Below the pieces are notes generated by a model, which did not search any database, was not told the DNA's origin, and saw only the letters and a program-made list of their open reading frames with translations. Shown here one piece after another: positions 1 through 64,000 of a stretch of 64,000 nt of DNA. Position 1 is the stretch's first letter. Each line of letters starts with the position of its first letter. Position numbers and translations under genes: made by a program. This stretch comes from Owenia fusiformis (taxonomy: Eukaryota; Annelida; Polychaeta; Sabellida; Oweniidae): NCBI GenBank assembly GCA_903813345.2, contig CAIIXF020000004.1, positions 4,483,525 through 4,547,524 on the forward strand, written 5' to 3'.

Positions 1-1539
1 ACCAATTTCTTTTCAAAATCATATACAAAAAAGTTGTCAGAAGTTCAAATCTGACTGAAGATTGAACTCATAATATTATGAGCAACTAGGTGGTGACATT
101 TTATCATGTTAATGCCTTGTTAGAATTGAATAAACATAGGGGGCACAGGCAACTACCTGTCAGGGTAAACGGCTCCGTCTTGTTTGACGCATAGCGCCTG
201 AAACCTTTCAGCCAACTCTACATCCAAAAAGTTGATCGATCCACTCCTTTCCATAATGTACTTACAAAAGAGCAACCAGGATGTTTACTCAAGATCTGTA
301 GCCAAAGTTGATGCCGACATTATACATAACATCATCTCTGAAGTATTCACTTGCTCAATATCAGCTGCTGTTACACGGATGGGTAATCAAAAGATGTTCA
401 AAGCTAATCGTGGGTCTTGTTAACCGATCAGTTAATATGGAGGTTTGATAGATGTTTCATTGCAGAGTTCGGCAGTGTTCCCATATTACGCCTTCTAACT
501 TCACAATAAAGCCTCAGTCATATTTGCTCTACGGCGGCCGTGGTTTCGCAAAATCGAGTATCCCTATATTTTGATACATATCTCTCTCGATTTTGGAGAG
601 TTGCGGCCGCTGTTTGGTTTGCAGTAGATCAAGTTTGACTGATACATTACTAGACGTTGATATACAAATGGATCCGTCTGAAAAAATAAGTAACATATAA
701 ATGCATGAAAGGTAAAAACAATATCGATATCCTGTTGTTTACTTGGCGTTTGAAACAAATCGACTTATTTTTTCACAAAATCGGGAGTCGGGGAAATGAG
801 ATCCGAAAGTAGTTAAAAAGTAATTCCAAGTTTTGGGACTAAATATATTAAATGGAATATGATATACACCGTTACAGTCTAATATCCCAAGCATCATTAA
901 GTATGTCTCCCAAACAACATTTAGTATGTCTCAGCAATTTACGATTTATAAATTAATCGAGTACTTATTCCATCTGCTTTTGTTCAATGACGACATATGG
1001 CCATTATTTAAATGATGAACCAAGGGTTTTTTATATCACTATATAATGTTGAAGAAGAGTGATGTGTTAACATCTATCGCATTCATTCGATGTACTATTT
1101 TATGGTTACGTTGATTTTATGGCATTTAATACTTAACATTGAAGTACGGCTACTCAACCCCTCAATCAGTAGATTCCAAGAATCCCCACTCAGTTTCGGC
1201 AAGCTGCCATTCAAATCCCATTCTTAATACAAAAATACAGTTACAGAACACGTACTGATTATATTTATAAACAGATATGAACTCTACAAACTCAAAAAAA
1301 GTATCAGGATATTTTGGCAAATTGATAAAATAGATACTGTATAATAAGCAATAACAAGATAGATTTCATACATGGGAGCCGGTTAAGATGTGAGGCAAAT
1401 GAAGATGTCATAAGTCATGTCACGTTTATTGATTTTGACATCAAACAAATAGCGTCACGTTTTATTAATTTTGACAAATATGTCTTGAATGTGATCAGCC
1501 AAATTAGTTCTGGTTAAAGAATCAATTACTCACACACTC
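1..1539. other. no gene recognised
   Basis: This AT-rich stretch has only short open frames on both strands and none resembles a known protein. A short shared string (GGCAACTACCT) also occurs near 21600 in inverted orientation, which may be a trace of an old repeat. Confidence 0.5.
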
Positions 1540-1710
1540 ATCGCCATAAATTTGGCGACCGGGTGTTTTCCTTGAATAGCATTATTCAAGCCTGACAATT
1601 TTTGAATCTAATTCTGCTGCGTTATTACAATCGATGAATAAACACAAGGAGCACCTGCGTCTCGAACTCGCAACCTCGTGGTTACAGCGCCCAATCGTCT
1701 AGCCCGAACG
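1540..1710 (-). repeat. tRNA-derived SINE, partial
   Basis: Read on the minus strand, the sequence has the internal RNA polymerase III promoter of a tRNA. An A-box-like segment (GGCTAGACGATTGG, plus coordinates 1691-1704) is followed about 35 bases later by a B-box-like segment (GAGTTCGAGAC, 1659-1669). The spacing and the GGGCGCTG stretch after the A box fit a tRNA head. The downstream body (about 1540-1650) contains two small hairpins and no poly(A) tail that I can see. A SINE head fits better than a functional tRNA gene, because no complete cloverleaf with an acceptor stem is evident. Confidence 0.55.
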
Positions 1711-1712
1711 TG

Positions 1713-1885
1713 CCGGTGTGAAAGAAATAATGGTCCCCCAGGGATTATGGTCCCCTTTCTGAATGGCCCTTACTGGCCCTGATTGTGTATAAGATAATGA
1801 GGGAAAGAGTTGTATTTAGGTCACCATATAAATCAATGGAGAGTAGGACCATAATTTGAAAGGACCTCCTACCCTTTTACACCGG
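1713..1885. mobile_element. short MITE with CCGGTGTRAAA termini
   Basis: The left end CCGGTGTGAAA and the right end TTTACACCGG are inverted, and both inner flanks carry a copy of AATTATGGTCC or AATAATGGTCC. The element is about 170 bp and lies directly beside the SINE head. No target duplication is clear. The left end resembles the sequence at 57938-57985, upstream of the LINE. Confidence 0.5.
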
Positions 1886-2800
1886 CGCTCAAGCCCTCTC
1901 GGGCTGATGAATCTCTTTCTTTGAATCGCCAAACATAAACATGCTTTGATAGATGATTAAAGAGGGGACATCTGAGATCCAAACTTATGGGGGAGAAGAG
2001 AGTGTACATTAATTGCAAAATTATACGTATCATACACAGATGAAAAAACCTTGATCAGTTGACGGTTGATGATTTTATCGTATCTCTGCATATTTGTTAA
2101 CCACTGTGTCCGATAAAATGGTATTGATGGACCTGTACAATACAAACGTGTTCAACATCTACAGTACGTGCACATTCAAACCGGTATATCCAATCATAAC
2201 ACGATTCTACCACTGTAAAGTAAGGGCAGAAAAATGAACTTGATTATTTGATATAAATCCAATCATTTTCTCATAATTGAATTTGCTTATCTTGTTATCA
2301 TCGACCAAATCAGTTCAATCCTTAACTAGAAAAATAATTGCATGTTTCAAACTCAACTTCGTAGAGGGGGATTTCTTTGAATAAATCAAATATCAGTTTT
2401 TGGGCAAATCAACTATTTCGATTTCCTTTTGTAGATAAGTATTGCTTGTTGAAGGACTATGAGCTTATTGTATATGGAAATATTTACCGAATCACCCAAT
2501 CAACTATCCCAGTGCTGAAATGAGGCGTCTGCTGGTACACGTGGCACTCTCTGTTGTAGGCAAACGCCAGACTAGGTAAAGTGTATCAATATCAATCATG
2601 TACCAATTATTTAATACCACTGACTCGTTGGATAATTGGCAATAAATCTATAATTAATTGAACATCTTTTTCAAAATGTTTTAGATATTTTGCAGTCTAG
2701 AAACTAGTTTATTTAGGGGGACACGCCGTGCAGATTCATCTTAAAGGGATATCACTTACCAGACCCTCTCTCTTAGTATGGTAGCTATAACTACATATGT
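1886..2800. other. no gene recognised
   Basis: The short open frames here have no recognisable product. The first 40 bases contain a CCCTCTCGGGCTGATGAATC segment that may belong to the adjacent SINE. Confidence 0.45.
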
Positions 2801-2804
2801 AGTA

Positions 2805-2856
2805 TACACTTCCCTCCATAAGCTTGGCAACCTCTACTCCCCCATTGAACTACGTG
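2805..2856 (+). repeat. dispersed repeat with CTCCATAAGCTTGGCAAC core
   Basis: A core reading TACACTTCCCTCCATAAG followed by CTTGGCAAC and CCCCCATTGAACTAC recurs near 46540-46595 in inverted orientation, and more weakly at 19852-19900. This looks like the end of an interspersed element of unknown class. Confidence 0.45.
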
Positions 2857-3064
2857 TTAAAGCTTCTTTACATTTGAATTTTATTTACTTAACCTGCAGT
2901 GAAAATACTTTTACCATTAATGGAAACGTAATTTGACATTATTTTCAATACTTCCAAATGTTCTAAATTTTTTTCCTCAATTACAATAGGCCGAAAATTG
3001 AAATTTGAAAAAAATTTGAAAATCGTCATTCCCATGTTGAGCAAAACATGGACAAATGTTTTGA

Positions 3065-3142
3065 TATTGTCAATATTGATTACTTAATGTAGTGTTCAAA
3101 TCAAATAGGCTGTCATCTTTTTAGGTTTCACTCAGGAAGTGA
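3065..3142 (+). repeat. left arm of palindromic element split by a LINE
   Basis: The reverse complement of this arm (ATCACTTCCTGAGTGAAACC, then AAAAAGATGACAG and ATCAATATTGACAATAT) matches 5722-5800 closely. The two arms flank the LINE exactly, so the host sequence was a hairpin-like MITE before the LINE arrived. Confidence 0.6.
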
Positions 3143-5721
3143 TATATATATATATTTCTTTATTGCGACCAATTCTGATCATATACATATAGTTTAACAT
3201 AAAAGGTTATAAAAGGTTATGAAGAAAAAACATACAAAAATATAACAAAATATACAGTAGTTGTTTAGTGCAGGACGTTTAGAGAATTGAGAAATCTAGT
3301 TCTCAGTTGGTACATATGATACACTGTCCTGGCTATTATAATACAATCATCATATTCATTTGGGGCAAAAATATTTTCAATTACATTTAGGTCACTTCCG
3401 CCTAAGTAAGGTCGTATAGGATTTCTAGTTGTTTCCAGCACATCACAAAACTTAATAAAATGTAACAATGATTCATGCGAATTACACATTGGGCATACCC
3501 TATTCACATTTGGCTCGGTATGACGACCAACACCTTCACCAACCAGTAGTCTCACCATAAGTTTACATTTGAATATCATTTCAGGTTTGTATTTACATAG
3601 CTGGTACCAGACTATTGGAGTACGAGAAGTTACTACTTCTCTATAATGTTTGATTTTATTATATGTCATACATTGAAAACGCCATCTTTGCAGAGACTTT
3701 GTAAGAACAGAACTTTTCACTATCTTTTTCCAGTGCCACTTGGATGGAAATGTGTTATTAGAAATATAGCTATCCATTCTTCCTATAAGATCATATTGCA
3801 TTCCAAGTTGTATAATTTCCCTTATTGGTGATGAAACTGTTACAGCACATTTATCTACGAAGAAGCTATATAGTATAGCATACCATCTAAAGATACTTAA
3901 CTTCTTACAAATACCAACACTAGTATTAAAGATGTGCCAGAAATACATGAGCTTCCTGATTGCAATAGTTTCGCTTATACCTGTCCAACCAAGTTGAGCA
4001 ATCGCGGCACAATCAGTTGTGTTCTTTGGAAGAGATTGAATTGACTTGGCCGAATTGGCATGCACCTTTTCCAAAGTTTTAATATTTGATACATTATAAT
4101 TTAATACCTCGACACCATATAGCATGGTAGGAATTGAAACAGTCCAATATAAATTAGAAGCAGGTAAGGGATTTACGCTACACTTTTCGGGGGTGACACA
4201 GTCTACAGTGGCATAGAAATTGCGCCTTGCCCTAGATGTTACATTGTCTAAGTGATAGGCTATATCCCTCTGTGTAACTGGTAACCCAAGATGAACAAGG
4301 TCTTTGTTTATCGGAATCTTAGCGGATCCGAAATCAAAAGGTTGTACATCTTTAAAACTACTTCTAGTAAAGTGAACTGCTGCACATTTCCCTGGATGGA
4401 TCTCAAATCTCCATCTATTTGCATAATTATAAAGAATGTGCAGCATTTCTTGCATGCTATGTCTGAACATTGATACCAGTATGGTGTCATCTGCGTACGA
4501 TGGAGCAACACAGTTTATCCCCCGTACCTGACATCCATGTCCAGAGCTCTCTAATTCTAATAACAAAGGGTTCATGAATCTTACATACAATTCCATAGAA
4601 AGGACCCCACCTTGGTGGACCCCTTGTTGAACATAGAATAAATTACTTAATATACCATTGACCTTAACACAGCAACGATATCCTACATATGTCTCATAGA
4701 TAATTTTCCACAATTTTCCGTTGATACCCTGATTATATAACAAAAACATCAAACCATTTGTAAAAACCGTATCAAATGCCTTTTTCACGTCAATTGCCAA
4801 AACATAGGCATCTGAGCCATTTTCAAGTTGATGGGCAACTGTTTCCCTAAGGACAAGGGAGGTGTCAATACAAGATGACCCTGACTGTGCTGCATATTGA
4901 AGTTTTGACCTATTAAAATGATCACAACATTTGCTACGGTTTAAAATCAACCTATCTAATATCTTACTATATGTACTCATTAGAGTTATTCCCCGGTGGT
5001 TATCTTTATCAAGAACATCCTTATTACCACCTTTATACAGTGTTATCATAACTCCTACTTTTAAACTACTTGGTACATGTTCATACTTAAAAATAGCATT
5101 AAAAATCGCAGTTAAAAGATTAATAAGTGCCATGCCACCATATTTAAGATGCTCAGCTGAAACACCGTCCATACCACTAGCACGTCTGTTATTCAATGAC
5201 GTAATCGCTTTCAAGAGTTCTTCATTGTCAAAATTAACATCAAAAGAGCCATCATTGTTGTTTTGGTATTCTTTTATCATAATATTTACTCGAGAATCAA
5301 TATAATCTTTAAAGTCGGAATCAAAATTAACATTACATTTTGGGGTAAACAGTTTCTCAAAATAATTAGCCCATTCATTTCTAATATCACCAGGATCTTG
5401 TAGCACAGTCCCATCATCAGCTCTAATATGTATCGATTGTTTACAATCCCGTTTATGTCTGTTAGCTAAATACCAATAATGTCATCCACTCTCATCTTTG
5501 CATATTGCACAAGGAGCTATTAAAATTACAAGACCAACTTTATATTTTTTCAATTTGGTCTATGATTTTAATCCTTTGGATAATCTCTTCTTTAATTCTG
5601 AGTTGACAAGCTATGGAGATATTTTTGCACAGAAAGTAATGGTTTCTTGTCTTGAAGTGATTTTGTGCTACTTTTCTATGCTGCATCTATAGGCAATGGT
5701 AAGGATGTAAGAGTCGATGAC
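3143..5721 (-). mobile_element. 5'-truncated LINE retrotransposon
   Basis: A non-LTR retrotransposon lies on the minus strand. Its 3' end carries an AATAAA signal followed by an (AT)n tail at about 3143-3165, and its 5' end is lost at about 5721. Only the reverse transcriptase part of ORF2 is present; there is no endonuclease domain and no ORF1. The insertion separates the two arms of a palindrome. It appears to be a different lineage from the LINE at 58-64 kb, because the catalytic block surroundings differ (QGVHQGGVLS here, SGVPQGSIIGP there). Confidence 0.8.
3265..5481 (-). pseudogene. LINE ORF2 fragment: reverse transcriptase
   Basis: The frame is open from a TGA (5482-5484) to the stop at 3265, about 738 codons, with no evident proper start. 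Counting from the GTG at 5406, the RT blocks are NHRGITLMSTYSKIL at 136-150, IDVKKAFDTV with the first catalytic Asp near 206, QGVHQGGVLS near 261-270, and SYADD at 303-307 with the two catalytic Asp residues. A C-terminal CPMC-X6-H-X4-C motif, common to several LINE clades, follows. The residues before 5406 (HIRADDGTV) are still LINE-like, and similar sequence continues beyond the TGA with stops and frame changes. I read it as a dead, truncated copy whose RT core is still well preserved, which suggests a fairly recent insertion. The clade was not determined. Confidence 0.85.
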
Positions 5722-5800
5722 ATCACTTCCTGAATGAAATCTTAAAAGATGGCAGCTAACTGGAAATGAGTACTTCACTTAAAAATGATCAATATTGACC
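5722..5800 (-). repeat. right arm of palindromic element split by a LINE
   Basis: This arm begins ATCACTTCCTGAATGAAATC and continues with AAAAGATGGCAG and ATCAATATTGACCATAT. It is the inverted partner of 3065-3142; similarity fades after about 5800. Confidence 0.6.
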
Positions 5801-6713
5801 ATATAAAGCAGAAAGTATTAAAAAAAACTATTTAGCAGTGCCGTTATAGATCAATTATATACTTATTATGGATCTGATATTTTTAATAGAAGTTGCTAGA
5901 TTGCTAGAAAGTTTGAAATCCCCTTTAAGGAAATTTATACAAAATATAAAAAATGCTATAGGAGAACACCAGTCATAATCAAAACATGCAGTCCAACTCT
6001 TCGCAAACCATTATGGTCATAAGAAAAAATGTCTCGTGCCAATCCCCTCCCCCACCTTTCAAGTAATATTATCGAGATCCGAGACCACGATACCGATGGA
6101 AATAGACACATGGAGAAACATTGATGAAGTAGCTACAGATAGCATAGATCGAAAATTAGGAACCTTGTCAACCAATTTTACTCCATTTTTACCTTCAATT
6201 TATGCAAATCACCAACTCGGTCTGATAATACATCATATGGTTTTCTATATGGTTCTAGTCGTTCATTAAAGAAAAAACACAAATTATTTGTTGCTTTTCA
6301 TTGAATTTATTTTAATCCTTATCAGTACAATTAAAAGCGAGAACATCTAAAAGTTTGGACCCAAATACGAAATAAACATATCATGACACCTATCAGAACA
6401 TGTCATTTGTTACAGAGGCCGATCTCTAGACGCCGACCACAGTCACAAAAATTGATCAATATGTCACAACTTTTGGTGGTGTCATAAAAAGTTATGTAGA
6501 CACACCGAAACCAAGGCAAAGTTTGAGGCATGAATTTTCAACTTATTTGTACCTTGTATTACACATCATTCTATCATGTAGCATATACTATAAGATGATG
6601 CTTCAAAAATGATGTGTGCTCAAATAATCATGAAGTGAGATTCTTCCCTTAGAAATAATAGCAAATGCTACTTCGATTTCAAAACATTTCGACAGTCTTG
6701 ATTACCCCCCCCC
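5801..6713. other. no gene recognised
   Basis: The sequence is AT-rich with short open frames only. None has a recognisable motif. Confidence 0.45.
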
Positions 6714-8103
6714 TATCACACCAAACTAGTTCTTACCCGTTCTTGCCAGTCCTCCGAAAAAGTCGTAAAACCGCGGGCTCAACCTGGCTGTGGTCGGGAA
6801 ATATGTCCAAAATAATTAGCTACTTCGTTCATAAACAGTCTTCAATACGTCCATCTCATTCGCAGTTCGTTCAGGTCGCACCAGGTCGGTGTGCAACGTT
6901 GTATAACGCGTCCCTTAGTCTAGAAGGTTATCATGACCTGATTACAGAACGGTATGGTCGCCATCGAATTTTGAATCGATTCAAAATTCTAAAATCACCT
7001 TCCCGTCTGAGAACGTCCATGAAGTTCGTAAATAGACCTTAGAAAGTTGCAGCTACGTTCATTCCGTTCGCACACAGTTTAAAACCAGTTTTGAAGAACG
7101 CAATGGCAACTTGTTTGGTGTGATAGCTATATTTTAGATCTTATATTTTTGCTAACTCGTTCATAAGCAGTCTCAAATACGTTCTTAATCAGTTTAAACC
7201 CGTTTGCAATTAGTTCTACCTCGTTCTCAATACATCCTCAGACAGTTAAACTCGTTGTTAAAACGTCCCTAGTAGGATTGAAGTACGACGGTTCCGTTTG
7301 TAGTACGTCCAGCTCGCCGTTAGTACGTTGTCACTCATTCTAATTGTAGAACGTATCGACCACGAGAACATTTTGAGCATGTCCTAAGTTCTTAGGGACC
7401 TACCCATTCGAGTACGTTCGATGAAGTTTGTAATACCCCAAACGGTTCTAGGTACGTCCAGTCCGTTCGTACACAGTTGAAGCCCGTTTTCGAGAACGTA
7501 GTGAAAACTAGTTTGGTGTGATAATAGGGTACCAATATGACACCAAACTAGTTCTCACTACGTTCTCGAAAACGGGCTTAAACTGTGCACGAACGGATTT
7601 GACGCACTAAGAACCCACTAAGAACCGTTTGGGATCTGTTTACAAACTTTATGAAACTACTAGAACGAGTAGGTCCTCCAGCACTTAGAGCATGCTAAAA
7701 CAATTCTGGTGATCGTCAAAACGTTGCCGAATCGGTTTCAAACTGTGTGCGAACTGAATGAACGTAGCTATAACGTTCTACGGTCTGTTTACGAACTTCA
7801 TGAACTTTCCCGGACGGGGAATGTGATTTAGAATTTTGAATCGATTCAAAATTCGATGGCGACCATACCGTTCTGTAATCAGGTCATGATGACCTTCTAG
7901 ACTAAGGGCCGGTTTATACTACGTTGCACACCGACGTGGTGCGACCTGAACGAACTGCGAATGAGATGGACGTATTGAGGACTGTTTATGAACGAAGTAG
8001 CTAATTATTTTAGACATATATCCCGACCGCAGCCAGATTGAGCCCGTTTTACGACATTTTCTTAGGACTGGCAAGAACGGGTAAGAACTAGTTTGGTGTG
8101 ATA
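6714..8103. mobile_element. cluster of abutting foldback/MITE copies
   Basis: The terminal motif TATCACACCAAACTAGTTCT occurs forward at 6714, inverted near 7110-7125, inverted near 7510-7523, forward at about 7533 and inverted at 8085-8103. The outer parts (about 6714-7065 and 7830-8103) are inverted copies of each other, including the internal 18-base palindrome TTGAATCGATTCAAAATT-type segment seen on both sides. The inner hairpin centred near 7528 joins two copies head to head. The interior is rich in CGTTC/GAACG words. Open frames inside it are by-products of the repeat. A fragment of the same end lies at 23448-23490. Confidence 0.7.
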
Positions 8104-8495
8104 GGGGGGTTAGAAGCATGTCTTGATTAGAAGCATGTCTTGATGAAATATGTATATACAGTCAGCATCATCTATTATCAATGATAGATAATGTAATTAA
8201 ACAACAATGTATAAAATATTGGAAATTAATTGGAGACACCAAGTAAAGTATTAAATAAAATATACACTAAGACAATAAGTTTCCCCCACATTCTAGTAGA
8301 GTTGAAACAATTTCACGTTACACAGTGTGCCAACTTTGAAAAATATGTGAAATCCATCAATATGGAATTGTTCAAATCATGTCTTGTTTCAGATACATTG
8401 GCCAAGAACAATGGACATTGAACGTCAGATAATATAATTGGAAGTTTAATAAAGTTATTTTAAGTTAATTTTTATACTCCTCCCAATTTATAAGA
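8104..8495. other. 3' flank of the GPCR gene
   Basis: This AT-rich DNA lies downstream of the minus-strand receptor stop codon. I saw no canonical AATAAA on the minus strand close to the stop, so the polyadenylation site is not placed. Confidence 0.4.
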
Positions 8496-9743
8496 CTAGA
8501 CAGAAGTGCAATTACCATTTTCTGGTTTTGCTTGTAGATCATTCATCTTTATGACATTAGAACTGTCTTGATTTTCCTGGACAACCATGTACTTATTTTG
8601 TGTGTGGTCCTGTCGTGAGCTTACGCACCCGGAGCAAAATATTTGCTTAAATACGGACCTATACTTTGCGTTAATGTCCGGAGAGCGAATGCTGTAAACG
8701 ATAGGATCGAGGATGAAATTGATATATGGAAAATAGGTTATGAAATTGTTATAGACACTAATTATGTTTTGATCAAAATGGGCACTCCTGTAGACCTTTA
8801 CTGCAATGTAGGGCACTCCTGTTGAAACTAATATAACAAGTAGAATTAAAATCGTTTTAAAAGCCTGCTTGTCTTTAACTGGATTGCGTACAGAGTCTTC
8901 GTTTTTTCGTTTACTTGACCTATAAGATGCAGTTCTCACGAACAAGTCTCGCGAGAGGCTGAGATAAAGACATACGACGATCACCAATATTAATGCCTTG
9001 CCTCCTGCCCAAATGTATTTCCAGTTCGCACAAAATGTATAGGCGCCTTTTGTCATACATTCAATAGGCGTGACTGATGTCGGAATATGCAACTCAGTAC
9101 CGTATGTCGTGTTACCCATTGATGCGTTCTGCAACATTGTATCCATTTCGTATGAGCCTCCAACACTAGCAAGCTGTCTTGAGAGACGATAACACCTTTG
9201 TTTCACATGGTCACATACGATGGTGGGTAGGGTAAAACAGAGCGATATCAACCAGCAAAGCACTATATACAGCGCCACCTTTTTTGTACTTTCAAAGAGA
9301 GGTTTGAATGAATTTGGTTTAGTGATGCAGATGAACCGCATTATGGCGAAGACGAGCAGTGTAACGGCTGACGTGAAGAAAAACAAACTGAAACATGTCC
9401 CTCCAATTTTGAAGAGCATATTGCATGTTTCTATCGCAACGTTCCAATGTGTCCCAGCTCTGAATGCAACATCGCCGACATAAATCGCAAGAGTTCCGAG
9501 GATATCGCAAATTGCTAAATTTACGAACAACTTCGTGAATGGTGTCTGCTTTGGTAGAAAGATGACGATCAACATTGTAGCGAAGTTGGCAATTATAGCA
9601 GTCGCACATAGAATTGTCGATAATATTGTGAATGTGATAATAGACGTATCCGACTCTAATTTAAACATATCGAAATTGAAGGAGAAATTCCCATCACTAC
9701 CGTTTGTTACGTTTCCCATCAAGGCAAAATTAAATGAATCCAT
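8496..9743 (-). CDS. class A (rhodopsin-like) GPCR, orphan, MECA-like features
   Basis: This is a single-exon receptor of 415 residues predicted to signal at the plasma membrane through G proteins; the ligand is unknown. I chose the ATG at 9743 because its context (ACAATGG) is strong; an ATG lies two codons upstream at 9749, and the longer frame to 9770 would need a GTG. The N terminus has NVT, NGS and NFS glycosylation sites (11-21). The seven hydrophobic helices lie at about 36-63 (N53), 70-92 (NLAICD, sodium-site Asp80), 105-138 (Cys107), 157-177 (Trp164), 241-265, 295-317 (Pro311) and 330-353. The DRY motif is degenerate (MRF at 135-137), the TM6 CWxP is reduced to TGVP, and NPxxY is DPIVY (346-350). 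DPxxY occurs in melanocortin-type MECA receptors, but subfamily placement is inference. Helix 8 carries Cys370 and Cys373, possible palmitoylation sites. The C terminus TSV fits a class I PDZ ligand. Confidence 0.88.
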   Translation of the reverse strand: MDSFNFALMGNVTNGSDGNFSFNFDMFKLESDTSIITFTILSTILCATAIIANFATMLIVIFLPKQTPFTKLFVNLAICDILGTLAIYVGDVAFRAGTHWNVAIETCNMLFKIGGTCFSLFFFTSAVTLLVFAIMRFICITKPNSFKPLFESTKKVALYIVLCWLISLCFTLPTIVCDHVKQRCYRLSRQLASVGGSYEMDTMLQNASMGNTTYGTELHIPTSVTPIECMTKGAYTFCANWKYIWAGGKALILVIVVCLYLSLSRDLFVRTASYRSSKRKNEDSVRNPVKDKQAFKTILILLVILVSTGVPYIAVKVYRSAHFDQNIISVYNNFITYFPYINFILDPIVYSIRSPDINAKYRSVFKQIFCSGCVSSRQDHTQNKYMVVQENQDSSNVIKMNDLQAKPENGNCTSV

Positions 9744-11904
9744 TGTCATTAATATATTCACTTCTAGCACTTTACACTTACTTATAATAGTTTATTTACT
9801 AATAATTCCTCTTTTATCTGTCTGCAGTCCTTATAATATGTCGAGTTTATTTCGATGCCGGATATCCAACTATTAAATCAGGTGTAAATTTTAATTTCCG
9901 ATCAATAAAATCAAGGAACGCAGAACGGTTTGTGGTTATTCAAGTCTGCCAAAGAGTATTAACTCGACAAACGTTCGCTGTCAGCAACAATCTCAAGGGA
10001 TCACTAAATTTTGATAAGATTCCTTATACACGTTCTGGGCTTCCTTTAGGTAATCTGTTATTTCCATGAGTTTGAAAGAACGATGTGACTGTATAATCCT
10101 GTCCTTGAATACAAGTCATCACTGACAATTGAAGTCTCCTAGCTGTATGCCACCTTCCTTCAGTTCAGTCCAATACTGCTTTCCACATTTAACATTACGT
10201 AATCAATTCAAAAGCTTTTGTAATTAATATACTTTACTGAAAATACGTTTCGGGCCAATTCTTCTTGGCTTTCGTTTGAAGTTGTCGCCACCGGATGCTT
10301 CCATAGTCGACCTAGAGTTCTTTATGGAAAGTAGTATCGACAACCAGTCTTGTTCTGTGGATCTTATTTCAGCAAAGACCGAATATGAAAATAAAGAAAA
10401 CATCGATCAAGCAAAAATTTAGAAAATGGCATGTTTGTGTTTCACTAAGATAAATATCCTAGGTATCTGTGAGTATTGGAGACAGGGTTTTCAAAATTGC
10501 TCGCAGTATCACTGACATAGATACCAACGTTTTTTCAGCTCGCTCGAACATATTACCTCCCCTTTCGAGTGGTTAGATTATTTGAAATTGTAAGTTCTCC
10601 AAAATAATAAACGCAGATATTAAAATTTACAAATAAACACAAAGTGTCAGAACCTTCAGTTTTGTTTCAAAAAGGATGAACTTTAAACTAGATTGACAAG
10701 CAATAATAATAGCTAAAACAATACTTCGAGTATCTCAAAAATCGTACACAAATGAGACGGGAAAAGTTCTCTTTTCCTTCCTAAAAAGTTGACATGAAAA
10801 AGAAAAATCGGCAGAGCTAAATTTCATTGAAGCTTGTAAACTACTTCCCTAGAATTTTGACATTTCGGATGAAATCGATCCTCTATATATACTATTATAA
10901 GTATTTAAATCAGCTGTATGATTGATGCAGAACTGAATGCGATACATTTCAAAGATATGGGTAACTAAAAAACCCACAGAAACAAGCTTTTCAATAAAAT
11001 TGAACATATCTACAGAAATCCTTACATCAATCAGGTTTATATAAACTAACTGATTTTAACCGATTAGATAAAGTCACGTTTTGACACTATGATGTTTGTA
11101 TGATTCTGAAAAAATCGAAATGTCTGGTCTTCATAACATTTTTCACTGAGTTCAGTATGGTTAAAATGTCCAATGCATTGCAATGATGGTGAAATATAAG
11201 TACATGTATTTCTAGGGGCTAAAAGAAATATTTCATTTTTACATTCATGGTTGTGATTTTTAAGGTAACGAATTAACGTATCTGATTTTTAAAGACTGCT
11301 TTTATTGAAGAATGCAATTTTCGGCAGTCGGCTACCGGATTTATTTACTCTTTTCAGGGCATCTCATTTGAATATGAAAAGTACCTGCAACTATTCCATA
11401 AATGATTTGGTCATAAAATAGTATATTAATCCGGTGGTCGACAGCCGAAAGTTGCATTCGTGAATACAAGTTTAATTTTTCTTTAATGCGCCACGAGATA
11501 CGGATCAATCTATTTGATGTGAACATTGATTGATTATAAAAACAACTTAAGTATGATGCTAACTTTGAAGATTACCTGAAAGTTATTATGACTTTCACAC
11601 ATTTTAATGAATCTGGTTACTTGATATAGATTAATTCATGAGTTATGAGTACTTACATAATAGATGCAAGGCTTAATCATGCAATGTATCATTTTAAGTT
11701 GATTATTTTTGATTTTTACGTTTGAGGCACTCTCCTGATCCTCATCAACAAAAACGTAATTACTAATAATATTTAATTAATAATTAATTTATAATCAACT
11801 CAACATGAATGTAAACATCTTTGTTTTTTAATTAAGTATAAGTTTTAAGGATTAAATATAATGTTTGTGTTACTGGTATCTTTATGATCCCAAATTATTT
11901 TTCA
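9744..11904. other. upstream flank of the GPCR, no gene recognised
   Basis: The region is AT-rich without a convincing open frame or a repeat I could pair within the window. It should contain the receptor promoter and any 5' untranslated exon, but I could not place a promoter element with confidence. Confidence 0.45.
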
Positions 11905-14335
11905 CTTTCTTAAAAAAGATTGCCTGCTAAATAGTCCATTTGTCACTCCTATGCATCCTATAGTGAACCTATGAATTGTTAAAAACACGATATTTTTGGG
12001 TTAATTTATGACGATAAGGGTTTCCTGAAGAGATTTAGGCGTTGGACAAAAAGTTAGTTTGGGGAAAAAATAATATAGGCTAATTATTGAAATATTGATT
12101 GTTTTCTATATCTTGAAATGTAAAAATGAAAGCAGCAGAATTAATTTGTCTAAACTTGTGTTTTCAGGGTTAATGAATAAGATATTGTTAAAATATACAA
12201 GAATAACCATGGCCGTCAGATGGGGGGGGGGGCGCACCCCCCCTCTGACAACCCCAATGGGGGAATTTTTTTTTTGAAAAATATTATTCTTTTAATTTTT
12301 TTTCCATTGACTCATACACTTTGAAAGTGCCCAGAAAGCACCAAATAGCATCTTAAAATTGTAAAATTTTCTAGGGGGAGTGGGCCACCCCTCACAACCC
12401 CCACACAAAAAATTGAAAAGCTCTGAATTTATTATGTATTGTCTCAGACACTTTTAAAGTGCCCAGACATCATCAAATAGCTCCTTGATATAGTCAATGT
12501 TTCTGGGGACTAACACTTGCTCCCCCTCTGGCATCCTCATCCCACCTTCCCTTCGCCCCCCCCCAAAAAAAGAATTATGATTTAATCTTTTTTATTGACT
12601 CATACACTTCAAAAGTGCCCAGAAAGAACCAAATAGCATCTTAAAATTATAAAATTTTCTACGGAAGTAGGCAACCCCTCACATTCCCCACAAAACAATT
12701 GACAGAAATTCTGAATTTATTTCATGTATTGTCTCAGTTCAGGTGCCCAGACTTCATCAAATAACACCTTTATATGGTCAATGTTTCTGGGGGACAGATA
12801 TGGGGGAAAAACACTTGCTCCCCCCTTACCCCAACCCTACCTCCCCCTTTGACACCCCCACAATTTGAAAAAAATTGTTGTTCATTTCTTTTATTGACTC
12901 ATACATTTTAAAAGTGAACAGAAAGCACCAAATAATTATCATCTTAAAATTGTAAAATTTTCTAGGAAAGTTGGTCACCCATCACATCCCCCATAAAACG
13001 ATTAAAAAAATATGAATCTCTTGTATTATCTCAGACACTTTTAAAGTGCTCGGACATCATCAAATAGCACCTTGAAATGGTCAATGTTTCTGAGGGAAAA
13101 CCCCTTACTCCCCCTCTGGTATCCTCACCCCACTTCACCCTTTTATCCTCTTTGACACCCCCCCAAAAATTTATTTTTTATTGACTCATACACTTTGAAA
13201 GTGAAAGTAGGGAGGCACTCTCAGAATTAATCAGACAGCATCTTGAATTAGTAAAATTTTCCTGTGCTGCCCACTCGCTCCTCTAAGAAGAAAATGATTA
13301 AAAAATCAGAATTTCTTTAAATTGATTCTATTGCCTTCTAGCACACCCTCCCCCTATTCCAATGTTTCTCCAAATTACTCATACAATATTTAGTCTAAAA
13401 ACAATATGAAGATAATAAAATACTACAAAATAGACTTACGCGCTTTGATTTAGGCGGAAAAAATGACAATTTTATTTTCTCTTCATTAAAAACCGCACCC
13501 CCTTGGAGAAAAATGTCTTACAGGCCTGATAACTTATAAGATAGAGTGCATAATTGCAACTTAGCATATTTTATGATTGAAATATCGCATTTATTCAGAT
13601 ATTTTCTATATCAAGCTTGTAATACATCGAAAATTACTGACTAATTAACTAATTAAGGGTTTCTTTACTGATTTAATTGGGTTGCCAAAAAACAACTAAT
13701 TTCTAACATATCTTAGAAAGGAAAAATGATAGCCCTGGGACCTGGAGACCCATGTTTTTAGCTTCAATGAATAAGACAATGTTAAAATATACAAAAATAA
13801 CTTATCAGATAGTGTACATATTATATAATATGCATGTTTAGCAGATATCAAACGTTTTGTATGATGAAATTAGATGTGTGTCATCACCAAAAGTGACAAA
13901 GAAATCAATAAATTACTTGATTTATGCAGGTGTTTGATGTATAGAAAAATAATATAACATGAAACAGATCCCTGAATCACACCATGTGTAATTAATGAAG
14001 TATGGTTGGATGAGACAATGTGTTGGTGTTCTTAGCTATTATGCCATGTTACCACTATTCCACAGTTGATTTCATCGTTTGTAAGTTTATTACAAAATAG
14101 TATGGTCAATTGAGTCAAAGGCTTTCAAAAATCGCTTTTATATCATGGACATCTTCATTTGCATATATAATTTTTTCCCCAAGGTTGCCCTTTGTCCAAC
14201 CCAGCTAAATCACTTCATAAAACCCTTATGATAGTGATTCCACATTAAAACATCGTGTTTTTACAGATTCAAAGGTTCAGAAAATGACACATCGACTAAA
14301 ATGGTATGTGAGATAATAGCCTTTTTAAAAACAAA
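11905..14335. mobile_element. long-TIR element with internal minisatellite
   Basis: The left segment about 11905-12080 (AAAAACACGAT, then ATAAGGGTTTCCTGAAG and GTTGGACAAA) matches the inverted right segment about 14165-14335 (AAAAACACGATG, ATAAGGGTTTTATGAAG, GTTGGACAAAGG). Between them lie a diverged tandem repeat and a second, direct copy of the inner flank: the string AATGAATAAGA followed by TGTTAAAATATACAA is present at about 12170 and about 13765. No transposase could be read. It is best described as a non-autonomous TIR element of unknown superfamily. Confidence 0.55.
12300..13500 (+). repeat. diverged tandem repeat, about 290-bp dimeric unit
   Basis: Units start with ATTGACTCATACACTTTGAA followed by AGTGCCCAGAAAGCACCAAATAGCATC, at about 12306, 12594, 12893 and 13180 (spacings near 288, 299 and 287). 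Within each unit a second, related half (TTGTCTCAGACACTTTTAAA, then AGTGCCCAGACATCATCAAATAGC) sits about 130 bp downstream, so the unit is a dimer of an older monomer. Homopurine and homopyrimidine runs of G, C and A punctuate the units. Confidence 0.75.
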
Positions 14336-15389
14336 ATAGTCAGCGATGAATACATCCCTTTTACTTAGAATTAAATCAAAGGCAATTATGTGTACTTTTC
14401 CCACTGCACAAAACATTCTGGCCAAGGAGAGAGGAGACAATATCGAATATCTTTTTTCTTGTCTATGATAGCAATGCCGAGTTTATAAGTATAACGTATC
14501 ATGATCTATAGCCTGTTTGTTCCTTATAATAGATAATGATGTCATAACAACAATATTTCATTGTCGCTTGTGGATAATAATTCTGATAATTATGACTGAT
14601 TGTCTAAATTGAATTGTTACGATCTCTTGAGGTACCGCAAGTTGTATTCTTGCCGAGCCGAATTAACTATATTCGACAGGGGTTATACAAAAATAACATG
14701 GTGATATAATCACGCGGTCCTAACTCACCGGGTCGTATCGAAACCAAAACGCCCCGCAAAACCGTTAATTTGAATTTCAAACCTACCCTTTCTTTGGAAA
14801 ATCAATGATTGTGAGTCTCACAGTACACCGTTTTTTCTTCAAACTTGTTCCATTAAAACCTTCACAGATATACCTTTCACTCGAGACATTGTTTTTGAGT
14901 ACAGAGTATCCACGAGACTATGAAACTTCAAACTATACAGTATTTATACGTCAACTCAGTTACCTTAGTAAAGTAGTCAAAACATGCCGAACTCATTTCG
15001 ATCAACCAAGATCATGACTGAAATCACGATCAATCAAACTATGTCTGACATTTAAATCCATCAATACTATCCCCAAGGCCAATTTTGGCCATCTTTCTTT
15101 GCCGTTATTTGCAAAGTAAGTCAAAAATTGATTACTTCCATTTAATTGATTATTCTCATCATCTTTGAAGTGACGTCTAATGATACCTCCGGGATAATGC
15201 AGTAAGGTAGACGTGAAATGAATTGTTTTTCATTTTAATGCCGGGATGTCTTAACCCAGGGGTCTTAACCCTGAAGCCTACTTTGAAAAAACGAGTGTAG
15301 CTTCGTCATATTTGATCATTGTTATTTTAAACACCCGACACTGTCGCTCTACAGAGATTTTTGAAGTATCAATTTCTTGCGAATTGAAA
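14336..15389. other. no gene recognised
   Basis: Apart from the short dispersed repeat at 14735-14835, I see no gene. The open frame near 14805-15017 has no recognisable motif. Confidence 0.4.
14735..14835 (-). repeat. dispersed repeat shared with 54395-54505
   Basis: The reverse complement contains TGAGACTCACAATCAT, GGGTAGGTTTGAAATTCAAA and CGGGGCGTTTTGGTTTC in the same order as 54395-54505. These are two copies of one interspersed repeat in opposite orientations. Confidence 0.6.
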
Positions 15390-15545
15390 ATGCATAGATA
15401 TAAGGGTTATGTACTGGGAGGTTTTAGATATGGGGTTTATCCACAGGGAGATATAGAAATTATCCTATATGAGGTTCAGGATATTGGCCAATATAATTAT
15501 TATATTGGCCTCGGGATAATCCCAATATCCTGAACCGACTATAGG
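15390..15545. repeat. palindromic repeat, GGGTTATGTACTGGGAGG family
   Basis: It starts with GGGTTATGTACTGGGAGGTT and contains a strong inner hairpin, GGTTCAGGATATTGG paired with CCAATATCCTGAACC. The same starting sequence recurs at 16699 and 45277. Confidence 0.6.
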
Positions 15546-15856
15546 ATAATATGTTTATCCCATACCAATCTTGGTCATCTGGTTCACATTGTTCAATCGT
15601 GGAAATATTTTAGAATATCCATGTCCAGTTTTGTTTTCTTGGCCGTGGGCGGATTTTCCTGTTCTCTCAAATATTCCCACATTTATTTTCTCGAAATTTT
15701 TGATTGATTAAGTGGATGCTCATTCCCTTTTTTAAACCATCAAACAGATCCCGATAGTCTGTGTTTTCTCCATTGTCGTTTACAGTCATTACGCGAACGT
15801 TACAAATTATGAACAAATATGCTAGCGGCGATTATGACGTAGCGGGCAGATATACT

Positions 15857-16588
15857 ATAGAGAGGTTAAGCAACACCACTTTTTACAACGTAAACCGCGA
15901 ACGGGAAGGCGCGCGCAGGTTTTTCTCAGGATGTGACGTCATATTGTTCTACTTATTTCCCGGTTTACGTACATCCAAACGTGAAAAATCAAAGTCTAAG
16001 TAGGTCGTTCCGTAAAGGATTTTTCATACTTTATCAAGTTCGATTGAGATAAATATGATATAGGTCGAATACATAAATATGTTTGACACAAATTTGTGTA
16101 TATATCGAGATCATTTGTGTCCAATCTAATCAAATATAACTTGAATATTGATGCACCCATTCCATATGTAAAATCAGATGAGATTACATGCAATTGCAAT
16201 TATCACATGTCAACTCATCCTAATTCTTTATACATATTGTGATACCATACTAATAAAACTATGAATGCTTTGAAGACTTGTTTTAAAGATATTATTGCGT
16301 CCAGTTGTATTTTGTAAGATTCAAGATGTCATAGAACGCTACCAGGGTGTGAAACATCTCCTTTGTTAACACTTCAATTTGTCAATAAAGTAATATTTTT
16401 TACACTTTTAAAGTAGAAAATAAAAGAAAGGCCGCTAAGAAAAAGAAAAAAATCATTTTGAGGTTTGCGTTTGCGTTACGTCTAAAGTGCTCAGCTTAAA
16501 GCACTTTTGTTCATAGTACGTAAACGGGAACGTAAAGGTTTACGTTTGCGGTTCGCGTCATAAAAAATCGTCTTGCTTAACCTCTCTA
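15857..16588. mobile_element. MITE with TAGAGAGGTTAAGCAA termini
   Basis: The left end TAGAGAGGTTAAGCAA and the right end TTGCTTAACCTCTCTA are perfect 16-base inverted repeats. Inside, diverged arms continue with TTTACGT and CGCGAACGG type words. Both sides are flanked by GCGGGCAGATAT-type sequence belonging to the surrounding hairpin repeats, so this is a nested insertion. No coding capacity was recognised. Confidence 0.65.
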
Positions 16589-16698
16589 ATATCTGCCCGC
16601 TCGGAGCGGGACGTAAAGCTATATCTGCCCGCTGATGAAAATATAAGATTTTACAAACCGGCTTTATGTACCTGTAACACGTCCAAGTATGGGATAAA

Positions 16699-16838
16699 TA
16701 AGGGTTATGTACTGGGAGGTTTTGGATACAGGTTTATCCCACGGGAAATATGTGTATCTCACGAGGGACCGCAGGGACCCCTGGAGGATATTTCCCGCGG
16801 GATAAACACTGTATCCACAACCGACCGTACATAACTGG
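16699..16838. repeat. palindromic repeat, GGGTTATGTACTGGGAGG family
   Basis: It begins AAGGGTTATGTACTGGGAGG and ends ACCGACCGTACATAACTGG, so the two ends form imperfect inverted repeats as in the copies at 15390 and 45277. The centre has a CCCGCGGG-type hairpin. Confidence 0.6.
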
Positions 16839-17179
16839 TGTATCTCATACTTGAGTGGGTTTGGGGAAGATATAACCTTTACCATCTTTTTCAAATGACA
16901 AGATAGGCCTATACTGTTAAAGCACAATTTATATTTAACATTTTCATAATATTCCTTCAGCTCAATACAATAGAATTGTAACATTTAAACTTTTTGAAAA
17001 ATTTTAAACTTTTGAAATTTAAATTTTTAAATTTTTTAAACTTTTGAAAATTCCCGGGAGCGGGATGGATATATTATATCTGCCCGCATTTGGCCTAGAG
17101 CGGGACATATACAATATATCCTGCCCGCTCCTTAGATATGATATATATTCCCGGGTGATAGCTACCCCAAACCCACTCA

Positions 17180-17288
17180 AGTATGAAATACATGCATATA
17201 TCTACCTGAGGGACCGTAGGGACCGAAGGTAGATGTGCATATCTCACGAGGGATGAACCCAATATCCAAACCGACCGTACATAACTGC
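17180..17288. repeat. palindromic repeat, right part of same family
   Basis: Most of this piece (TATCTACCTGAGGGACCGTA, TGTGCATATCTCACGAGGGA, CCGACCGTACATAACTGC) is almost the same as 45325-45413. The left part of the element has been replaced by T/A-rich sequence and by other hairpins with CTGCCCGC words (17085-17150). Confidence 0.6.
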
Positions 17289-17589
17289 TTTATCCTATAC
17301 CAAGTAAAGTTTTCTAATTTTCTTTCAATTTTATTTTCATTTTTTCAAATTGTTTTCACATTTTTCTATTTTTTTCTATTTTTTCTATTTTTTTCATTTT
17401 CAATTTTTTCACATTTTTTTCAATTTTTTTTTATTTTTTCACATTTTTTTTTCGAAGCGGGAAGATACGCCCTGGAGCGGGAGATATGGCGGGGGATATG
17501 GAGGTTCAGGAAATGGAAACCTCAAAATCAGGATAAGGGATATATCTTACCAACTTATCTCCCTAAAACTCTACTTGGCATAGGATAAA
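17289..17589. mobile_element. short MITE with internal T-rich expansion
   Basis: The ends TTTATCCTATACCAAGTAAA and the inverted partner TCTACTTGGCATAGGATAAA match those of the 203-bp element at 45414-45616. The right half is nearly the same as that copy. The left half holds a run of about 150 bases made almost only of T with A and C, absent from the 45-kb copy. The phenylalanine-rich open frames over it are artefacts of this composition. Confidence 0.65.
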
Positions 17590-17964
17590 GCCATTTATAC
17601 CATTACTAGAGCAATACGATTTCATTTGAAATAGAGAAATGAATACAACGTGGATAATGTGTTTTTTTAAAGATGTTATAAAATGGCATTTGGAATCTCT
17701 AATTTGCTCGTACTTAGCAATCACTAAATGTTGTTATTTTTGCGGACATTTTGGAGTCATGTGACCATTACAGTTTTGATGTAGAGTTGGACTAAGTAAT
17801 TCTGGCGCAAAAGTAGGTAGGAAAGTATCCCAACAAATTTTGGACAGTCATATGTTGGATTTGGGCTATTTTCTGAGGATTTTAACAGGTACATATGTTA
17901 GGCCAATGCATTATCTCCAGGAAAAGCACTCATAGAGATGATAAAATAATTTCGATTTTTGAAA
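17590..17964. other. no gene recognised
   Basis: Nothing identifiable was seen in this 375-base stretch. Confidence 0.4.
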
Positions 17965-18381
17965 CAGGTGAGATGCAAACAACCCACCCACATGTTTTCT
18001 CTAAAATGTTGTCCTGACTATCAACCCCTTCCACCCCTGCTTTTTCCAATTTCTTTGCATCAATATGCTGCATTTTTAGACACAGTTAACCCCTTTAAAG
18101 GAATACGTGATTCATTTTCGATAAAGTGGAAACCAATATTCTCCATGTTAGTATTCCAGAGGAAAAACTCAAAGCAACTAAAATCCATTGCTTTCAGCTA
18201 ATTTTGGTCAACTATAATGGGTATTTTTAAAACCCCTGGAGGAATTAATTAAGTTTAATTATGTGTCAAAACGCAACATATTAATGCAACAAAAATTGGA
18301 AAAGCAGGGGTGAAAGAGGTTGAAAATCAGGACAACATTTCAGAAAGAACATGGGGTCGGGTTGTTTGCATCTTCCCTGGT
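17965..18381. mobile_element. foldback MITE with about 120-bp arms
   Basis: The left arm (GATGCAAACAACCCACCCAC, AAATGTTGTCCTGA, CACCCCTGCTTTTTCC) is the inverted, diverged partner of the right arm ending near 18381 (GATGCAAACAACCCGACCCC when read in reverse). The loop of about 170 bp has no recognised content. Confidence 0.65.
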
Positions 18382-18734
18382 CGTGAATTACGGTCATCGG
18401 CTGAACCAAAGTAGAAATATGCATTTGTATCACATTCGCACGCATTTATAGAACATTTCAATCGATTGCATTTCAGTCCGGGAAGAATCGTTAAAAATCC
18501 TATATGCGTTACTGAAGAATTATGATTGTATAACTTACATGCTTTTAAATATCCAATGCTTACATCCAATGCTTACATGAAAGTTTGGTCAACTTTTGAA
18601 TTTAGCTGTTCTTCACACTGAAAAAGAATATGTATTTACAGGGTTATTTACAGAATATGTATATACTGGATTTTATCTATCCCACATCATTTGAGACTGA
18701 ATGCTCTATCTTGTATGAGTACTTGTATCTACAA

Positions 18735-18900
18735 CTATTTTTGAGGTTATGAGTATTGGCTATCAATTGGCTATCAATTTCTAATTTTTTTTGTATCTAA
18801 TTGATAGCCAATATCACAATCCAAGACAAGAAGACCAATTGTAATGACTTCAGTATGAATGAAATGTCCCTTGGTCTTCTGGTTTTGGATTGTGATATTG
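18735..18900. repeat. nested inverted repeats
   Basis: GGCTATCAATT near 18768 pairs with AATTGATAGCC near 18800. Next to it, ATATCACAATCCAAGAC followed by AAGAAGACCAA (about 18811-18838) pairs with TTGGTCTTCTGG and TTTTGGATTGTGATAT (about 18870-18898). These are two adjacent hairpins, probably a decayed MITE. Confidence 0.55.
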
Positions 18901-21130
18901 GTTCTTGAATGGTCGGGGGGGGGGAGGGGGTATTAGACATTGTTTCTTTTCACGTTAGATCATGGTTTTGGGCTATATGGGGTTTGTTTTTCTTGACTGG
19001 TATGCACTTGGAGTTTGCTTTTTTATGTAAACGTTCCTTGAATTATTGCTCTATCTTCATATGTTACTTTTTATGTAAACATTACTTTTATAATATATTC
19101 TATTTTTATTCTTGTACTCTTCTTTTATAAGGAGGAAATAAAGATGATACAATACAAAACAATACATTTGACAATCGTGTCACGTGACGTAGCATTTCTG
19201 CTCTGGAAATGAAATCCAATTTTCCGCGAAAACACACATGTGGTGATTTTATATCCCCAATATAATGAAAAATGAACATTTTGAAGTGTTTGGGGTTCAC
19301 CCTCGTAACGAGTGGTGGAAGGTGCATGTTACGTGTATCAAGTTCCAATTTCAGAATGTTTTGTGTTTTATTGATTTTTGAATGTTGTCCTTCATGAATT
19401 TGAATTATCTAGTATTTAATATAATTAACCCCTTGGCCTTCTACAAAACTGTGTCTATAAAAAGAATTTAGTCAAACGTTTTGAAATAAAACATATCAAG
19501 AGAAAGTTTATGCGATATCGAGTTCCAATTTTAGACGACACCTTGAAACTTAAATTCCAGACATGCAGACATGAACCTTTGTTTTTTGAAAATGTATAGA
19601 ATTCCAATGTAAGAAAAACACCATCGGGGAGACATTATAATTGCATCCGTTCACTAATACGATTTAGTATTTCTTCGGGGGATTCGGTGTATTGTTCACG
19701 ACATTCTAATAAAGGCCTTTGTATGGTGAACGGCATTAAACTGTTCAACGTAAGCTATTACATAAAATAGGAGATAGAACATGAGATTCATCAATGACAT
19801 TCTGTCATCCAACCCATCATCAGAGCTTATTATCCATCAGCGTTCTGGTCAATAATACACCCTCTCCATAAGTTTGGCAACAGGAAATTTCAATTGGATG
19901 GCATATTAGCCCATCAGTGTTTGAACCACAATTTTGTCCATAATTACTATAGTTCGAAAATGACTTTGATCGCTAAACATCAATAGAATTTAATGAGTGT
20001 TCCAATGAGGGACGTGTAGTTGCAAAACTTATTGAAGGGGTGTCGATTGCATTTTACATATTCGGGTGTCTGAGTTCCCGAGTCGAGTTGTATTACATAC
20101 CATATCAAATCACACTGATTGCATCGCCTGTTGTCGCCAGTTATTACTGTCTACACAAGGAAATTCCAGTAATTTGTCTTACCTGATCATCACGAAGCTT
20201 TATCCTGAATGACGTCTTTTGTCCGTTACAGATCAGGCAGAATCATTATACAATATAACCGGCTTCATTAAAATCAATAACGCGGAAAATGATAGGGGTT
20301 ACGATATAATAAACATGATCTGGCTTCATAATTGACGTTTGTACTTCTTCTAATGATTTCAAAGTCACATCGGTTCCACAGAAGTATGATACTGTTTATT
20401 CGTAACGGGCATGGTTTAATCGAGACTAAACTTAGCATCTCTCTGGTGTGAGATTGTGATATGTTCGCTTGTCAAGTTATCTTTCGAGCTCACCTCTTTT
20501 GCGAGTATGAATGGTAAATTGCTATAAAGTAAAAGGTACAAATGCGCCCACAGCAGAAGATAAAATAGACCAAAAAAGAAAACATAAGGTTACTATATGA
20601 TATATGCCAAACGTGATAAAACATACAAGCGATATTTGTTAATAAGGATTCGAGCTTGATTTAAGCTAAATTCGACTTCGACATAAAAAGAACCTGAATT
20701 ACAGTTTAGTAACGGAAGAGATATTGAAAACCTGCATTCTACTGTCTGGTACCTTTTCACATTTTATGCAATCGTGAGGTGTCATGACATACATTTGACA
20801 CGTTAACAAATTACTTTCCTCGTTAAGTATTTGTCTCACCTTTAACATTTCTTAAAGCGTTTTTATGGATTTGCTGTATAAGATAGTGTTAATTTAAAAG
20901 ATTTGTGCTAGACTAGACGATTAAACCTTTTTTAAAAAACAAACTTTTGACCATTATGTTGCGCATAAAAACTACATCGCTATGTTTATGCTTATCTTAT
21001 ATAACCTCGACCCTTTGACCTTTGTCGTTGCTTGCTTATCTCAAATACACGTCAATGATATCCTTATATAGCTTCTAATTATAAACAAGACAATGCCAAA
21101 CGGTCATCGAATTGATATGTTATAATCACT
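18901..21130. other. no gene recognised; possible retroelement tail
   Basis: At 19040-19170 a T-rich segment ends in GGAGGAAATAAAGATGATAC and then ACAATACAAAACAATAC. This resembles a LINE-type 3' end with a short tandem tail, but no RT sequence precedes it. The rest shows nothing identifiable beyond the weak repeat match at 19852-19900. Confidence 0.4.
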
Positions 21131-21410
21131 ATTATTACCACCTTGCCGGGTCAGTTCTAGGGGTTTAAGTGCTCGTTAAGAAGGCATTTATTTTACTATA
21201 TCGACCTGACGTCATAGTGGCGGTCCATAATGGCAGTCAATAATGCAATTAATGACCAACAATTTTCCCCGGGAAACTTAGATATCGTTCAGTGCGTAAG
21301 ATTTTCTTGCTATTTCAGGCCTGGTCATTAACGGTGCTAATAATACTAATAACGTCATTTCTGCGGGCAATATAGTGCAATAATGGACCGAGGGCTATTA
21401 TTGAGCTGTT
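21131..21410 (-). repeat. empty-site relative of the 40.3-44.0 kb repeat
   Basis: In reverse complement this segment runs GTGGCGGTCAATA-type sequence, GACGTCA, GATATAGT, AATGCCTTCTTAACGAGCAC, then TTAAACCCCTAGAACTG and CCCGGCAAGGTGGTAATAAT. It matches 40745-40960 continued directly by 43958-43999, without the 3-kb insert between them. The end at 21358-21410 (AACGTCATTTCTGCGGGCAA) matches 40340-40400. Confidence 0.7.
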
Positions 21411-23209
21411 GTTTTTTAAAATGAACCAATTATTACAAGCAACGTTTACTTACCTCGAAATCTTGAAATAATGGCCAAAAGTCCAAAAGAGGACAGTATC
21501 TAGCCATAGATGTTCATTTTTCACAGATTCATTCGAAGTCAATTCATATGTCGAAGTGAATCCAATAATGTATTACCTTACGTTTTGAGTAGCTAGGTAG
21601 TTGCCTTGCCTCTATGTTTCTGATTACACCCCTTAATAAACACTATATTGGTTGTACCATGAGCAGCTTAGAAATACGAGGTCGATGTGTTAGCCTAATC
21701 CTACATTGCTAACGTCTTCGATAAATCCTCTAAATTAAATTAATTTCTTAAAAGACAGATCGGCTCTTCGTGTACAACCTCTAATGCAAAGCACATGCGT
21801 GAGTGAAGAACATCTTGATTGGATTTCGGGTGTAATCAGCTGTAATGATATCTGATGTGAATTGATGTGGAGTCAACAACAAGTGGCAAATGACACATTC
21901 GTTAGTATAAAATGTATTATTATGCACCTCATTAAAATACTCAAATCTGTTTGGTTAAGAGCTGCAGGGTCTATTGCCATACGTGGCAGCAAGATCTCGT
22001 TCTATCCAGTATTGAAGCAACGAGATCTCCAAACACCCCGTATGCCAGAATATCTATCCTCGAAAAAAATACTACTCGGCTTCTGTTTTAGTAGACATTC
22101 TTTACAATAAAGTATTTCTTCACAATTTAACACCATCTTTTATTTATCTACTGTAAATTAATGGTAGGAATGTTATATTATCCAAGGGAGGTACATAATA
22201 AAATATAGGTTGTTCAATTATGTAATCATAAGATAATAAACTTCCAATTTTCTATGACCTTCCTACTGGTTGTCATCAATTTTTTCTTCTTTTTTTTATC
22301 TATAATCCTACTAAGGGTAATAACCACATTTTGATGCTGAAAATGAAAAATATCTTAAAATAGTTTTCATTTTTTTATTTAGAAGATTTTGTCTTTTGTT
22401 ATTTAAAGAACTAAATAATATCTACTTATTGTTAAAATTGATGCACCCGTGGAAAGAGAGGTGTTCAAAAATATACGAAGACAAAAAATACGTCGGTTAT
22501 GAAATGTTTGTTTTAAAAAAAAATCTTCTTGATGTGTCTAAACATAGTTCTGGTATAGCGTCCATTTATAAAAATTAAAAATGACTCCTCAGGGGAGATT
22601 CTTTTGAAGCAAGTATATTAAAATAAAAATAGATATTTGCTTACACATTCGATAACTTTCATATACTCAAATCGATTGACCTTAGCAAAGCCAAACGAAT
22701 CAATTGATTAATTATTGTTGGTTCTGCAACAGGCCCCTGTTTCCAATAATTTGCGGACAATAATCAGTGGTTTCAGTAACTTTGTGTACAAGAGGCAGAT
22801 GAAAAATACAAGAGGCGGCATTCAAAGTAACCAATTTTACGCTCCCGACAATGCAAATTCTGTTTATTTTAGAGTCCATGGACTGAAAGAAAGATGTCCA
22901 AGGTTTGTCAAGGTCATTTTCACGTGTGATGTGGCAAGACATGGCCATGGACTCCACAAAAAAACACCTGGAACTGTGGAATGACTAGGGCAACTTATAT
23001 AGAATGTCATTTACCTTTTATAAGATAACTTACCCTTACACAGGTTGCATTTCACAAATCCAAATGCACCTGTTGAATTGAGCACTTTTGATATAAATCA
23101 AAATCTAGAATTGTCATTATTAAAATGAGAGTGATGTATTAATAGATGATTCACTTGTGATTATGTGAATATCAGATTCATTTTAGTTTTTTACCACCTC
23201 CAGAGGGTA
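21411..23209. other. no gene recognised
   Basis: The longest frame of interest, at 22715-22984, opens at TTG rather than ATG, has a long competing frame on the other strand and shows no known motif. I do not call it a gene. Confidence 0.4.
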
Positions 23210-23375
23210 CAGGGTGTTCCAAAAGTAACAGGACTGGTGCTGGTATTTTGTTAAATATACACCAATTTTCTTCAAAATTTTACATAATGTACCTTCATGT
23301 TTTGTAGCTAAAATTGCCAAATTACATAATTTTTGTCGAAACTGATTTAGAAACTAGCCGATGACTACTCATCGG
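23210..23375 (+). mobile_element. solo end of a mariner-type element
   Basis: TA is followed by CAGGGTGTTCCAAAAGTAAC, the terminal pattern of the other mariner-like elements in the window. I found no matching right end nearby, so this is a truncated relic. Confidence 0.45.
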
Positions 23376-23447
23376 CCGGCGCCCGGCGCATATGTGGCCT
23401 AGGCATTAGAGAGAGACCGAGGTGGGAGGTATCCCCCTCCCCTCTAC

Positions 23448-23490
23448 ACCAAACTTGTTCTCACTACGTTTTCGAAAATTGCCTGAAAGG
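23448..23490 (+). repeat. fragment of the 6.7-8.1 kb foldback end
   Basis: ACACCAAACTTGTTCTCACT followed by ACGTTTTCGAAAA matches the terminus seen at about 7535-7575. Confidence 0.6.
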
Positions 23491-26155
23491 CCTCCTCACA
23501 CATTATTAAGGAAAACATATCTACACATTTTGCGCATTTAACCATTTGATAACATGTTGTGGATCTTATCTTAATTTGTTAATGTGAATTCGCACCTCCA
23601 TTTGCATGGAAGACTTGTATGTGTTGCTACTTGCATGTAGCTACAAGTATTTAATTTCAATAGATGATAAACTTCTCAATATAAGAAATTACCCTCATAT
23701 AAGACATTGTTGCAAGGTGTGTTGCAATGAATGTGATATGCCACATTCTCAGGCCCGCATTATGTATTCTCGAAGAAAGCCATCAATATAAGCCATGACA
23801 TCTCATTTCTTCTCAGCCCTGAGAAGATTCAGGTGAAACAGAAAGATGCTATGAGTATCAGAATGGAAGAAAGCATATATTTGCATTGATGGTGTATTGA
23901 TGGATTTTTTTCTCCCTTTTGTAATGTTAATACTTGACCGGTTGAGTATATAAAGGTATACATGTATACAAGTGGGGGTTCAAACCTCCCCCCATCCACA
24001 CATACACTTTGTATCATGCTTAAGTAGCTTCGCATTGTAATTACAAGGGTGTTATAAACGAGACACCAGGATGACAAGGTAGGGGTAAAATATAGGGCCC
24101 AAATCTTGAGAAAGAGTCGAAGGCATGCGAGGCAAATCCTGGAAACTCTGGTTCGGGAAAGCGGGGTTCACTGTTTGGTTCCGTTGACACCTGTGCGAAA
24201 CTACATTCATAATTTATCCGACAGTCGCTTTGATAATGACTCGATAAAGAAGAATTATGAAAGCTCATCAAGAATGGACGATCTTGCACACGTACTCATA
24301 TAAGAACCTCTACATCTTTTTAACACCAATATAAAGATTGAACAACGGATAAACTATGTTAAAAATAAAACGTTATATCTAATGTGCCAACTCAATGATT
24401 TAGCATATCGAAATTTAAAATATTTTCAACCTAAGTGACCACATCGTGACATCACTCAGTGGCAACATTTTTCAATGTCAATCTTTTCTAAATATGCTAA
24501 ACTTAAAAAATAAACCAATTTTGACTGTCTAACCAGGTTAAAAGGATGAATATATTATGTTTTTAATATTATCTTACCATTGGTTTCAATGAGAATTAAA
24601 ATTTTGAAATGCATCTTTCCCTGAACCACTTTCATGCATGGATGAGTTCATTGCTCGCTCATCTATCAACCAATTTTCTTGATTTTTTTCGGCAAAAAAC
24701 AAGTGAGGATGATTGCTATGCATCGGTGTGAATTATCGCTTTAAAAGATAAGTGTGACATCTTAAAGTTAGTTTTAAATAATTTACGATATTTTGAACAA
24801 AAAGTCTTTCAAAACATTTTTGAAATTAATAAAAAGTGTCACATTTCACACTTTGATAACATTGGATAAGACAACAATGTAAGCCAAAGTGGTTTGAGAT
24901 TGTTACTCAAAAAGTAATATGGTCCCAATTGTACAAAAAGCAGCATTATTAGAAATTCAAGATGAAAATGAATCTGATACTCATGTGAGGTGGTGAATTC
25001 TAGATGCTAGTGCCTAGTTGCCTTTGTGCTTATACAGAGACTGAATGAGTGGCGTTCGTGCTTTTGATATCATGTGGCGTTCTTAGTGTGACCTAGGGGA
25101 CATATATCTGAGACAATGCCGTTATTCAGCAATGTGTATTATTCAGCAAAGTGGGACAACGTCGTTATTCACCAATGTGTATTATTCAGCGAAGTGGGAC
25201 TCTCACGGTACATGCAGTGACCACATGCCATCAACATAGTGTGGTGATGTTATAGTGGCACTCAGTATTTTATATGACACTGGTATTTTGATAGAGTGAA
25301 ATATGTACAATTAAGATATCAAACCTTAAATAGAGACTCTTGAGTATATCAAGATAATGATCATATATCTTATATTTGTCTTAATTAAATATATATCATA
25401 TTACTAAACCCAAAGCTTTATGTAACTACATTAACCGACTTTATATAACGTTACATTGGTGACTGGTTGGGCAGATTTGTATCAATCACACATGTAACTG
25501 CATCTCCAGTGGAAAATAACTCTAATTATACCAAAGGTTGGAATTTGAATTATCATGCACATGATAGTGGTCAGATAGTGATCTAAAATGCATAGTCCAA
25601 ACGGGTAAAAAATTGGACGGTGTTTACTACTATAATGAGATCAAGTGATCTTTACGATTATAGTGAGTTCCCTTGTAGTTCGAAATTGAGGTACAAATCA
25701 TAGACAAGGAAGTGGAAAACAAGATCGCTGAATAAAATAAAGGATAGTCTATAGAAGACTTTTAATTTTTCCCCCAAACTTACACAATGTTTGACTTCTA
25801 ACAAGCGGCGGATTATCGAAAACAAACGGCGATTTCAGACACTCGCCCCCTGCTATTGAAAGCCCTGAAATATCTTAACGGAGTCTCTTTTGACAAATGT
25901 GGTTGACATTTAAGTAACATATAAGACATATATCAATTATTGGCTACTACCCTCATTATTGGATCGACACACCTAATGCATATTGACAATAAGTATTCAT
26001 TAGTACATGTTATATATTGATATTTAAGTTAATTATAAATAGCTTATATTGAATCTGATGTGATATATAAGCCTAGTGAGATTAATTATTGTTCTTGTAT
26101 AATTCTGGGTGTTATATTTCATCATGTTATACGTTATCTTCGATTTCTCAATGTA
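23491..26155. other. no gene recognised
   Basis: Only short frames are present, none with a motif I recognise. A 43-bp tandem duplication lies at 25118-25203. Confidence 0.4.
25118..25203 (+). repeat. 43-bp tandem duplication
   Basis: Two adjacent copies read GYCGTTATTCASCAATGTGT followed by ATTATTCAGCRAAGTGGGAC. They differ at a few positions. Confidence 0.7.
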
Positions 26156-26459
26156 CAGGGTGGGCCAAAAATTTTTGCAACTTTTTTAAAAGGCTAGAAA
26201 AGTATCAAAACATAAGGGTATTGCCATAAAAAAATATTTACAGAAACTTAAGGATAGGCATATTTTACCAGTCAAATGCTAAAGCTAAAACTGGCTTCAA
26301 TTTTTTTTGTCAGATCTTTGAATATCAATGGTCAATTGTTCATGTGTCCGAGATTTACCATTTTTCCTAGAAAATGTGATTTTCTATGATTTTATGTGAT
26401 CAACAATAACACATTCATAATGTTCACTAAATCTGCTACAATCTTGGATAACTGTTTAA

Positions 26460-26752
26460 CCTCTTGAATACCCAGAGTGACGGATATATCCGTCACAAAT
26501 GAAATAAGACTGGTGCCCAGAGGGACGAGAAAATCCGTCACAAAATTTTTCACAAAAATTGCTCTCATTTGAACAATTTTCATCCAATTTACACAAAAAT
26601 TGTTTTAAAACGTGTAGAAATGATCTCTGCCGTCCAATTTTACTAAGCTGAGCATCTAAAGTTGTATAGGTATGTAATAAAATGTCAAAAGGTGGCAAAA
26701 AATGAAAAATTCTCTGGTTTCATGCCAATTTTAGAGCCTGGGATTCAAGAGG
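26460..26752. mobile_element. TTAA-flanked MITE nested in the mariner element
   Basis: The termini CCTCTTGAATACCCAG and CTGGGATTCAAGAGG are inverted and directly flanked by TTAA at 26456-26459 and 26753-26756, the piggyBac-type target duplication. Near the left end is the perfect 20-base palindrome GTGACGGATATATCCGTCAC (26477-26496). No transposase is encoded. Confidence 0.75.
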
Positions 26753-26936
26753 TTAAACAATGTCTATCTCAATGTCTAGTTTATATCAGTATCTAGTCAT
26801 TATGGTATTATGTTATATTGTATTTATTAATTATCTATCAGACAAATGTTCTATGTATCCCCCTTTCACCTTCCCTATCGCTCCCAGCCATCGGGCAAAA
26901 TTCACTTTGGAACATCTGGAGGAGAATAAGCCTTGA

Positions 26937-27206
26937 TTCAATAGTCCTGATGAATGGCTGCCAAATACCCCAGATGCCAACTCCTGTGACTATCACCAGT
27001 GGGGTCACCTGGAGCAGCTTATTGCCGTTAATGGTAATCCCTCACAAACTATTGTTAAACTAAAAGAAGTTCTGCAGGAGAAGTGGAGAGAACTACCACA
27101 AGAATCGCTGGATCGCGCCATTGACCAGTTCCGCCCATGTCTCCTTGCGCGCTGTAGAGAACGTGAAAGGTGGATGCATAAAATTTGTTTAATAAATAAT
27201 CAATAG
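26937..27206 (+). pseudogene. mariner transposase C-terminal remnant
   Basis: The frame from 26937 to the TAG at 27204 encodes about 89 residues. It begins with NSPDEWLPNTPDANSCDYHQ and continues with WGHLEQLI. The PDxNxCDYxxWG arrangement is that of the block around the third catalytic acid of Tc1/mariner DDE/D transposases, followed by the usual helical C terminus rich in Leu, Glu and Arg. A TGA at 26934-26936 and the loss of the upstream frame show decay, and the first two catalytic Asp regions were not found. Its position between the long TIRs fits a deleted copy of the parental element. Confidence 0.7.
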
Positions 27207-27560
27207 ATACATAATATCATAGTGACTGATATATGATACTGATATAAATTGTACTAGACATTGGTTGAACAGTTATCCAAGATTGTAACAGATTTAGTGA
27301 ACATATTGAATGTGTTATTGTTGATCACATGAATGAAACATTTTCTAGGAAAAACGGTAAATCTCGGACACATGAACAATATACCATTGATATTCAAGGA
27401 TCTGATATAAAAAATTGAAGCCCAGTTTAGCTTTAGTATTTAAATGGTAAAATATGCATATCCTTAAGTTTCTGTAAATAATTTTTTTATGGCAATACCC
27501 TTATGTTTTGATACTTTTCTAGCCTTTTAAAAAAGTTGCAAAATTTTTTGGCCCACCCTG

Positions 27561-28094
27561 TATTACTTCAGAAATTCTGGATTTTCTATGGCGCATTCAC
27601 TGTTCCATTAACAATATAAGGATTTCTCTTACTGTCTAACAATGACCAAGGTCCTCGTTACCAGTTGCACAAGCAGAGGGCTAATTTGGGCCAAATAACT
27701 CTTTTTCAGTAAGATAAATTTTTATGTGCGCAATACTAGAAAAGAAATGTAAATTGTCATGAATTTATAGATTGTTGACTATAGAGAATCTCTCCGATCT
27801 AGAAATCAATTTTGGAACTAGAAAATCAAAAATCTTTAAATCTTTTAAAACTTTATGTGAATGAATTTGGAATGAGCATATTTTGCTTTGTTTTAAACGA
27901 AATGTTAAGCATTAAAAAGAAATATGTCGCTGAAATGTCTCTGTCCCTGGCCCTAATGAATTTGTAATTCAATAATCCTTTTCTCGTTAATGTAAATTAT
28001 CTTCTAAAAAGATTCTGTGCAGTCCCGCTAAAAATAATTCTTTTTTTTGCAAGGGGTTTGTGAGGTTAAACAGTTATAACTGGCCAATAGACTA
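27561..28094. other. no gene recognised
   Basis: AT-rich sequence without an identifiable feature. Confidence 0.4.
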
Positions 28095-28518
28095 GGTGCG
28101 AGTAGAAACAATCTTGATTTACGCCATTAAATATTCAAAATTCAGTCAAAGCGATGTTATATTTGAAATCTGCATGTGAAAGTACATCTAGAAACATGGT
28201 TTCGAAAATTGTTTATCAAGTTTGAAAATTTAATTATTTTTGAAAGTGTGACTCCTAGTTCGGGTTGATTCTCCATAGAGCCCATGTTACAAAATCACAA
28301 AAAGTGAAATATCTTTCCTTGTATTGGTCAGATAGCATTTTCATTTACTGGACATATTTCGATTTGCATAACTATTGGATACATAAGGGTAATATAAAAA
28401 TTGAACCTCTAAAACAGATGTAATTTAAGTTAAAGGGAACTTTCTACTATACCCGCCATGCTATCTGACCCGAGCGAGCCACCTGGTGGTGAAACTGGTA
28501 ACTACCTTCTCGCATCTG
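28095..28518. repeat. GATGCGAGTAG-terminus MITE, copy 1
   Basis: The left end GTGCGAGTAGAAACAATCTT and the right end CTACCTTCTCGCATCTG are imperfect inverted repeats. The right subterminal block CACCTGGTGGTGAAACTGG and the AAAATCACAAAAAGTGAAAT segment recur in the copy at 55563. Confidence 0.6.
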
Positions 28519-28685
28519 CGTTATTGACATTTTGCCTGTATGAGCATCTGTCTCGATTTTCGAGCTTACGATACTCTGTAAAGGTTTCGCTCAATCTGCC
28601 TGAAACCTGAAATTAATAAAATTGATGAGGTAATCAATTTCAATGACATTTTAAGGATGCGATACTAGGTTCTAAGATAAGACTA

Positions 28686-28871
28686 GATACGAGCAGAAAG
28701 TACATCTAGAAATATGGTTTCGAAATTTGATTACCAACTTTGAATTTTTTTTTTGAAAATATGGCTTCTAGTTCGGGTTAATTCCCCATAGACCCTAAAG
28801 ACTACTATATACGCCATCAGATTCGAACGAGCTACCTGGTGGTGAAACTGGTAACTACCTACTCGCATCTG
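28686..28871. repeat. GATGCGAGTAG-terminus MITE, copy 2 (deleted)
   Basis: The left end GATACGAGCAGAAAG and the right end CTACTCGCATCTG match copy 1; about 240 bp of the interior is missing. It lies 170 bp from copy 1 in the same orientation. Confidence 0.6.
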
Positions 28872-30860
28872 CTTTATTGGCTGGCTTTGAAATTTATTCT
28901 TCAACATGTGTTATTATGTTCATTAGCATGAATAAAATTCCCCGTAGAGTCGTTTCTTAATAGCTTTAAAATCTCGCCAATTCTCGTTTTTCAAGAGATT
29001 TGCACTTTTAACCTCTAATGACTTACTTTTCTTCCCTTTTAATAGCATATTTAAATTCAGTGAAACGCTACAATAATAACTTTGATTTACTCAGTTTCCA
29101 TGACTTTTTAACAAAAAACTTGAGCCAATTCTACATTGATACAATGCTAAGATTCTTTATATCCTTGCTTTATTCTTTTGACAACCAAAAGTTTCATGAT
29201 TAATCACAATATGTACATTCACCGGGTCATTCCATTGTATTTCAGACAGATTCGACCAACTCTTTTACATAAATTATTGAATTGAGTGACTATTGCAAGT
29301 TCGTTTACATGAAAGTCAATGGCAATCTGGCCCAACCAATATGAAGAATGACAAGGGTGACATCTATTATGTTAGTTTTATTCAGCTATATAGAAATTAT
29401 ACTATTGTCGTGTGGTCCTTAATTGTGATTAAATGTCTTATTTTCTTGCTTTGTTTTGTTACGTTTTCGTTACCTCCATTTGACACGTACATCTTCAAAT
29501 ATTTGGTCACAGACATATTGGTTGCAATGATCGCGAAGCGTTTGAACAGTTGATTACCTTGATTGAAATGTCTAAATTTGTTTGCTCTAATCAATCCTGT
29601 TAATTGCATGTCCACTACCTAAACATCTTTAAGATTTGCAATCAATTTAGCGAACACCATAAAAGGTAAACAAGTAAATGTGTTTGTTTACTGGAGATGA
29701 TATTTGGGCATTTCACTGATTTTTTACATTTTTAACAAATGTTACTAAAACGTCGTTAAATATTACATACCTCCTCCCTAGACTCATTAACCAGATAAAT
29801 GTGTAATTTCCAAATCAAATGATATGCCATGTTTTAATATAATTATTTAATTTTGGTTTAACTATAACGATATTTCTATACTACGAGTAAACTATTTACA
29901 TGTACGTACATAGGCCAATCAAAAGGCATTTAGTTTAATTTGACAAGTCATGAAACAAATTAAGAAATAAAAACATGTTAAACTTACGTATATCGATTAC
30001 TACAGTGATCCAATGCCACACACCAGTTTCCCCCGTAGTCAGTATCCTATTCTGCTTTGATTACCAATCCAAATTTCTTTCGTTAGCGATGCCTAGACTG
30101 GTTAAATTGACTAGCTAGCCGTTATATATGCTAGTCGATACCTTGTGGAAATCACTCATTGCTTATGCGCGAACAAAAAAAGTTCGGTAGACACACAACG
30201 GTGTCAAATATCCTCTGTATTTTCTCGCATCTTTGTGTAATATTTTTCTAAAGTAATTATGCTATGATAGTTTTGCCATGGAGTACTGTTAAAGAATGGT
30301 TGATGTTGATAATGATTAACTTTGTCCTGTAAATTGAATTTTTTCAATTCTTCTAAAAATATTCAAATTCATGCAGAGCCGAGACATATAAAACACCGTT
30401 TATATGTCTCTGTGCAGAGTAACAAATGATGATGAAAACAAATACCAGAAGAAACGAAAATGTTTTTTTGTTGAAATAGCTTTTCAGAAAACGACAAATA
30501 ATCAAACAATACAAGTTGTTTAAAATGTGTGTTAACATTAACAATTGTGTTTATACAAATCCCTGTCATTTAAAGGGGTTGTACCAAATGAAATTCACTG
30601 GTGATCCACTCGAATACGCTGACAAAATGTCGGAACCTCGAAGGGACGATTTTTATTTTTTCCTTATTTCACACGTTGTAGGCAGGATTCCCACGACATT
30701 TTTATCACAAACGTGTGTCAATTTCATATTTTCAGGAGACAACAGAATCGTCGATTAAATACCTCACTTTTGTTACGGAACTTCAAAAACGGTTAAGATC
30801 TGCACTTCTAACCCGTTCCATTTACGTAACAAATAGTGATTCTTTTAAAAAAAAATTCGT
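28872..30860. other. no gene recognised
   Basis: Only short AT-rich frames. One perfect hairpin is at 30381-30410. Confidence 0.4.
30381..30410. repeat. perfect 12-bp hairpin
   Basis: GAGACATATAAA pairs with TTTATATGTCTC around the 6-base loop ACACCG. No element termini were recognised around it. Confidence 0.6.
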
Positions 30861-31199
30861 AGTGTGAGTACCGTAATCCAACAAGAAATTCAAAAATTCT
30901 CAACAATGCTTTGTACATATGGCGTTCATGACCAACAATGATACACTTACCCCCATGGTGTTATCAAAATGTACCTGTTCATATATAGGGGTTCGATTGA
31001 TCTACATAAAATTACAGGAAGTCATGTTACTTTTAAAGATATCAGCGTCCATTTATTGAAACTCGGGTTTGCCACCATTTTCTCATTTTCTGAAATGACG
31101 GGCACACGCGTAGTAAACATGCTCATTACATGGCATTATTTAGAACAAGATCACAGGTTTCTAACTGTTTTGGCGGATGCGGATATGGAATTTCACATC
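30861..31199 (-). repeat. solo, diverged copy of array unit A
   Basis: In reverse orientation this copy follows unit A of the 40.96-43.96 kb array: GTGAGTACCGTAATCCAAC, CATATGGCGTTC, AATGTACCTGTTCATATA, GGGGTTCGATTGATCTACAT, GATATCAGCGTCCATTTATT, TTGGCGGATG and GGATATGGAA. It is about 130 bp shorter through internal deletions. It shows that unit A is an independent repeat. The 108-codon frame over it has no support as a gene. Confidence 0.75.
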
Positions 31200-34100
31200 T
31201 TGTTGTCATTGAGTCTAAAACGAGATAAAGAAAAATTATCAAAGCAAATCTTGCACAGGTACAAGACTCTGAGTACAAGCAGGTTTTCCTCATAACTTGA
31301 ATTGTGGAATTTTTTCACCTTATTATGACAAAATAAAAATACAGCATTTAGTAAACAGCCGTACTTTCTACTATCGTGACGTCAAACATATATTGTAAAA
31401 ATGTAAGGGTGCGCACGGCGACAAAGCTTCATTGCTTTGACACCAGAGTTTATGGTGGGGAAAGGATGGATATATACTTATAGCAACATTGTAAATGTTG
31501 CCATGCTGTGACTTTCTGATCGTGCATACGGCGCATGGGGTAAAATGGCCCTGTCGGTTGCAGGTCATGAGAAATCCCTTTCTTTTTCCATTTTCAATCA
31601 ATCAAGATGAAGAATCATTGATTAACCTTTCAAGTATAAAGGAAAACAGAACTTTATTGTTTGTTAAATCGTGACATTTAACGCTGTTTTGTTGTTTTTA
31701 CCCCTGGTTACCCTCTTGAGGATGTGTAGTGATATAATAAGTCATTGAGAGAAGCACATTGGTGTTTAGTTTAACGTGTTGGAAAATATCGAATTCTGAA
31801 TTCTTAAACAAAAAAGTACAATACCACGGACGTTTTTAAATCAAATTGTGAGAAGAATATGAAATAGGTGATATAACAATCTCTTTGACCTAATCGTTCT
31901 ATATCGGAATAATGCTCTTTAGCTATCATTTAGGTGTTTATACGTCAATAATGCGGCTACACATGGCTGTCTTTATATATATTTCGATCAATGCCAATAT
32001 TTCAGAATGTGTAATCAACACTTTCGATATGCAATTGGAATGATATTGCAAACGGAAGTCTCAAGATGGTCGTATTATGATTAGGTAATCATAATTTAGA
32101 ACTATATCATTTGTATTTAAAGATTTACTAAAGCCGTTTTACTCGATGAAGATTAAAGTTGTGCTTCCTTACCGTATGAAGGCCAAACATTATTATAGTT
32201 AACTACCAACATTTCCAAAAAGGAGGATTGGCTGCCAGAATGCAACATCGATATTCTGTCCCATATGGAGATGTCGTGATTCAAAATTCGAATTTAAACA
32301 GACGCCATTTTTGCTCACTTCAACATTTGGATCGTGAATTCTGGTCTTATTTCCCAGCAAAAAATTCCAAAACTCAGAAGAAACGATCGGGATATTGGTT
32401 CGAATCTTTTGGACTGTTTATTTTGAATTTATAGCAAGTTATAATTTCAGAAAATAACGACATTTCGACGTTTTCATTGTTGTAAAATATCGAGTTTCGA
32501 TCCTGGGAGCCAATCATCCTTGATTTCCAAAAGGTATATGAAGTTAGCACGTTTCTGTTTTCGCGGTAAAACTCATTTCGTTTTAAGAGCAAAAATTTTA
32601 CGTCACGTGACATGATTGTGAAATGTCGCATCAAGAGTTTGTCCATTTGCAATTTTGATAATATAAATAAATCCCTGACTTCAAAAAGTGTTCTCACTCT
32701 TGGATTGATCCTATCCATGATTGCATGATTTAAAGCTACTTTTATCAGTTTTTCAAATAGCGCACAGGTTGAGTGAGTGAATTAATTACGCTTGTAAATT
32801 CGTGTAAGTCATATATATTCCATGGTATGACTTTCGAATAAGAATAAGAAGGATCCGTAGCACACTATAGCGCAGCAACATTTGAAGCAATATTTAAGGA
32901 GGTGCATGTTCTGATCTTTTTTGAAATAGCATTTTTTGAAAAGAACTTCCGACTTTCCGACCGAAAAATGTATTTCATCACAAGGGGTCAAAAAACTTAA
33001 TATATTGCTTCGAACTTTATACATTTTATAAGACGCAGACCGTTATTCTAACCATACCATAAGAATAGATTATCATAATGTAAAAATTCACGATAACTTT
33101 ACTGTAAATGTCGGTGTTTAATTAGTGTAATTACACAAGTGTGCTTTTCAGACTCTGTTTGATTTTTCAAATACGAGCAAAACAGATTCAACAAAATTGT
33201 GTGGAATTTTTAGGTAATTTAAAATGATTGCGAACATATTAGTTTTCTTACCATTTAAAACATTTTATTACTAGAATTTATCCATATTATTGCAAGGGGT
33301 CAAACAACAAATTACTGTTATGTTTTATAAAACATAAGACAATAATAAATAGGTAAGATTGATATCTAATCAAATGTTACAAAGATATCGAAATGTTCAT
33401 ATATTCAAAGGACATCATCAGATTTTCTGATGGTTATTCTTTGACCTTACCGCTGGATACCATCCGATTTCAGGAATATAATGATAACGATTTCTCTCAA
33501 TGATTCATGAATTCGACCAAGTCTTGATGGTTGTTTTATAAGCAGCATCTGAGCAATATCAAGGGACGATAATTGCTGAAGTTGCAATTAGTCAAGGAAG
33601 TGCAATAGGCCCCCCTTTGTTGAAACTGTCTACCGCAGAAATGACAAAAAGTAATTAATTTGTACCATCTATCTCATTAATATCTGAGAAACAATACAAA
33701 ACGTCGATATCGTGGTAAGTTGATGACTCTTTGTGCGTCATTTGACAATCGTGTCACATGACCCTAAAATGTAAGCAAAATAGAACCATTTCAGAGGTGT
33801 GTACTTGTATGTCTATGTATAAGTGCACATAAAAGAACACAGGGCTCCTTCAAGGAGGGGTTTCTGGGTCTATCTTCCATGTTGATTACGTAAATTGCGA
33901 CTATATACGGGACATACCCAAGAGGTATTGCTCACCTTCATTGGTGGTAAACAAAATACAATACAAAGACAGTTCCATTTTGTTAAATCGTGTTTTGTGG
34001 GGTAATATCACTATCTTTACAGTTGAAGTGTTGTTCTGTGGTAGTAATATTTGCAATAGTTCAGTGCCACTTGAAAACATATAAGTTGTTACAACCTAAC

Positions 34101-34580
34101 AACTTAAACAACTTATTTAAAAAGCATGAAAATGGTCAGTTCAGATGCGTTTATTGATTGTAACAATAGTGCCAAAATAAATGCACAGTCTAATCTTCAA
34201 AAAGTAGTCTCGATTAACAAAAGTCTTCTTTAAATATGTGGCATGTCGTTTCTATTTTAGACACGGATTACTTGTAGTTGATAAACTCAGATTTACGATG
34301 AACAACACTTTTTTCGAAATTAAGACGCGTTATTTAGTAAATGAAATATGTCAGATAAGGGTCGCCTTGAATTTTGTACAGTAGTCGTACTGCTGTGTGA
34401 AAGAGAATAAATTCTGAAGTTTATGACCCAATCAATCTATACTCGATATTATATATTTTAACATCATATATTTATCAGAAAACGGATGATTTTACAGCTA
34501 CGAATTGATATGGTTTGATATATTATGACATCAACCAGCATCTTCTTTGATCACTCCTAAAAATATAATATGATAAGGTA
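31200..34580. other. no gene recognised
   Basis: Several short frames (for example around 32228-32434 and 32374-32718) overlap on opposite strands and show no known motif. A CATTTGACAATCGTGTCAC string at 33739 is shared with 19166, a possible old repeat. Confidence 0.4.
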
Positions 34581-34765
34581 CAGCGTGGCCCAAAAAGTGG
34601 ATCTTCGCATCAAGTTATATTTCAGTTATTACATGCATGAATCGGCTTACATTCTCACATGTTTTAATAGAAAGTTTTTGTGGGCACCATAAAGGCTACT
34701 CAGTCTTTGATCTTGCTGGAGTTACATGTCATCAACAGACATGCCTGATTAATTGATAATGCGCT
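34581..34765 (+). mobile_element. solo left end of the 37.3-kb mariner-MITE family
   Basis: CAGCGTGGCCCAAAAAGTGG is followed by TTACATGCATGAAT, CACATGTTTTAATAGAAA and GGCACCATAA in the same order as 37327-37460. No right end is present. Confidence 0.55.
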
Positions 34766-37326
34766 GAATCCACGCTTCATGATTCTGGATAACGGATGAA
34801 CGCAAATGTTGAAGCTTTTCACTGCTCTGACCAGCGTGTCTAGGAATATATTTTTATTTTTCTAATGATTTTCATGATTTTATAAACATTATATGTAATA
34901 TAATATGCTTTATTGTTTCAATTGCTTAAGAGAGTCTGTTTACACAAATGGGGGTTTAGTACAAAGTAGGCACTCCCCAATGTGTTTTAGTTTAAATTGA
35001 TCATTCGTACATGTGTCACATGACACACCACAATATATTCTATTCATTTTAAATTCCAAACCGGGAAAGAGATATTGATAGGGAGGTAGGATTATTTTAT
35101 TTCCCTCCCTCCTTCCTGTATTACACACTTTATCTTTTTATAATATTTTTAATGGTACTAATAAGCAGAGAACGTGAGTATCCACTAAATTAAGCTAATT
35201 AGGTTTTTATATTAGGTGATCGTACTAATTAGCTAGATTACGGTCGTACCATATTAAGCTTATTAGACTAATCATTCTTATCTAGCTAATTAAGCTAACT
35301 GAGTGTTCAACTTAATACTCCCCGATGGCCAAATTAATATAAACTTAAAAATTGATAAGATAAAAAGTTTTACCTTACACTTTTTGAGCTGTGAACAACT
35401 TCGACATTCCAATTACAACAGTTATCCAGATTGAGCATATCACCCATTTATCAGACATGTCTGTTGATGCCATGTAACTTCTGCAAGAATTTGGACTGAG
35501 TGACCTTTATGGTACGAATAAATACACAAGATAGTCCTTTAAAACATGTGAGAGTAGCCAATCAACGCATGTGTCATGTGTATATCTGCTTTAACATTGA
35601 ATGCATACAGCGTTGTGCTTTTGGCTATACTTTTACATTTGGTCCGTTTGGTTAATCATGTAGATGCGTACATATGTAGGTGGTATTAGTAGATAATTCG
35701 ATCAAATAGATCAACATTTATAGGATAGTCGCAACCAGTGAACGTGTATTTTTCCTTTTTAGACTATTAATGAGGTGACAAAACTCATTTAACACATCTG
35801 CAGCACTGACTTATGGCACTACCTTATCTGATCTTCAACAATCTTACTACAATATATCGCCTTTTGTCTAACCATTTATTGATTCCACTCAAATATGAAG
35901 AAAGCCATTGTTTATTCTCGACACTAATTATATCCTAGTACACAATACATGCTTATTCGCTTAGCCTGTTAACGACTTATATTCTTTGGTTATTAGAGTT
36001 AAATTAAATCAGTAAGTTAACACATCTGATGATTTTCTAAACATAATGAAATATAATGATTATCTGTTTATAGACACATATTGCGGAAATGTTTGTATTT
36101 TTGAGGAGTTAATAATCACGTGGTTGACTGTTTGTACAGAACTCAAAAGAATTAAACCTAGTTGTATTTCTTGTTAAATAATTCGTTAACTATTTATTGA
36201 ACAAATATTTCCAAACAAATTACCTATTGGATTCAAAAGCCATGTTTATCTTAATCTACAATACCATCCTTCTTGATTGATAATAACTCACTTAATCAAT
36301 TAAATATACACCATAAACAAACGACTCGTTGTGTCAGAGATCGACTTTATTCAATGATATGATCTTCTATCATTACTCATATTCAATTTGAGTGAAAAAC
36401 TCTCATCATTGACCGTAAGTTCGTATCTTTTAAAGATGTACTAAGTCGGCTTGAGCCGATAATTTAGGTACGAATTGCTATTTTTACATTGCGGTTTGTA
36501 ATCGTGGTTATGTGTCGATATTAACTGAAAACATTGTTTGTTATTTGTGTATATTTGCATGTCTCTGATATGCCTGAGGGATTATATAGATGCTAACTTA
36601 TGAGCTCTGAGAAATTTGAACTAGATAACAGCAACGCCAAGGTGTATCAAATTCCATTGAACAGCCACGCCTGTCATTTTTTAAAATTGTGGCTTTTTAT
36701 TTGTCACTCAGTAGTATAATATGATTCAAAGTTTTCACATATAAAATGGCGGCCATTTTGAAACCGATGGCCATGTTGGAAATCGGCTTTCTAGCAGAAC
36801 TTGTTCATTTATGGGACATAGAAATATATATACGGCCAACGGTAGTGACTTATTGCCCGGACTTATGGACGAACGACGCACATACGAAGCCTTTCTCCAT
36901 ATCCCCCCAACTGCATTCGGTGGGACGATTACCTGACTTACCGGAGTATGCCCTGTAGTTAAAACGAGCTGCGCCTCAGTTCACCCTACGTGGGAGTACA
37001 TAAGATATCAGTTTCTCGCAATACTGATCAGAACAATCTTTCCACCCTGGGTTGGTACAATAAACAGAATCAATCAGCACAACACAGGCTTTGTATTGAG
37101 ATAATGCACTTCAGTAATCATATATCGGTATCGTGTACTGGTCATAAACACAGACCAACACAGAAAAGCTTGAAGCTGGGATTGAACAAAATTCTCTTGC
37201 TTTAGACTTTAATGTTCTGTGTGTCTCAGATTAGATTTGTCTCCAAGCAGGAAACACGTATGAAGGACAAATACGCAAAGACTAATTCAAACACATACCG
37301 AACACGCGCTGTAACAAAATCATATA
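34766..37326. other. no gene recognised
   Basis: At 35185-35330 the sequence is made of repeated TTAAGCTAATTAG-like words. At 36745 there is an AAAATGGCGGCCATTTTG palindrome containing a YY1-type core (AAnATGGCGGC). Neither is linked to a gene here. Confidence 0.4.
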
Positions 37327-38250
37327 TAGGGTGGTCCAAAAAAAAGTGAACCCCTGCAACAGGCTATATTTTCCTTAATACATGCATGAATTTGCTCATA
37401 TTATCACATCCTGTAGAGAAAGGTCTAATAAAAATTTTGTCGACACCATAATTTATTCTCAGTCTTGAATTTCAAAGAAATTACAAGACTGAAACAAACA
37501 TGCCTCAAATTAGATTGTGTGCAATATTTTACCAATCTGATTGACGGAAATTGTTGATACACATGAGATGATCTTAAAAAAGCTTTCAGTGAGAGATTAT
37601 AAGTTTAAACCCTACCATATGACAAATGGGACACTATTTTAGCCGAAAACACATTTCACACTTTTATTGATCATTTTGAAGCTGTTTTAACCATTCAACA
37701 GTTAAGAGGCATGTTACCTACACAAACGGGTAGAGGGGGCAAAGTTACCACCTGTGACCCAAAATCTGAGAAGCCCTTCATATAAAATCTTACAAAAATT
37801 AAAAGAAAATCTTATATTCAGTGTTTTGAGCCATATTTCATTAGAATTGCTCCATAATTAGTGAAGATATTGACATTTTAAGACCATATAGGGTTATGTT
37901 GCGATTTCACTGGAAGATGCTCTCCTCCTTGGAAACATTGAACATTTCTTTTGATCACAATAACTTTGCAACTAACAGAGGTAGGATGCTAATTTTTACA
38001 TCATATTGTGTGGGATTCAAAACCAAACAAAGTCAGAAAACATTAGGTTTCCCAGATTCTGGCTTAAAAGATTTCCATGGGAAGATTGTTGAAGGGTTAA
38101 AGAATCGCAGATTTCAATACTAAGAAAAAGTTATAGTACCAACAAAATTTTTAGACCTTCCTCTACAACATGTGAAACTATGAAAGGATTCCCGCAGGTA
38201 ATAAGGGAAATATAACTGGTTGCAAGGGTTCACTTTTTTGGACCACCCTG
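37327..38250. mobile_element. mariner-type MITE, 924 bp
   Basis: The left end TAGGGTGGTCCAAAAAAAAG and the right end TTTTTTGGACCACCCTG, flanked by TA, are inverted; the arms continue for about 120 bp (AGTGAACCCCTGCAAC opposite GTTGCAAGGGTTCACTT). The interior has only a 75-codon frame without known motifs. Confidence 0.7.
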
Positions 38251-39024
38251 TAAATGGACAAACAAACCAACAAGCCAATCACAAGACTACTTGACTACAA
38301 AACTACAATCGCATCAACAATTCCGTAAAGAGTGATAGCAAACTAGATTTCGGTTTACGACAGCAAAAATACTGTGTTAATAAGAGAAGCGTTTCTGCTG
38401 TTTCAATAAATGACGCACACCATGTGAAATTACTTCATGGATGTGGTTTATCAATTCTTTGAAAATAGCTATATGTAATTAGAAAAAAGTAGAGATTCAA
38501 AAGTATTTAGTTGCAGTTCTGCATCATTATGTAAGCTTAATGAGACATTCTGAAAGATATGACATTTAATAATGGACGTTCCAAAATTACTTTTACCTCG
38601 GGGAAGTGGTTATTTCTTATTAGACTAAGTATCATACTCTGACTGATACGGAAAATTTTAATTACAGTCCTAATGGTCATATCTTAATGACTCCAAAAGT
38701 CATAATATCGTAACTTTAATATACGACTTGTTCATTTCTAGGAAAATGAAAACATATCAGAGAAAAATGCAAAAACAATAGTTTCTAATTGGTATACATT
38801 TGAAAGACAATTCACAAATGGTTTCATTTACAATTATTCTTATAATTAGGAATTAAACTCATTTCTTCGACAGAATACGATGTGCAAATTCAATTGTAAG
38901 ACACAATTGGATTATAAATATGTAGTGAGGTCAAATACTGTGTCCTAATTTGACGTACATATGGTAATTTGGTAATTGAATTATATAAAGTCTCAGGAAG
39001 CAAATAAGCTTTTCTTTTGCAAGA
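38251..39024. other. no gene recognised
   Basis: Nothing identifiable was seen. Confidence 0.4.
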
Positions 39025-39565
39025 CGAACTGCACTGGGGATGAACTGGAAACGAGGGGGGTTTTGCCTCGTATCAAAATGGCAGCAGTAGATTTTGAGCA
39101 TTCAGTAAGATTTTTTATTTTCATGATTCTTGTGCTTTTGTCCTTCAAATTACAACTAAATATTTAAGTAATAAGTGGTTTGTGAGTTACGGTTTCAGAA
39201 TATAATTACACCATAGAATATAATGCAATTATTGCTTTGATATTTCCAAACTGGTTTTCTCGCTTAGGAAACGAGGAAAGTTTTTGCAAGTTAAACATTT
39301 CTTCTTAAACATTGAAAATAGTGCCTCGTTTCCAAAGCGAGAGAATTGACATCAGCAATTACTGGATTGATTTCTAAGTTGTAATTATATTTTAAAACCG
39401 GTACTTACTATTTACCTGCCAAATATTTAGTTGTAATATTCAAAACAAAAGCACGAAAATCGAGAGAAGAAAATATCTAACCAAATGCTCCTTTTTCGTT
39501 CGCGGCAAATTTGATACGAGGTAAAACCTCCTTGTTTCCAGTTCATCCCCATTGAACTGGTAGTA
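39025..39565. mobile_element. foldback element, arms meeting in the centre
   Basis: GGGGATGAACTGGAAACGAG near 39036 pairs with CTTGTTTCCAGTTCATCCCC near 39530. The pairing continues through TTTTGCCTCGTATCAAA, TTACAACTAAATATTT and TATAATTACA to about 39295. It is a full-length imperfect palindrome of about 540 bp. Confidence 0.65.
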
Positions 39566-40339
39566 TAGTCCGTAATACACGTTTTCAAGTATCGTGACAT
39601 TGGCCCGTTTTTCATCTTCAGCTTTCGAGCAGAGCAGTAAGCAATTAGGGAATCAAACATTTTATGACCACCACGACAGTAAAATATTTCATTTATTTTG
39701 TCATCTGTAGAAACTACGTACATTTTAACAAGACCTGCGTTGAATGCATTAATTTAAATTAGACTTTCGTCATTTTCACAATAACGATACTACATTCATC
39801 GTATCAATATCCGGGGCGTAATGAGGGTAATACAAGACGAATAACTAATGTTTTCATAGTTTCATTTATAAATGTTACTTAATATTTATTTGCTTAACAA
39901 TCTGACATTCTATCTTTCACACATTCATACTCCCTTTACGAACGAAAAATAATCAACATTTCCAATAGTTGCGTCACCGATACCATAATATTCTAGTTGT
40001 CGTGCCACGAAATCTATAATTAAGTTCTTGTGTTCAGACGAAATCATATCTGGTATTTGATATTAGTGTATAATTAAACATTTGTGACATAGGTCAAAAT
40101 GCCTGTCATTGAATTGTCAATGAGTGAAATCAAGTTTGATCAAAACATTACAATGGTACAAGACAGTAACATCATTGTGAACAGTGACGTTCTTTAACGT
40201 ATGCATAATTCATATTCACGAAAAATGATAAAAAGTAACATATAAATTGCGCATGGAGCAAGTCGGAACAATGCAGTAGTAGAAAAATTGATTAAAATAA
40301 AATACATTTCGATACACATCTAAAAGATCAAATATTAGT
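39566..40339. other. no gene recognised
   Basis: Nothing identifiable was seen. Confidence 0.4.
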
Positions 40340-40962
40340 ACAATAACGTCATTTGGAAGGGCAATATAGTGGAATATTGGTCCGAGGGCCAAAGGCCCAA
40401 GGTCCAATATTTCACTGTATTACATACCCAGCGAAGCATTTGTATTGAAGTCAATGGAGCTGAAGGTCGGCTATATATTCCTGTATAGCCGCCAAACCTT
40501 TTAACATGACAATCTTATGACGTCATCGGGACGTCATGTTTCATTTCTTCCTAATTTCACTCGCACACAGACACGTGGCGTCATTGATATAACGTAGCCA
40601 TGATATAAAAGTATGTAATACAACAGTTATGTCCGTATCATTGAATATATGCCTTCGGTCTGTCATAATATAACCCTCGCAAGCTCGGGCTATATTGGTG
40701 ACAGACCTCAGGCATATATTCAATGATAGGGACATAACTGCTAAATATCGCCCGCAGTAATGACGTTACTACTATCATTACCACCGTTAATGACCAGGAC
40801 TGAAATAGCAAGAAAATCTTACGCACTGAACGATATCTAATTTCGCGGGGAAAATTGCCGGTCAAGAATTGCATTCTCGACCCGCAGTATTGACCGCCAC
40901 TATGACGTCACATTTTGCTTAGGTTGATATAGTCAAACGAATGCCTTCTAAACAAGCACTAA
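40340..40962. repeat. palindromic repeat hosting the composite array (left part)
   Basis: AATAACGTCATTT with GGGCAATATAGTG at 40342 returns in inverted form at about 40735-40755. The inner hairpin GGTCCGAGGGCCAAAGGCCC and the TATATGCC/GGCATATA pairs make this strongly self-complementary. The right part, 40745-40960, matches 21180-21358 inverted. The host repeat resumes at 43958 after the inserted array. Confidence 0.65.
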
Positions 40963-42220
40963 GGTATGAGGTTCCATATCCATCCGCCAAAAGGTATGAC
41001 CCCTATATAGTCCATTTAAAAACTCGTGGTATTGTTCTAAATAACGCCATAGTTGGCTTCTAGGGTACCTAGTATGCCACTATTTGGTATCAAAATAAAG
41101 AGGAGGAGTTCAACTTTCATTTGAATTACGAAAATAGCGATGTAGGTCAAAAATAGTTCCGACGTGAGGTTGTTTACTACGCGTTTGCCCGTCGTATCAG
41201 AATTGAGGAAGTGGTAGCAAACGCGAGTCACAATAAATGGACGCTGATATCTCAAAAAGTAACCTGACTCCCTATAATTTGATGTAGATCAATCGAACCC
41301 CTATATGAACAGGTACATTTTGATATATAACACTATGGGGGGTAAGCGTTTTATAGTTGGTCACGAACGCCATATGTGCAAAGTATTGTTATGAATTTTC
41401 GAATTTGGTGTTGGATTACGGTACTCATACCTTAATATGAGGCCTAAAATTGTCTGCTAGTTGGCCAGAGACCAATATTCTAGCAGAATTTGAGAACAGA
41501 ATCGATTTTTTCGTTCTGCGTGGGGCAAACAATGATTTGAAATCACTTTCAACCATTCTGTGAGTAGAAGAATGGTCATAAGAGGCCCGTGGAGGGTCAT
41601 GAATGAAAGAGAGCCCTCTGAAATTCGGTCAAAATTGCAGGTTATTTCTTCATTTTTTGCTAAAATTACATGATTTTCAGGGCCCATATCTCAGTGAAAT
41701 TGCTACAATGTAGCGATTTTTCATTTTTACAGGCTAGATACACGTGTCAGGTCGACAGAAACAGTAATCATGTGTGATTTTTAAATTGCTACATTGTAGC
41801 AATATTTATTTCAAAATACAGGTGTGAGGGAAACTGCAATTTAGTTAGATTTGGGCGAAAATGGCCAAATTTCAGTCAAAATCCTCGGGACACAGGGCCT
41901 TTGTCTTAGATTTAGTCAATGATGCAACTCTTAGTAGAAGGTGTGCCATATAGGGAATGAAAGCTGTTTGTCATACGTATCATTTTCTTCAATAAACTCA
42001 GAGATAGTCAGGTTAGATTTGTGACGTCACAGTGGCAAAGTTAGACTAGCATATTTAGACGTATTTGGGGTAGGGCAAATTAACCCTTTCTAGCCTAAAT
42101 GGATAAATTTTTCACATATTCAGCCAGTTTCGACGTTTTTATGCATTTTTGAACTAAAAATGATATTTTCTGCCAAAAAAAGTTGCAGAGACAAAAATCA
42201 GTGTGATGTCATAACACATT
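40961..42220 (+). repeat. 1260-bp tandem unit (A plus B), first copy
   Basis: The unit repeats exactly at 42221-43480 with only a handful of single-base differences, and its first 480 bases recur at 43481-43957. Part A is 40963-41431, bounded by GGTATGAG and CTCATACC. Part B is 41436-42218 and has no inverted termini. TTAA lies at both A/B joints. Frames on the minus strand within A (opening at TTG) and B (76 codons) show no known motif. Confidence 0.85.
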
Positions 42221-43957
42221 AAGGTATGAGGTTCCATATCCATCCGCCAAAAGGTATGACCCCTATATAGTCCATTTAAAAACTCGTGGTATTGTTCTAA
42301 ATAACGCCATAGTTGGCTTCTAGGGTACCTAGTATGCCACTATTTGGTATCAAAATAAAGAGGAGGAGTTCAACTTTCATTTGAATTACGAAAATAGCGA
42401 TGTAGGTCAAAAATAGTTCCGACGTGAGGTTGTTTACTACGCGTTTGCCCGTCGTATCAGAATTGAGGAAGTGGTAGCAAACGCGAGTCACAATAAATGG
42501 ACGCTGATATCTCAAAAAGTAACCTGACTACCTATAATTTGATGTAGATCAATCGAACCCCTATATGAACAGGTACATTTTGATATATAACACTATGGGG
42601 GGTAAGCGTTTTATAGTTGGTCACGAACGCCATATGTGCAAAGTATTGTTATGAATTTTCGAATTTGGTGTTGGATTACGGTACTCATACCTTAATATGA
42701 GGCCTAAAATTGTCTGCTAGTTGGCCAGAGACCAATATTCTAGCAGAATTTGAGAACAGAATCGATTTTTTCGTTCTGCGTGGGGCAAACAATGATTTGA
42801 AATCACTTTCAACCATTCTGTGAGTAGAAGAATGGTCATAAGAGGCCCGTGGAGGGTCATGAATGAAAGAGAGCCCTCTGAAATTCGGTCAAAATTGCAG
42901 GTTATTTCTTCATTTTTTGCTAAAATTACATGATTTTCAGGGCCCATATCTCAGTGAAATTGCTACAATGTAGCGATTTTTCATTTTTACAGGCTAGATA
43001 CACGTGTCAGGTCGACAGAAACAGTAATCATGTGTGATTTTTAAATTGCTACATTGTAGCAATATTTATTTCAAAATACAGGTGTGAGGGAAACTGCAAT
43101 TTAGTTAGATTTGGGCGAAAATGGCCAAATTTCAGTCAAAATCCTCGGGACACAGGGCCTTTGTCTTAGATTTAGTCAATGATGCAACTCTTAGTAGAAG
43201 GTATGCCATATAGGGAATGAAAGCTGTTTGTCAGACGTATCATTTTCTTCAATAAACTCAGAGATAGTCAGGTTAGATTTGTGACGTCACAGTGGCAAAG
43301 TTAGACTAGCATATTTAGACGTATTTGGGGTAGGGCAAATTAACCCTTTCTAGCCTAAATGGATAAATTTTTCACATATTCAGCCAGTTCCGACGTTTTT
43401 ATGCATTTTTGAACTAAAAATGATATTTTCTGCCAAAAAAAGTTGCAGAGACAAAAATCAGTGTGATGTCATAACACATTAAGGTATGAGGTTCCATATC
43501 CATCCGCCAAAAGGTATGACCCCTATATAGTCCATTTAAAAACTCGTGGTATTGTTCTAAATAACGCCATAGTTGGCTTCTAGGGTACCTAGTATGCCAC
43601 TATTTGGTATCAAAATAAAGAGGAGGAGTTCAACTTTCATTTGAATTACGAAAATAGCGATGTAGGTCAAAAATAGTTCCGACGTGAGGTTGTTTACTAC
43701 GCGTTTGCCCGTCGTATCAGAATTGAGGAAGTGGTAGCAAACGCGAGTCACAATAAATGGACGCTGATATCTCAAAAAGTAACCTGACTCCCTATAATTT
43801 GATGTAGATCAATCGAACCCCTATATGAACAGGTACATTTTGATATATAACACTATGGGGGGGGGGGGTAAGCGTTTTATAGTTGGTCACGAACGCCATA
43901 TGTGCAAAGTATTGTTATGAATTTTCGAATTTGGTGTTGGATTACGATACTCATACC
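40963..43957. mobile_element. composite A-B-A-B-A element with 1260-bp period
   Basis: Three A copies (469-480 bp) alternate with two B copies (783 bp). The whole 2,995-bp block starts with GGTATGAG and ends with CTCATACC. It is flanked by CTAA on both sides (40959-40962 and 43958-43961), while the related uninterrupted repeat at 21.1 kb reads CTTAAA there. The block therefore appears to have inserted as one piece with a 3-4 bp target duplication; TAA would suit the PIF/Harbinger superfamily, but this is inference. The third A has a G-run expansion near 43858. No transposase is encoded. Confidence 0.75.
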
Positions 43958-43998
43958 CTAAAACCCATAGAACTGGCCCGGCAAGGTGGTAATAATGA

Positions 43999-44347
43999 CA
44001 TACCTCCATGGTAAGAAAGAAGGTAAATCAACGAAAATGTTACTTGTCCATTGCCATCAAAATATTTTCAAATTGTTTCCAACGGACTATCGAACGTCGT
44101 TACGTAATTTTGTCACGTTTTGTTACATGAAACGACATCCTATTTGCTATTATGTGGTCGGATTGCTACAAGGGTTTCATTATATCAACTTTTTGTAATC
44201 AGCTGAGAACATGACGGGTAACGTCTCTTTTAATTAGATTTTGAAATGATACAAGGTAGAATGTCGAATTGTATGTCTCAAAGCCCAAATTCCTATGAAA
44301 AAAAGGATTAAAATATGACATTTGGAATATATATATAGGTATCGCTC
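43999..44347. other. no gene recognised
   Basis: The repeat that hosts the array ends at about 43999. The open frame across 43986-44198 has no recognisable motif. Confidence 0.4.
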
Positions 44348-44349
44348 AA

Positions 44350-44392
<43 letters not shown>

Positions 44393-44393
44393 G
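44348..44393 (+). repeat. (ATC)n microsatellite
   Basis: About 15 uninterrupted CAT/ATC triplets. Confidence 0.95.
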
Positions 44394-45276
44394 ATGTTAT
44401 CAAAAATAGAAATAGAATAAAAATAAAGGAGTTCCTTCCTTCCTCTTATTCAAAATGAAGCCAAAAAATTCAAAAATCAATGGGAGTTTTCTTCAACGCT
44501 CTGAGATTGTTTAGAACACCAAACTAATCGGTACACCAATTGGTCATTTCTATTTTTTTTAAATATCGTGAATGCATATAATTTTATGACCAATATTGTC
44601 TACATAGGCGTAGCTAATATCCAAAGGTATTCAGACAAATTCTAATTTGTGTAGTGTTGATGATTTGTGTGGTGTTGATGTAAAATTTAGTAAAATAGGT
44701 ACTAGTCCTATCTCTTTCACAGTCTCAATTGCAATAAGACTTTTTCCAGTAAAGGTAATTTTATGTTTTTTTATTTGCCTGCCTTATACCTGGCTACGCA
44801 AATTGAAGAGGAGGGTAAGCCCAAGAGCTTAAGAGATAACATACACAATTACGTCTCTTGCTCACCACCTTCGTTTGTTCAAATTTTCACCAGCTAGTTT
44901 CCAAATGGTACACTTCGATGTGGTGTTTTAATTGATGTTTTAATTGATGTAGGCATAATCCGTACACATTTTCTTTATCTTGATGTAAAATAAGAAGCTG
45001 TGATATTGATTATCACGCCAGATATGAATATAATATTATTCTAAGCGTTTTTCGAAAATTTTCAAGCCACCATTAATGACGTCATTTGTTTGTCGATTTT
45101 TGACCAATCAGAGATGTATGTCATCTCAAATTCAGGTTTACATTATAAACTTATGTCATCTTTGAACTCTTTGGTTACCTCCCTCTGCGCCAATGGTTTT
45201 GAAATAATATCCATTGTATTTGAAAAGGTTCTAATACGAGATGTGGGCAAATATTAATAGTCAAGGTATTATACAT
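44394..45276. other. no gene recognised
   Basis: Nothing identifiable was seen. Confidence 0.4.
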
Positions 45277-45412
45277 AAGGGTTATGTACTGGGAGGTTTT
45301 GGATATGGGGTTTATCCAGAGGGAGATATGCATATCTACCTGAGGGACCGTAGGTAGATGTGCATATCTCACGAGGGATGAACCCAATATCCAAACCGAC
45401 CGTACATAACTG
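45277..45412. repeat. palindromic repeat, GGGTTATGTACTGGGAGG family
   Basis: The left GTTATGTACTGGGAGGTTTT and the right ACCGACCGTACATAAC are inverted partners, and the centre contains inverted TATCTACCTG/AGGTAGA words. It is the best-preserved of the four copies. Confidence 0.65.
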
Positions 45413-45413
45413 C

Positions 45414-45616
45414 TTTATCCTATACCAAGTAGAGTTTTCATTGAAATTACCGGAAGCGAGAAGATATGCACCGAGCCACCGAAGCGGTAAGATATGCACT
45501 GAAGCGGGAGATATGGCGGGAGATATGGAGGTTCTGGATATGGAAACCTCAAAATCAGGATACGGGATATATCTTACCAACTTATCTCCCTAAAACTCAA
45601 CTTGGCATAGGATAAA
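45414..45616. mobile_element. 203-bp MITE abutting the palindromic repeat
   Basis: TTTATCCTATACCAAGTAGA and the inverted TCAACTTGGCATAGGATAAA bound the element, with TGC on both sides. The interior repeats AAGCGGGAGATATGGCGGGA-like words. It is a direct relative of 17289-17589. Confidence 0.65.
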
Positions 45617-47204
45617 TGCAGCTATTGTGCTGAAAATACTCAAAGTACATGTAGACACTGCATATTTATTTATGTTAACATATTTGAAGGTAACAGACCG
45701 TAACAGGTTTATTTAACAGGATTATGAAGCTCCGAAATAGAATGCCACAACTGCATTAAAACTTTCTTGGTTTAAGTTGCTGAAACCGAGTGTACACATA
45801 TTTAGCTAATCACCAATATATCTTCGTATAAGTAGAATTCCTTAAAAATCACACGCACTAACCCGATATAAGGTAACGCCATTCAAAGCGATTAATTTTT
45901 ATATTATATATAATTAGCCGTTTCAGTCACGATTCAGTCGTGAGCGTCCAAAACAGGAATATAATTTATTTCATTTTGTACAAAATCTATGCATATCTTC
46001 TATGAGAGCGTGTGAACTTCCAAGTTCTCGAATTGCTTTTATAGTTAATATTATGGAATAATTCAAACAATAGCAAAATAACAAAATCCTTGTTTGTAGA
46101 CAGAGCTTTGTGGCCGAACTTCTGAGTGAAAATACCAGATGCTGATCGAATTCGGTAAATATTGCTTCGTTATGGTTCACCAAAAGTATTTTTATATAGA
46201 AAATTGAATTGTCTAACTTTTTTACACGCTAAGTGTTACGTTAAGTTTGTGAACATTAACGTTTCAGAGGTTCAATTCAGTTTTTAACCTAAGATGTATT
46301 TTTGCGAGAACTCGGATAGAATGATGTTCTATCATATGGTTTGCGACAAACCTTCCAGTTTCCGTTGATTTAAAATGTGAATGTCGATTTTCAAAACTTC
46401 ATCAGATGTGTCATCAATTTCCGACTTATTGTTATTTCTGAAAAAAATAGAAATGAATTTAATATTTCAAGCCCTAAAAGAAGTATTTTCTTCACAGACA
46501 ATGCAAATAAAAATTCAAACATTAATAGGGTTTGAAATGTAATACAACGGGGAGTTAAGGGTTGCCAAACTAATGGAGGGGAGTGTACATGCGAATATGG
46601 AAAGCTAAGAATTCAAGATACTAAAGTATAGCCTTTTAAACCAGCGCTTCGACTGCAGTAAACTCAGTCATTTTCATGGCATTACATGCAAAATATCACC
46701 ACCTGCCATTTGTCAAAGATGCCAAACACTGTCCACAAAATGTTGCAGACTATAACAAGATTCAAGATTCTATTGTGTTTCAAGCCAAAACAATTGGCTT
46801 CCTCACAAAACCAATTACAAGACATAGTTATACAGTTATACAGTAAAATGCATTGTTTAACAAATATTTAAATGTTACTAGCTCCCGACGTTGATAAAAA
46901 AGTTTGTTTATAAAATGTATCAATTCGTTTACAATTTCATAATCATACGAAATCATTAAATTTCATCCGACATATTTTCAAATGAATCAATAAAACTTAG
47001 ATTGTTAATGTTGATGTAAACAATTCATATCTGCAATCGTTATAACAATCACATAAAAGGTGAAAATACTTTTCATCCTTCACTTCCCCCTTATTGCAAA
47101 TTTGGCAAATTGTGTCTTTTACTTCAAGTCGATTCAGTTAAGTGCCATCTTTTTTCTTTTTCTCGTGGCTCCCCGTTTCAATTCTTTCAATTCAAAATGA
47201 TATA
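45617..47204. other. no gene recognised
   Basis: Apart from the dispersed repeat at 46540-46595 (GTACACTCCCCTCCATTAGT on the minus strand), nothing was identified. Confidence 0.4.
46540..46595 (-). repeat. dispersed repeat, second copy of 2805-2856
   Basis: The reverse complement reads TACACTCCCCTCCATTAG, TTTGGCAACCC and CTCCCCGTTGTATTAC, matching the order at 2805-2856. Confidence 0.45.
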
Positions 47205-47342
47205 CAGGGTGGGCCAAAAAGCCACCCCCCCTAGCCATTACTCCTGATAAATATTTATTTATATATCATTGTTGGTGTACATGTTAAAAAATAAATATTT
47301 ATCAGGAGTAATGGCTATGGGGTGGTTTTTTGGCCCACCCTG
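47205..47342. mobile_element. 138-bp hairpin MITE with mariner-type ends
   Basis: CAGGGTGGGCCAAAAAGCCA and GGTTTTTTGGCCCACCCTG lie at the two ends, flanked by TA. The arms of about 60 bp (CCATTACTCCTGATAAATAT opposite ATATTTATCAGGAGTAATGG) leave a loop of about 25 bases. This is almost pure terminal repeat. Confidence 0.8.
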
Positions 47343-48913
47343 TATTTATTAAACTCTCTGCGTTTGCTTGATGCACACACTTCAACCAATATTTTATGGA
47401 ATATAAAAGTGAATCTATAGCTAAAGAAAATCTTCCTTAATCGTTTTTGACCGCATAACTTGAAGTATATTTATTAACCCCTAAAAGGAATTTGCAAAAT
47501 GTATTATTTATTTTTTCAGGAATAAAGTCTTTATAACAGCTCTCTAATTTGAGGTCCAATTGACTAATCCTTCTGTCAACTTTGAATTGAAACATAGACC
47601 AAAATTCACTTCCATATGATAATAACATCTGATGATGATATAATAATATCATAATGTAACTATTCAATATAAATGTAATGGTCATTAGAGAAATCCTGCA
47701 TGGCGTTTCGGGCACAGTACCAAAGACAACACGATTTGACCTCAGTTGAGTGTGAATTGCGGTATTCATCCGTTGGTGCAGGTCATTGGGGAGAGGTGGT
47801 TCGGAGGGTTTACGCGAACCCCCTCCTAATCTTGCCTAAAAATATTTGAACCCACCTTTTTGGGCAATTATACGAACCCCAAAATTTTGATTTAATTTTT
47901 TGCAGTATATCAGTTATTGGGACGGTGATAATGCTGGACGGCCAGGTCCAAGCAGACCCCTGGAGTTGCAGACTTCATTGTATCGCATTCTTACACAACT
48001 ACATGTTAGCAACAATTCGATCATATTCTATAGTGTGCCGTGTGTTAAATGAGCACGAAAATAACCAATATATTGTTATCGAGAATCTTTACCCACGTTC
48101 TGTTAAACATTCGACCTTTTCTCGATAATAAACCCATTCCCTCATCAATTTAACTTACCTCTAATCGATCTGGCTTTGTCATGCTTGTTAGTTTTAAGAT
48201 AAGAAGATAAACGACTTTGAATCTCATCCTTTATCGAGTTTTGAGAACCTTCACCGCCAGACCACTTAAAAGACCTTTAAATCTTATTCAAGGATTTTAG
48301 AATTTTTTGCTTTGATCGCGATCGATATTGAACAAATCACACGTCCGTTGGGATGTCTTTCAGTTATATTGCACCAACGAAAATCATGGTTAAAATCATC
48401 TTTAGGGAACAATCAACGTTTGTCACACTCATATACAGGGCGTATGTTATCTACTTATGGTATATGTGAATTGTACATTTAATAATTGCGAAACCTATCA
48501 TGATTTTACAAAGTGTCACCAGAAAAAGCAACGAGAACACAAATCTAATTGAAGTAATTGAAGTATATAATTGAGAAAATGGTGATTCAAAGACTTAATC
48601 TAGGTGATTTTTGCTTTCATGCTTTTGAACTTCCGTATGGTCGATAGATGGACCCCTCGTCAATGTATTTTACACCAACCTAATATCATGTGGTGCCATT
48701 CCATAATTGTTGCAAGAAAACATTTAACGATTTGAACACTACATGCACGTTTATTGTAGCTTGTATGGGTCCATAAAATCCCGCCATTAAATATGTGTTC
48801 TAAACGCTTTTTGGGTTTGTTACCAAAATATTTGCTTCTCATCTAGCATGCCATTCGAGAAGTGACGTCAATAAAACCTAAACAATAACCAATTAAAGAC
48901 CAAAGTACAATAG
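47343..48913. other. no gene recognised
   Basis: The 110-codon minus-strand frame at 47437-47769 has no recognised motif and unremarkable composition. Confidence 0.4.
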
Positions 48914-48980
48914 GGATGCGAGTAGAAATAATCTTGATTTACGTAATTTTATATTCAAAATTCAGTCATTTGATATGGAA
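48914..48980 (+). repeat. GATGCGAGTAG-terminus MITE, left end only
   Basis: GATGCGAGTAGAAATAATCT followed by TGATTTACG and ATATTCAAAATTCAGTCA matches copy 1 at 28095. Confidence 0.6.
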
Positions 48981-49169
48981 ATAAATCCATATATTACTAG
49001 AATGCTCTTGTTACAAAGATTTGAGAAAAACTATTATCAGACCCCCTATGGTTCATGATAATCAAGAGTTACTGATACATCTTCTTTCAAATAAAAATTG
49101 TGTAAAACTTACAGCAAAATTTATAATGTCAGCACTTGAAAAACGACAAAAAATTGTATAAATAACACA

Positions 49170-49241
49170 CTGTAATTATATGTATTTGTATAGTGCCTCA
49201 TAAGCCTGATAAGGCTGGGTGCCGATTAAGGTGCGTGGCAC

Positions 49242-49273
<32 letters not shown>

Positions 49274-49275
49274 AT
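49170..49275 (+). repeat. possible SINE/LINE tail with (AAAT)n
   Basis: A compact segment (AGTGCCTCATAAGCCTGATA, AGGCTGGGTGCC) runs into an (AAAT)n array at about 49240-49275. This layout is common at the 3' ends of CR1/L2-mobilised elements, but family identity is inference. Confidence 0.4.
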
Positions 49276-49820
49276 ATTACACGCAAACGTTTGTTAGGTC
49301 GATAGCGCAGTCAGATGTCCCTTTGGTAGTTCGACTTTTTCAGGAAAGCAACAAACTTGGCACAGTTGTAGAAACATATGATCTGAATGAAAAATGATTT
49401 CGGGGCAAGTGATTCGGGGTGGTCTTCATGGATTGTAAGCCTCTGACCCCCACCCCTATCAGGCAGGGAGGGGGTACATTATAATAAAATAAATAAAAAT
49501 AGTTGTAAAGTATATTTCTTTAAATGACTTCATTTGGTGATTGCTTTGAGCCTTGAAATTGAGAAAAACCTATTTTAGAAGTGGTGTTTAGGAAGGAAAA
49601 TACATTTTAACCCAATTATCTAGCGTGAATTCACCTTTCAAAGGGTCAAATATGGGACATCAAGTACTGTATTTCAAGAATGTGATGTCTGATCATCCTG
49701 AAAAAATTCATACTAATAGAGATATAGGTGTTAATCACTCATATGATATGTGGCTTGTGTAGCTCATGTAATTTTTGAAAATAAATTATCGAAATATGGA
49801 TATTTAAGCCCTTGCGGCCT

Positions 49821-50740
49821 AGGGGTGACCTTATTTTACCTTAATAATTTTTAAGATACGCAATGTTTGGGCCTCATATGAATTCTAAATGTTGCATTAA
49901 GTATTGTTTTGTCATATTATTCCTAATTAAATGTAAAAAAATTATTGGAAATTAAAAAAAAATCAAATTTTCATTTTCGGTTCTAAAGGGCCAGGGGTAA
50001 CCATATTTTACCCTAATAATTTCCCAGATATGTAATATATGCATCTCAAATTAGCTCAAGATGTTGCATATAGTTCTGTTTAATCATAATACCTCCAATA
50101 AGATGTAGAAAATGATCGGATATATCTAAAAAAATCAAAATTTTCACTTAAGCTCTTGATTGCCCTGGGGTAACCTTATTTTACCTTAATAATTTTCTAA
50201 ATATGAGACATAATCACCTCAAATGAGCTTAAGATGGTATATTTAGTCCTGTTTTATCATATCATTCCCAAGGAGTGAAAAAATGATTGGAAGTTATAAG
50301 AAAATGACATTTAAATATTACACCCCCAATCCGCAACATCTTCTTGCAGTGCTGTAAACAGTACTGAACAGTGCAGTCAGAGTACTGCACTATATAGCAA
50401 TGTACAATGTTATTCTAACACCATCTGTTTTGGACAGCATAGTACAGTACTGTTTTTACAGCTCAGTACTGTTTTAGAAAACAGCTGTGTTCAGTACTGT
50501 TTTTACAGCACTGTTTATGAAACCATGCTGTTTGATGCAGTTTGAGATTGGTAGTGTAGTTTATGATAGGTCAGGAATGACCTAATTTTACCTTAAAAAT
50601 TTAAACAAAGATATATATTGTCTAACTCAAATGAGCTCAAAATAGTGAATATAGTCTAGTTTTGTCATATTATTGCTACTGAGATATACAATAATGATTA
50701 ACAATTATTAAAAAAATGAACCTCAACAGCCATTTATTCC
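49821..50740 (+). repeat. 173-bp tandem repeats in the left foldback arm
   Basis: Units start at 49821, 49993, 50166 and 50573 with AGGGGTRACCTTATTTTACC followed by TTAATAATTT and end with an AAAATGATTGGAA-like block. Spacings are 172, 173 and 407; the last is one unit plus a 234-bp insertion. Mirror-image units lie in the right arm near 53653, 53484, 53312 and 53150. Confidence 0.75.
50339..50572. other. insertion rich in CAGTACTG palindromes
   Basis: The 8-base palindrome CAGTACTG occurs at 50359, 50445, 50464 and 50492, with several one-base variants between them. The 17-mer CAGTACTGTTTTTACAG is present twice (50445 and 50492). The block interrupts the 173-bp repeats and is absent from the right arm. 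Confidence 0.65.
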
Positions 50741-51258
50741 TTTTTAGTACCAATGGCAATTCTATCTAGTTTTATAGAACTTTTTCTAAGATATGAAAAT
50801 GTTTGATAAGTCCAGAGCAAATCAGATCTGCTTTCAAACATTTGCATCTGTTCTCTTGACACAGGTATCTACCCGATGACCTACATTTTATGTTGTGGCC
50901 TCAGTATCAGCAGTGGGAATAGTCCAGCCACATTCATGTGGTGGTAGAAACTGTGGGTAAGAATGCATCAGAATGAATAAGGACTCTAGTCTTCTAATTT
51001 TAGGGTATCAAAAAAGAATTAAAGCTTAAGAACACTTGCGTAACCTCTGGGTACACCTTCTATTCCTGCAAATCAGTTGACTAAGAGTAGTAGCAGAATG
51101 CATCTAGCGATTGTATGAAAAATGGTAAGGGCTAAACTTCGTTCATGGCCTAGTGGCCTTGAAATATCTAAGGCAGGTCGTACATACTGGAGGAATTTCC
51201 CCTCACCATAGGCCATATGCAATCCAAATTGACATTTTCAGCACAGGTTACTGCCAGT

Positions 51259-51595
51259 TTAAACCACATCAAAATCAACTGTATTGACTATGATTCTTAT
51301 TAGGTCATGAGAGAAGCAATCTTTGGCATGCTTCTTCATATGAGCGAATGGTGATGGCAGATACTTCACTATCGGGCTAAGATATTGCATTACCTCATTG
51401 TGAGGTCACAATCTTCTTGCCATCTTCCTCCAGGGTTTCAGTTTTGATGCCTGGAAGGAAAACAGCTCCCTCTTGTTCCAACCATCTTAGGAAATCTTGC
51501 CAATTCCACAGAAGAAAATTAGTAGGATATACTTTCCTCACTGTTCCAGTTTTGTGCTGTTTGTATCTATGCTCATTAACATCAAAGTTGAATGA
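51259..51595 (-). pseudogene. unidentified coding remnant, left arm
   Basis: On the minus strand the frame opens after TTAG at 51596, a possible splice acceptor, and reads about 66 codons rich in aromatic and charged residues (for example NFLLWNWQDFLRWLEQEG) to a TGA at 51395-51397. After a one-base shift at about 51395 a second frame continues (YLPSPFAHMKKHAKDCF near its middle) to a TAA at 51259-51261. Its composition, continuity and partner copy in the other arm suggest real, decayed protein coding. I do not recognise the family. It could be part of a transposase or a captured host exon. Confidence 0.4.
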
Positions 51596-52104
51596 CTAAG
51601 CTACAAAGTAGATGCCAAAACAATAGACAGGGCATGTATAGTTAAACATGCTAACAGTGAAATATAAAGATTTGGTGATTATGCAAATATGATATTACCC
51701 ACGTAAAAGTCTGCAAATAGTTCATTGCCTTGATGTCAGCTGGGATGTTTACAAGGACACTAGCTTAAAGGGGCAACAAGGTCTGTAGAAGATTCAATTT
51801 TGTTACTTTTTCTGAGCTATCAGGGCAATATTTGGCTTTGACATACCTATTTTCTTAAAATGTATGGATAAACTATCAATTTCAGCATTAAGAAGTGTAA
51901 ATTCAGTTCAAAGCTTCTATAAAGGGAGTCCCACTTATAGGTTTTTAAGATCCAAAACATTTCAAGAGGAATCAGCTGAAATAATGTTCATCCAGGGGGT
52001 TTCTTTGGAAAGAAATAAACATATATGTTAGTCTTGATGAAATATCAAAACTTGAATATATTTTGACACTGGTCCATGATCGTTGAATGGCCCCTTTGCA
52101 CTAA

Positions 52105-52260
52105 TTGTTGCACCTTTAAAACAGCACTAGAGAGACTTATGGAACTGGAACAAGGATGGTCTAAGGAGGAAACTGAAACCCTTGAAATGGATGGAAAGAA
52201 GATAGTGACCACATAAATTAAGGAGGCAATGCAATGTTTTAGCCCAACAGTGAGGTTCTG
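52105..52260 (+). pseudogene. unidentified coding remnant, right arm
   Basis: This is the inverted, more decayed partner of 51259-51595. The plus-strand frame reads ELEQGWSKEETETLEMDG and then KKIVTT before a TAA, where the left copy has TETLEEDGKKIVTS. A second frame after it resembles the left copy's second frame (MQCFSPTVRF against MQYLSPIVKY). Several deletions are visible. Confidence 0.4.
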
Positions 52261-53032
52261 CCATCACCCTTGCTCTTATAAGAAGAAGCAGATTCAAGGA
52301 TATTTCTCAATATTTTCAGTTAGACTGCTTCAATCATGGCCTTCAAGAGAAAGAATAATACTCCTTACATTTAATTCTGATGTGGTTATCCTGGCATATA
52401 TGTGATGTTAAAAACTGAAAAAGTCAATTTGGATAGCATATGGTAAGGGAGAAAACATATCAATATCTACCTGCCCATGACCAAAGTTTAATCCTCCCCA
52501 TTTCTCATACCATCATTTGATGTGATGTTACATCTGTATTCTACTGCTATGGAAAAATGGAATAAATGGATTGAGATTTAAATGTGTCACTGAATTTTCT
52601 AATTGTTGTTAATCATTATGTTAGTAGGAATAAAGTGAAAAACAGACTATTTTCCCCATTTTGAGATCATTTTATCTTGAAAATTATTGTGATACCATTT
52701 GGCATTCTTGTGCCCAATCATTGACTGTCATTATTCACTGACAGAATCCTTGACAGAAGCAGCTCACCTATTAACCCCCCCCCCATCAGGCTAAGGTGAC
52801 TGGACTTACTACCCTTTGCATTCATTCGACTTTCCTTCTCAAAAGAGAGCTTCGTCTTCACTCTATCAGTTTTCAATGAACTCACTGCGCTAATCAGAGT
52901 TTGTTGTCGAAATAAGGACGGCTTTCTATATGGTCATTTTCTCTGACAAAATCGCATCATTAATGTGCACGCATTTACCACTTGTTCCTTCAAGCTCGCT
53001 GATTGGTTGAGAATAGGTCAGTATGGTTTATT

Positions 53033-53069
53033 GCAGCTTGGGTCATAAATGCTTTAAGACCCAAGCTGC
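53033..53069. repeat. perfect 12-bp hairpin
   Basis: GCAGCTTGGGTC pairs with GACCCAAGCTGC around a 13-base loop. It lies in a stretch (about 52770-53120) that does not align with the left foldback arm. Confidence 0.65.
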
Positions 53070-54191
53070 CAATGGCATCGGTCATGGGGACGGGGCTGCT
53101 AAACTCACTCCATCCTTTGCTTCTATATTATGGTAATATATGATAAAATCACCCCTGACCTGTCAAAAGCTAAAAATGTCATTTTTCAAATTTCCATTAT
53201 TTTTTACATCTCCTAAGGAATAATATGACAAAACAAGAGTATATGACACAATTCTAAACTCATTTGAGATGCATACGTCTCATAATTAAGAAAAGTTCAA
53301 GGTTAAATAAGCCCCCCCCCAGGCCATCATAAGCTAAAATGAAAATTTCAAATTTTAAGAAATGTCCAATCATTTTCTACATCTTATAGGAGGTATTATG
53401 ATTAAACAGAACTATATGCATCATCTTGAGCTAATTTGGGATACATATATTACAAACCTTGAAAGTTATTAAGGATAAAATATGGTTACCCTGGCGCTTC
53501 AGAAGCGATAATGAAATTTTTTTTTTTTGAAAAGTTCCAATCATTTTTCAATTCATTTAGGAATAATATGACAAAACAAGACTCAATGCACCATTTTGAG
53601 CTCATATGAGACCCATACATTGCATATCTTAAAAATTATTAAGGTAGAATAAGGTTACCCCTAGGCCGCAAGGGCTTAGAAATTCAAATTTCGATAATTT
53701 TTATTTCAAAAAATACATGAGCTACCCAAGCCATATTCTATATTTGTGATAAACACTTATACCCCTATTAGTATGAATTTTTCCAAGATGATCAGACATC
53801 ACATTCTTGAAATACAGTACTTGATGTCCCATATTTGACCCTTTAAAAGATGAATTCACGCTAGATAATTGGGTCAAAATGCATTTTCCACACTTAACAC
53901 CACATCTACAATCAGTTTGTCTCAATTTCAAGGCTCAGAGCAATCACCAAATGAAGTCATTTAAAAAAATTTACTTCACAACCATTTTTATTTATTTTTT
54001 ATAATGTACCCCCTCCTCGCCTGATAGGGGTTGGGGTCAGAGACTAAAAAATCCATGAAGACCACTCCGGATCACTTGCCCCGAAATCATTTTCCACTCA
54101 GATCAAGTGTTTCTACAACTGTGCCAAGTTTGTTGCTTTCCTGAAAAAGTCGAACTATAAAGGGCTCATTTCTGGACATCTGACTGCGCTA

Positions 54192-55562
54192 CGATTAATT
54201 TGATGAGCAATAAACCTTTGGCCTTGTGTTATTCTGATCCATTTTACATTGATCTTTACACGTAAATAATCCACCTGGGAGATCCATAGCAAGCTTTTAA
54301 GTAGATTATCACAATTAATAAACCATGGTAACTGATGTCGTTATACAGAAGCATTATGTGCGAACAAGTACTACACGATACGATATTATACGGAGCAGTG
54401 TGAGACTCACAATCATCGAGTTTATAAAGACAGGCTAGGGTAGGTTTGAAATTCAAATTAACGATTTTACGGGGCGTTTTGGTTTCTATTACGCCTTGTG
54501 GAGTTGGTGTCGCGGGATACTGAATGTCAAGGGGAATTGTGATGAAAATTAAACATTTTTCGCCCTGGCTCCAGGAAGCAAAATATGCAAATCAAATAAT
54601 GAATAAATATGAATTTATACCTTTTTTGTATATGCACAAAGGATCACATTTAGTATACAAAGTCAGCGAAATGTGTAAATAAAACACTGAATGTTAAAGT
54701 AGATCATTAGATGTCACTGTTATTTTATCTGTGACCTATAATTTTTAAATTTACATGCCATACTGAATGTCAAACAAAACTGATGTCAAATTGAATGAGT
54801 CTCCTTAGGAAAGAAGAATTATGTCAAATGAAACTGTAATTAAATTGGAACTATTTTATAAATTCTTGAGGAACTTGAAACTGTATTGCTAGGTGTATCG
54901 CGATCAACAGATCGAGCGAACTTGAATATAACCGTCCACCACTTTGCCAATCCCATTCCCCATTGTCGTTGATTAGATTATATATATCTATTGGTAATCA
55001 AAACAGGGATGGGTATGTTCAATGATGATAATTAGAGAGGTTTCGCTGAATAGGTTACAGCTAAAACGTATCCGCAACCGCTTCTATATGTCTGATTCTA
55101 CCGTAAACACCGTCTCTCCAGGGGGCTATTAATTTAGGACTCAATGCACTATTAAGTATCGTTACTTATCATCTAGAACTGGTATTAGGTAATACAGTAT
55201 TGTGGCTACAATGGGCGGCTAGTATGAAATTGAAGATTATCGGGATTTAGAGCAGAATTAATCACTATTATTTTAATTGAATCTGGCGTTTAATCTTGCA
55301 TTGAAATTGCTCGTCGGGACTAAAACGGTTATTAAACACGATGAACGCCATAAAGGTGATACACACTAAACTGCAGGCAGAATGATTTTATTTTAAAACG
55401 TAAATTGTTTATCAAGGGAAAGCTTTATAAGATTTATTGTAAAGACTGGGATTTGATATTTAACATGATGCAGATGGTTTTATGAGAAGTATTGTTTCAT
55501 TCCCGTTTTAAGATGATGAGCAAATTGTTGAGTTGACACAAAACAAGACCATATAATAGACA
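54192..55562. other. no gene recognised
   Basis: Apart from the dispersed repeat at 54395-54505, nothing was identified. Confidence 0.4.
54395..54505 (+). repeat. dispersed repeat shared with 14735-14835
   Basis: TGAGACTCACAATCAT, GGGTAGGTTTGAAATTCAAA and CGGGGCGTTTTGGTTTC lie in the same order as in the inverted copy at 14735-14835. Confidence 0.6.
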
Positions 55563-55845
55563 ATGTGCAAGTAGAAATAATATTGATTTACGGCATCCAA
55601 TCAAACTGATGTCATATTTGGAATCTACATGTAAAATTACATCTAGAAATGTGGTTTTGATAAGAGTTTATCAACTTTTAAAATTTAATTTTCTTTGAAA
55701 TGTGACTTCTAGGTCGGGGAGATTCCCCTTAGACCCCATATTGTAAAATCACAAAAAGTGAAATAAACTTTGGTATACCCTGCCATGTTATTTCCCCCGA
55801 ATCAGCCACCTGGTGGCGAAACTGGTAACTACCTTCTCGCATCTG
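55563..55845. repeat. GATGCGAGTAG-terminus MITE, copy 3
   Basis: It is bounded by ATGTGCAAGTAGAAATAAT and ACTACCTTCTCGCATCTG. Internal blocks (ACATCTAGAAATGTGG, GTGACTTCTAGGTCGGG, AAAATCACAAAAAGTGAAAT, CACCTGGTGGCGAAACTGG) match copy 1. Confidence 0.65.
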
Positions 55846-56098
55846 AGTAGAGTAATTGGGTTCAGTTTGGTTCAATATAGCATATATAGCAGAAGAAGGG
55901 TAGATGTAGGTTCTCAGAGCGATCACGAACTAAAATTTTCTCAAAAGAATAATGCATTTGTTAACGGTTGTTCTTTACACGTAAATGATACCTTTCTACC
56001 TATACCTGATACTTCCTGAATTTTTCATAATTTGCTGGCTATCGTATATATATATTCAATTTGGACAAATACCTCGGGTCAGAGAAAATATACCAATA

Positions 56099-57117
56099 CG
56101 AGGGGTGATCCAAAAGTATTAGACGCCCTGCTCTAATTTTGTTGGTTTTTGATAAAGTTACTTTAAACTTTGCAATAATAAAGATCAATGACCTTACTAC
56201 TTTGTGTATTAATTTCATTGAGAAATGATATAATTTATGTAATTTTCTAGATAGTTTTTAATATAGGGACCCTGCCATCCGGAACGGTATTCCCACATGG
56301 CAACTTTAAGCCTTAAATATTGCCACCATTTCTCTTGACCGCTATCTTTCTTTGAATTTTGAATGTTAAACAATTTTAGTTTACTTCCTGTGTTACTAGG
56401 CAACCAATTAATTGTGGTTTAATTATAATGCCACATATGAAAATGGCAATATATGTCAAATTCTACGAAAATGACATCAGACAAGCAACCCTCATTTTGG
56501 TATCATTTTTGCTGCAAGATGGCTGCTGAAATGCAGAACTTGAAAGAAATATAAGTGAAACAAATAATACTACAAGATATTCTCCCTATTACTGAAATTG
56601 AGCAGCTACCATATGCACATGATACAATCTGGATATGGCTCCGTGTATGGTTCCTTTTCTCAAAGTTGAAAGGAGGGTTGAAAGAAAATGATTATTACTC
56701 ATTGGATGAGGTTTAGAGTGGCACTCCAGCAGCATTTGTATCACATAAGCAATGGCGGGTTCATAATTGTCTTCCATTCATTGATAGAGCGGTATGAAAA
56801 TGTGTTCAAATTTGTGGAAAATATGTTGAAAAGTAGGTCTTAATATGTGAAAATAATGATGGCAGATGACACTCAGATTAAAAATCAGAAATTCTCCTAG
56901 TTGCGACGTAATTTGCTATATTTAAATACCGTTCCGGGTGTCAGGGACCAGGTATGCAAACATATTTAGAAAAGTAGCTAAAATATAATATTTTCTGTTG
57001 AAACTTATACACAAAGTTGTTTAGACGTTGATCTTTATTATCTGAAAGGTTCATGTAATCATATTAGAAAATAGCCTAGTTAGAGCGGGGCGTCCAAGAC
57101 CTTTGGATTACCCCTCG
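56099..57117. mobile_element. mariner-type MITE, 1019 bp
   Basis: CGAGGGGTGATCCAAAAGTA and the inverted CTTTGGATTACCCCTCG are flanked by TA (56097-56098 and 57118-57119). Degenerate inverted arms extend about 190 bp, up to a shared GGAACGGTATT block. The interior has no recognisable transposase. Confidence 0.75.
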
Positions 57118-57937
57118 TACCCAATGGTATTTGTGAAATGCATTTTACTACAACGTTACAATTTAAAAATTCTCTGGAGATATGCAACGTATACGTCACT
57201 TTATGAGATATGACTCAATTCGATTCAATTCAATCAAAGGACATTACTCTTACCGAAATAATTTTGATATAGGAAATAATAACCAGAAATCATTTTGATT
57301 AATATATTATTCGGACAAGAAACGCTGTTATTTCTAAAAGCAAAAGACGTCTAAAAGTTCTGTTAATCGAAATTGACAGATTATCGTTTGTTTCTACAGT
57401 ATGGCAAATTGAGCAATTTTCCAGAATAATCTATACGTATACGGAACTGTCAGGCAATTTATTAAAATAGATTGATGCATGCACAGTATTGTCTCCTAGC
57501 GGTATTGCTCGATACAACACCCATCCCTCATTTTATATCCTTTTTTATTAATAGAGTGATTCCCAAATTAGCATTATTTGCATTATTAACATATACCAGT
57601 TAGTATGTCATCTAGTGCATTATACAATAACAACATCATTGTAGTTGAGTCAGTAGAAAAGTGCAGACCGCTTTCATTAATTACCATGGCAGCACTTTAA
57701 TCATGTTTAATTTATACTAAGGAACTAAATTTCCAGATAGAGATCCCGAACACTCATTATGAGTCAAATGGGTTAACCCATCATGTGTGCCCAGTTCACC
57801 TAAGTTCCGGTTGATCGCTGGCCGATTATTAGTTATATTTCTTGAAACAAAAGGTAAAAGCCTGAGTGTTTTACATGTCTTTTTCCGTTGATTTATCGAA
57901 TATTTAAAATTATTTTTGGCTAGAAAAGCCTTTACTT
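57118..57937. other. no gene recognised
   Basis: Nothing identifiable was seen between the mariner-type MITE and the 5' region of the LINE. Confidence 0.4.
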
Positions 57938-58148
57938 TCCGGTGTAAAATAAATTATGGACCCCCGCGGGTTATGGTCCCATTTCCTTATCTTTTTTTGA
58001 TAGATGGCGCCAAGAATAAATAACACGTTGTAAAAGACTAGGAGTAATTACTCAGTTTACGTGATAATATCTACATTTGTGCCGATTTATCGTAATCTAA
58101 AACATTTATAAATATCTATAGACGATATACAGCGGATTAGTTGAGACC

Positions 58149-59114
58149 ATGTCCAAACTACAGGACAACCAACCGGCGATTACCGACTTCGTCAAAATTC
58201 GTGCTGATAAAAACCAAGATGGTGGACAACTTGCACAGGACTTTGATAAGCCATCCTCGATAACTATACCCGTGAAGCGAAATAGACGAGAAGCGGGGTT
58301 CCCAAGTAAGGACAGTGAAACTTCGCCAGTACCGTACGATGACGTTTTTGAGAAAGCTCTTGATGAAGCATCCTCAGGTACATGCACCACAGACGATCCA
58401 CATGATATGGATTCTGAGCAACCGGTAACTATCCTCTCTCTTACTACCGTTATGAGAACATTACTTAATGAAAATAACACCCAGATAATGTCTCAAATGC
58501 GTGATATGGTGAAGCATGAAATTGAAAAATCCACGATAAAGCTATCTACTGATCTAAAACAACTTCGTGAAGAAAATGACACTCTGAAGTCCAGAATCAT
58601 GATATTGGAGAAATCCCATACTGATATGACTGTTAAGCAAGATCAGCTAGCCCTTGAGGTAAATCATAATGCTCAATACAGCAGGAAATCCACATTACGT
58701 GCCGTTGGGATCGCTGATGACAAAAATGAGTCTGTTGAAAAGTGTATTGACACTCTCTGTAAAACCCTAAATGATCACCTGCCAGCAGGAGCTATGATTG
58801 AACCTGACCACATTGAAATTGCCCACCGTTTGCCTGGAAGAGATGGGAAGCCACGACAAATCATAGCCAAATTCTTTGACCGACTTGTTAAGGACAAAGT
58901 AATGTCAAACAAGCGCCACCTAAAAGGCACCAATGTGAGAATTTACCATGATCTCAGTCCGAGAAACAGAGTACTGCTGAAAGAAGTCAAGCAGCACAAC
59001 GATATTGATCAAGCATGGTACAATAACATGAAAGTGTATGGTAAACTCAAATCTGGTACAATCAAAGTATTCTCAATCAACGATAACATTGACTCTGTCA
59101 TTGCCAGGTCTTAA
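58149..59114 (+). CDS. LINE ORF1: RNA-binding protein, L1-ORF1p-like
   Basis: This 321-residue protein should bind LINE RNA as a multimer and act as a nucleic acid chaperone in a cytoplasmic ribonucleoprotein. The start ATG has a good context (ACCATGT). Residues 1-95 are polar, acidic in places and probably disordered. Residues 100-172 form a heptad-rich coiled coil (LKQLREENDTLKSRIMILEK). Residues 176-250 have the layout of the RRM of transposase_22/ORF1p proteins, opening with AQYSRKSTLRAVGI and including IEIAHRLPG and RQIIAKFFDR. Residues 252-318 fit the C-terminal domain (LKGTNVRIYHDLSPRNR). It precedes ORF2 on the same strand. An overlapping minus-strand frame is a shadow. Confidence 0.85.
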   Translation: MSKLQDNQPAITDFVKIRADKNQDGGQLAQDFDKPSSITIPVKRNRREAGFPSKDSETSPVPYDDVFEKALDEASSGTCTTDDPHDMDSEQPVTILSLTTVMRTLLNENNTQIMSQMRDMVKHEIEKSTIKLSTDLKQLREENDTLKSRIMILEKSHTDMTVKQDQLALEVNHNAQYSRKSTLRAVGIADDKNESVEKCIDTLCKTLNDHLPAGAMIEPDHIEIAHRLPGRDGKPRQIIAKFFDRLVKDKVMSNKRHLKGTNVRIYHDLSPRNRVLLKEVKQHNDIDQAWYNNMKVYGKLKSGTIKVFSINDNIDSVIARS

Positions 59115-59896
59115 TTACCTTGGTGTGCTTGGACGATTGCCATAACTTTCTCGTGAACATTCCCTCACTCACCACTGTTACCCTTGTTGATTTAAGTTAT
59201 AGAAAACGCTGGTCACCATGCAGAAAGTAACATCAATGTATAAACTATCAATATAGTTTCCTAAAATAACCGAACATAACTTTTCTCACTGACAAATGAA
59301 CGTCTTAATGAGCTGCTGCTCGTGCTAAACTTGACGATTTTCTCCAGTTGTTTTGTTTACATCTCTCTGTCACGTGACTATTTGACCTTCCGGAAACCGG
59401 AAGTGTGCTTTTATCAAATTTATATTTCACGTTTTTGTCTTTTGAATCTAAAAACACGGTGAGTTCTTTTCCCTTCTGTATATAATGCTGTTCTCAACGA
59501 ACACCTTTGTAAATAGAACTACTGGAGAAGTTCGTTTTTCGAATTTTATATACGAGCCTGACTAACATTTTACTATTTATGATTTATTTTTCTCCAGTAT
59601 GTATTACTCTATTAGAGTCTATATACTGTAATGTATAAATGTTACAGTAGCTTGCAAGCATACACTATGATTATGATGAATCACAAGCAAGTTTTGTATT
59701 GTTGCCATGTATTACTGTTTTTGTTTTTGTTTTAATATTGCTGCCCACTGTATTTCATGTGTCATGTAGTCCATTTTGCTGGCTACCAGGCTACTTTTTA
59801 TCCTGAAATTGGTACTTTGCTACTGAAATTATGATTCCATAACTGAGTTGTACTTCCTATATCTTTGCATCAAAAAAACCTTTGTTGCATAACACC
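59115..59896 (+). other. inter-ORF region of the LINE
   Basis: These bases between ORF1 and the small upstream ORF carry no ATG-started frame of note. A roughly 1-kb gap between LINE ORFs is unusually long. It could contain a second promoter, an intron or a foreign insertion; no splice sites were assigned. Confidence 0.45.
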
Positions 59897-60100
59897 ATGT
59901 GTAATGTACCCATATTCCTTATTGTCATGCACACACTACATGTGTGCATACTTTTGGAAATTATCAATCATAGAGGTTGGGTTGGGGATGGGGATTACTT
60001 TTACATTTCTAAATACTGCTTACTTAGCTTTTTACCATTTGTTACTAGCATATATACCTTTCAGTTAACCAACAGTGCAGTCAAGTCAGGCATAGGTTAA
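59897..60100 (+). CDS. small hydrophobic upstream ORF overlapping ORF2 start
   Basis: The frame encodes 67 residues from the ATG at 59897 (ACCATGT) to TAA at 60098-60100. The last A of the stop is the first base of the ORF2 ATG, giving TAATG. The peptide is rich in Leu, Ile, Phe and Tyr, with one or two potential membrane segments, and resembles nothing I know. Stop-start overlaps of the UAAUG type mediate termination-reinitiation in the SART1 LINE. Here the upstream frame is not ORF1, so a coupling role is a hypothesis and the ORF may be fortuitous. Confidence 0.35.
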   Translation: MCNVPIFLIVMHTLHVCILLEIINHRGWVGDGDYFYISKYCLLSFLPFVTSIYTFQLTNSAVKSGIG

Positions 60101-63100
60101 TGGGTGCAGTCGACATTCAGTCGTGGCGAAGCAGAATTGGAATTTTTAACTCGAGAATCAAAATACCAGGTTTGAGAATCAAAAACAATGGTACTAAGAG
60201 GCAAATGTCAAGTCCAAGTTTTGTAACAGTCTTAATGCTTATATACCTTATTCTACTCACCTTAGATATAATTTCCTGCATTGATTTGACAAATAATTAC
60301 AATAAACTTTTTAATGAATTTACTAGGCTCATGGCTATTGTGGTCATAATCTACTTGTTAACAGTCATGTTTGTTACATTATTTATGTCAATGCAAATGC
60401 TTATGAAGCTTATAGGCAATGTAAAATATGCAAATATTTTTGACAATTTCACACTCACTGTTTTGATTTTTCAAACTTCAGTCTACATTTTTGACCAAAG
60501 TGATTTAATCTTGCAGGCCGGCGACATTGAAACTCATCCTGGTCCTCACTCTACATGTACCATGCAGCATGATCTCAAGTTCCTTTTCTCAAACATTAAC
60601 AGCATAAGCAGTGGGGAAGGTATCAGGTTTGAAAGTTTTAAACATAGATTAAGAAAACATGGGGTATCGGTAGCTGGACTCTGTGAAGTAGGCAATTTGA
60701 ATGACAAGATTATTTCTGAAAACTACTTACTTCCTGACTATCACTCTCCCCTTTATCATCAAGGGGGTAGAGGGCTCATGATATACATTAAATCTGACCT
60801 TACCTACATTCCCATGCCGGATTTGAATACTGATAACAGTCTTTGGGTTAATATCAAAATTAGAAATACTTCAATACTATTTGGTGTACATTATCGCTCT
60901 CCTAGTATGAATGTAAATGAGGAAAATGCTTATTTTGACCATCTAAGGGAAAATCTCTCCAAAGCATCCAAGATAAAATGTGACCACCTAATTATAAATG
61001 GTGATTTCAATTCCAAACATCAAAAATGGTGGCCTGAAGGTACTACTGACTCGAGAGGCAATAAACTTGACTCTATTTTATCAAACTTAAATCTTATCCA
61101 GTTAGTAAAAGAGCCTACCAGAATAACAAGAAACTCAAGAACCTGCATTGACCTTTCTATTACAAACAAGCCTTTTCTCGTAAGGGAATTGGTTGTTTCT
61201 GACCCTATTGGTAATACCGACCACTCTACTATTTTGACCACTCTTCCGTTAAAACTCAGTAAGAGACACAAATTAAAGAAAACCATTTGGAAATATGACC
61301 AGGCTGATATTGAGGGTATAAATTCCAACATTCGTAATTTTGACCTGACTGAACTATATAATCAGAGTAATAGAGACATTAATGTTACAACTGAAAGCTT
61401 TTCTTGTCATATTTTTGACATATTTTCAAAATACATTCCTCAAAAAACAACAATTTTAAATGCAAATGATCAACCTTGGATGAACTCAAAAATTAAACGC
61501 GAAATCAATAAGAAAGAACGACTTTATCGGAAAACCAAATCAAAAAATGACACAACTATTTTTGACAACTACACTGCTCAAGCTGAAAAGGTCAAATCCT
61601 TAATAAAAGAGGCAAAATTAAATTACCAGGAAAATATTGTAAAACAGATTAATGAATCAACCTGTAAAGGAAAACAATACTGGAACATAGTCAATTCTTT
61701 TCTATCCAGAACTTTTCATGCTTTACTCCCTAGTTTGAAGTGCAATTTTTCAGATCACATAGCTACAACTGAGGGTGAAAAAGCTGAGTGTTTCCTTAAC
61801 TTTTTTTCTTCAAAATATCATAATTTAAACCAAGTGGATAACGATGCACTTCCACATTTTCCAAATAGAACTGGAATATCAATTGACCATTTATCTACCA
61901 ATCCAGATGAAATTCTTCAAATAATCCAGTCCTTTGATTGCGATAAAGCCTGTGGTCTTGACAAAATTAATAACAGAATGACAAAAATAGCCCAGGAAGC
62001 ATTATCCTTCCAGTTATCAAAATTGTTTAACATGATTTTTGCATGTGGCCAATTTCCTAGTTGCTGGAAACTTGGAAACATTTCTCCAATTTATAAGAAG
62101 TCTGATAGATCTCAAGTTGAGAATTATAGACCGATTACTTTGCTAAGCACTTTTTCCAAAATTTTTGAAAAAGTTGTGCATAATCGCATTTTAACGCATC
62201 TACTTGAAAATAACCTTCTTTATCAATTTCAATCTGGATTTCTTCCAGGACACAACACTGAGCTACAACTTTTAGCAATAACTGATTATATCTTTAACGA
62301 AATGGAAAAAGGTAACTGTGTTAATTCTGTTTATTTAGACGTGGCGTCTGCTTTTGATACTGTACCGCATAACTTACTCATTCACAAGATGAAATCATAT
62401 GGAATTCAAGGTAAATTAGCCGACCTCTGCTCTTCTTACTTAGAAAATCGAAAAGTCTGTGTCACTGTAGATGATCACACATCAAACTTCTCTCCTGACC
62501 ACTTCATAAACTCCGGTGTGCCTCAGGGCTCCATAATCGGACCCCTGATGTTTCTGATATACATAAATGACCTCCCTGACACTCTGACCTCGAAAACTTT
62601 TATCTATGCAGATGATACCTCCTTATACTCTTTCTTTCACCCTTCTGGTAATCAAACTGGCCAACTCCAAAATGACCTAAATCTTTTAAGTGCATGGTCT
62701 AGAACCTGGCAATTGAAATTTAAAGCATCTAAAAGTGCTCATTTAATTTTTCGCTCAACCCGACTAAAAAATATTCAAATGTCTCCGCTTTACTTTGATG
62801 GTGAAATGATCCCCCAAAAGCAATCACACAAGCACCTGGGTTTCATCTTAGATGAGAATTTGACTTTTAATGACCATATAAACTATCTGTCTAATAAAGT
62901 TCAAAAACTGTTAAATCCTTTGAAGCTCATATCAAACAAAATACAATCGCACCATCTTGAAATAATGTATAATTCATATTTGGCGTCTCATTTTGACTAT
63001 TGTAGCTCCATTTACGGATCGTCATCCCTGGCGGCCTTGTCAAAGCTTGACAAAATCCACTACCAAGCTGCTGTTATATGTGCTGGGGTACTGCATGGCT

Positions 63101-63810
63101 CTAACACCTCAAAAACTTTAAAATGTTTACAGTGGAAATCGCTTACTGACAAAAGACACGAAAAAAATCTAAGACTGATGTTCAAAATTGTAAGAAAGGA
63201 AGTGCCTTATTATGTCCATAGTCTTTTTGACCAACATCGCAACCAAGCAACTAGAATTTTAAGACACTCTTTACCCTTTTCCTGCCCAAGAAATATTTCA
63301 ATGAGACTCTCCAAAGCACCAGTTTTAAAACTTATAAATGATTGGAACCAACTAAGCCAGACTTTTCGTGAAATTCAAACCATTTCTAGATTCAAAAGCT
63401 CTATTAAACAGATATTTATCCCTATTTCAAACTTCATACCAACTACAAAACTAAATTTAAGTAGAACCAACGAAAAACTGCTAAATAGGCTTCGAGTTGA
63501 TTTTGCCCTTAAAGACCATTTCTTTACTCATAATTTTACTGGAATAATTGACAACAAATGCCTCTGTGGCTCTACTGAAGACACAAAGCATTTCATTCTA
63601 ACCTGCCCTCGCCATACCCATGAACGTAATAAAATGATGACTGCACTTCGTGAACAAAATTTATTGTTTGATACTCAACTTATTTCTAGTAAGACAGAAC
63701 AGGTCAAATACTTAATTTATGAAAATGAACTCACTATTGATTCTCAGAAAATCCTGATAGATATAGTGATGCAATTTGTACAGGCCTGTTATAAGTTTCC
63801 ATCAAATTAA
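60100..63810 (+). CDS. LINE ORF2: endonuclease-reverse transcriptase
   Basis: This 1236-residue polyprotein nicks target DNA and copies LINE RNA by target-primed reverse transcription. The leader (1-139) has hydrophobic segments at about 41-62, 77-104 and 114-131. A 2A-like GDIETHPGP lies at 141-149. The endonuclease (158-380) shows SNINS (164-168), Glu196 in LCEVGNL, YRSP (265-268), GDFN (301-304), a TDSRG block (316-320) and NTDHS (372-376), the usual catalytic set of APE-type nucleases. The RT shows YRPITLLSTFSKIFEKV (676-692), YLDVASAFDTVPH (745-757), SGVPQGSIIGPLMF (805-818) and YADD (836-839). The C terminus has C-X1-C-X7-H-X4-C (1154-1169), a possible nucleic acid-binding knuckle. The ATG context is weak at -3 (T) but has G at +4. 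The frame is closed upstream by TAG at 60046. Confidence 0.92.
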   Translation: MGAVDIQSWRSRIGIFNSRIKIPGLRIKNNGTKRQMSSPSFVTVLMLIYLILLTLDIISCIDLTNNYNKLFNEFTRLMAIVVIIYLLTVMFVTLFMSMQMLMKLIGNVKYANIFDNFTLTVLIFQTSVYIFDQSDLILQAGDIETHPGPHSTCTMQHDLKFLFSNINSISSGEGIRFESFKHRLRKHGVSVAGLCEVGNLNDKIISENYLLPDYHSPLYHQGGRGLMIYIKSDLTYIPMPDLNTDNSLWVNIKIRNTSILFGVHYRSPSMNVNEENAYFDHLRENLSKASKIKCDHLIINGDFNSKHQKWWPEGTTDSRGNKLDSILSNLNLIQLVKEPTRITRNSRTCIDLSITNKPFLVRELVVSDPIGNTDHSTILTTLPLKLSKRHKLKKTIWKYDQADIEGINSNIRNFDLTELYNQSNRDINVTTESFSCHIFDIFSKYIPQKTTILNANDQPWMNSKIKREINKKERLYRKTKSKNDTTIFDNYTAQAEKVKSLIKEAKLNYQENIVKQINESTCKGKQYWNIVNSFLSRTFHALLPSLKCNFSDHIATTEGEKAECFLNFFSSKYHNLNQVDNDALPHFPNRTGISIDHLSTNPDEILQIIQSFDCDKACGLDKINNRMTKIAQEALSFQLSKLFNMIFACGQFPSCWKLGNISPIYKKSDRSQVENYRPITLLSTFSKIFEKVVHNRILTHLLENNLLYQFQSGFLPGHNTELQLLAITDYIFNEMEKGNCVNSVYLDVASAFDTVPHNLLIHKMKSYGIQGKLADLCSSYLENRKVCVTVDDHTSNFSPDHFINSGVPQGSIIGPLMFLIYINDLPDTLTSKTFIYADDTSLYSFFHPSGNQTGQLQNDLNLLSAWSRTWQLKFKASKSAHLIFRSTRLKNIQMSPLYFDGEMIPQKQSHKHLGFILDENLTFNDHINYLSNKVQKLLNPLKLISNKIQSHHLEIMYNSYLASHFDYCSSIYGSSSLAALSKLDKIHYQAAVICAGVLHGSNTSKTLKCLQWKSLTDKRHEKNLRLMFKIVRKEVPYYVHSLFDQHRNQATRILRHSLPFSCPRNISMRLSKAPVLKLINDWNQLSQTFREIQTISRFKSSIKQIFIPISNFIPTTKLNLSRTNEKLLNRLRVDFALKDHFFTHNFTGIIDNKCLCGSTEDTKHFILTCPRHTHERNKMMTALREQNLLFDTQLISSKTEQVKYLIYENELTIDSQKILIDIVMQFVQACYKFPSN
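60517..60546 (+). other. 2A-like peptide coding site within ORF2
   Basis: It encodes AGDIETHPGP, directly before the endonuclease domain. Consensus 2A peptides end in D-V/I-E-x-N-P-G-P and make the ribosome skip the Gly-Pro bond. Here the Asn is His, so activity is uncertain. 2A-like sequences at this place in ORF2 are known from other APE-type LINEs. Confidence 0.6.
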
Positions 63811-64000
63811 TGTTTTTCTCATTTGTATCTTGTGACAACCCCCCCCTCCCTCCCAACCTCTCACATTACCAATAAACCATCTATGATTACTGTAATTAAT
63901 CCTCTATTGTAATTTAAACTACCTAGAATGCCTATGGCGATTGGTAGTAGATATTTTGTGTATTTTTTGTTTATGAAGGAAATAAATAATATGTTAAAAA
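63811..64000 (+). other. 3' untranslated region of the LINE
   Basis: A pyrimidine run with C and T blocks (63838-63856) is followed by AT-rich sequence and GGAAATAAATAATATG close to the window edge. The element's end and target duplication cannot be confirmed inside the window. Confidence 0.6.

What the first reader, a model, noticed from the sequence alone, without database searches (positions are those of the whole stretch)
40963..43957. A-B-A-B-A composite element that appears to have inserted as one unit
Two exact 1260-bp periods plus a third partial unit form alternating A (TIR-bounded GGTATGAG...CTCATACC) and B blocks. The outermost ends are A termini and the flanks carry CTAA on both sides. 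This looks like a eukaryotic composite transposon in which two A elements mobilised B and the block then gained an extra B-A by unequal exchange or during transposition. Identity among units is very high, so the event is recent.
Basis: partly seen in the sequence, partly recalled or inferred. Interest (0 to 1): 0.8.

Follow-up and report, generated by a model that had tools for sequence, protein, structure and literature searches.

The report
Mobile transposon-capped tandem repeat array
A short non-coding jumping element (A) and a passenger sequence (B) form alternating tandem arrays that are scattered through what looks like an animal genome as single insertions, which makes them a kind of satellite DNA that travels as one transposon.

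Summary
Window 40963-43957 is A-B-A-B-A, flanked by CTAA on both sides, with TTAA at each of its four internal junctions. I read 41 such array loci in this 498-Mb genome (ABA, ABABA, ABBA, ABBABBA, A(BA)5, a 25-kb and a 19-kb array, and a few lacking an end A).

Of 39 arrays with both ends in hand, 31 have identical 4-bp flanks. In 17 of these the flank is not TTAA (CTAA, ATAA, TTAT, ATAT, ACAA, TAAA), while 156 of 160 internal junctions read exactly TTAA. Whole arrays thus behave as single insertions bounded by the outermost A ends. For 6 of 31 loci tested, joined flanks match sites without the insert, one of them in this window at 21.1 kb.

(1) A copies of one array are usually identical (first vs last A: median 0 substitutions, 35 arrays), whereas A copies of different arrays differ by about 1.85% whatever their position; most arrays descend from one recently copied unit. 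(2) B-B neighbours are joined by a single TTAA, as expected if internal A copies leave precisely, as piggyBac-type elements do.

No transposase with matching ends was found. Circle-based copying and in-situ homogenisation remain open.

The parts
40959..40962 (.). CTAA, left copy of the array-level 4-bp target duplication
   Evidence: read directly; a paralogous uninterrupted site in this window matches the joined flanks without a gap
40963..41431 (+). A copy 1, 469-bp non-coding element with terminal inverted repeats GGTATGAG/CTCATACC
   Evidence: longest stop-free stretch 83 codons
41432..41435 (.). internal TTAA junction A|B
   Evidence: 67 A|TTAA|B junctions in the fetched arrays
41436..42218 (+). 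B copy 1, 783-bp passenger unit, non-coding (longest stop-free stretch 77 codons)
42219..42222 (.). internal TTAA junction B|A
   Evidence: 67 B|TTAA|A junctions in the fetched arrays
42223..42691 (+). A copy 2 (1 substitution from copy 1)
42692..42695 (.). internal TTAA junction A|B
42696..43478 (+). B copy 2 (3 substitutions from copy 1)
43479..43482 (.). internal TTAA junction B|A
43483..43957 (+). A copy 3, 475 bp (G-run longer by 6, one substitution)
43958..43961 (.). CTAA, right copy of the array-level target duplication
21131..21207 (-). paralogous copy of the host repeat without the array (empty site), 88% over 77 bp, no gap
   Evidence: context printed

Best explanation
The array is a non-autonomous composite DNA transposon. 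A is a MITE-like element with imperfect terminal inverted repeats (14 of the first 20 bases match) that inserts at TTAA-like 4-bp targets, most like the piggyBac superfamily in target choice. B is a passenger bounded by TTAA. A transposase supplied in trans uses the left end of the first A and the right end of the last A, so that A(BA)n moves and inserts as one unit and duplicates 4 bp of target (matched outer flanks are shown; the use of those ends is inferred from them). Inside most arrays all A copies and all B copies descend from one recently copied unit (shown). The likeliest route is an extrachromosomal A-B circle or a concatemer copied from one (inferred, about 0.5); unequal exchange plus gene conversion in place is the main alternative (about 0.4). 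Internal A copies are lost precisely from B-TTAA-A-TTAA-B, leaving B-TTAA-B (the junction is shown, the excision is inferred).
For: Matched 4-bp flanks at 31 of 39 arrays with both ends known, 17 of them not TTAA (22 of 30; the 25-kb array TTAT/TTAT and the 19-kb array TAAA/TAAA; 7 of 7), against 156 of 160 exact internal TTAA junctions. Joined flanks match a site without the insert at 6 of 31 loci tested (number tested; searched only among the window and the loci in hand, not the genome): the window array, C2_24.8 and the lone A at C6 without a gap, C10_6.0 with small gaps away from the joint, C11_12.5 with one base and C2_12.3 with 6 bases lost at the joint. A has moved alone too: 6 complete lone A copies of 21 candidates read have matched flanks TTAA or ATAA. 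Single-template copying: first vs last A in one array median 0 substitutions (21 of 35 arrays have none), against 1.84-1.88% between arrays for first-first, last-last and first-last pairs; locus-specific mutations are shared by the units of a locus. C2_15.3 with n=5 and C6_11.4 with n=1 show no substitution between their A or between their nearest B copies but have different target sites. Precise loss of A: 22 of 22 B-B junctions in the fetched arrays are a single TTAA; at C2_24.8 the array ends in B plus TTAA where most sister repeats listed read TTAG. In each of the fetched array stretches the units all point the same way (43 stretches, one of them a lone A), although B holds two and A one further TTAA. 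The relaxed target spectrum resembles Pokey/mPok of Daphnia (TTAA 88.13%, TTAT 5.93%, ATAA 5.09%, CTAA 0.85%; PMC3849761, passages).
Against: No transposase or autonomous partner with A's ends was found: 8 piggyBac-transposase loci carry other ends or none detectable, and a pattern search for other elements with the same 12-letter end gave 22 hits against 19 for the control (low power, because it excluded much sequence by design; one of the 22 is a shortened A). A begins GG, whereas the detectable piggyBac ends here begin CTC or CCTTT. 8 of 39 arrays have unequal flanks: 6 with TTAA on one side only, and two (C2_12.3, C11_12.5) with bases lost. Non-TTAA targets are far commoner (17 of 31) than in Pokey. 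In the 25-kb array 5 of 7 private changes lie in the last 3 kb (region chosen after looking), which speaks for growth in place there, not for arrival as a finished array. C10_6.0 has A copies without substitutions but B copies that differ by about 0.4-0.5%, and C11_20.84p holds two B copies that differ by 1.5%, so not every array is a clean copy of one unit.
Confidence: 0.68

Rival explanations
1. Plain cut-and-paste composite with homogenisation in place: A-B-A moves as a unit, and at each locus unequal exchange and gene conversion between the A copies both lengthen the array and keep its units identical. No circle or replicative step is needed. (A choice within the best explanation, so the odds overlap with it.)
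For: The 25-kb array is uneven in B-run length (1,3,2,2,2,1,2,4,3,2,1,1) yet its units are almost identical, and its private changes cluster at one end; arrays with the same haplotype differ in n; direct repeats this close recombine readily (general knowledge).
Against: Exchange between two A copies should often leave lone A. Among the 23 loci behind the 40 best A hits, 21 have B next to A, one is a lone A and one was not determined (my grouping). Arrays C1_35.4 and C2_35.1 have let their A copies diverge by 1.5% and 0.85%, as if identity dates from birth and decays.
Confidence: 0.4
2. Circle-born or replicative composite: one A-B circle (or A-B-B circle) is copied and inserted through A ends as A-B-A, A-B-A-B-A or A-B-B-A, comparable in outcome to IS26 translocatable units and their cointegrates. 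(Also a choice within the best explanation.)
For: A copies without differences in most young arrays regardless of position and lack of left and right lineages; dimer units repeated as B1-B2/B1-B2 at two loci of different haplotype (C10_14.1, C3_33.9; their A copies differ by 7 substitutions); rarity of lone A among the best A hits (with 9, 12, 14, 15, 29).
Against: No circle can be seen in an assembly; eukaryotic TTAA elements are known as cut-and-paste (recalled); uneven B runs of the 25-kb array are not what a small circle alone would give; B1 and B2 differ at C10_6.0 and C11_20.84p.
Confidence: 0.35
3. A is a long terminal repeat and A-B-A a miniature LTR (TRIM-like) retrotransposon, with tandem forms made by LTR recombination.
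For: Terminal direct repeats alike at each locus, solo A, A-B-A and A-B-A-B-A, short target duplication: the same layout.
Against: Ends are GG...CC, not TG...CA; no tRNA-binding site follows the left A and no purine tract precedes the right A, by eye only; A-B-B-A arrays with a single TTAA at the B-B joint do not follow from LTR biology; a TTAA-like target is not typical (recalled).
Confidence: 0.06
4. B is the older satellite, and A merely inserted at B-B junctions many times.
For: B-B junctions are single TTAA, so an insertion of A there gives exactly B-TTAA-A-TTAA-B.
Against: In the fetched array stretches the A copies all point the same way relative to B and sit at the junctions, although B holds two other TTAA; independent insertions would differ in both. 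Most arrays end in A with a duplicated target. A-free B arrays were not searched for separately.
Confidence: 0.06
5. Assembly artefact (false duplication).
For: Units are nearly identical, so the count in a long array such as the 25-kb one could be wrong.
Against: Window units carry their own differences (4 substitutions between units 1 and 2, a 6-bp longer G-run in A3); matched, different 4-bp flanks at 31 loci cannot come from misassembly.
Confidence: 0.03

Closest known systems
piggyBac-derived MITEs, especially mPok/Pokey of Daphnia
   Same: 4-bp TTAA target with TTAT, ATAA, CTAA as minority sites; about 23% of mPok copies sit in the TTAA flanking another copy, as tandem repeats (PMC3849761, passages)
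   Different: there, adjacent copies are described as insertions into the flanking TTAA; here two different units alternate in fixed order and orientation, arrays share one target duplication, and units of an array are copies of one another
Bacterial composite transposons and IS26 translocatable units / tandem arrays
   Same: direct copies of an element flank and move a passenger, giving A-B-A-B-A with one A between passengers (recalled; papers seen only as a search listing)
   Different: eukaryote-type genome, non-coding A, TTAA-like target; no IS26-type transposase was searched for
Alternative (reversed-ends) transposition of maize Ac/Ds
   Same: ends of two neighbouring elements act together and yield tandem direct duplications with target duplications (PMC3744419, outline and abstract)
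   Different: hAT elements with 8-bp duplications and events studied at one maize allele plus three small genomic cases; not a dispersed family of arrays
MITE- and transposon-borne satellites (Xstir and miDNA4 of Xenopus, Tetris of Drosophila, bivalve HindIII/BIV160)
   Same: a non-autonomous transposon spreads tandem repeats; for Xstir a composite of MITE and tandem array is reported (reviews PMC12628747 and PMC9659126, passages)
   Different: in the passages seen the repeat comes from the inside (Xstir, miDNA4) or the inverted repeat (Tetris) of one element; here a whole transposon is itself one of two repeated units and caps the array

Membership tests
piggyBac superfamily (as a MITE) | TTAA target duplication, with rare TTAT/ATAA/CTAA | tested here: met
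   matched array flanks: 14 TTAA and 17 other 4-mers of 39 arrays, 8 unequal; complete lone A copies TTAA or ATAA. The share of non-TTAA is far higher than in Pokey, and ATAT, ACAA and TAAA are not in the Pokey table
piggyBac superfamily (as a MITE) | precise excision that leaves one TTAA | tested here: inconclusive
   22 of 22 B-B junctions are a single TTAA; excision itself not observed
piggyBac superfamily (as a MITE) | ends shared with a piggyBac transposase-bearing element | tested here: inconclusive
   8 loci read (one search gave 113 matches, some of them pieces of one gene): 5 show TTAA-flanked inverted ends, none like A's; 3 show none. The rest were not read
piggyBac superfamily (as a MITE) | mobilised by a piggyBac transposase | not testable with these tools
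   needs an excision assay
composite transposon (general sense) | two copies of one element flank a passenger | tested here: met
composite transposon (general sense) | one target duplication around the whole | tested here: met
   31 of 39 arrays; sites without the insert for 6 of 31 loci tested
composite transposon (general sense) | flanking element can move alone | tested here: met
   6 complete lone A copies with matched flanks of 21 candidates
composite transposon (general sense) | flanking element encodes the transposase | tested here: not met
   longest stop-free stretch in A is 83 codons
LTR retrotransposon / TRIM | TG...CA ends, primer-binding site, purine tract | tested here: not met
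   ends GG...CC; the two motifs looked for by eye only
satellite DNA | long homogenised tandem arrays | tested here: met
   25-kb array of 13 A and 24 B; 19-kb array by junctions, only its two ends read

The most novel reading that the evidence does not exclude
A eukaryotic composite DNA transposon that transposes by copying: one A-B (or A-B-B) circle is replicated and inserted through A ends, so every new insertion is born as an array of identical units, like the two LTRs of an LTR retrotransposon but without RNA; the same transposase then trims internal A copies precisely, turning the insertion into a B satellite capped by A.
Probability: 0.3. Interest if true: 0.85.

Novelty: new variant of a known kind. 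Interest (0 to 1): 0.62.

Why it matters
How satellite arrays spread to many chromosome sites, and why their units are alike within a site but not between sites, is an old question. Here arrays of 1 to 24 passengers carry transposon ends and target duplications, so each array has a recognisable insertion event and a readable internal history. That makes it possible to test whether arrays are born long and identical or grow after landing. It also gives a natural, high-copy case of a eukaryotic composite DNA transposon with a non-coding passenger.

Tried and rejected
LTR/TRIM reading: rejected on end letters, motifs not seen by eye, and the B-B junctions. Repeated insertion of A into a B satellite: rejected on uniform orientation and unused TTAA sites. 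Two independent A lineages (left and right): rejected, between-array distances are the same for first-first, last-last and first-last. Hunt for an autonomous partner: piggyBac transposase family search (113 matches, 4 loci cut out) and four more loci gave no matching ends. A pattern that asks for the 12-letter end with a different interior gave chance numbers (22 against 19). One locus with A's first 29 bp and about the last 380 bp (83%) 3.15 kb apart between TTAA (L066/L073) has no stop-free stretch above 84 codons inside; it looks like an old A with a long non-coding insert or a dead longer relative, and I left it there. A paper search for GGTATGAGG with 'transposon' listed 8 papers, none of which looks relevant by title. 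Paper searches for such arrays (searches listed 3, 5, 1 and 8 papers; one search found none) showed, by title and start of abstract, none on alternating A/B arrays with one target duplication; the library lacks most subscription journals, so this is weak evidence. The organism was not identified. Other TTAA-type superfamilies were not searched for.

Sampling: arrays were taken from the best hits (40 matches; 44 matches), which favours young copies; eight more ABA loci came from the first 100 places listed (of 218, 172 and 252), all on contigs C1-C4. The 20 supposed lone A copies came (19; 1): 4 turned out to have a B end beside them, 6 are broken or shortened (7 with L071, which lacks its last 8 bases but has ATAA on both sides), and of the remaining 9 complete or nearly complete copies 5 have matched flanks; with the lone A that makes 6 of 21. 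In one search, 35 of 41 array loci had two or more near-complete A copies; the three BA loci, C2_34.0, C1_1.3 and the 19-kb array (read in two pieces) were left out. Distances count substitutions only, gaps are ignored. Flank counts leave out C11_20.84p (cut by the stretch end) and C1_1.3 (left A end missing).

Full report
Observation. A is 469 bp with ends GGTATGAG and CTCATACC; 14 of the first 20 bases of the two ends match. B is 783 bp. Every junction inside is TTAA; the outer flanks are CTAA. Units 1 and 2 differ at 4 of 1260 positions and A3 has six extra G and one substitution. Neither A nor B can encode a long protein (83 and 77 codons stop-free at most).

Genome context. The window lies in a 498-Mb assembly with 525 contigs. 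A gave 1741 first-look candidates of which 40 were scored, B 303 of which 40 were scored with 44 matches listed; these counts are rough. Exact junction patterns gave 218 B-TTAA-(A or B) and 172 A-TTAA-(A or B) matches against 0 in the reversed controls. Of the 100 listed B-side junctions 32 are B-B by my count; the 100 listed A-side junctions are all A-B, none A-A; the remaining 118 and 72 were not shown. Exact A starts number 252.

Whole-array insertion. I read 41 array loci; of the 19-kb array only the ends. 39 have both ends in hand: 30 of the 32 rows (leaving out the lone A and one array cut by the stretch end), the 2 long arrays, and 7 of the 8 extra loci (C2_34.0 resolved; C1_1.3 lacks its left A end). 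31 of 39 have identical 4-bp flanks: 14 TTAA, 17 others (TTAT, ATAA, CTAA, ATAT, ACAA, TAAA). Of 160 joints between successive units 156 are exactly TTAA; the exceptions are two B-A joints with 7 extra bases at one locus, one TTAATTAA and one deletion (a fifth row there is an insertion inside A and is not a unit joint). Since the outer flank varies from site to site and the inner joints hardly do, the array is what inserted. I joined the flanks of 31 loci and compared them with the window and the loci in hand, not with the genome. Six match a site without the insert: the window's own at 21131-21207 (77 bp, 88%, no gap), C2_24.8 and a lone A at C6 (no gap), C10_6.0 (small gaps away from the joint), C11_12.5 (99% over 101 bp, one base lost at the joint) and C2_12.3 (6 bases lost at the joint).

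Unequal flanks are informative too. Eight arrays have unequal flanks. At C2_24.8 the array ends in B followed by TTAA while most sister repeats of the host DNA listed read TTAG, and the left flank is TTAG: a last A seems to have left, with the inner TTAA retained. At C11_12.5 the first A is missing, the empty site reads AGAA, and the joint has lost one base, as if AGAA and TTAA ends could not be joined cleanly. These two readings are inference. In five others one side is TTAA and the other a near variant or TTGT (C3_27.6, C11_20.82, C10_6.0, C3_19.1, C342); for C10_6.0 sister repeats read ATAA, so its TTAA side has changed. The eighth, C2_12.3, has lost bases on the left.

One template per array, mostly. 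In 35 arrays with two or more near-complete A copies, first and last A differ by 0.16% on average, median 0, with no substitution in 21. Between arrays the mean is 1.84% for first-first, 1.88% for last-last and 1.86% for first-last. So there are no left and right lineages, contrary to what a composite passed on unchanged by cut-and-paste would show. The variant tables show mutations private to a locus in its units. C2_15.3 (n=5, TTAA) and C6_11.4 (n=1, TTAT) show no substitution between them in A or in the nearest B. Two loci of different haplotype have A-B1-B2-A-B1-B2-A with B1 and B2 differing by one base and repeated as a pair (C10_14.1, C3_33.9). The 25-kb array at C5 has 13 A and 24 B, nearly all identical, with B runs of 1,3,2,2,2,1,2,4,3,2,1,1 and TTAT on both sides. 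Of its 7 private changes 5 lie in the last 3 kb, which suggests later growth of the rest; the region was chosen after looking. The two most diverged pairs (C1_35.4 1.5%, C2_35.1 0.85%) suggest that identity decays with age. Against a simple one-template rule: B copies differ by 0.4-0.5% at C10_6.0 and by 1.5% at C11_20.84p, though their A copies do not differ by substitutions.

Mechanism. Shown: array-level 4-bp duplications; common recent origin of the units of most arrays; single TTAA at B-B joints. Inferred: a TTAA-type transposase acts on the outermost A ends; internal A copies excise precisely; the first A-B-A arose when two A copies in the same orientation landed at TTAA sites on either side of B. 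Not settled: how the units of one array come to be copies of one another. A circle holding one A and one B, replicated and inserted through A ends, explains identity at birth, dimers and the rarity of lone A among the best hits (1 of 23 loci behind the 40 best A hits, one more undetermined). Exchange and conversion in place explains uneven runs and the end-clustered changes of the 25-kb array. Both may act.

Family. The target spectrum resembles that of Pokey and mPok, piggyBac elements of Daphnia, where TTAA is 88.13%, TTAT 5.93%, ATAA 5.09% and CTAA 0.85%, and where about 23% of mPok copies lie in the TTAA next to another copy (PMC3849761, passages). Here the share of non-TTAA sites is much higher among arrays (17 of 31 matched), perhaps because copies at TTAA are lost more easily (inference). 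piggyBac transposase genes are present (113 matches), but of the eight loci that I read five have other ends and three none detectable. I therefore say that A works like a piggyBac MITE and do not file it as one.

Known relatives in kind. Reviews describe MITE- and transposon-borne satellites in which the repeat comes from inside the element or from its inverted repeat, and for Xstir of Xenopus a composite of MITE and tandem array (PMC12628747, PMC9659126; passages). Maize Ac ends of neighbouring elements can act together and give tandem duplications (PMC3744419, outline and abstract). IS26 arrays are the nearest bacterial likeness (recalled; search listing only). None of the papers listed appeared from title and start of abstract to describe this arrangement, and one search found no paper.

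Noticed in passing
window 30862-31167 (-): Old, broken A copy (82-85% identity, two pieces) in the same window, about 10 kb from the array.
   Followed up: partly
window 21168-21373 and 40745-40960: The array sits next to or in a dispersed repeat that has another copy in the window (83%), and a 42-bp inverted repeat (40624-40740, 93% complementary) lies just upstream.
   Followed up: partly
L024 (C9:13.02 Mb) and L039 (C11:15.35 Mb): Two arrays with different haplotypes sit at the same TTAA of the same host repeat (98-99% identical flanks over 126 and 199 bp) in opposite orientation, so the site was hit twice or the insert turned round.
   Followed up: partly
first A of C4_11.62, C4_11.81 and C11_20.84: A 9-bp deletion (TATGACCCC) occurs in the first A of three arrays of different haplotype (3 of 40 first copies, 0 of 64 others); it removes an inner end-like motif AAGGTATGA.
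   Followed up: partly
L066/L073 (C3:14.85 Mb): A 3.15-kb TTAA-flanked sequence with A's first 29 bp and about its last 380 bp and a non-coding interior.
   Followed up: partly
C2:18.26 Mb and C3:18.43 Mb: Junction spacings of 429 bp (two places on C2) and of 900 and 1057 bp (C3) point to arrays with shortened B or A variants.
   Followed up: no
window 60049-63807 (+) and 3268-5481 (-): Reverse transcriptase reading frames (RVT_1; endonuclease domain in the first, so non-LTR type); a rhodopsin-type receptor frame lies at 8499-9791 (-).
   Followed up: no
L036 (C2:12.32 Mb): An array inserted into a 61-bp tandem satellite, with a 6-bp loss at the left joint.
   Followed up: partly
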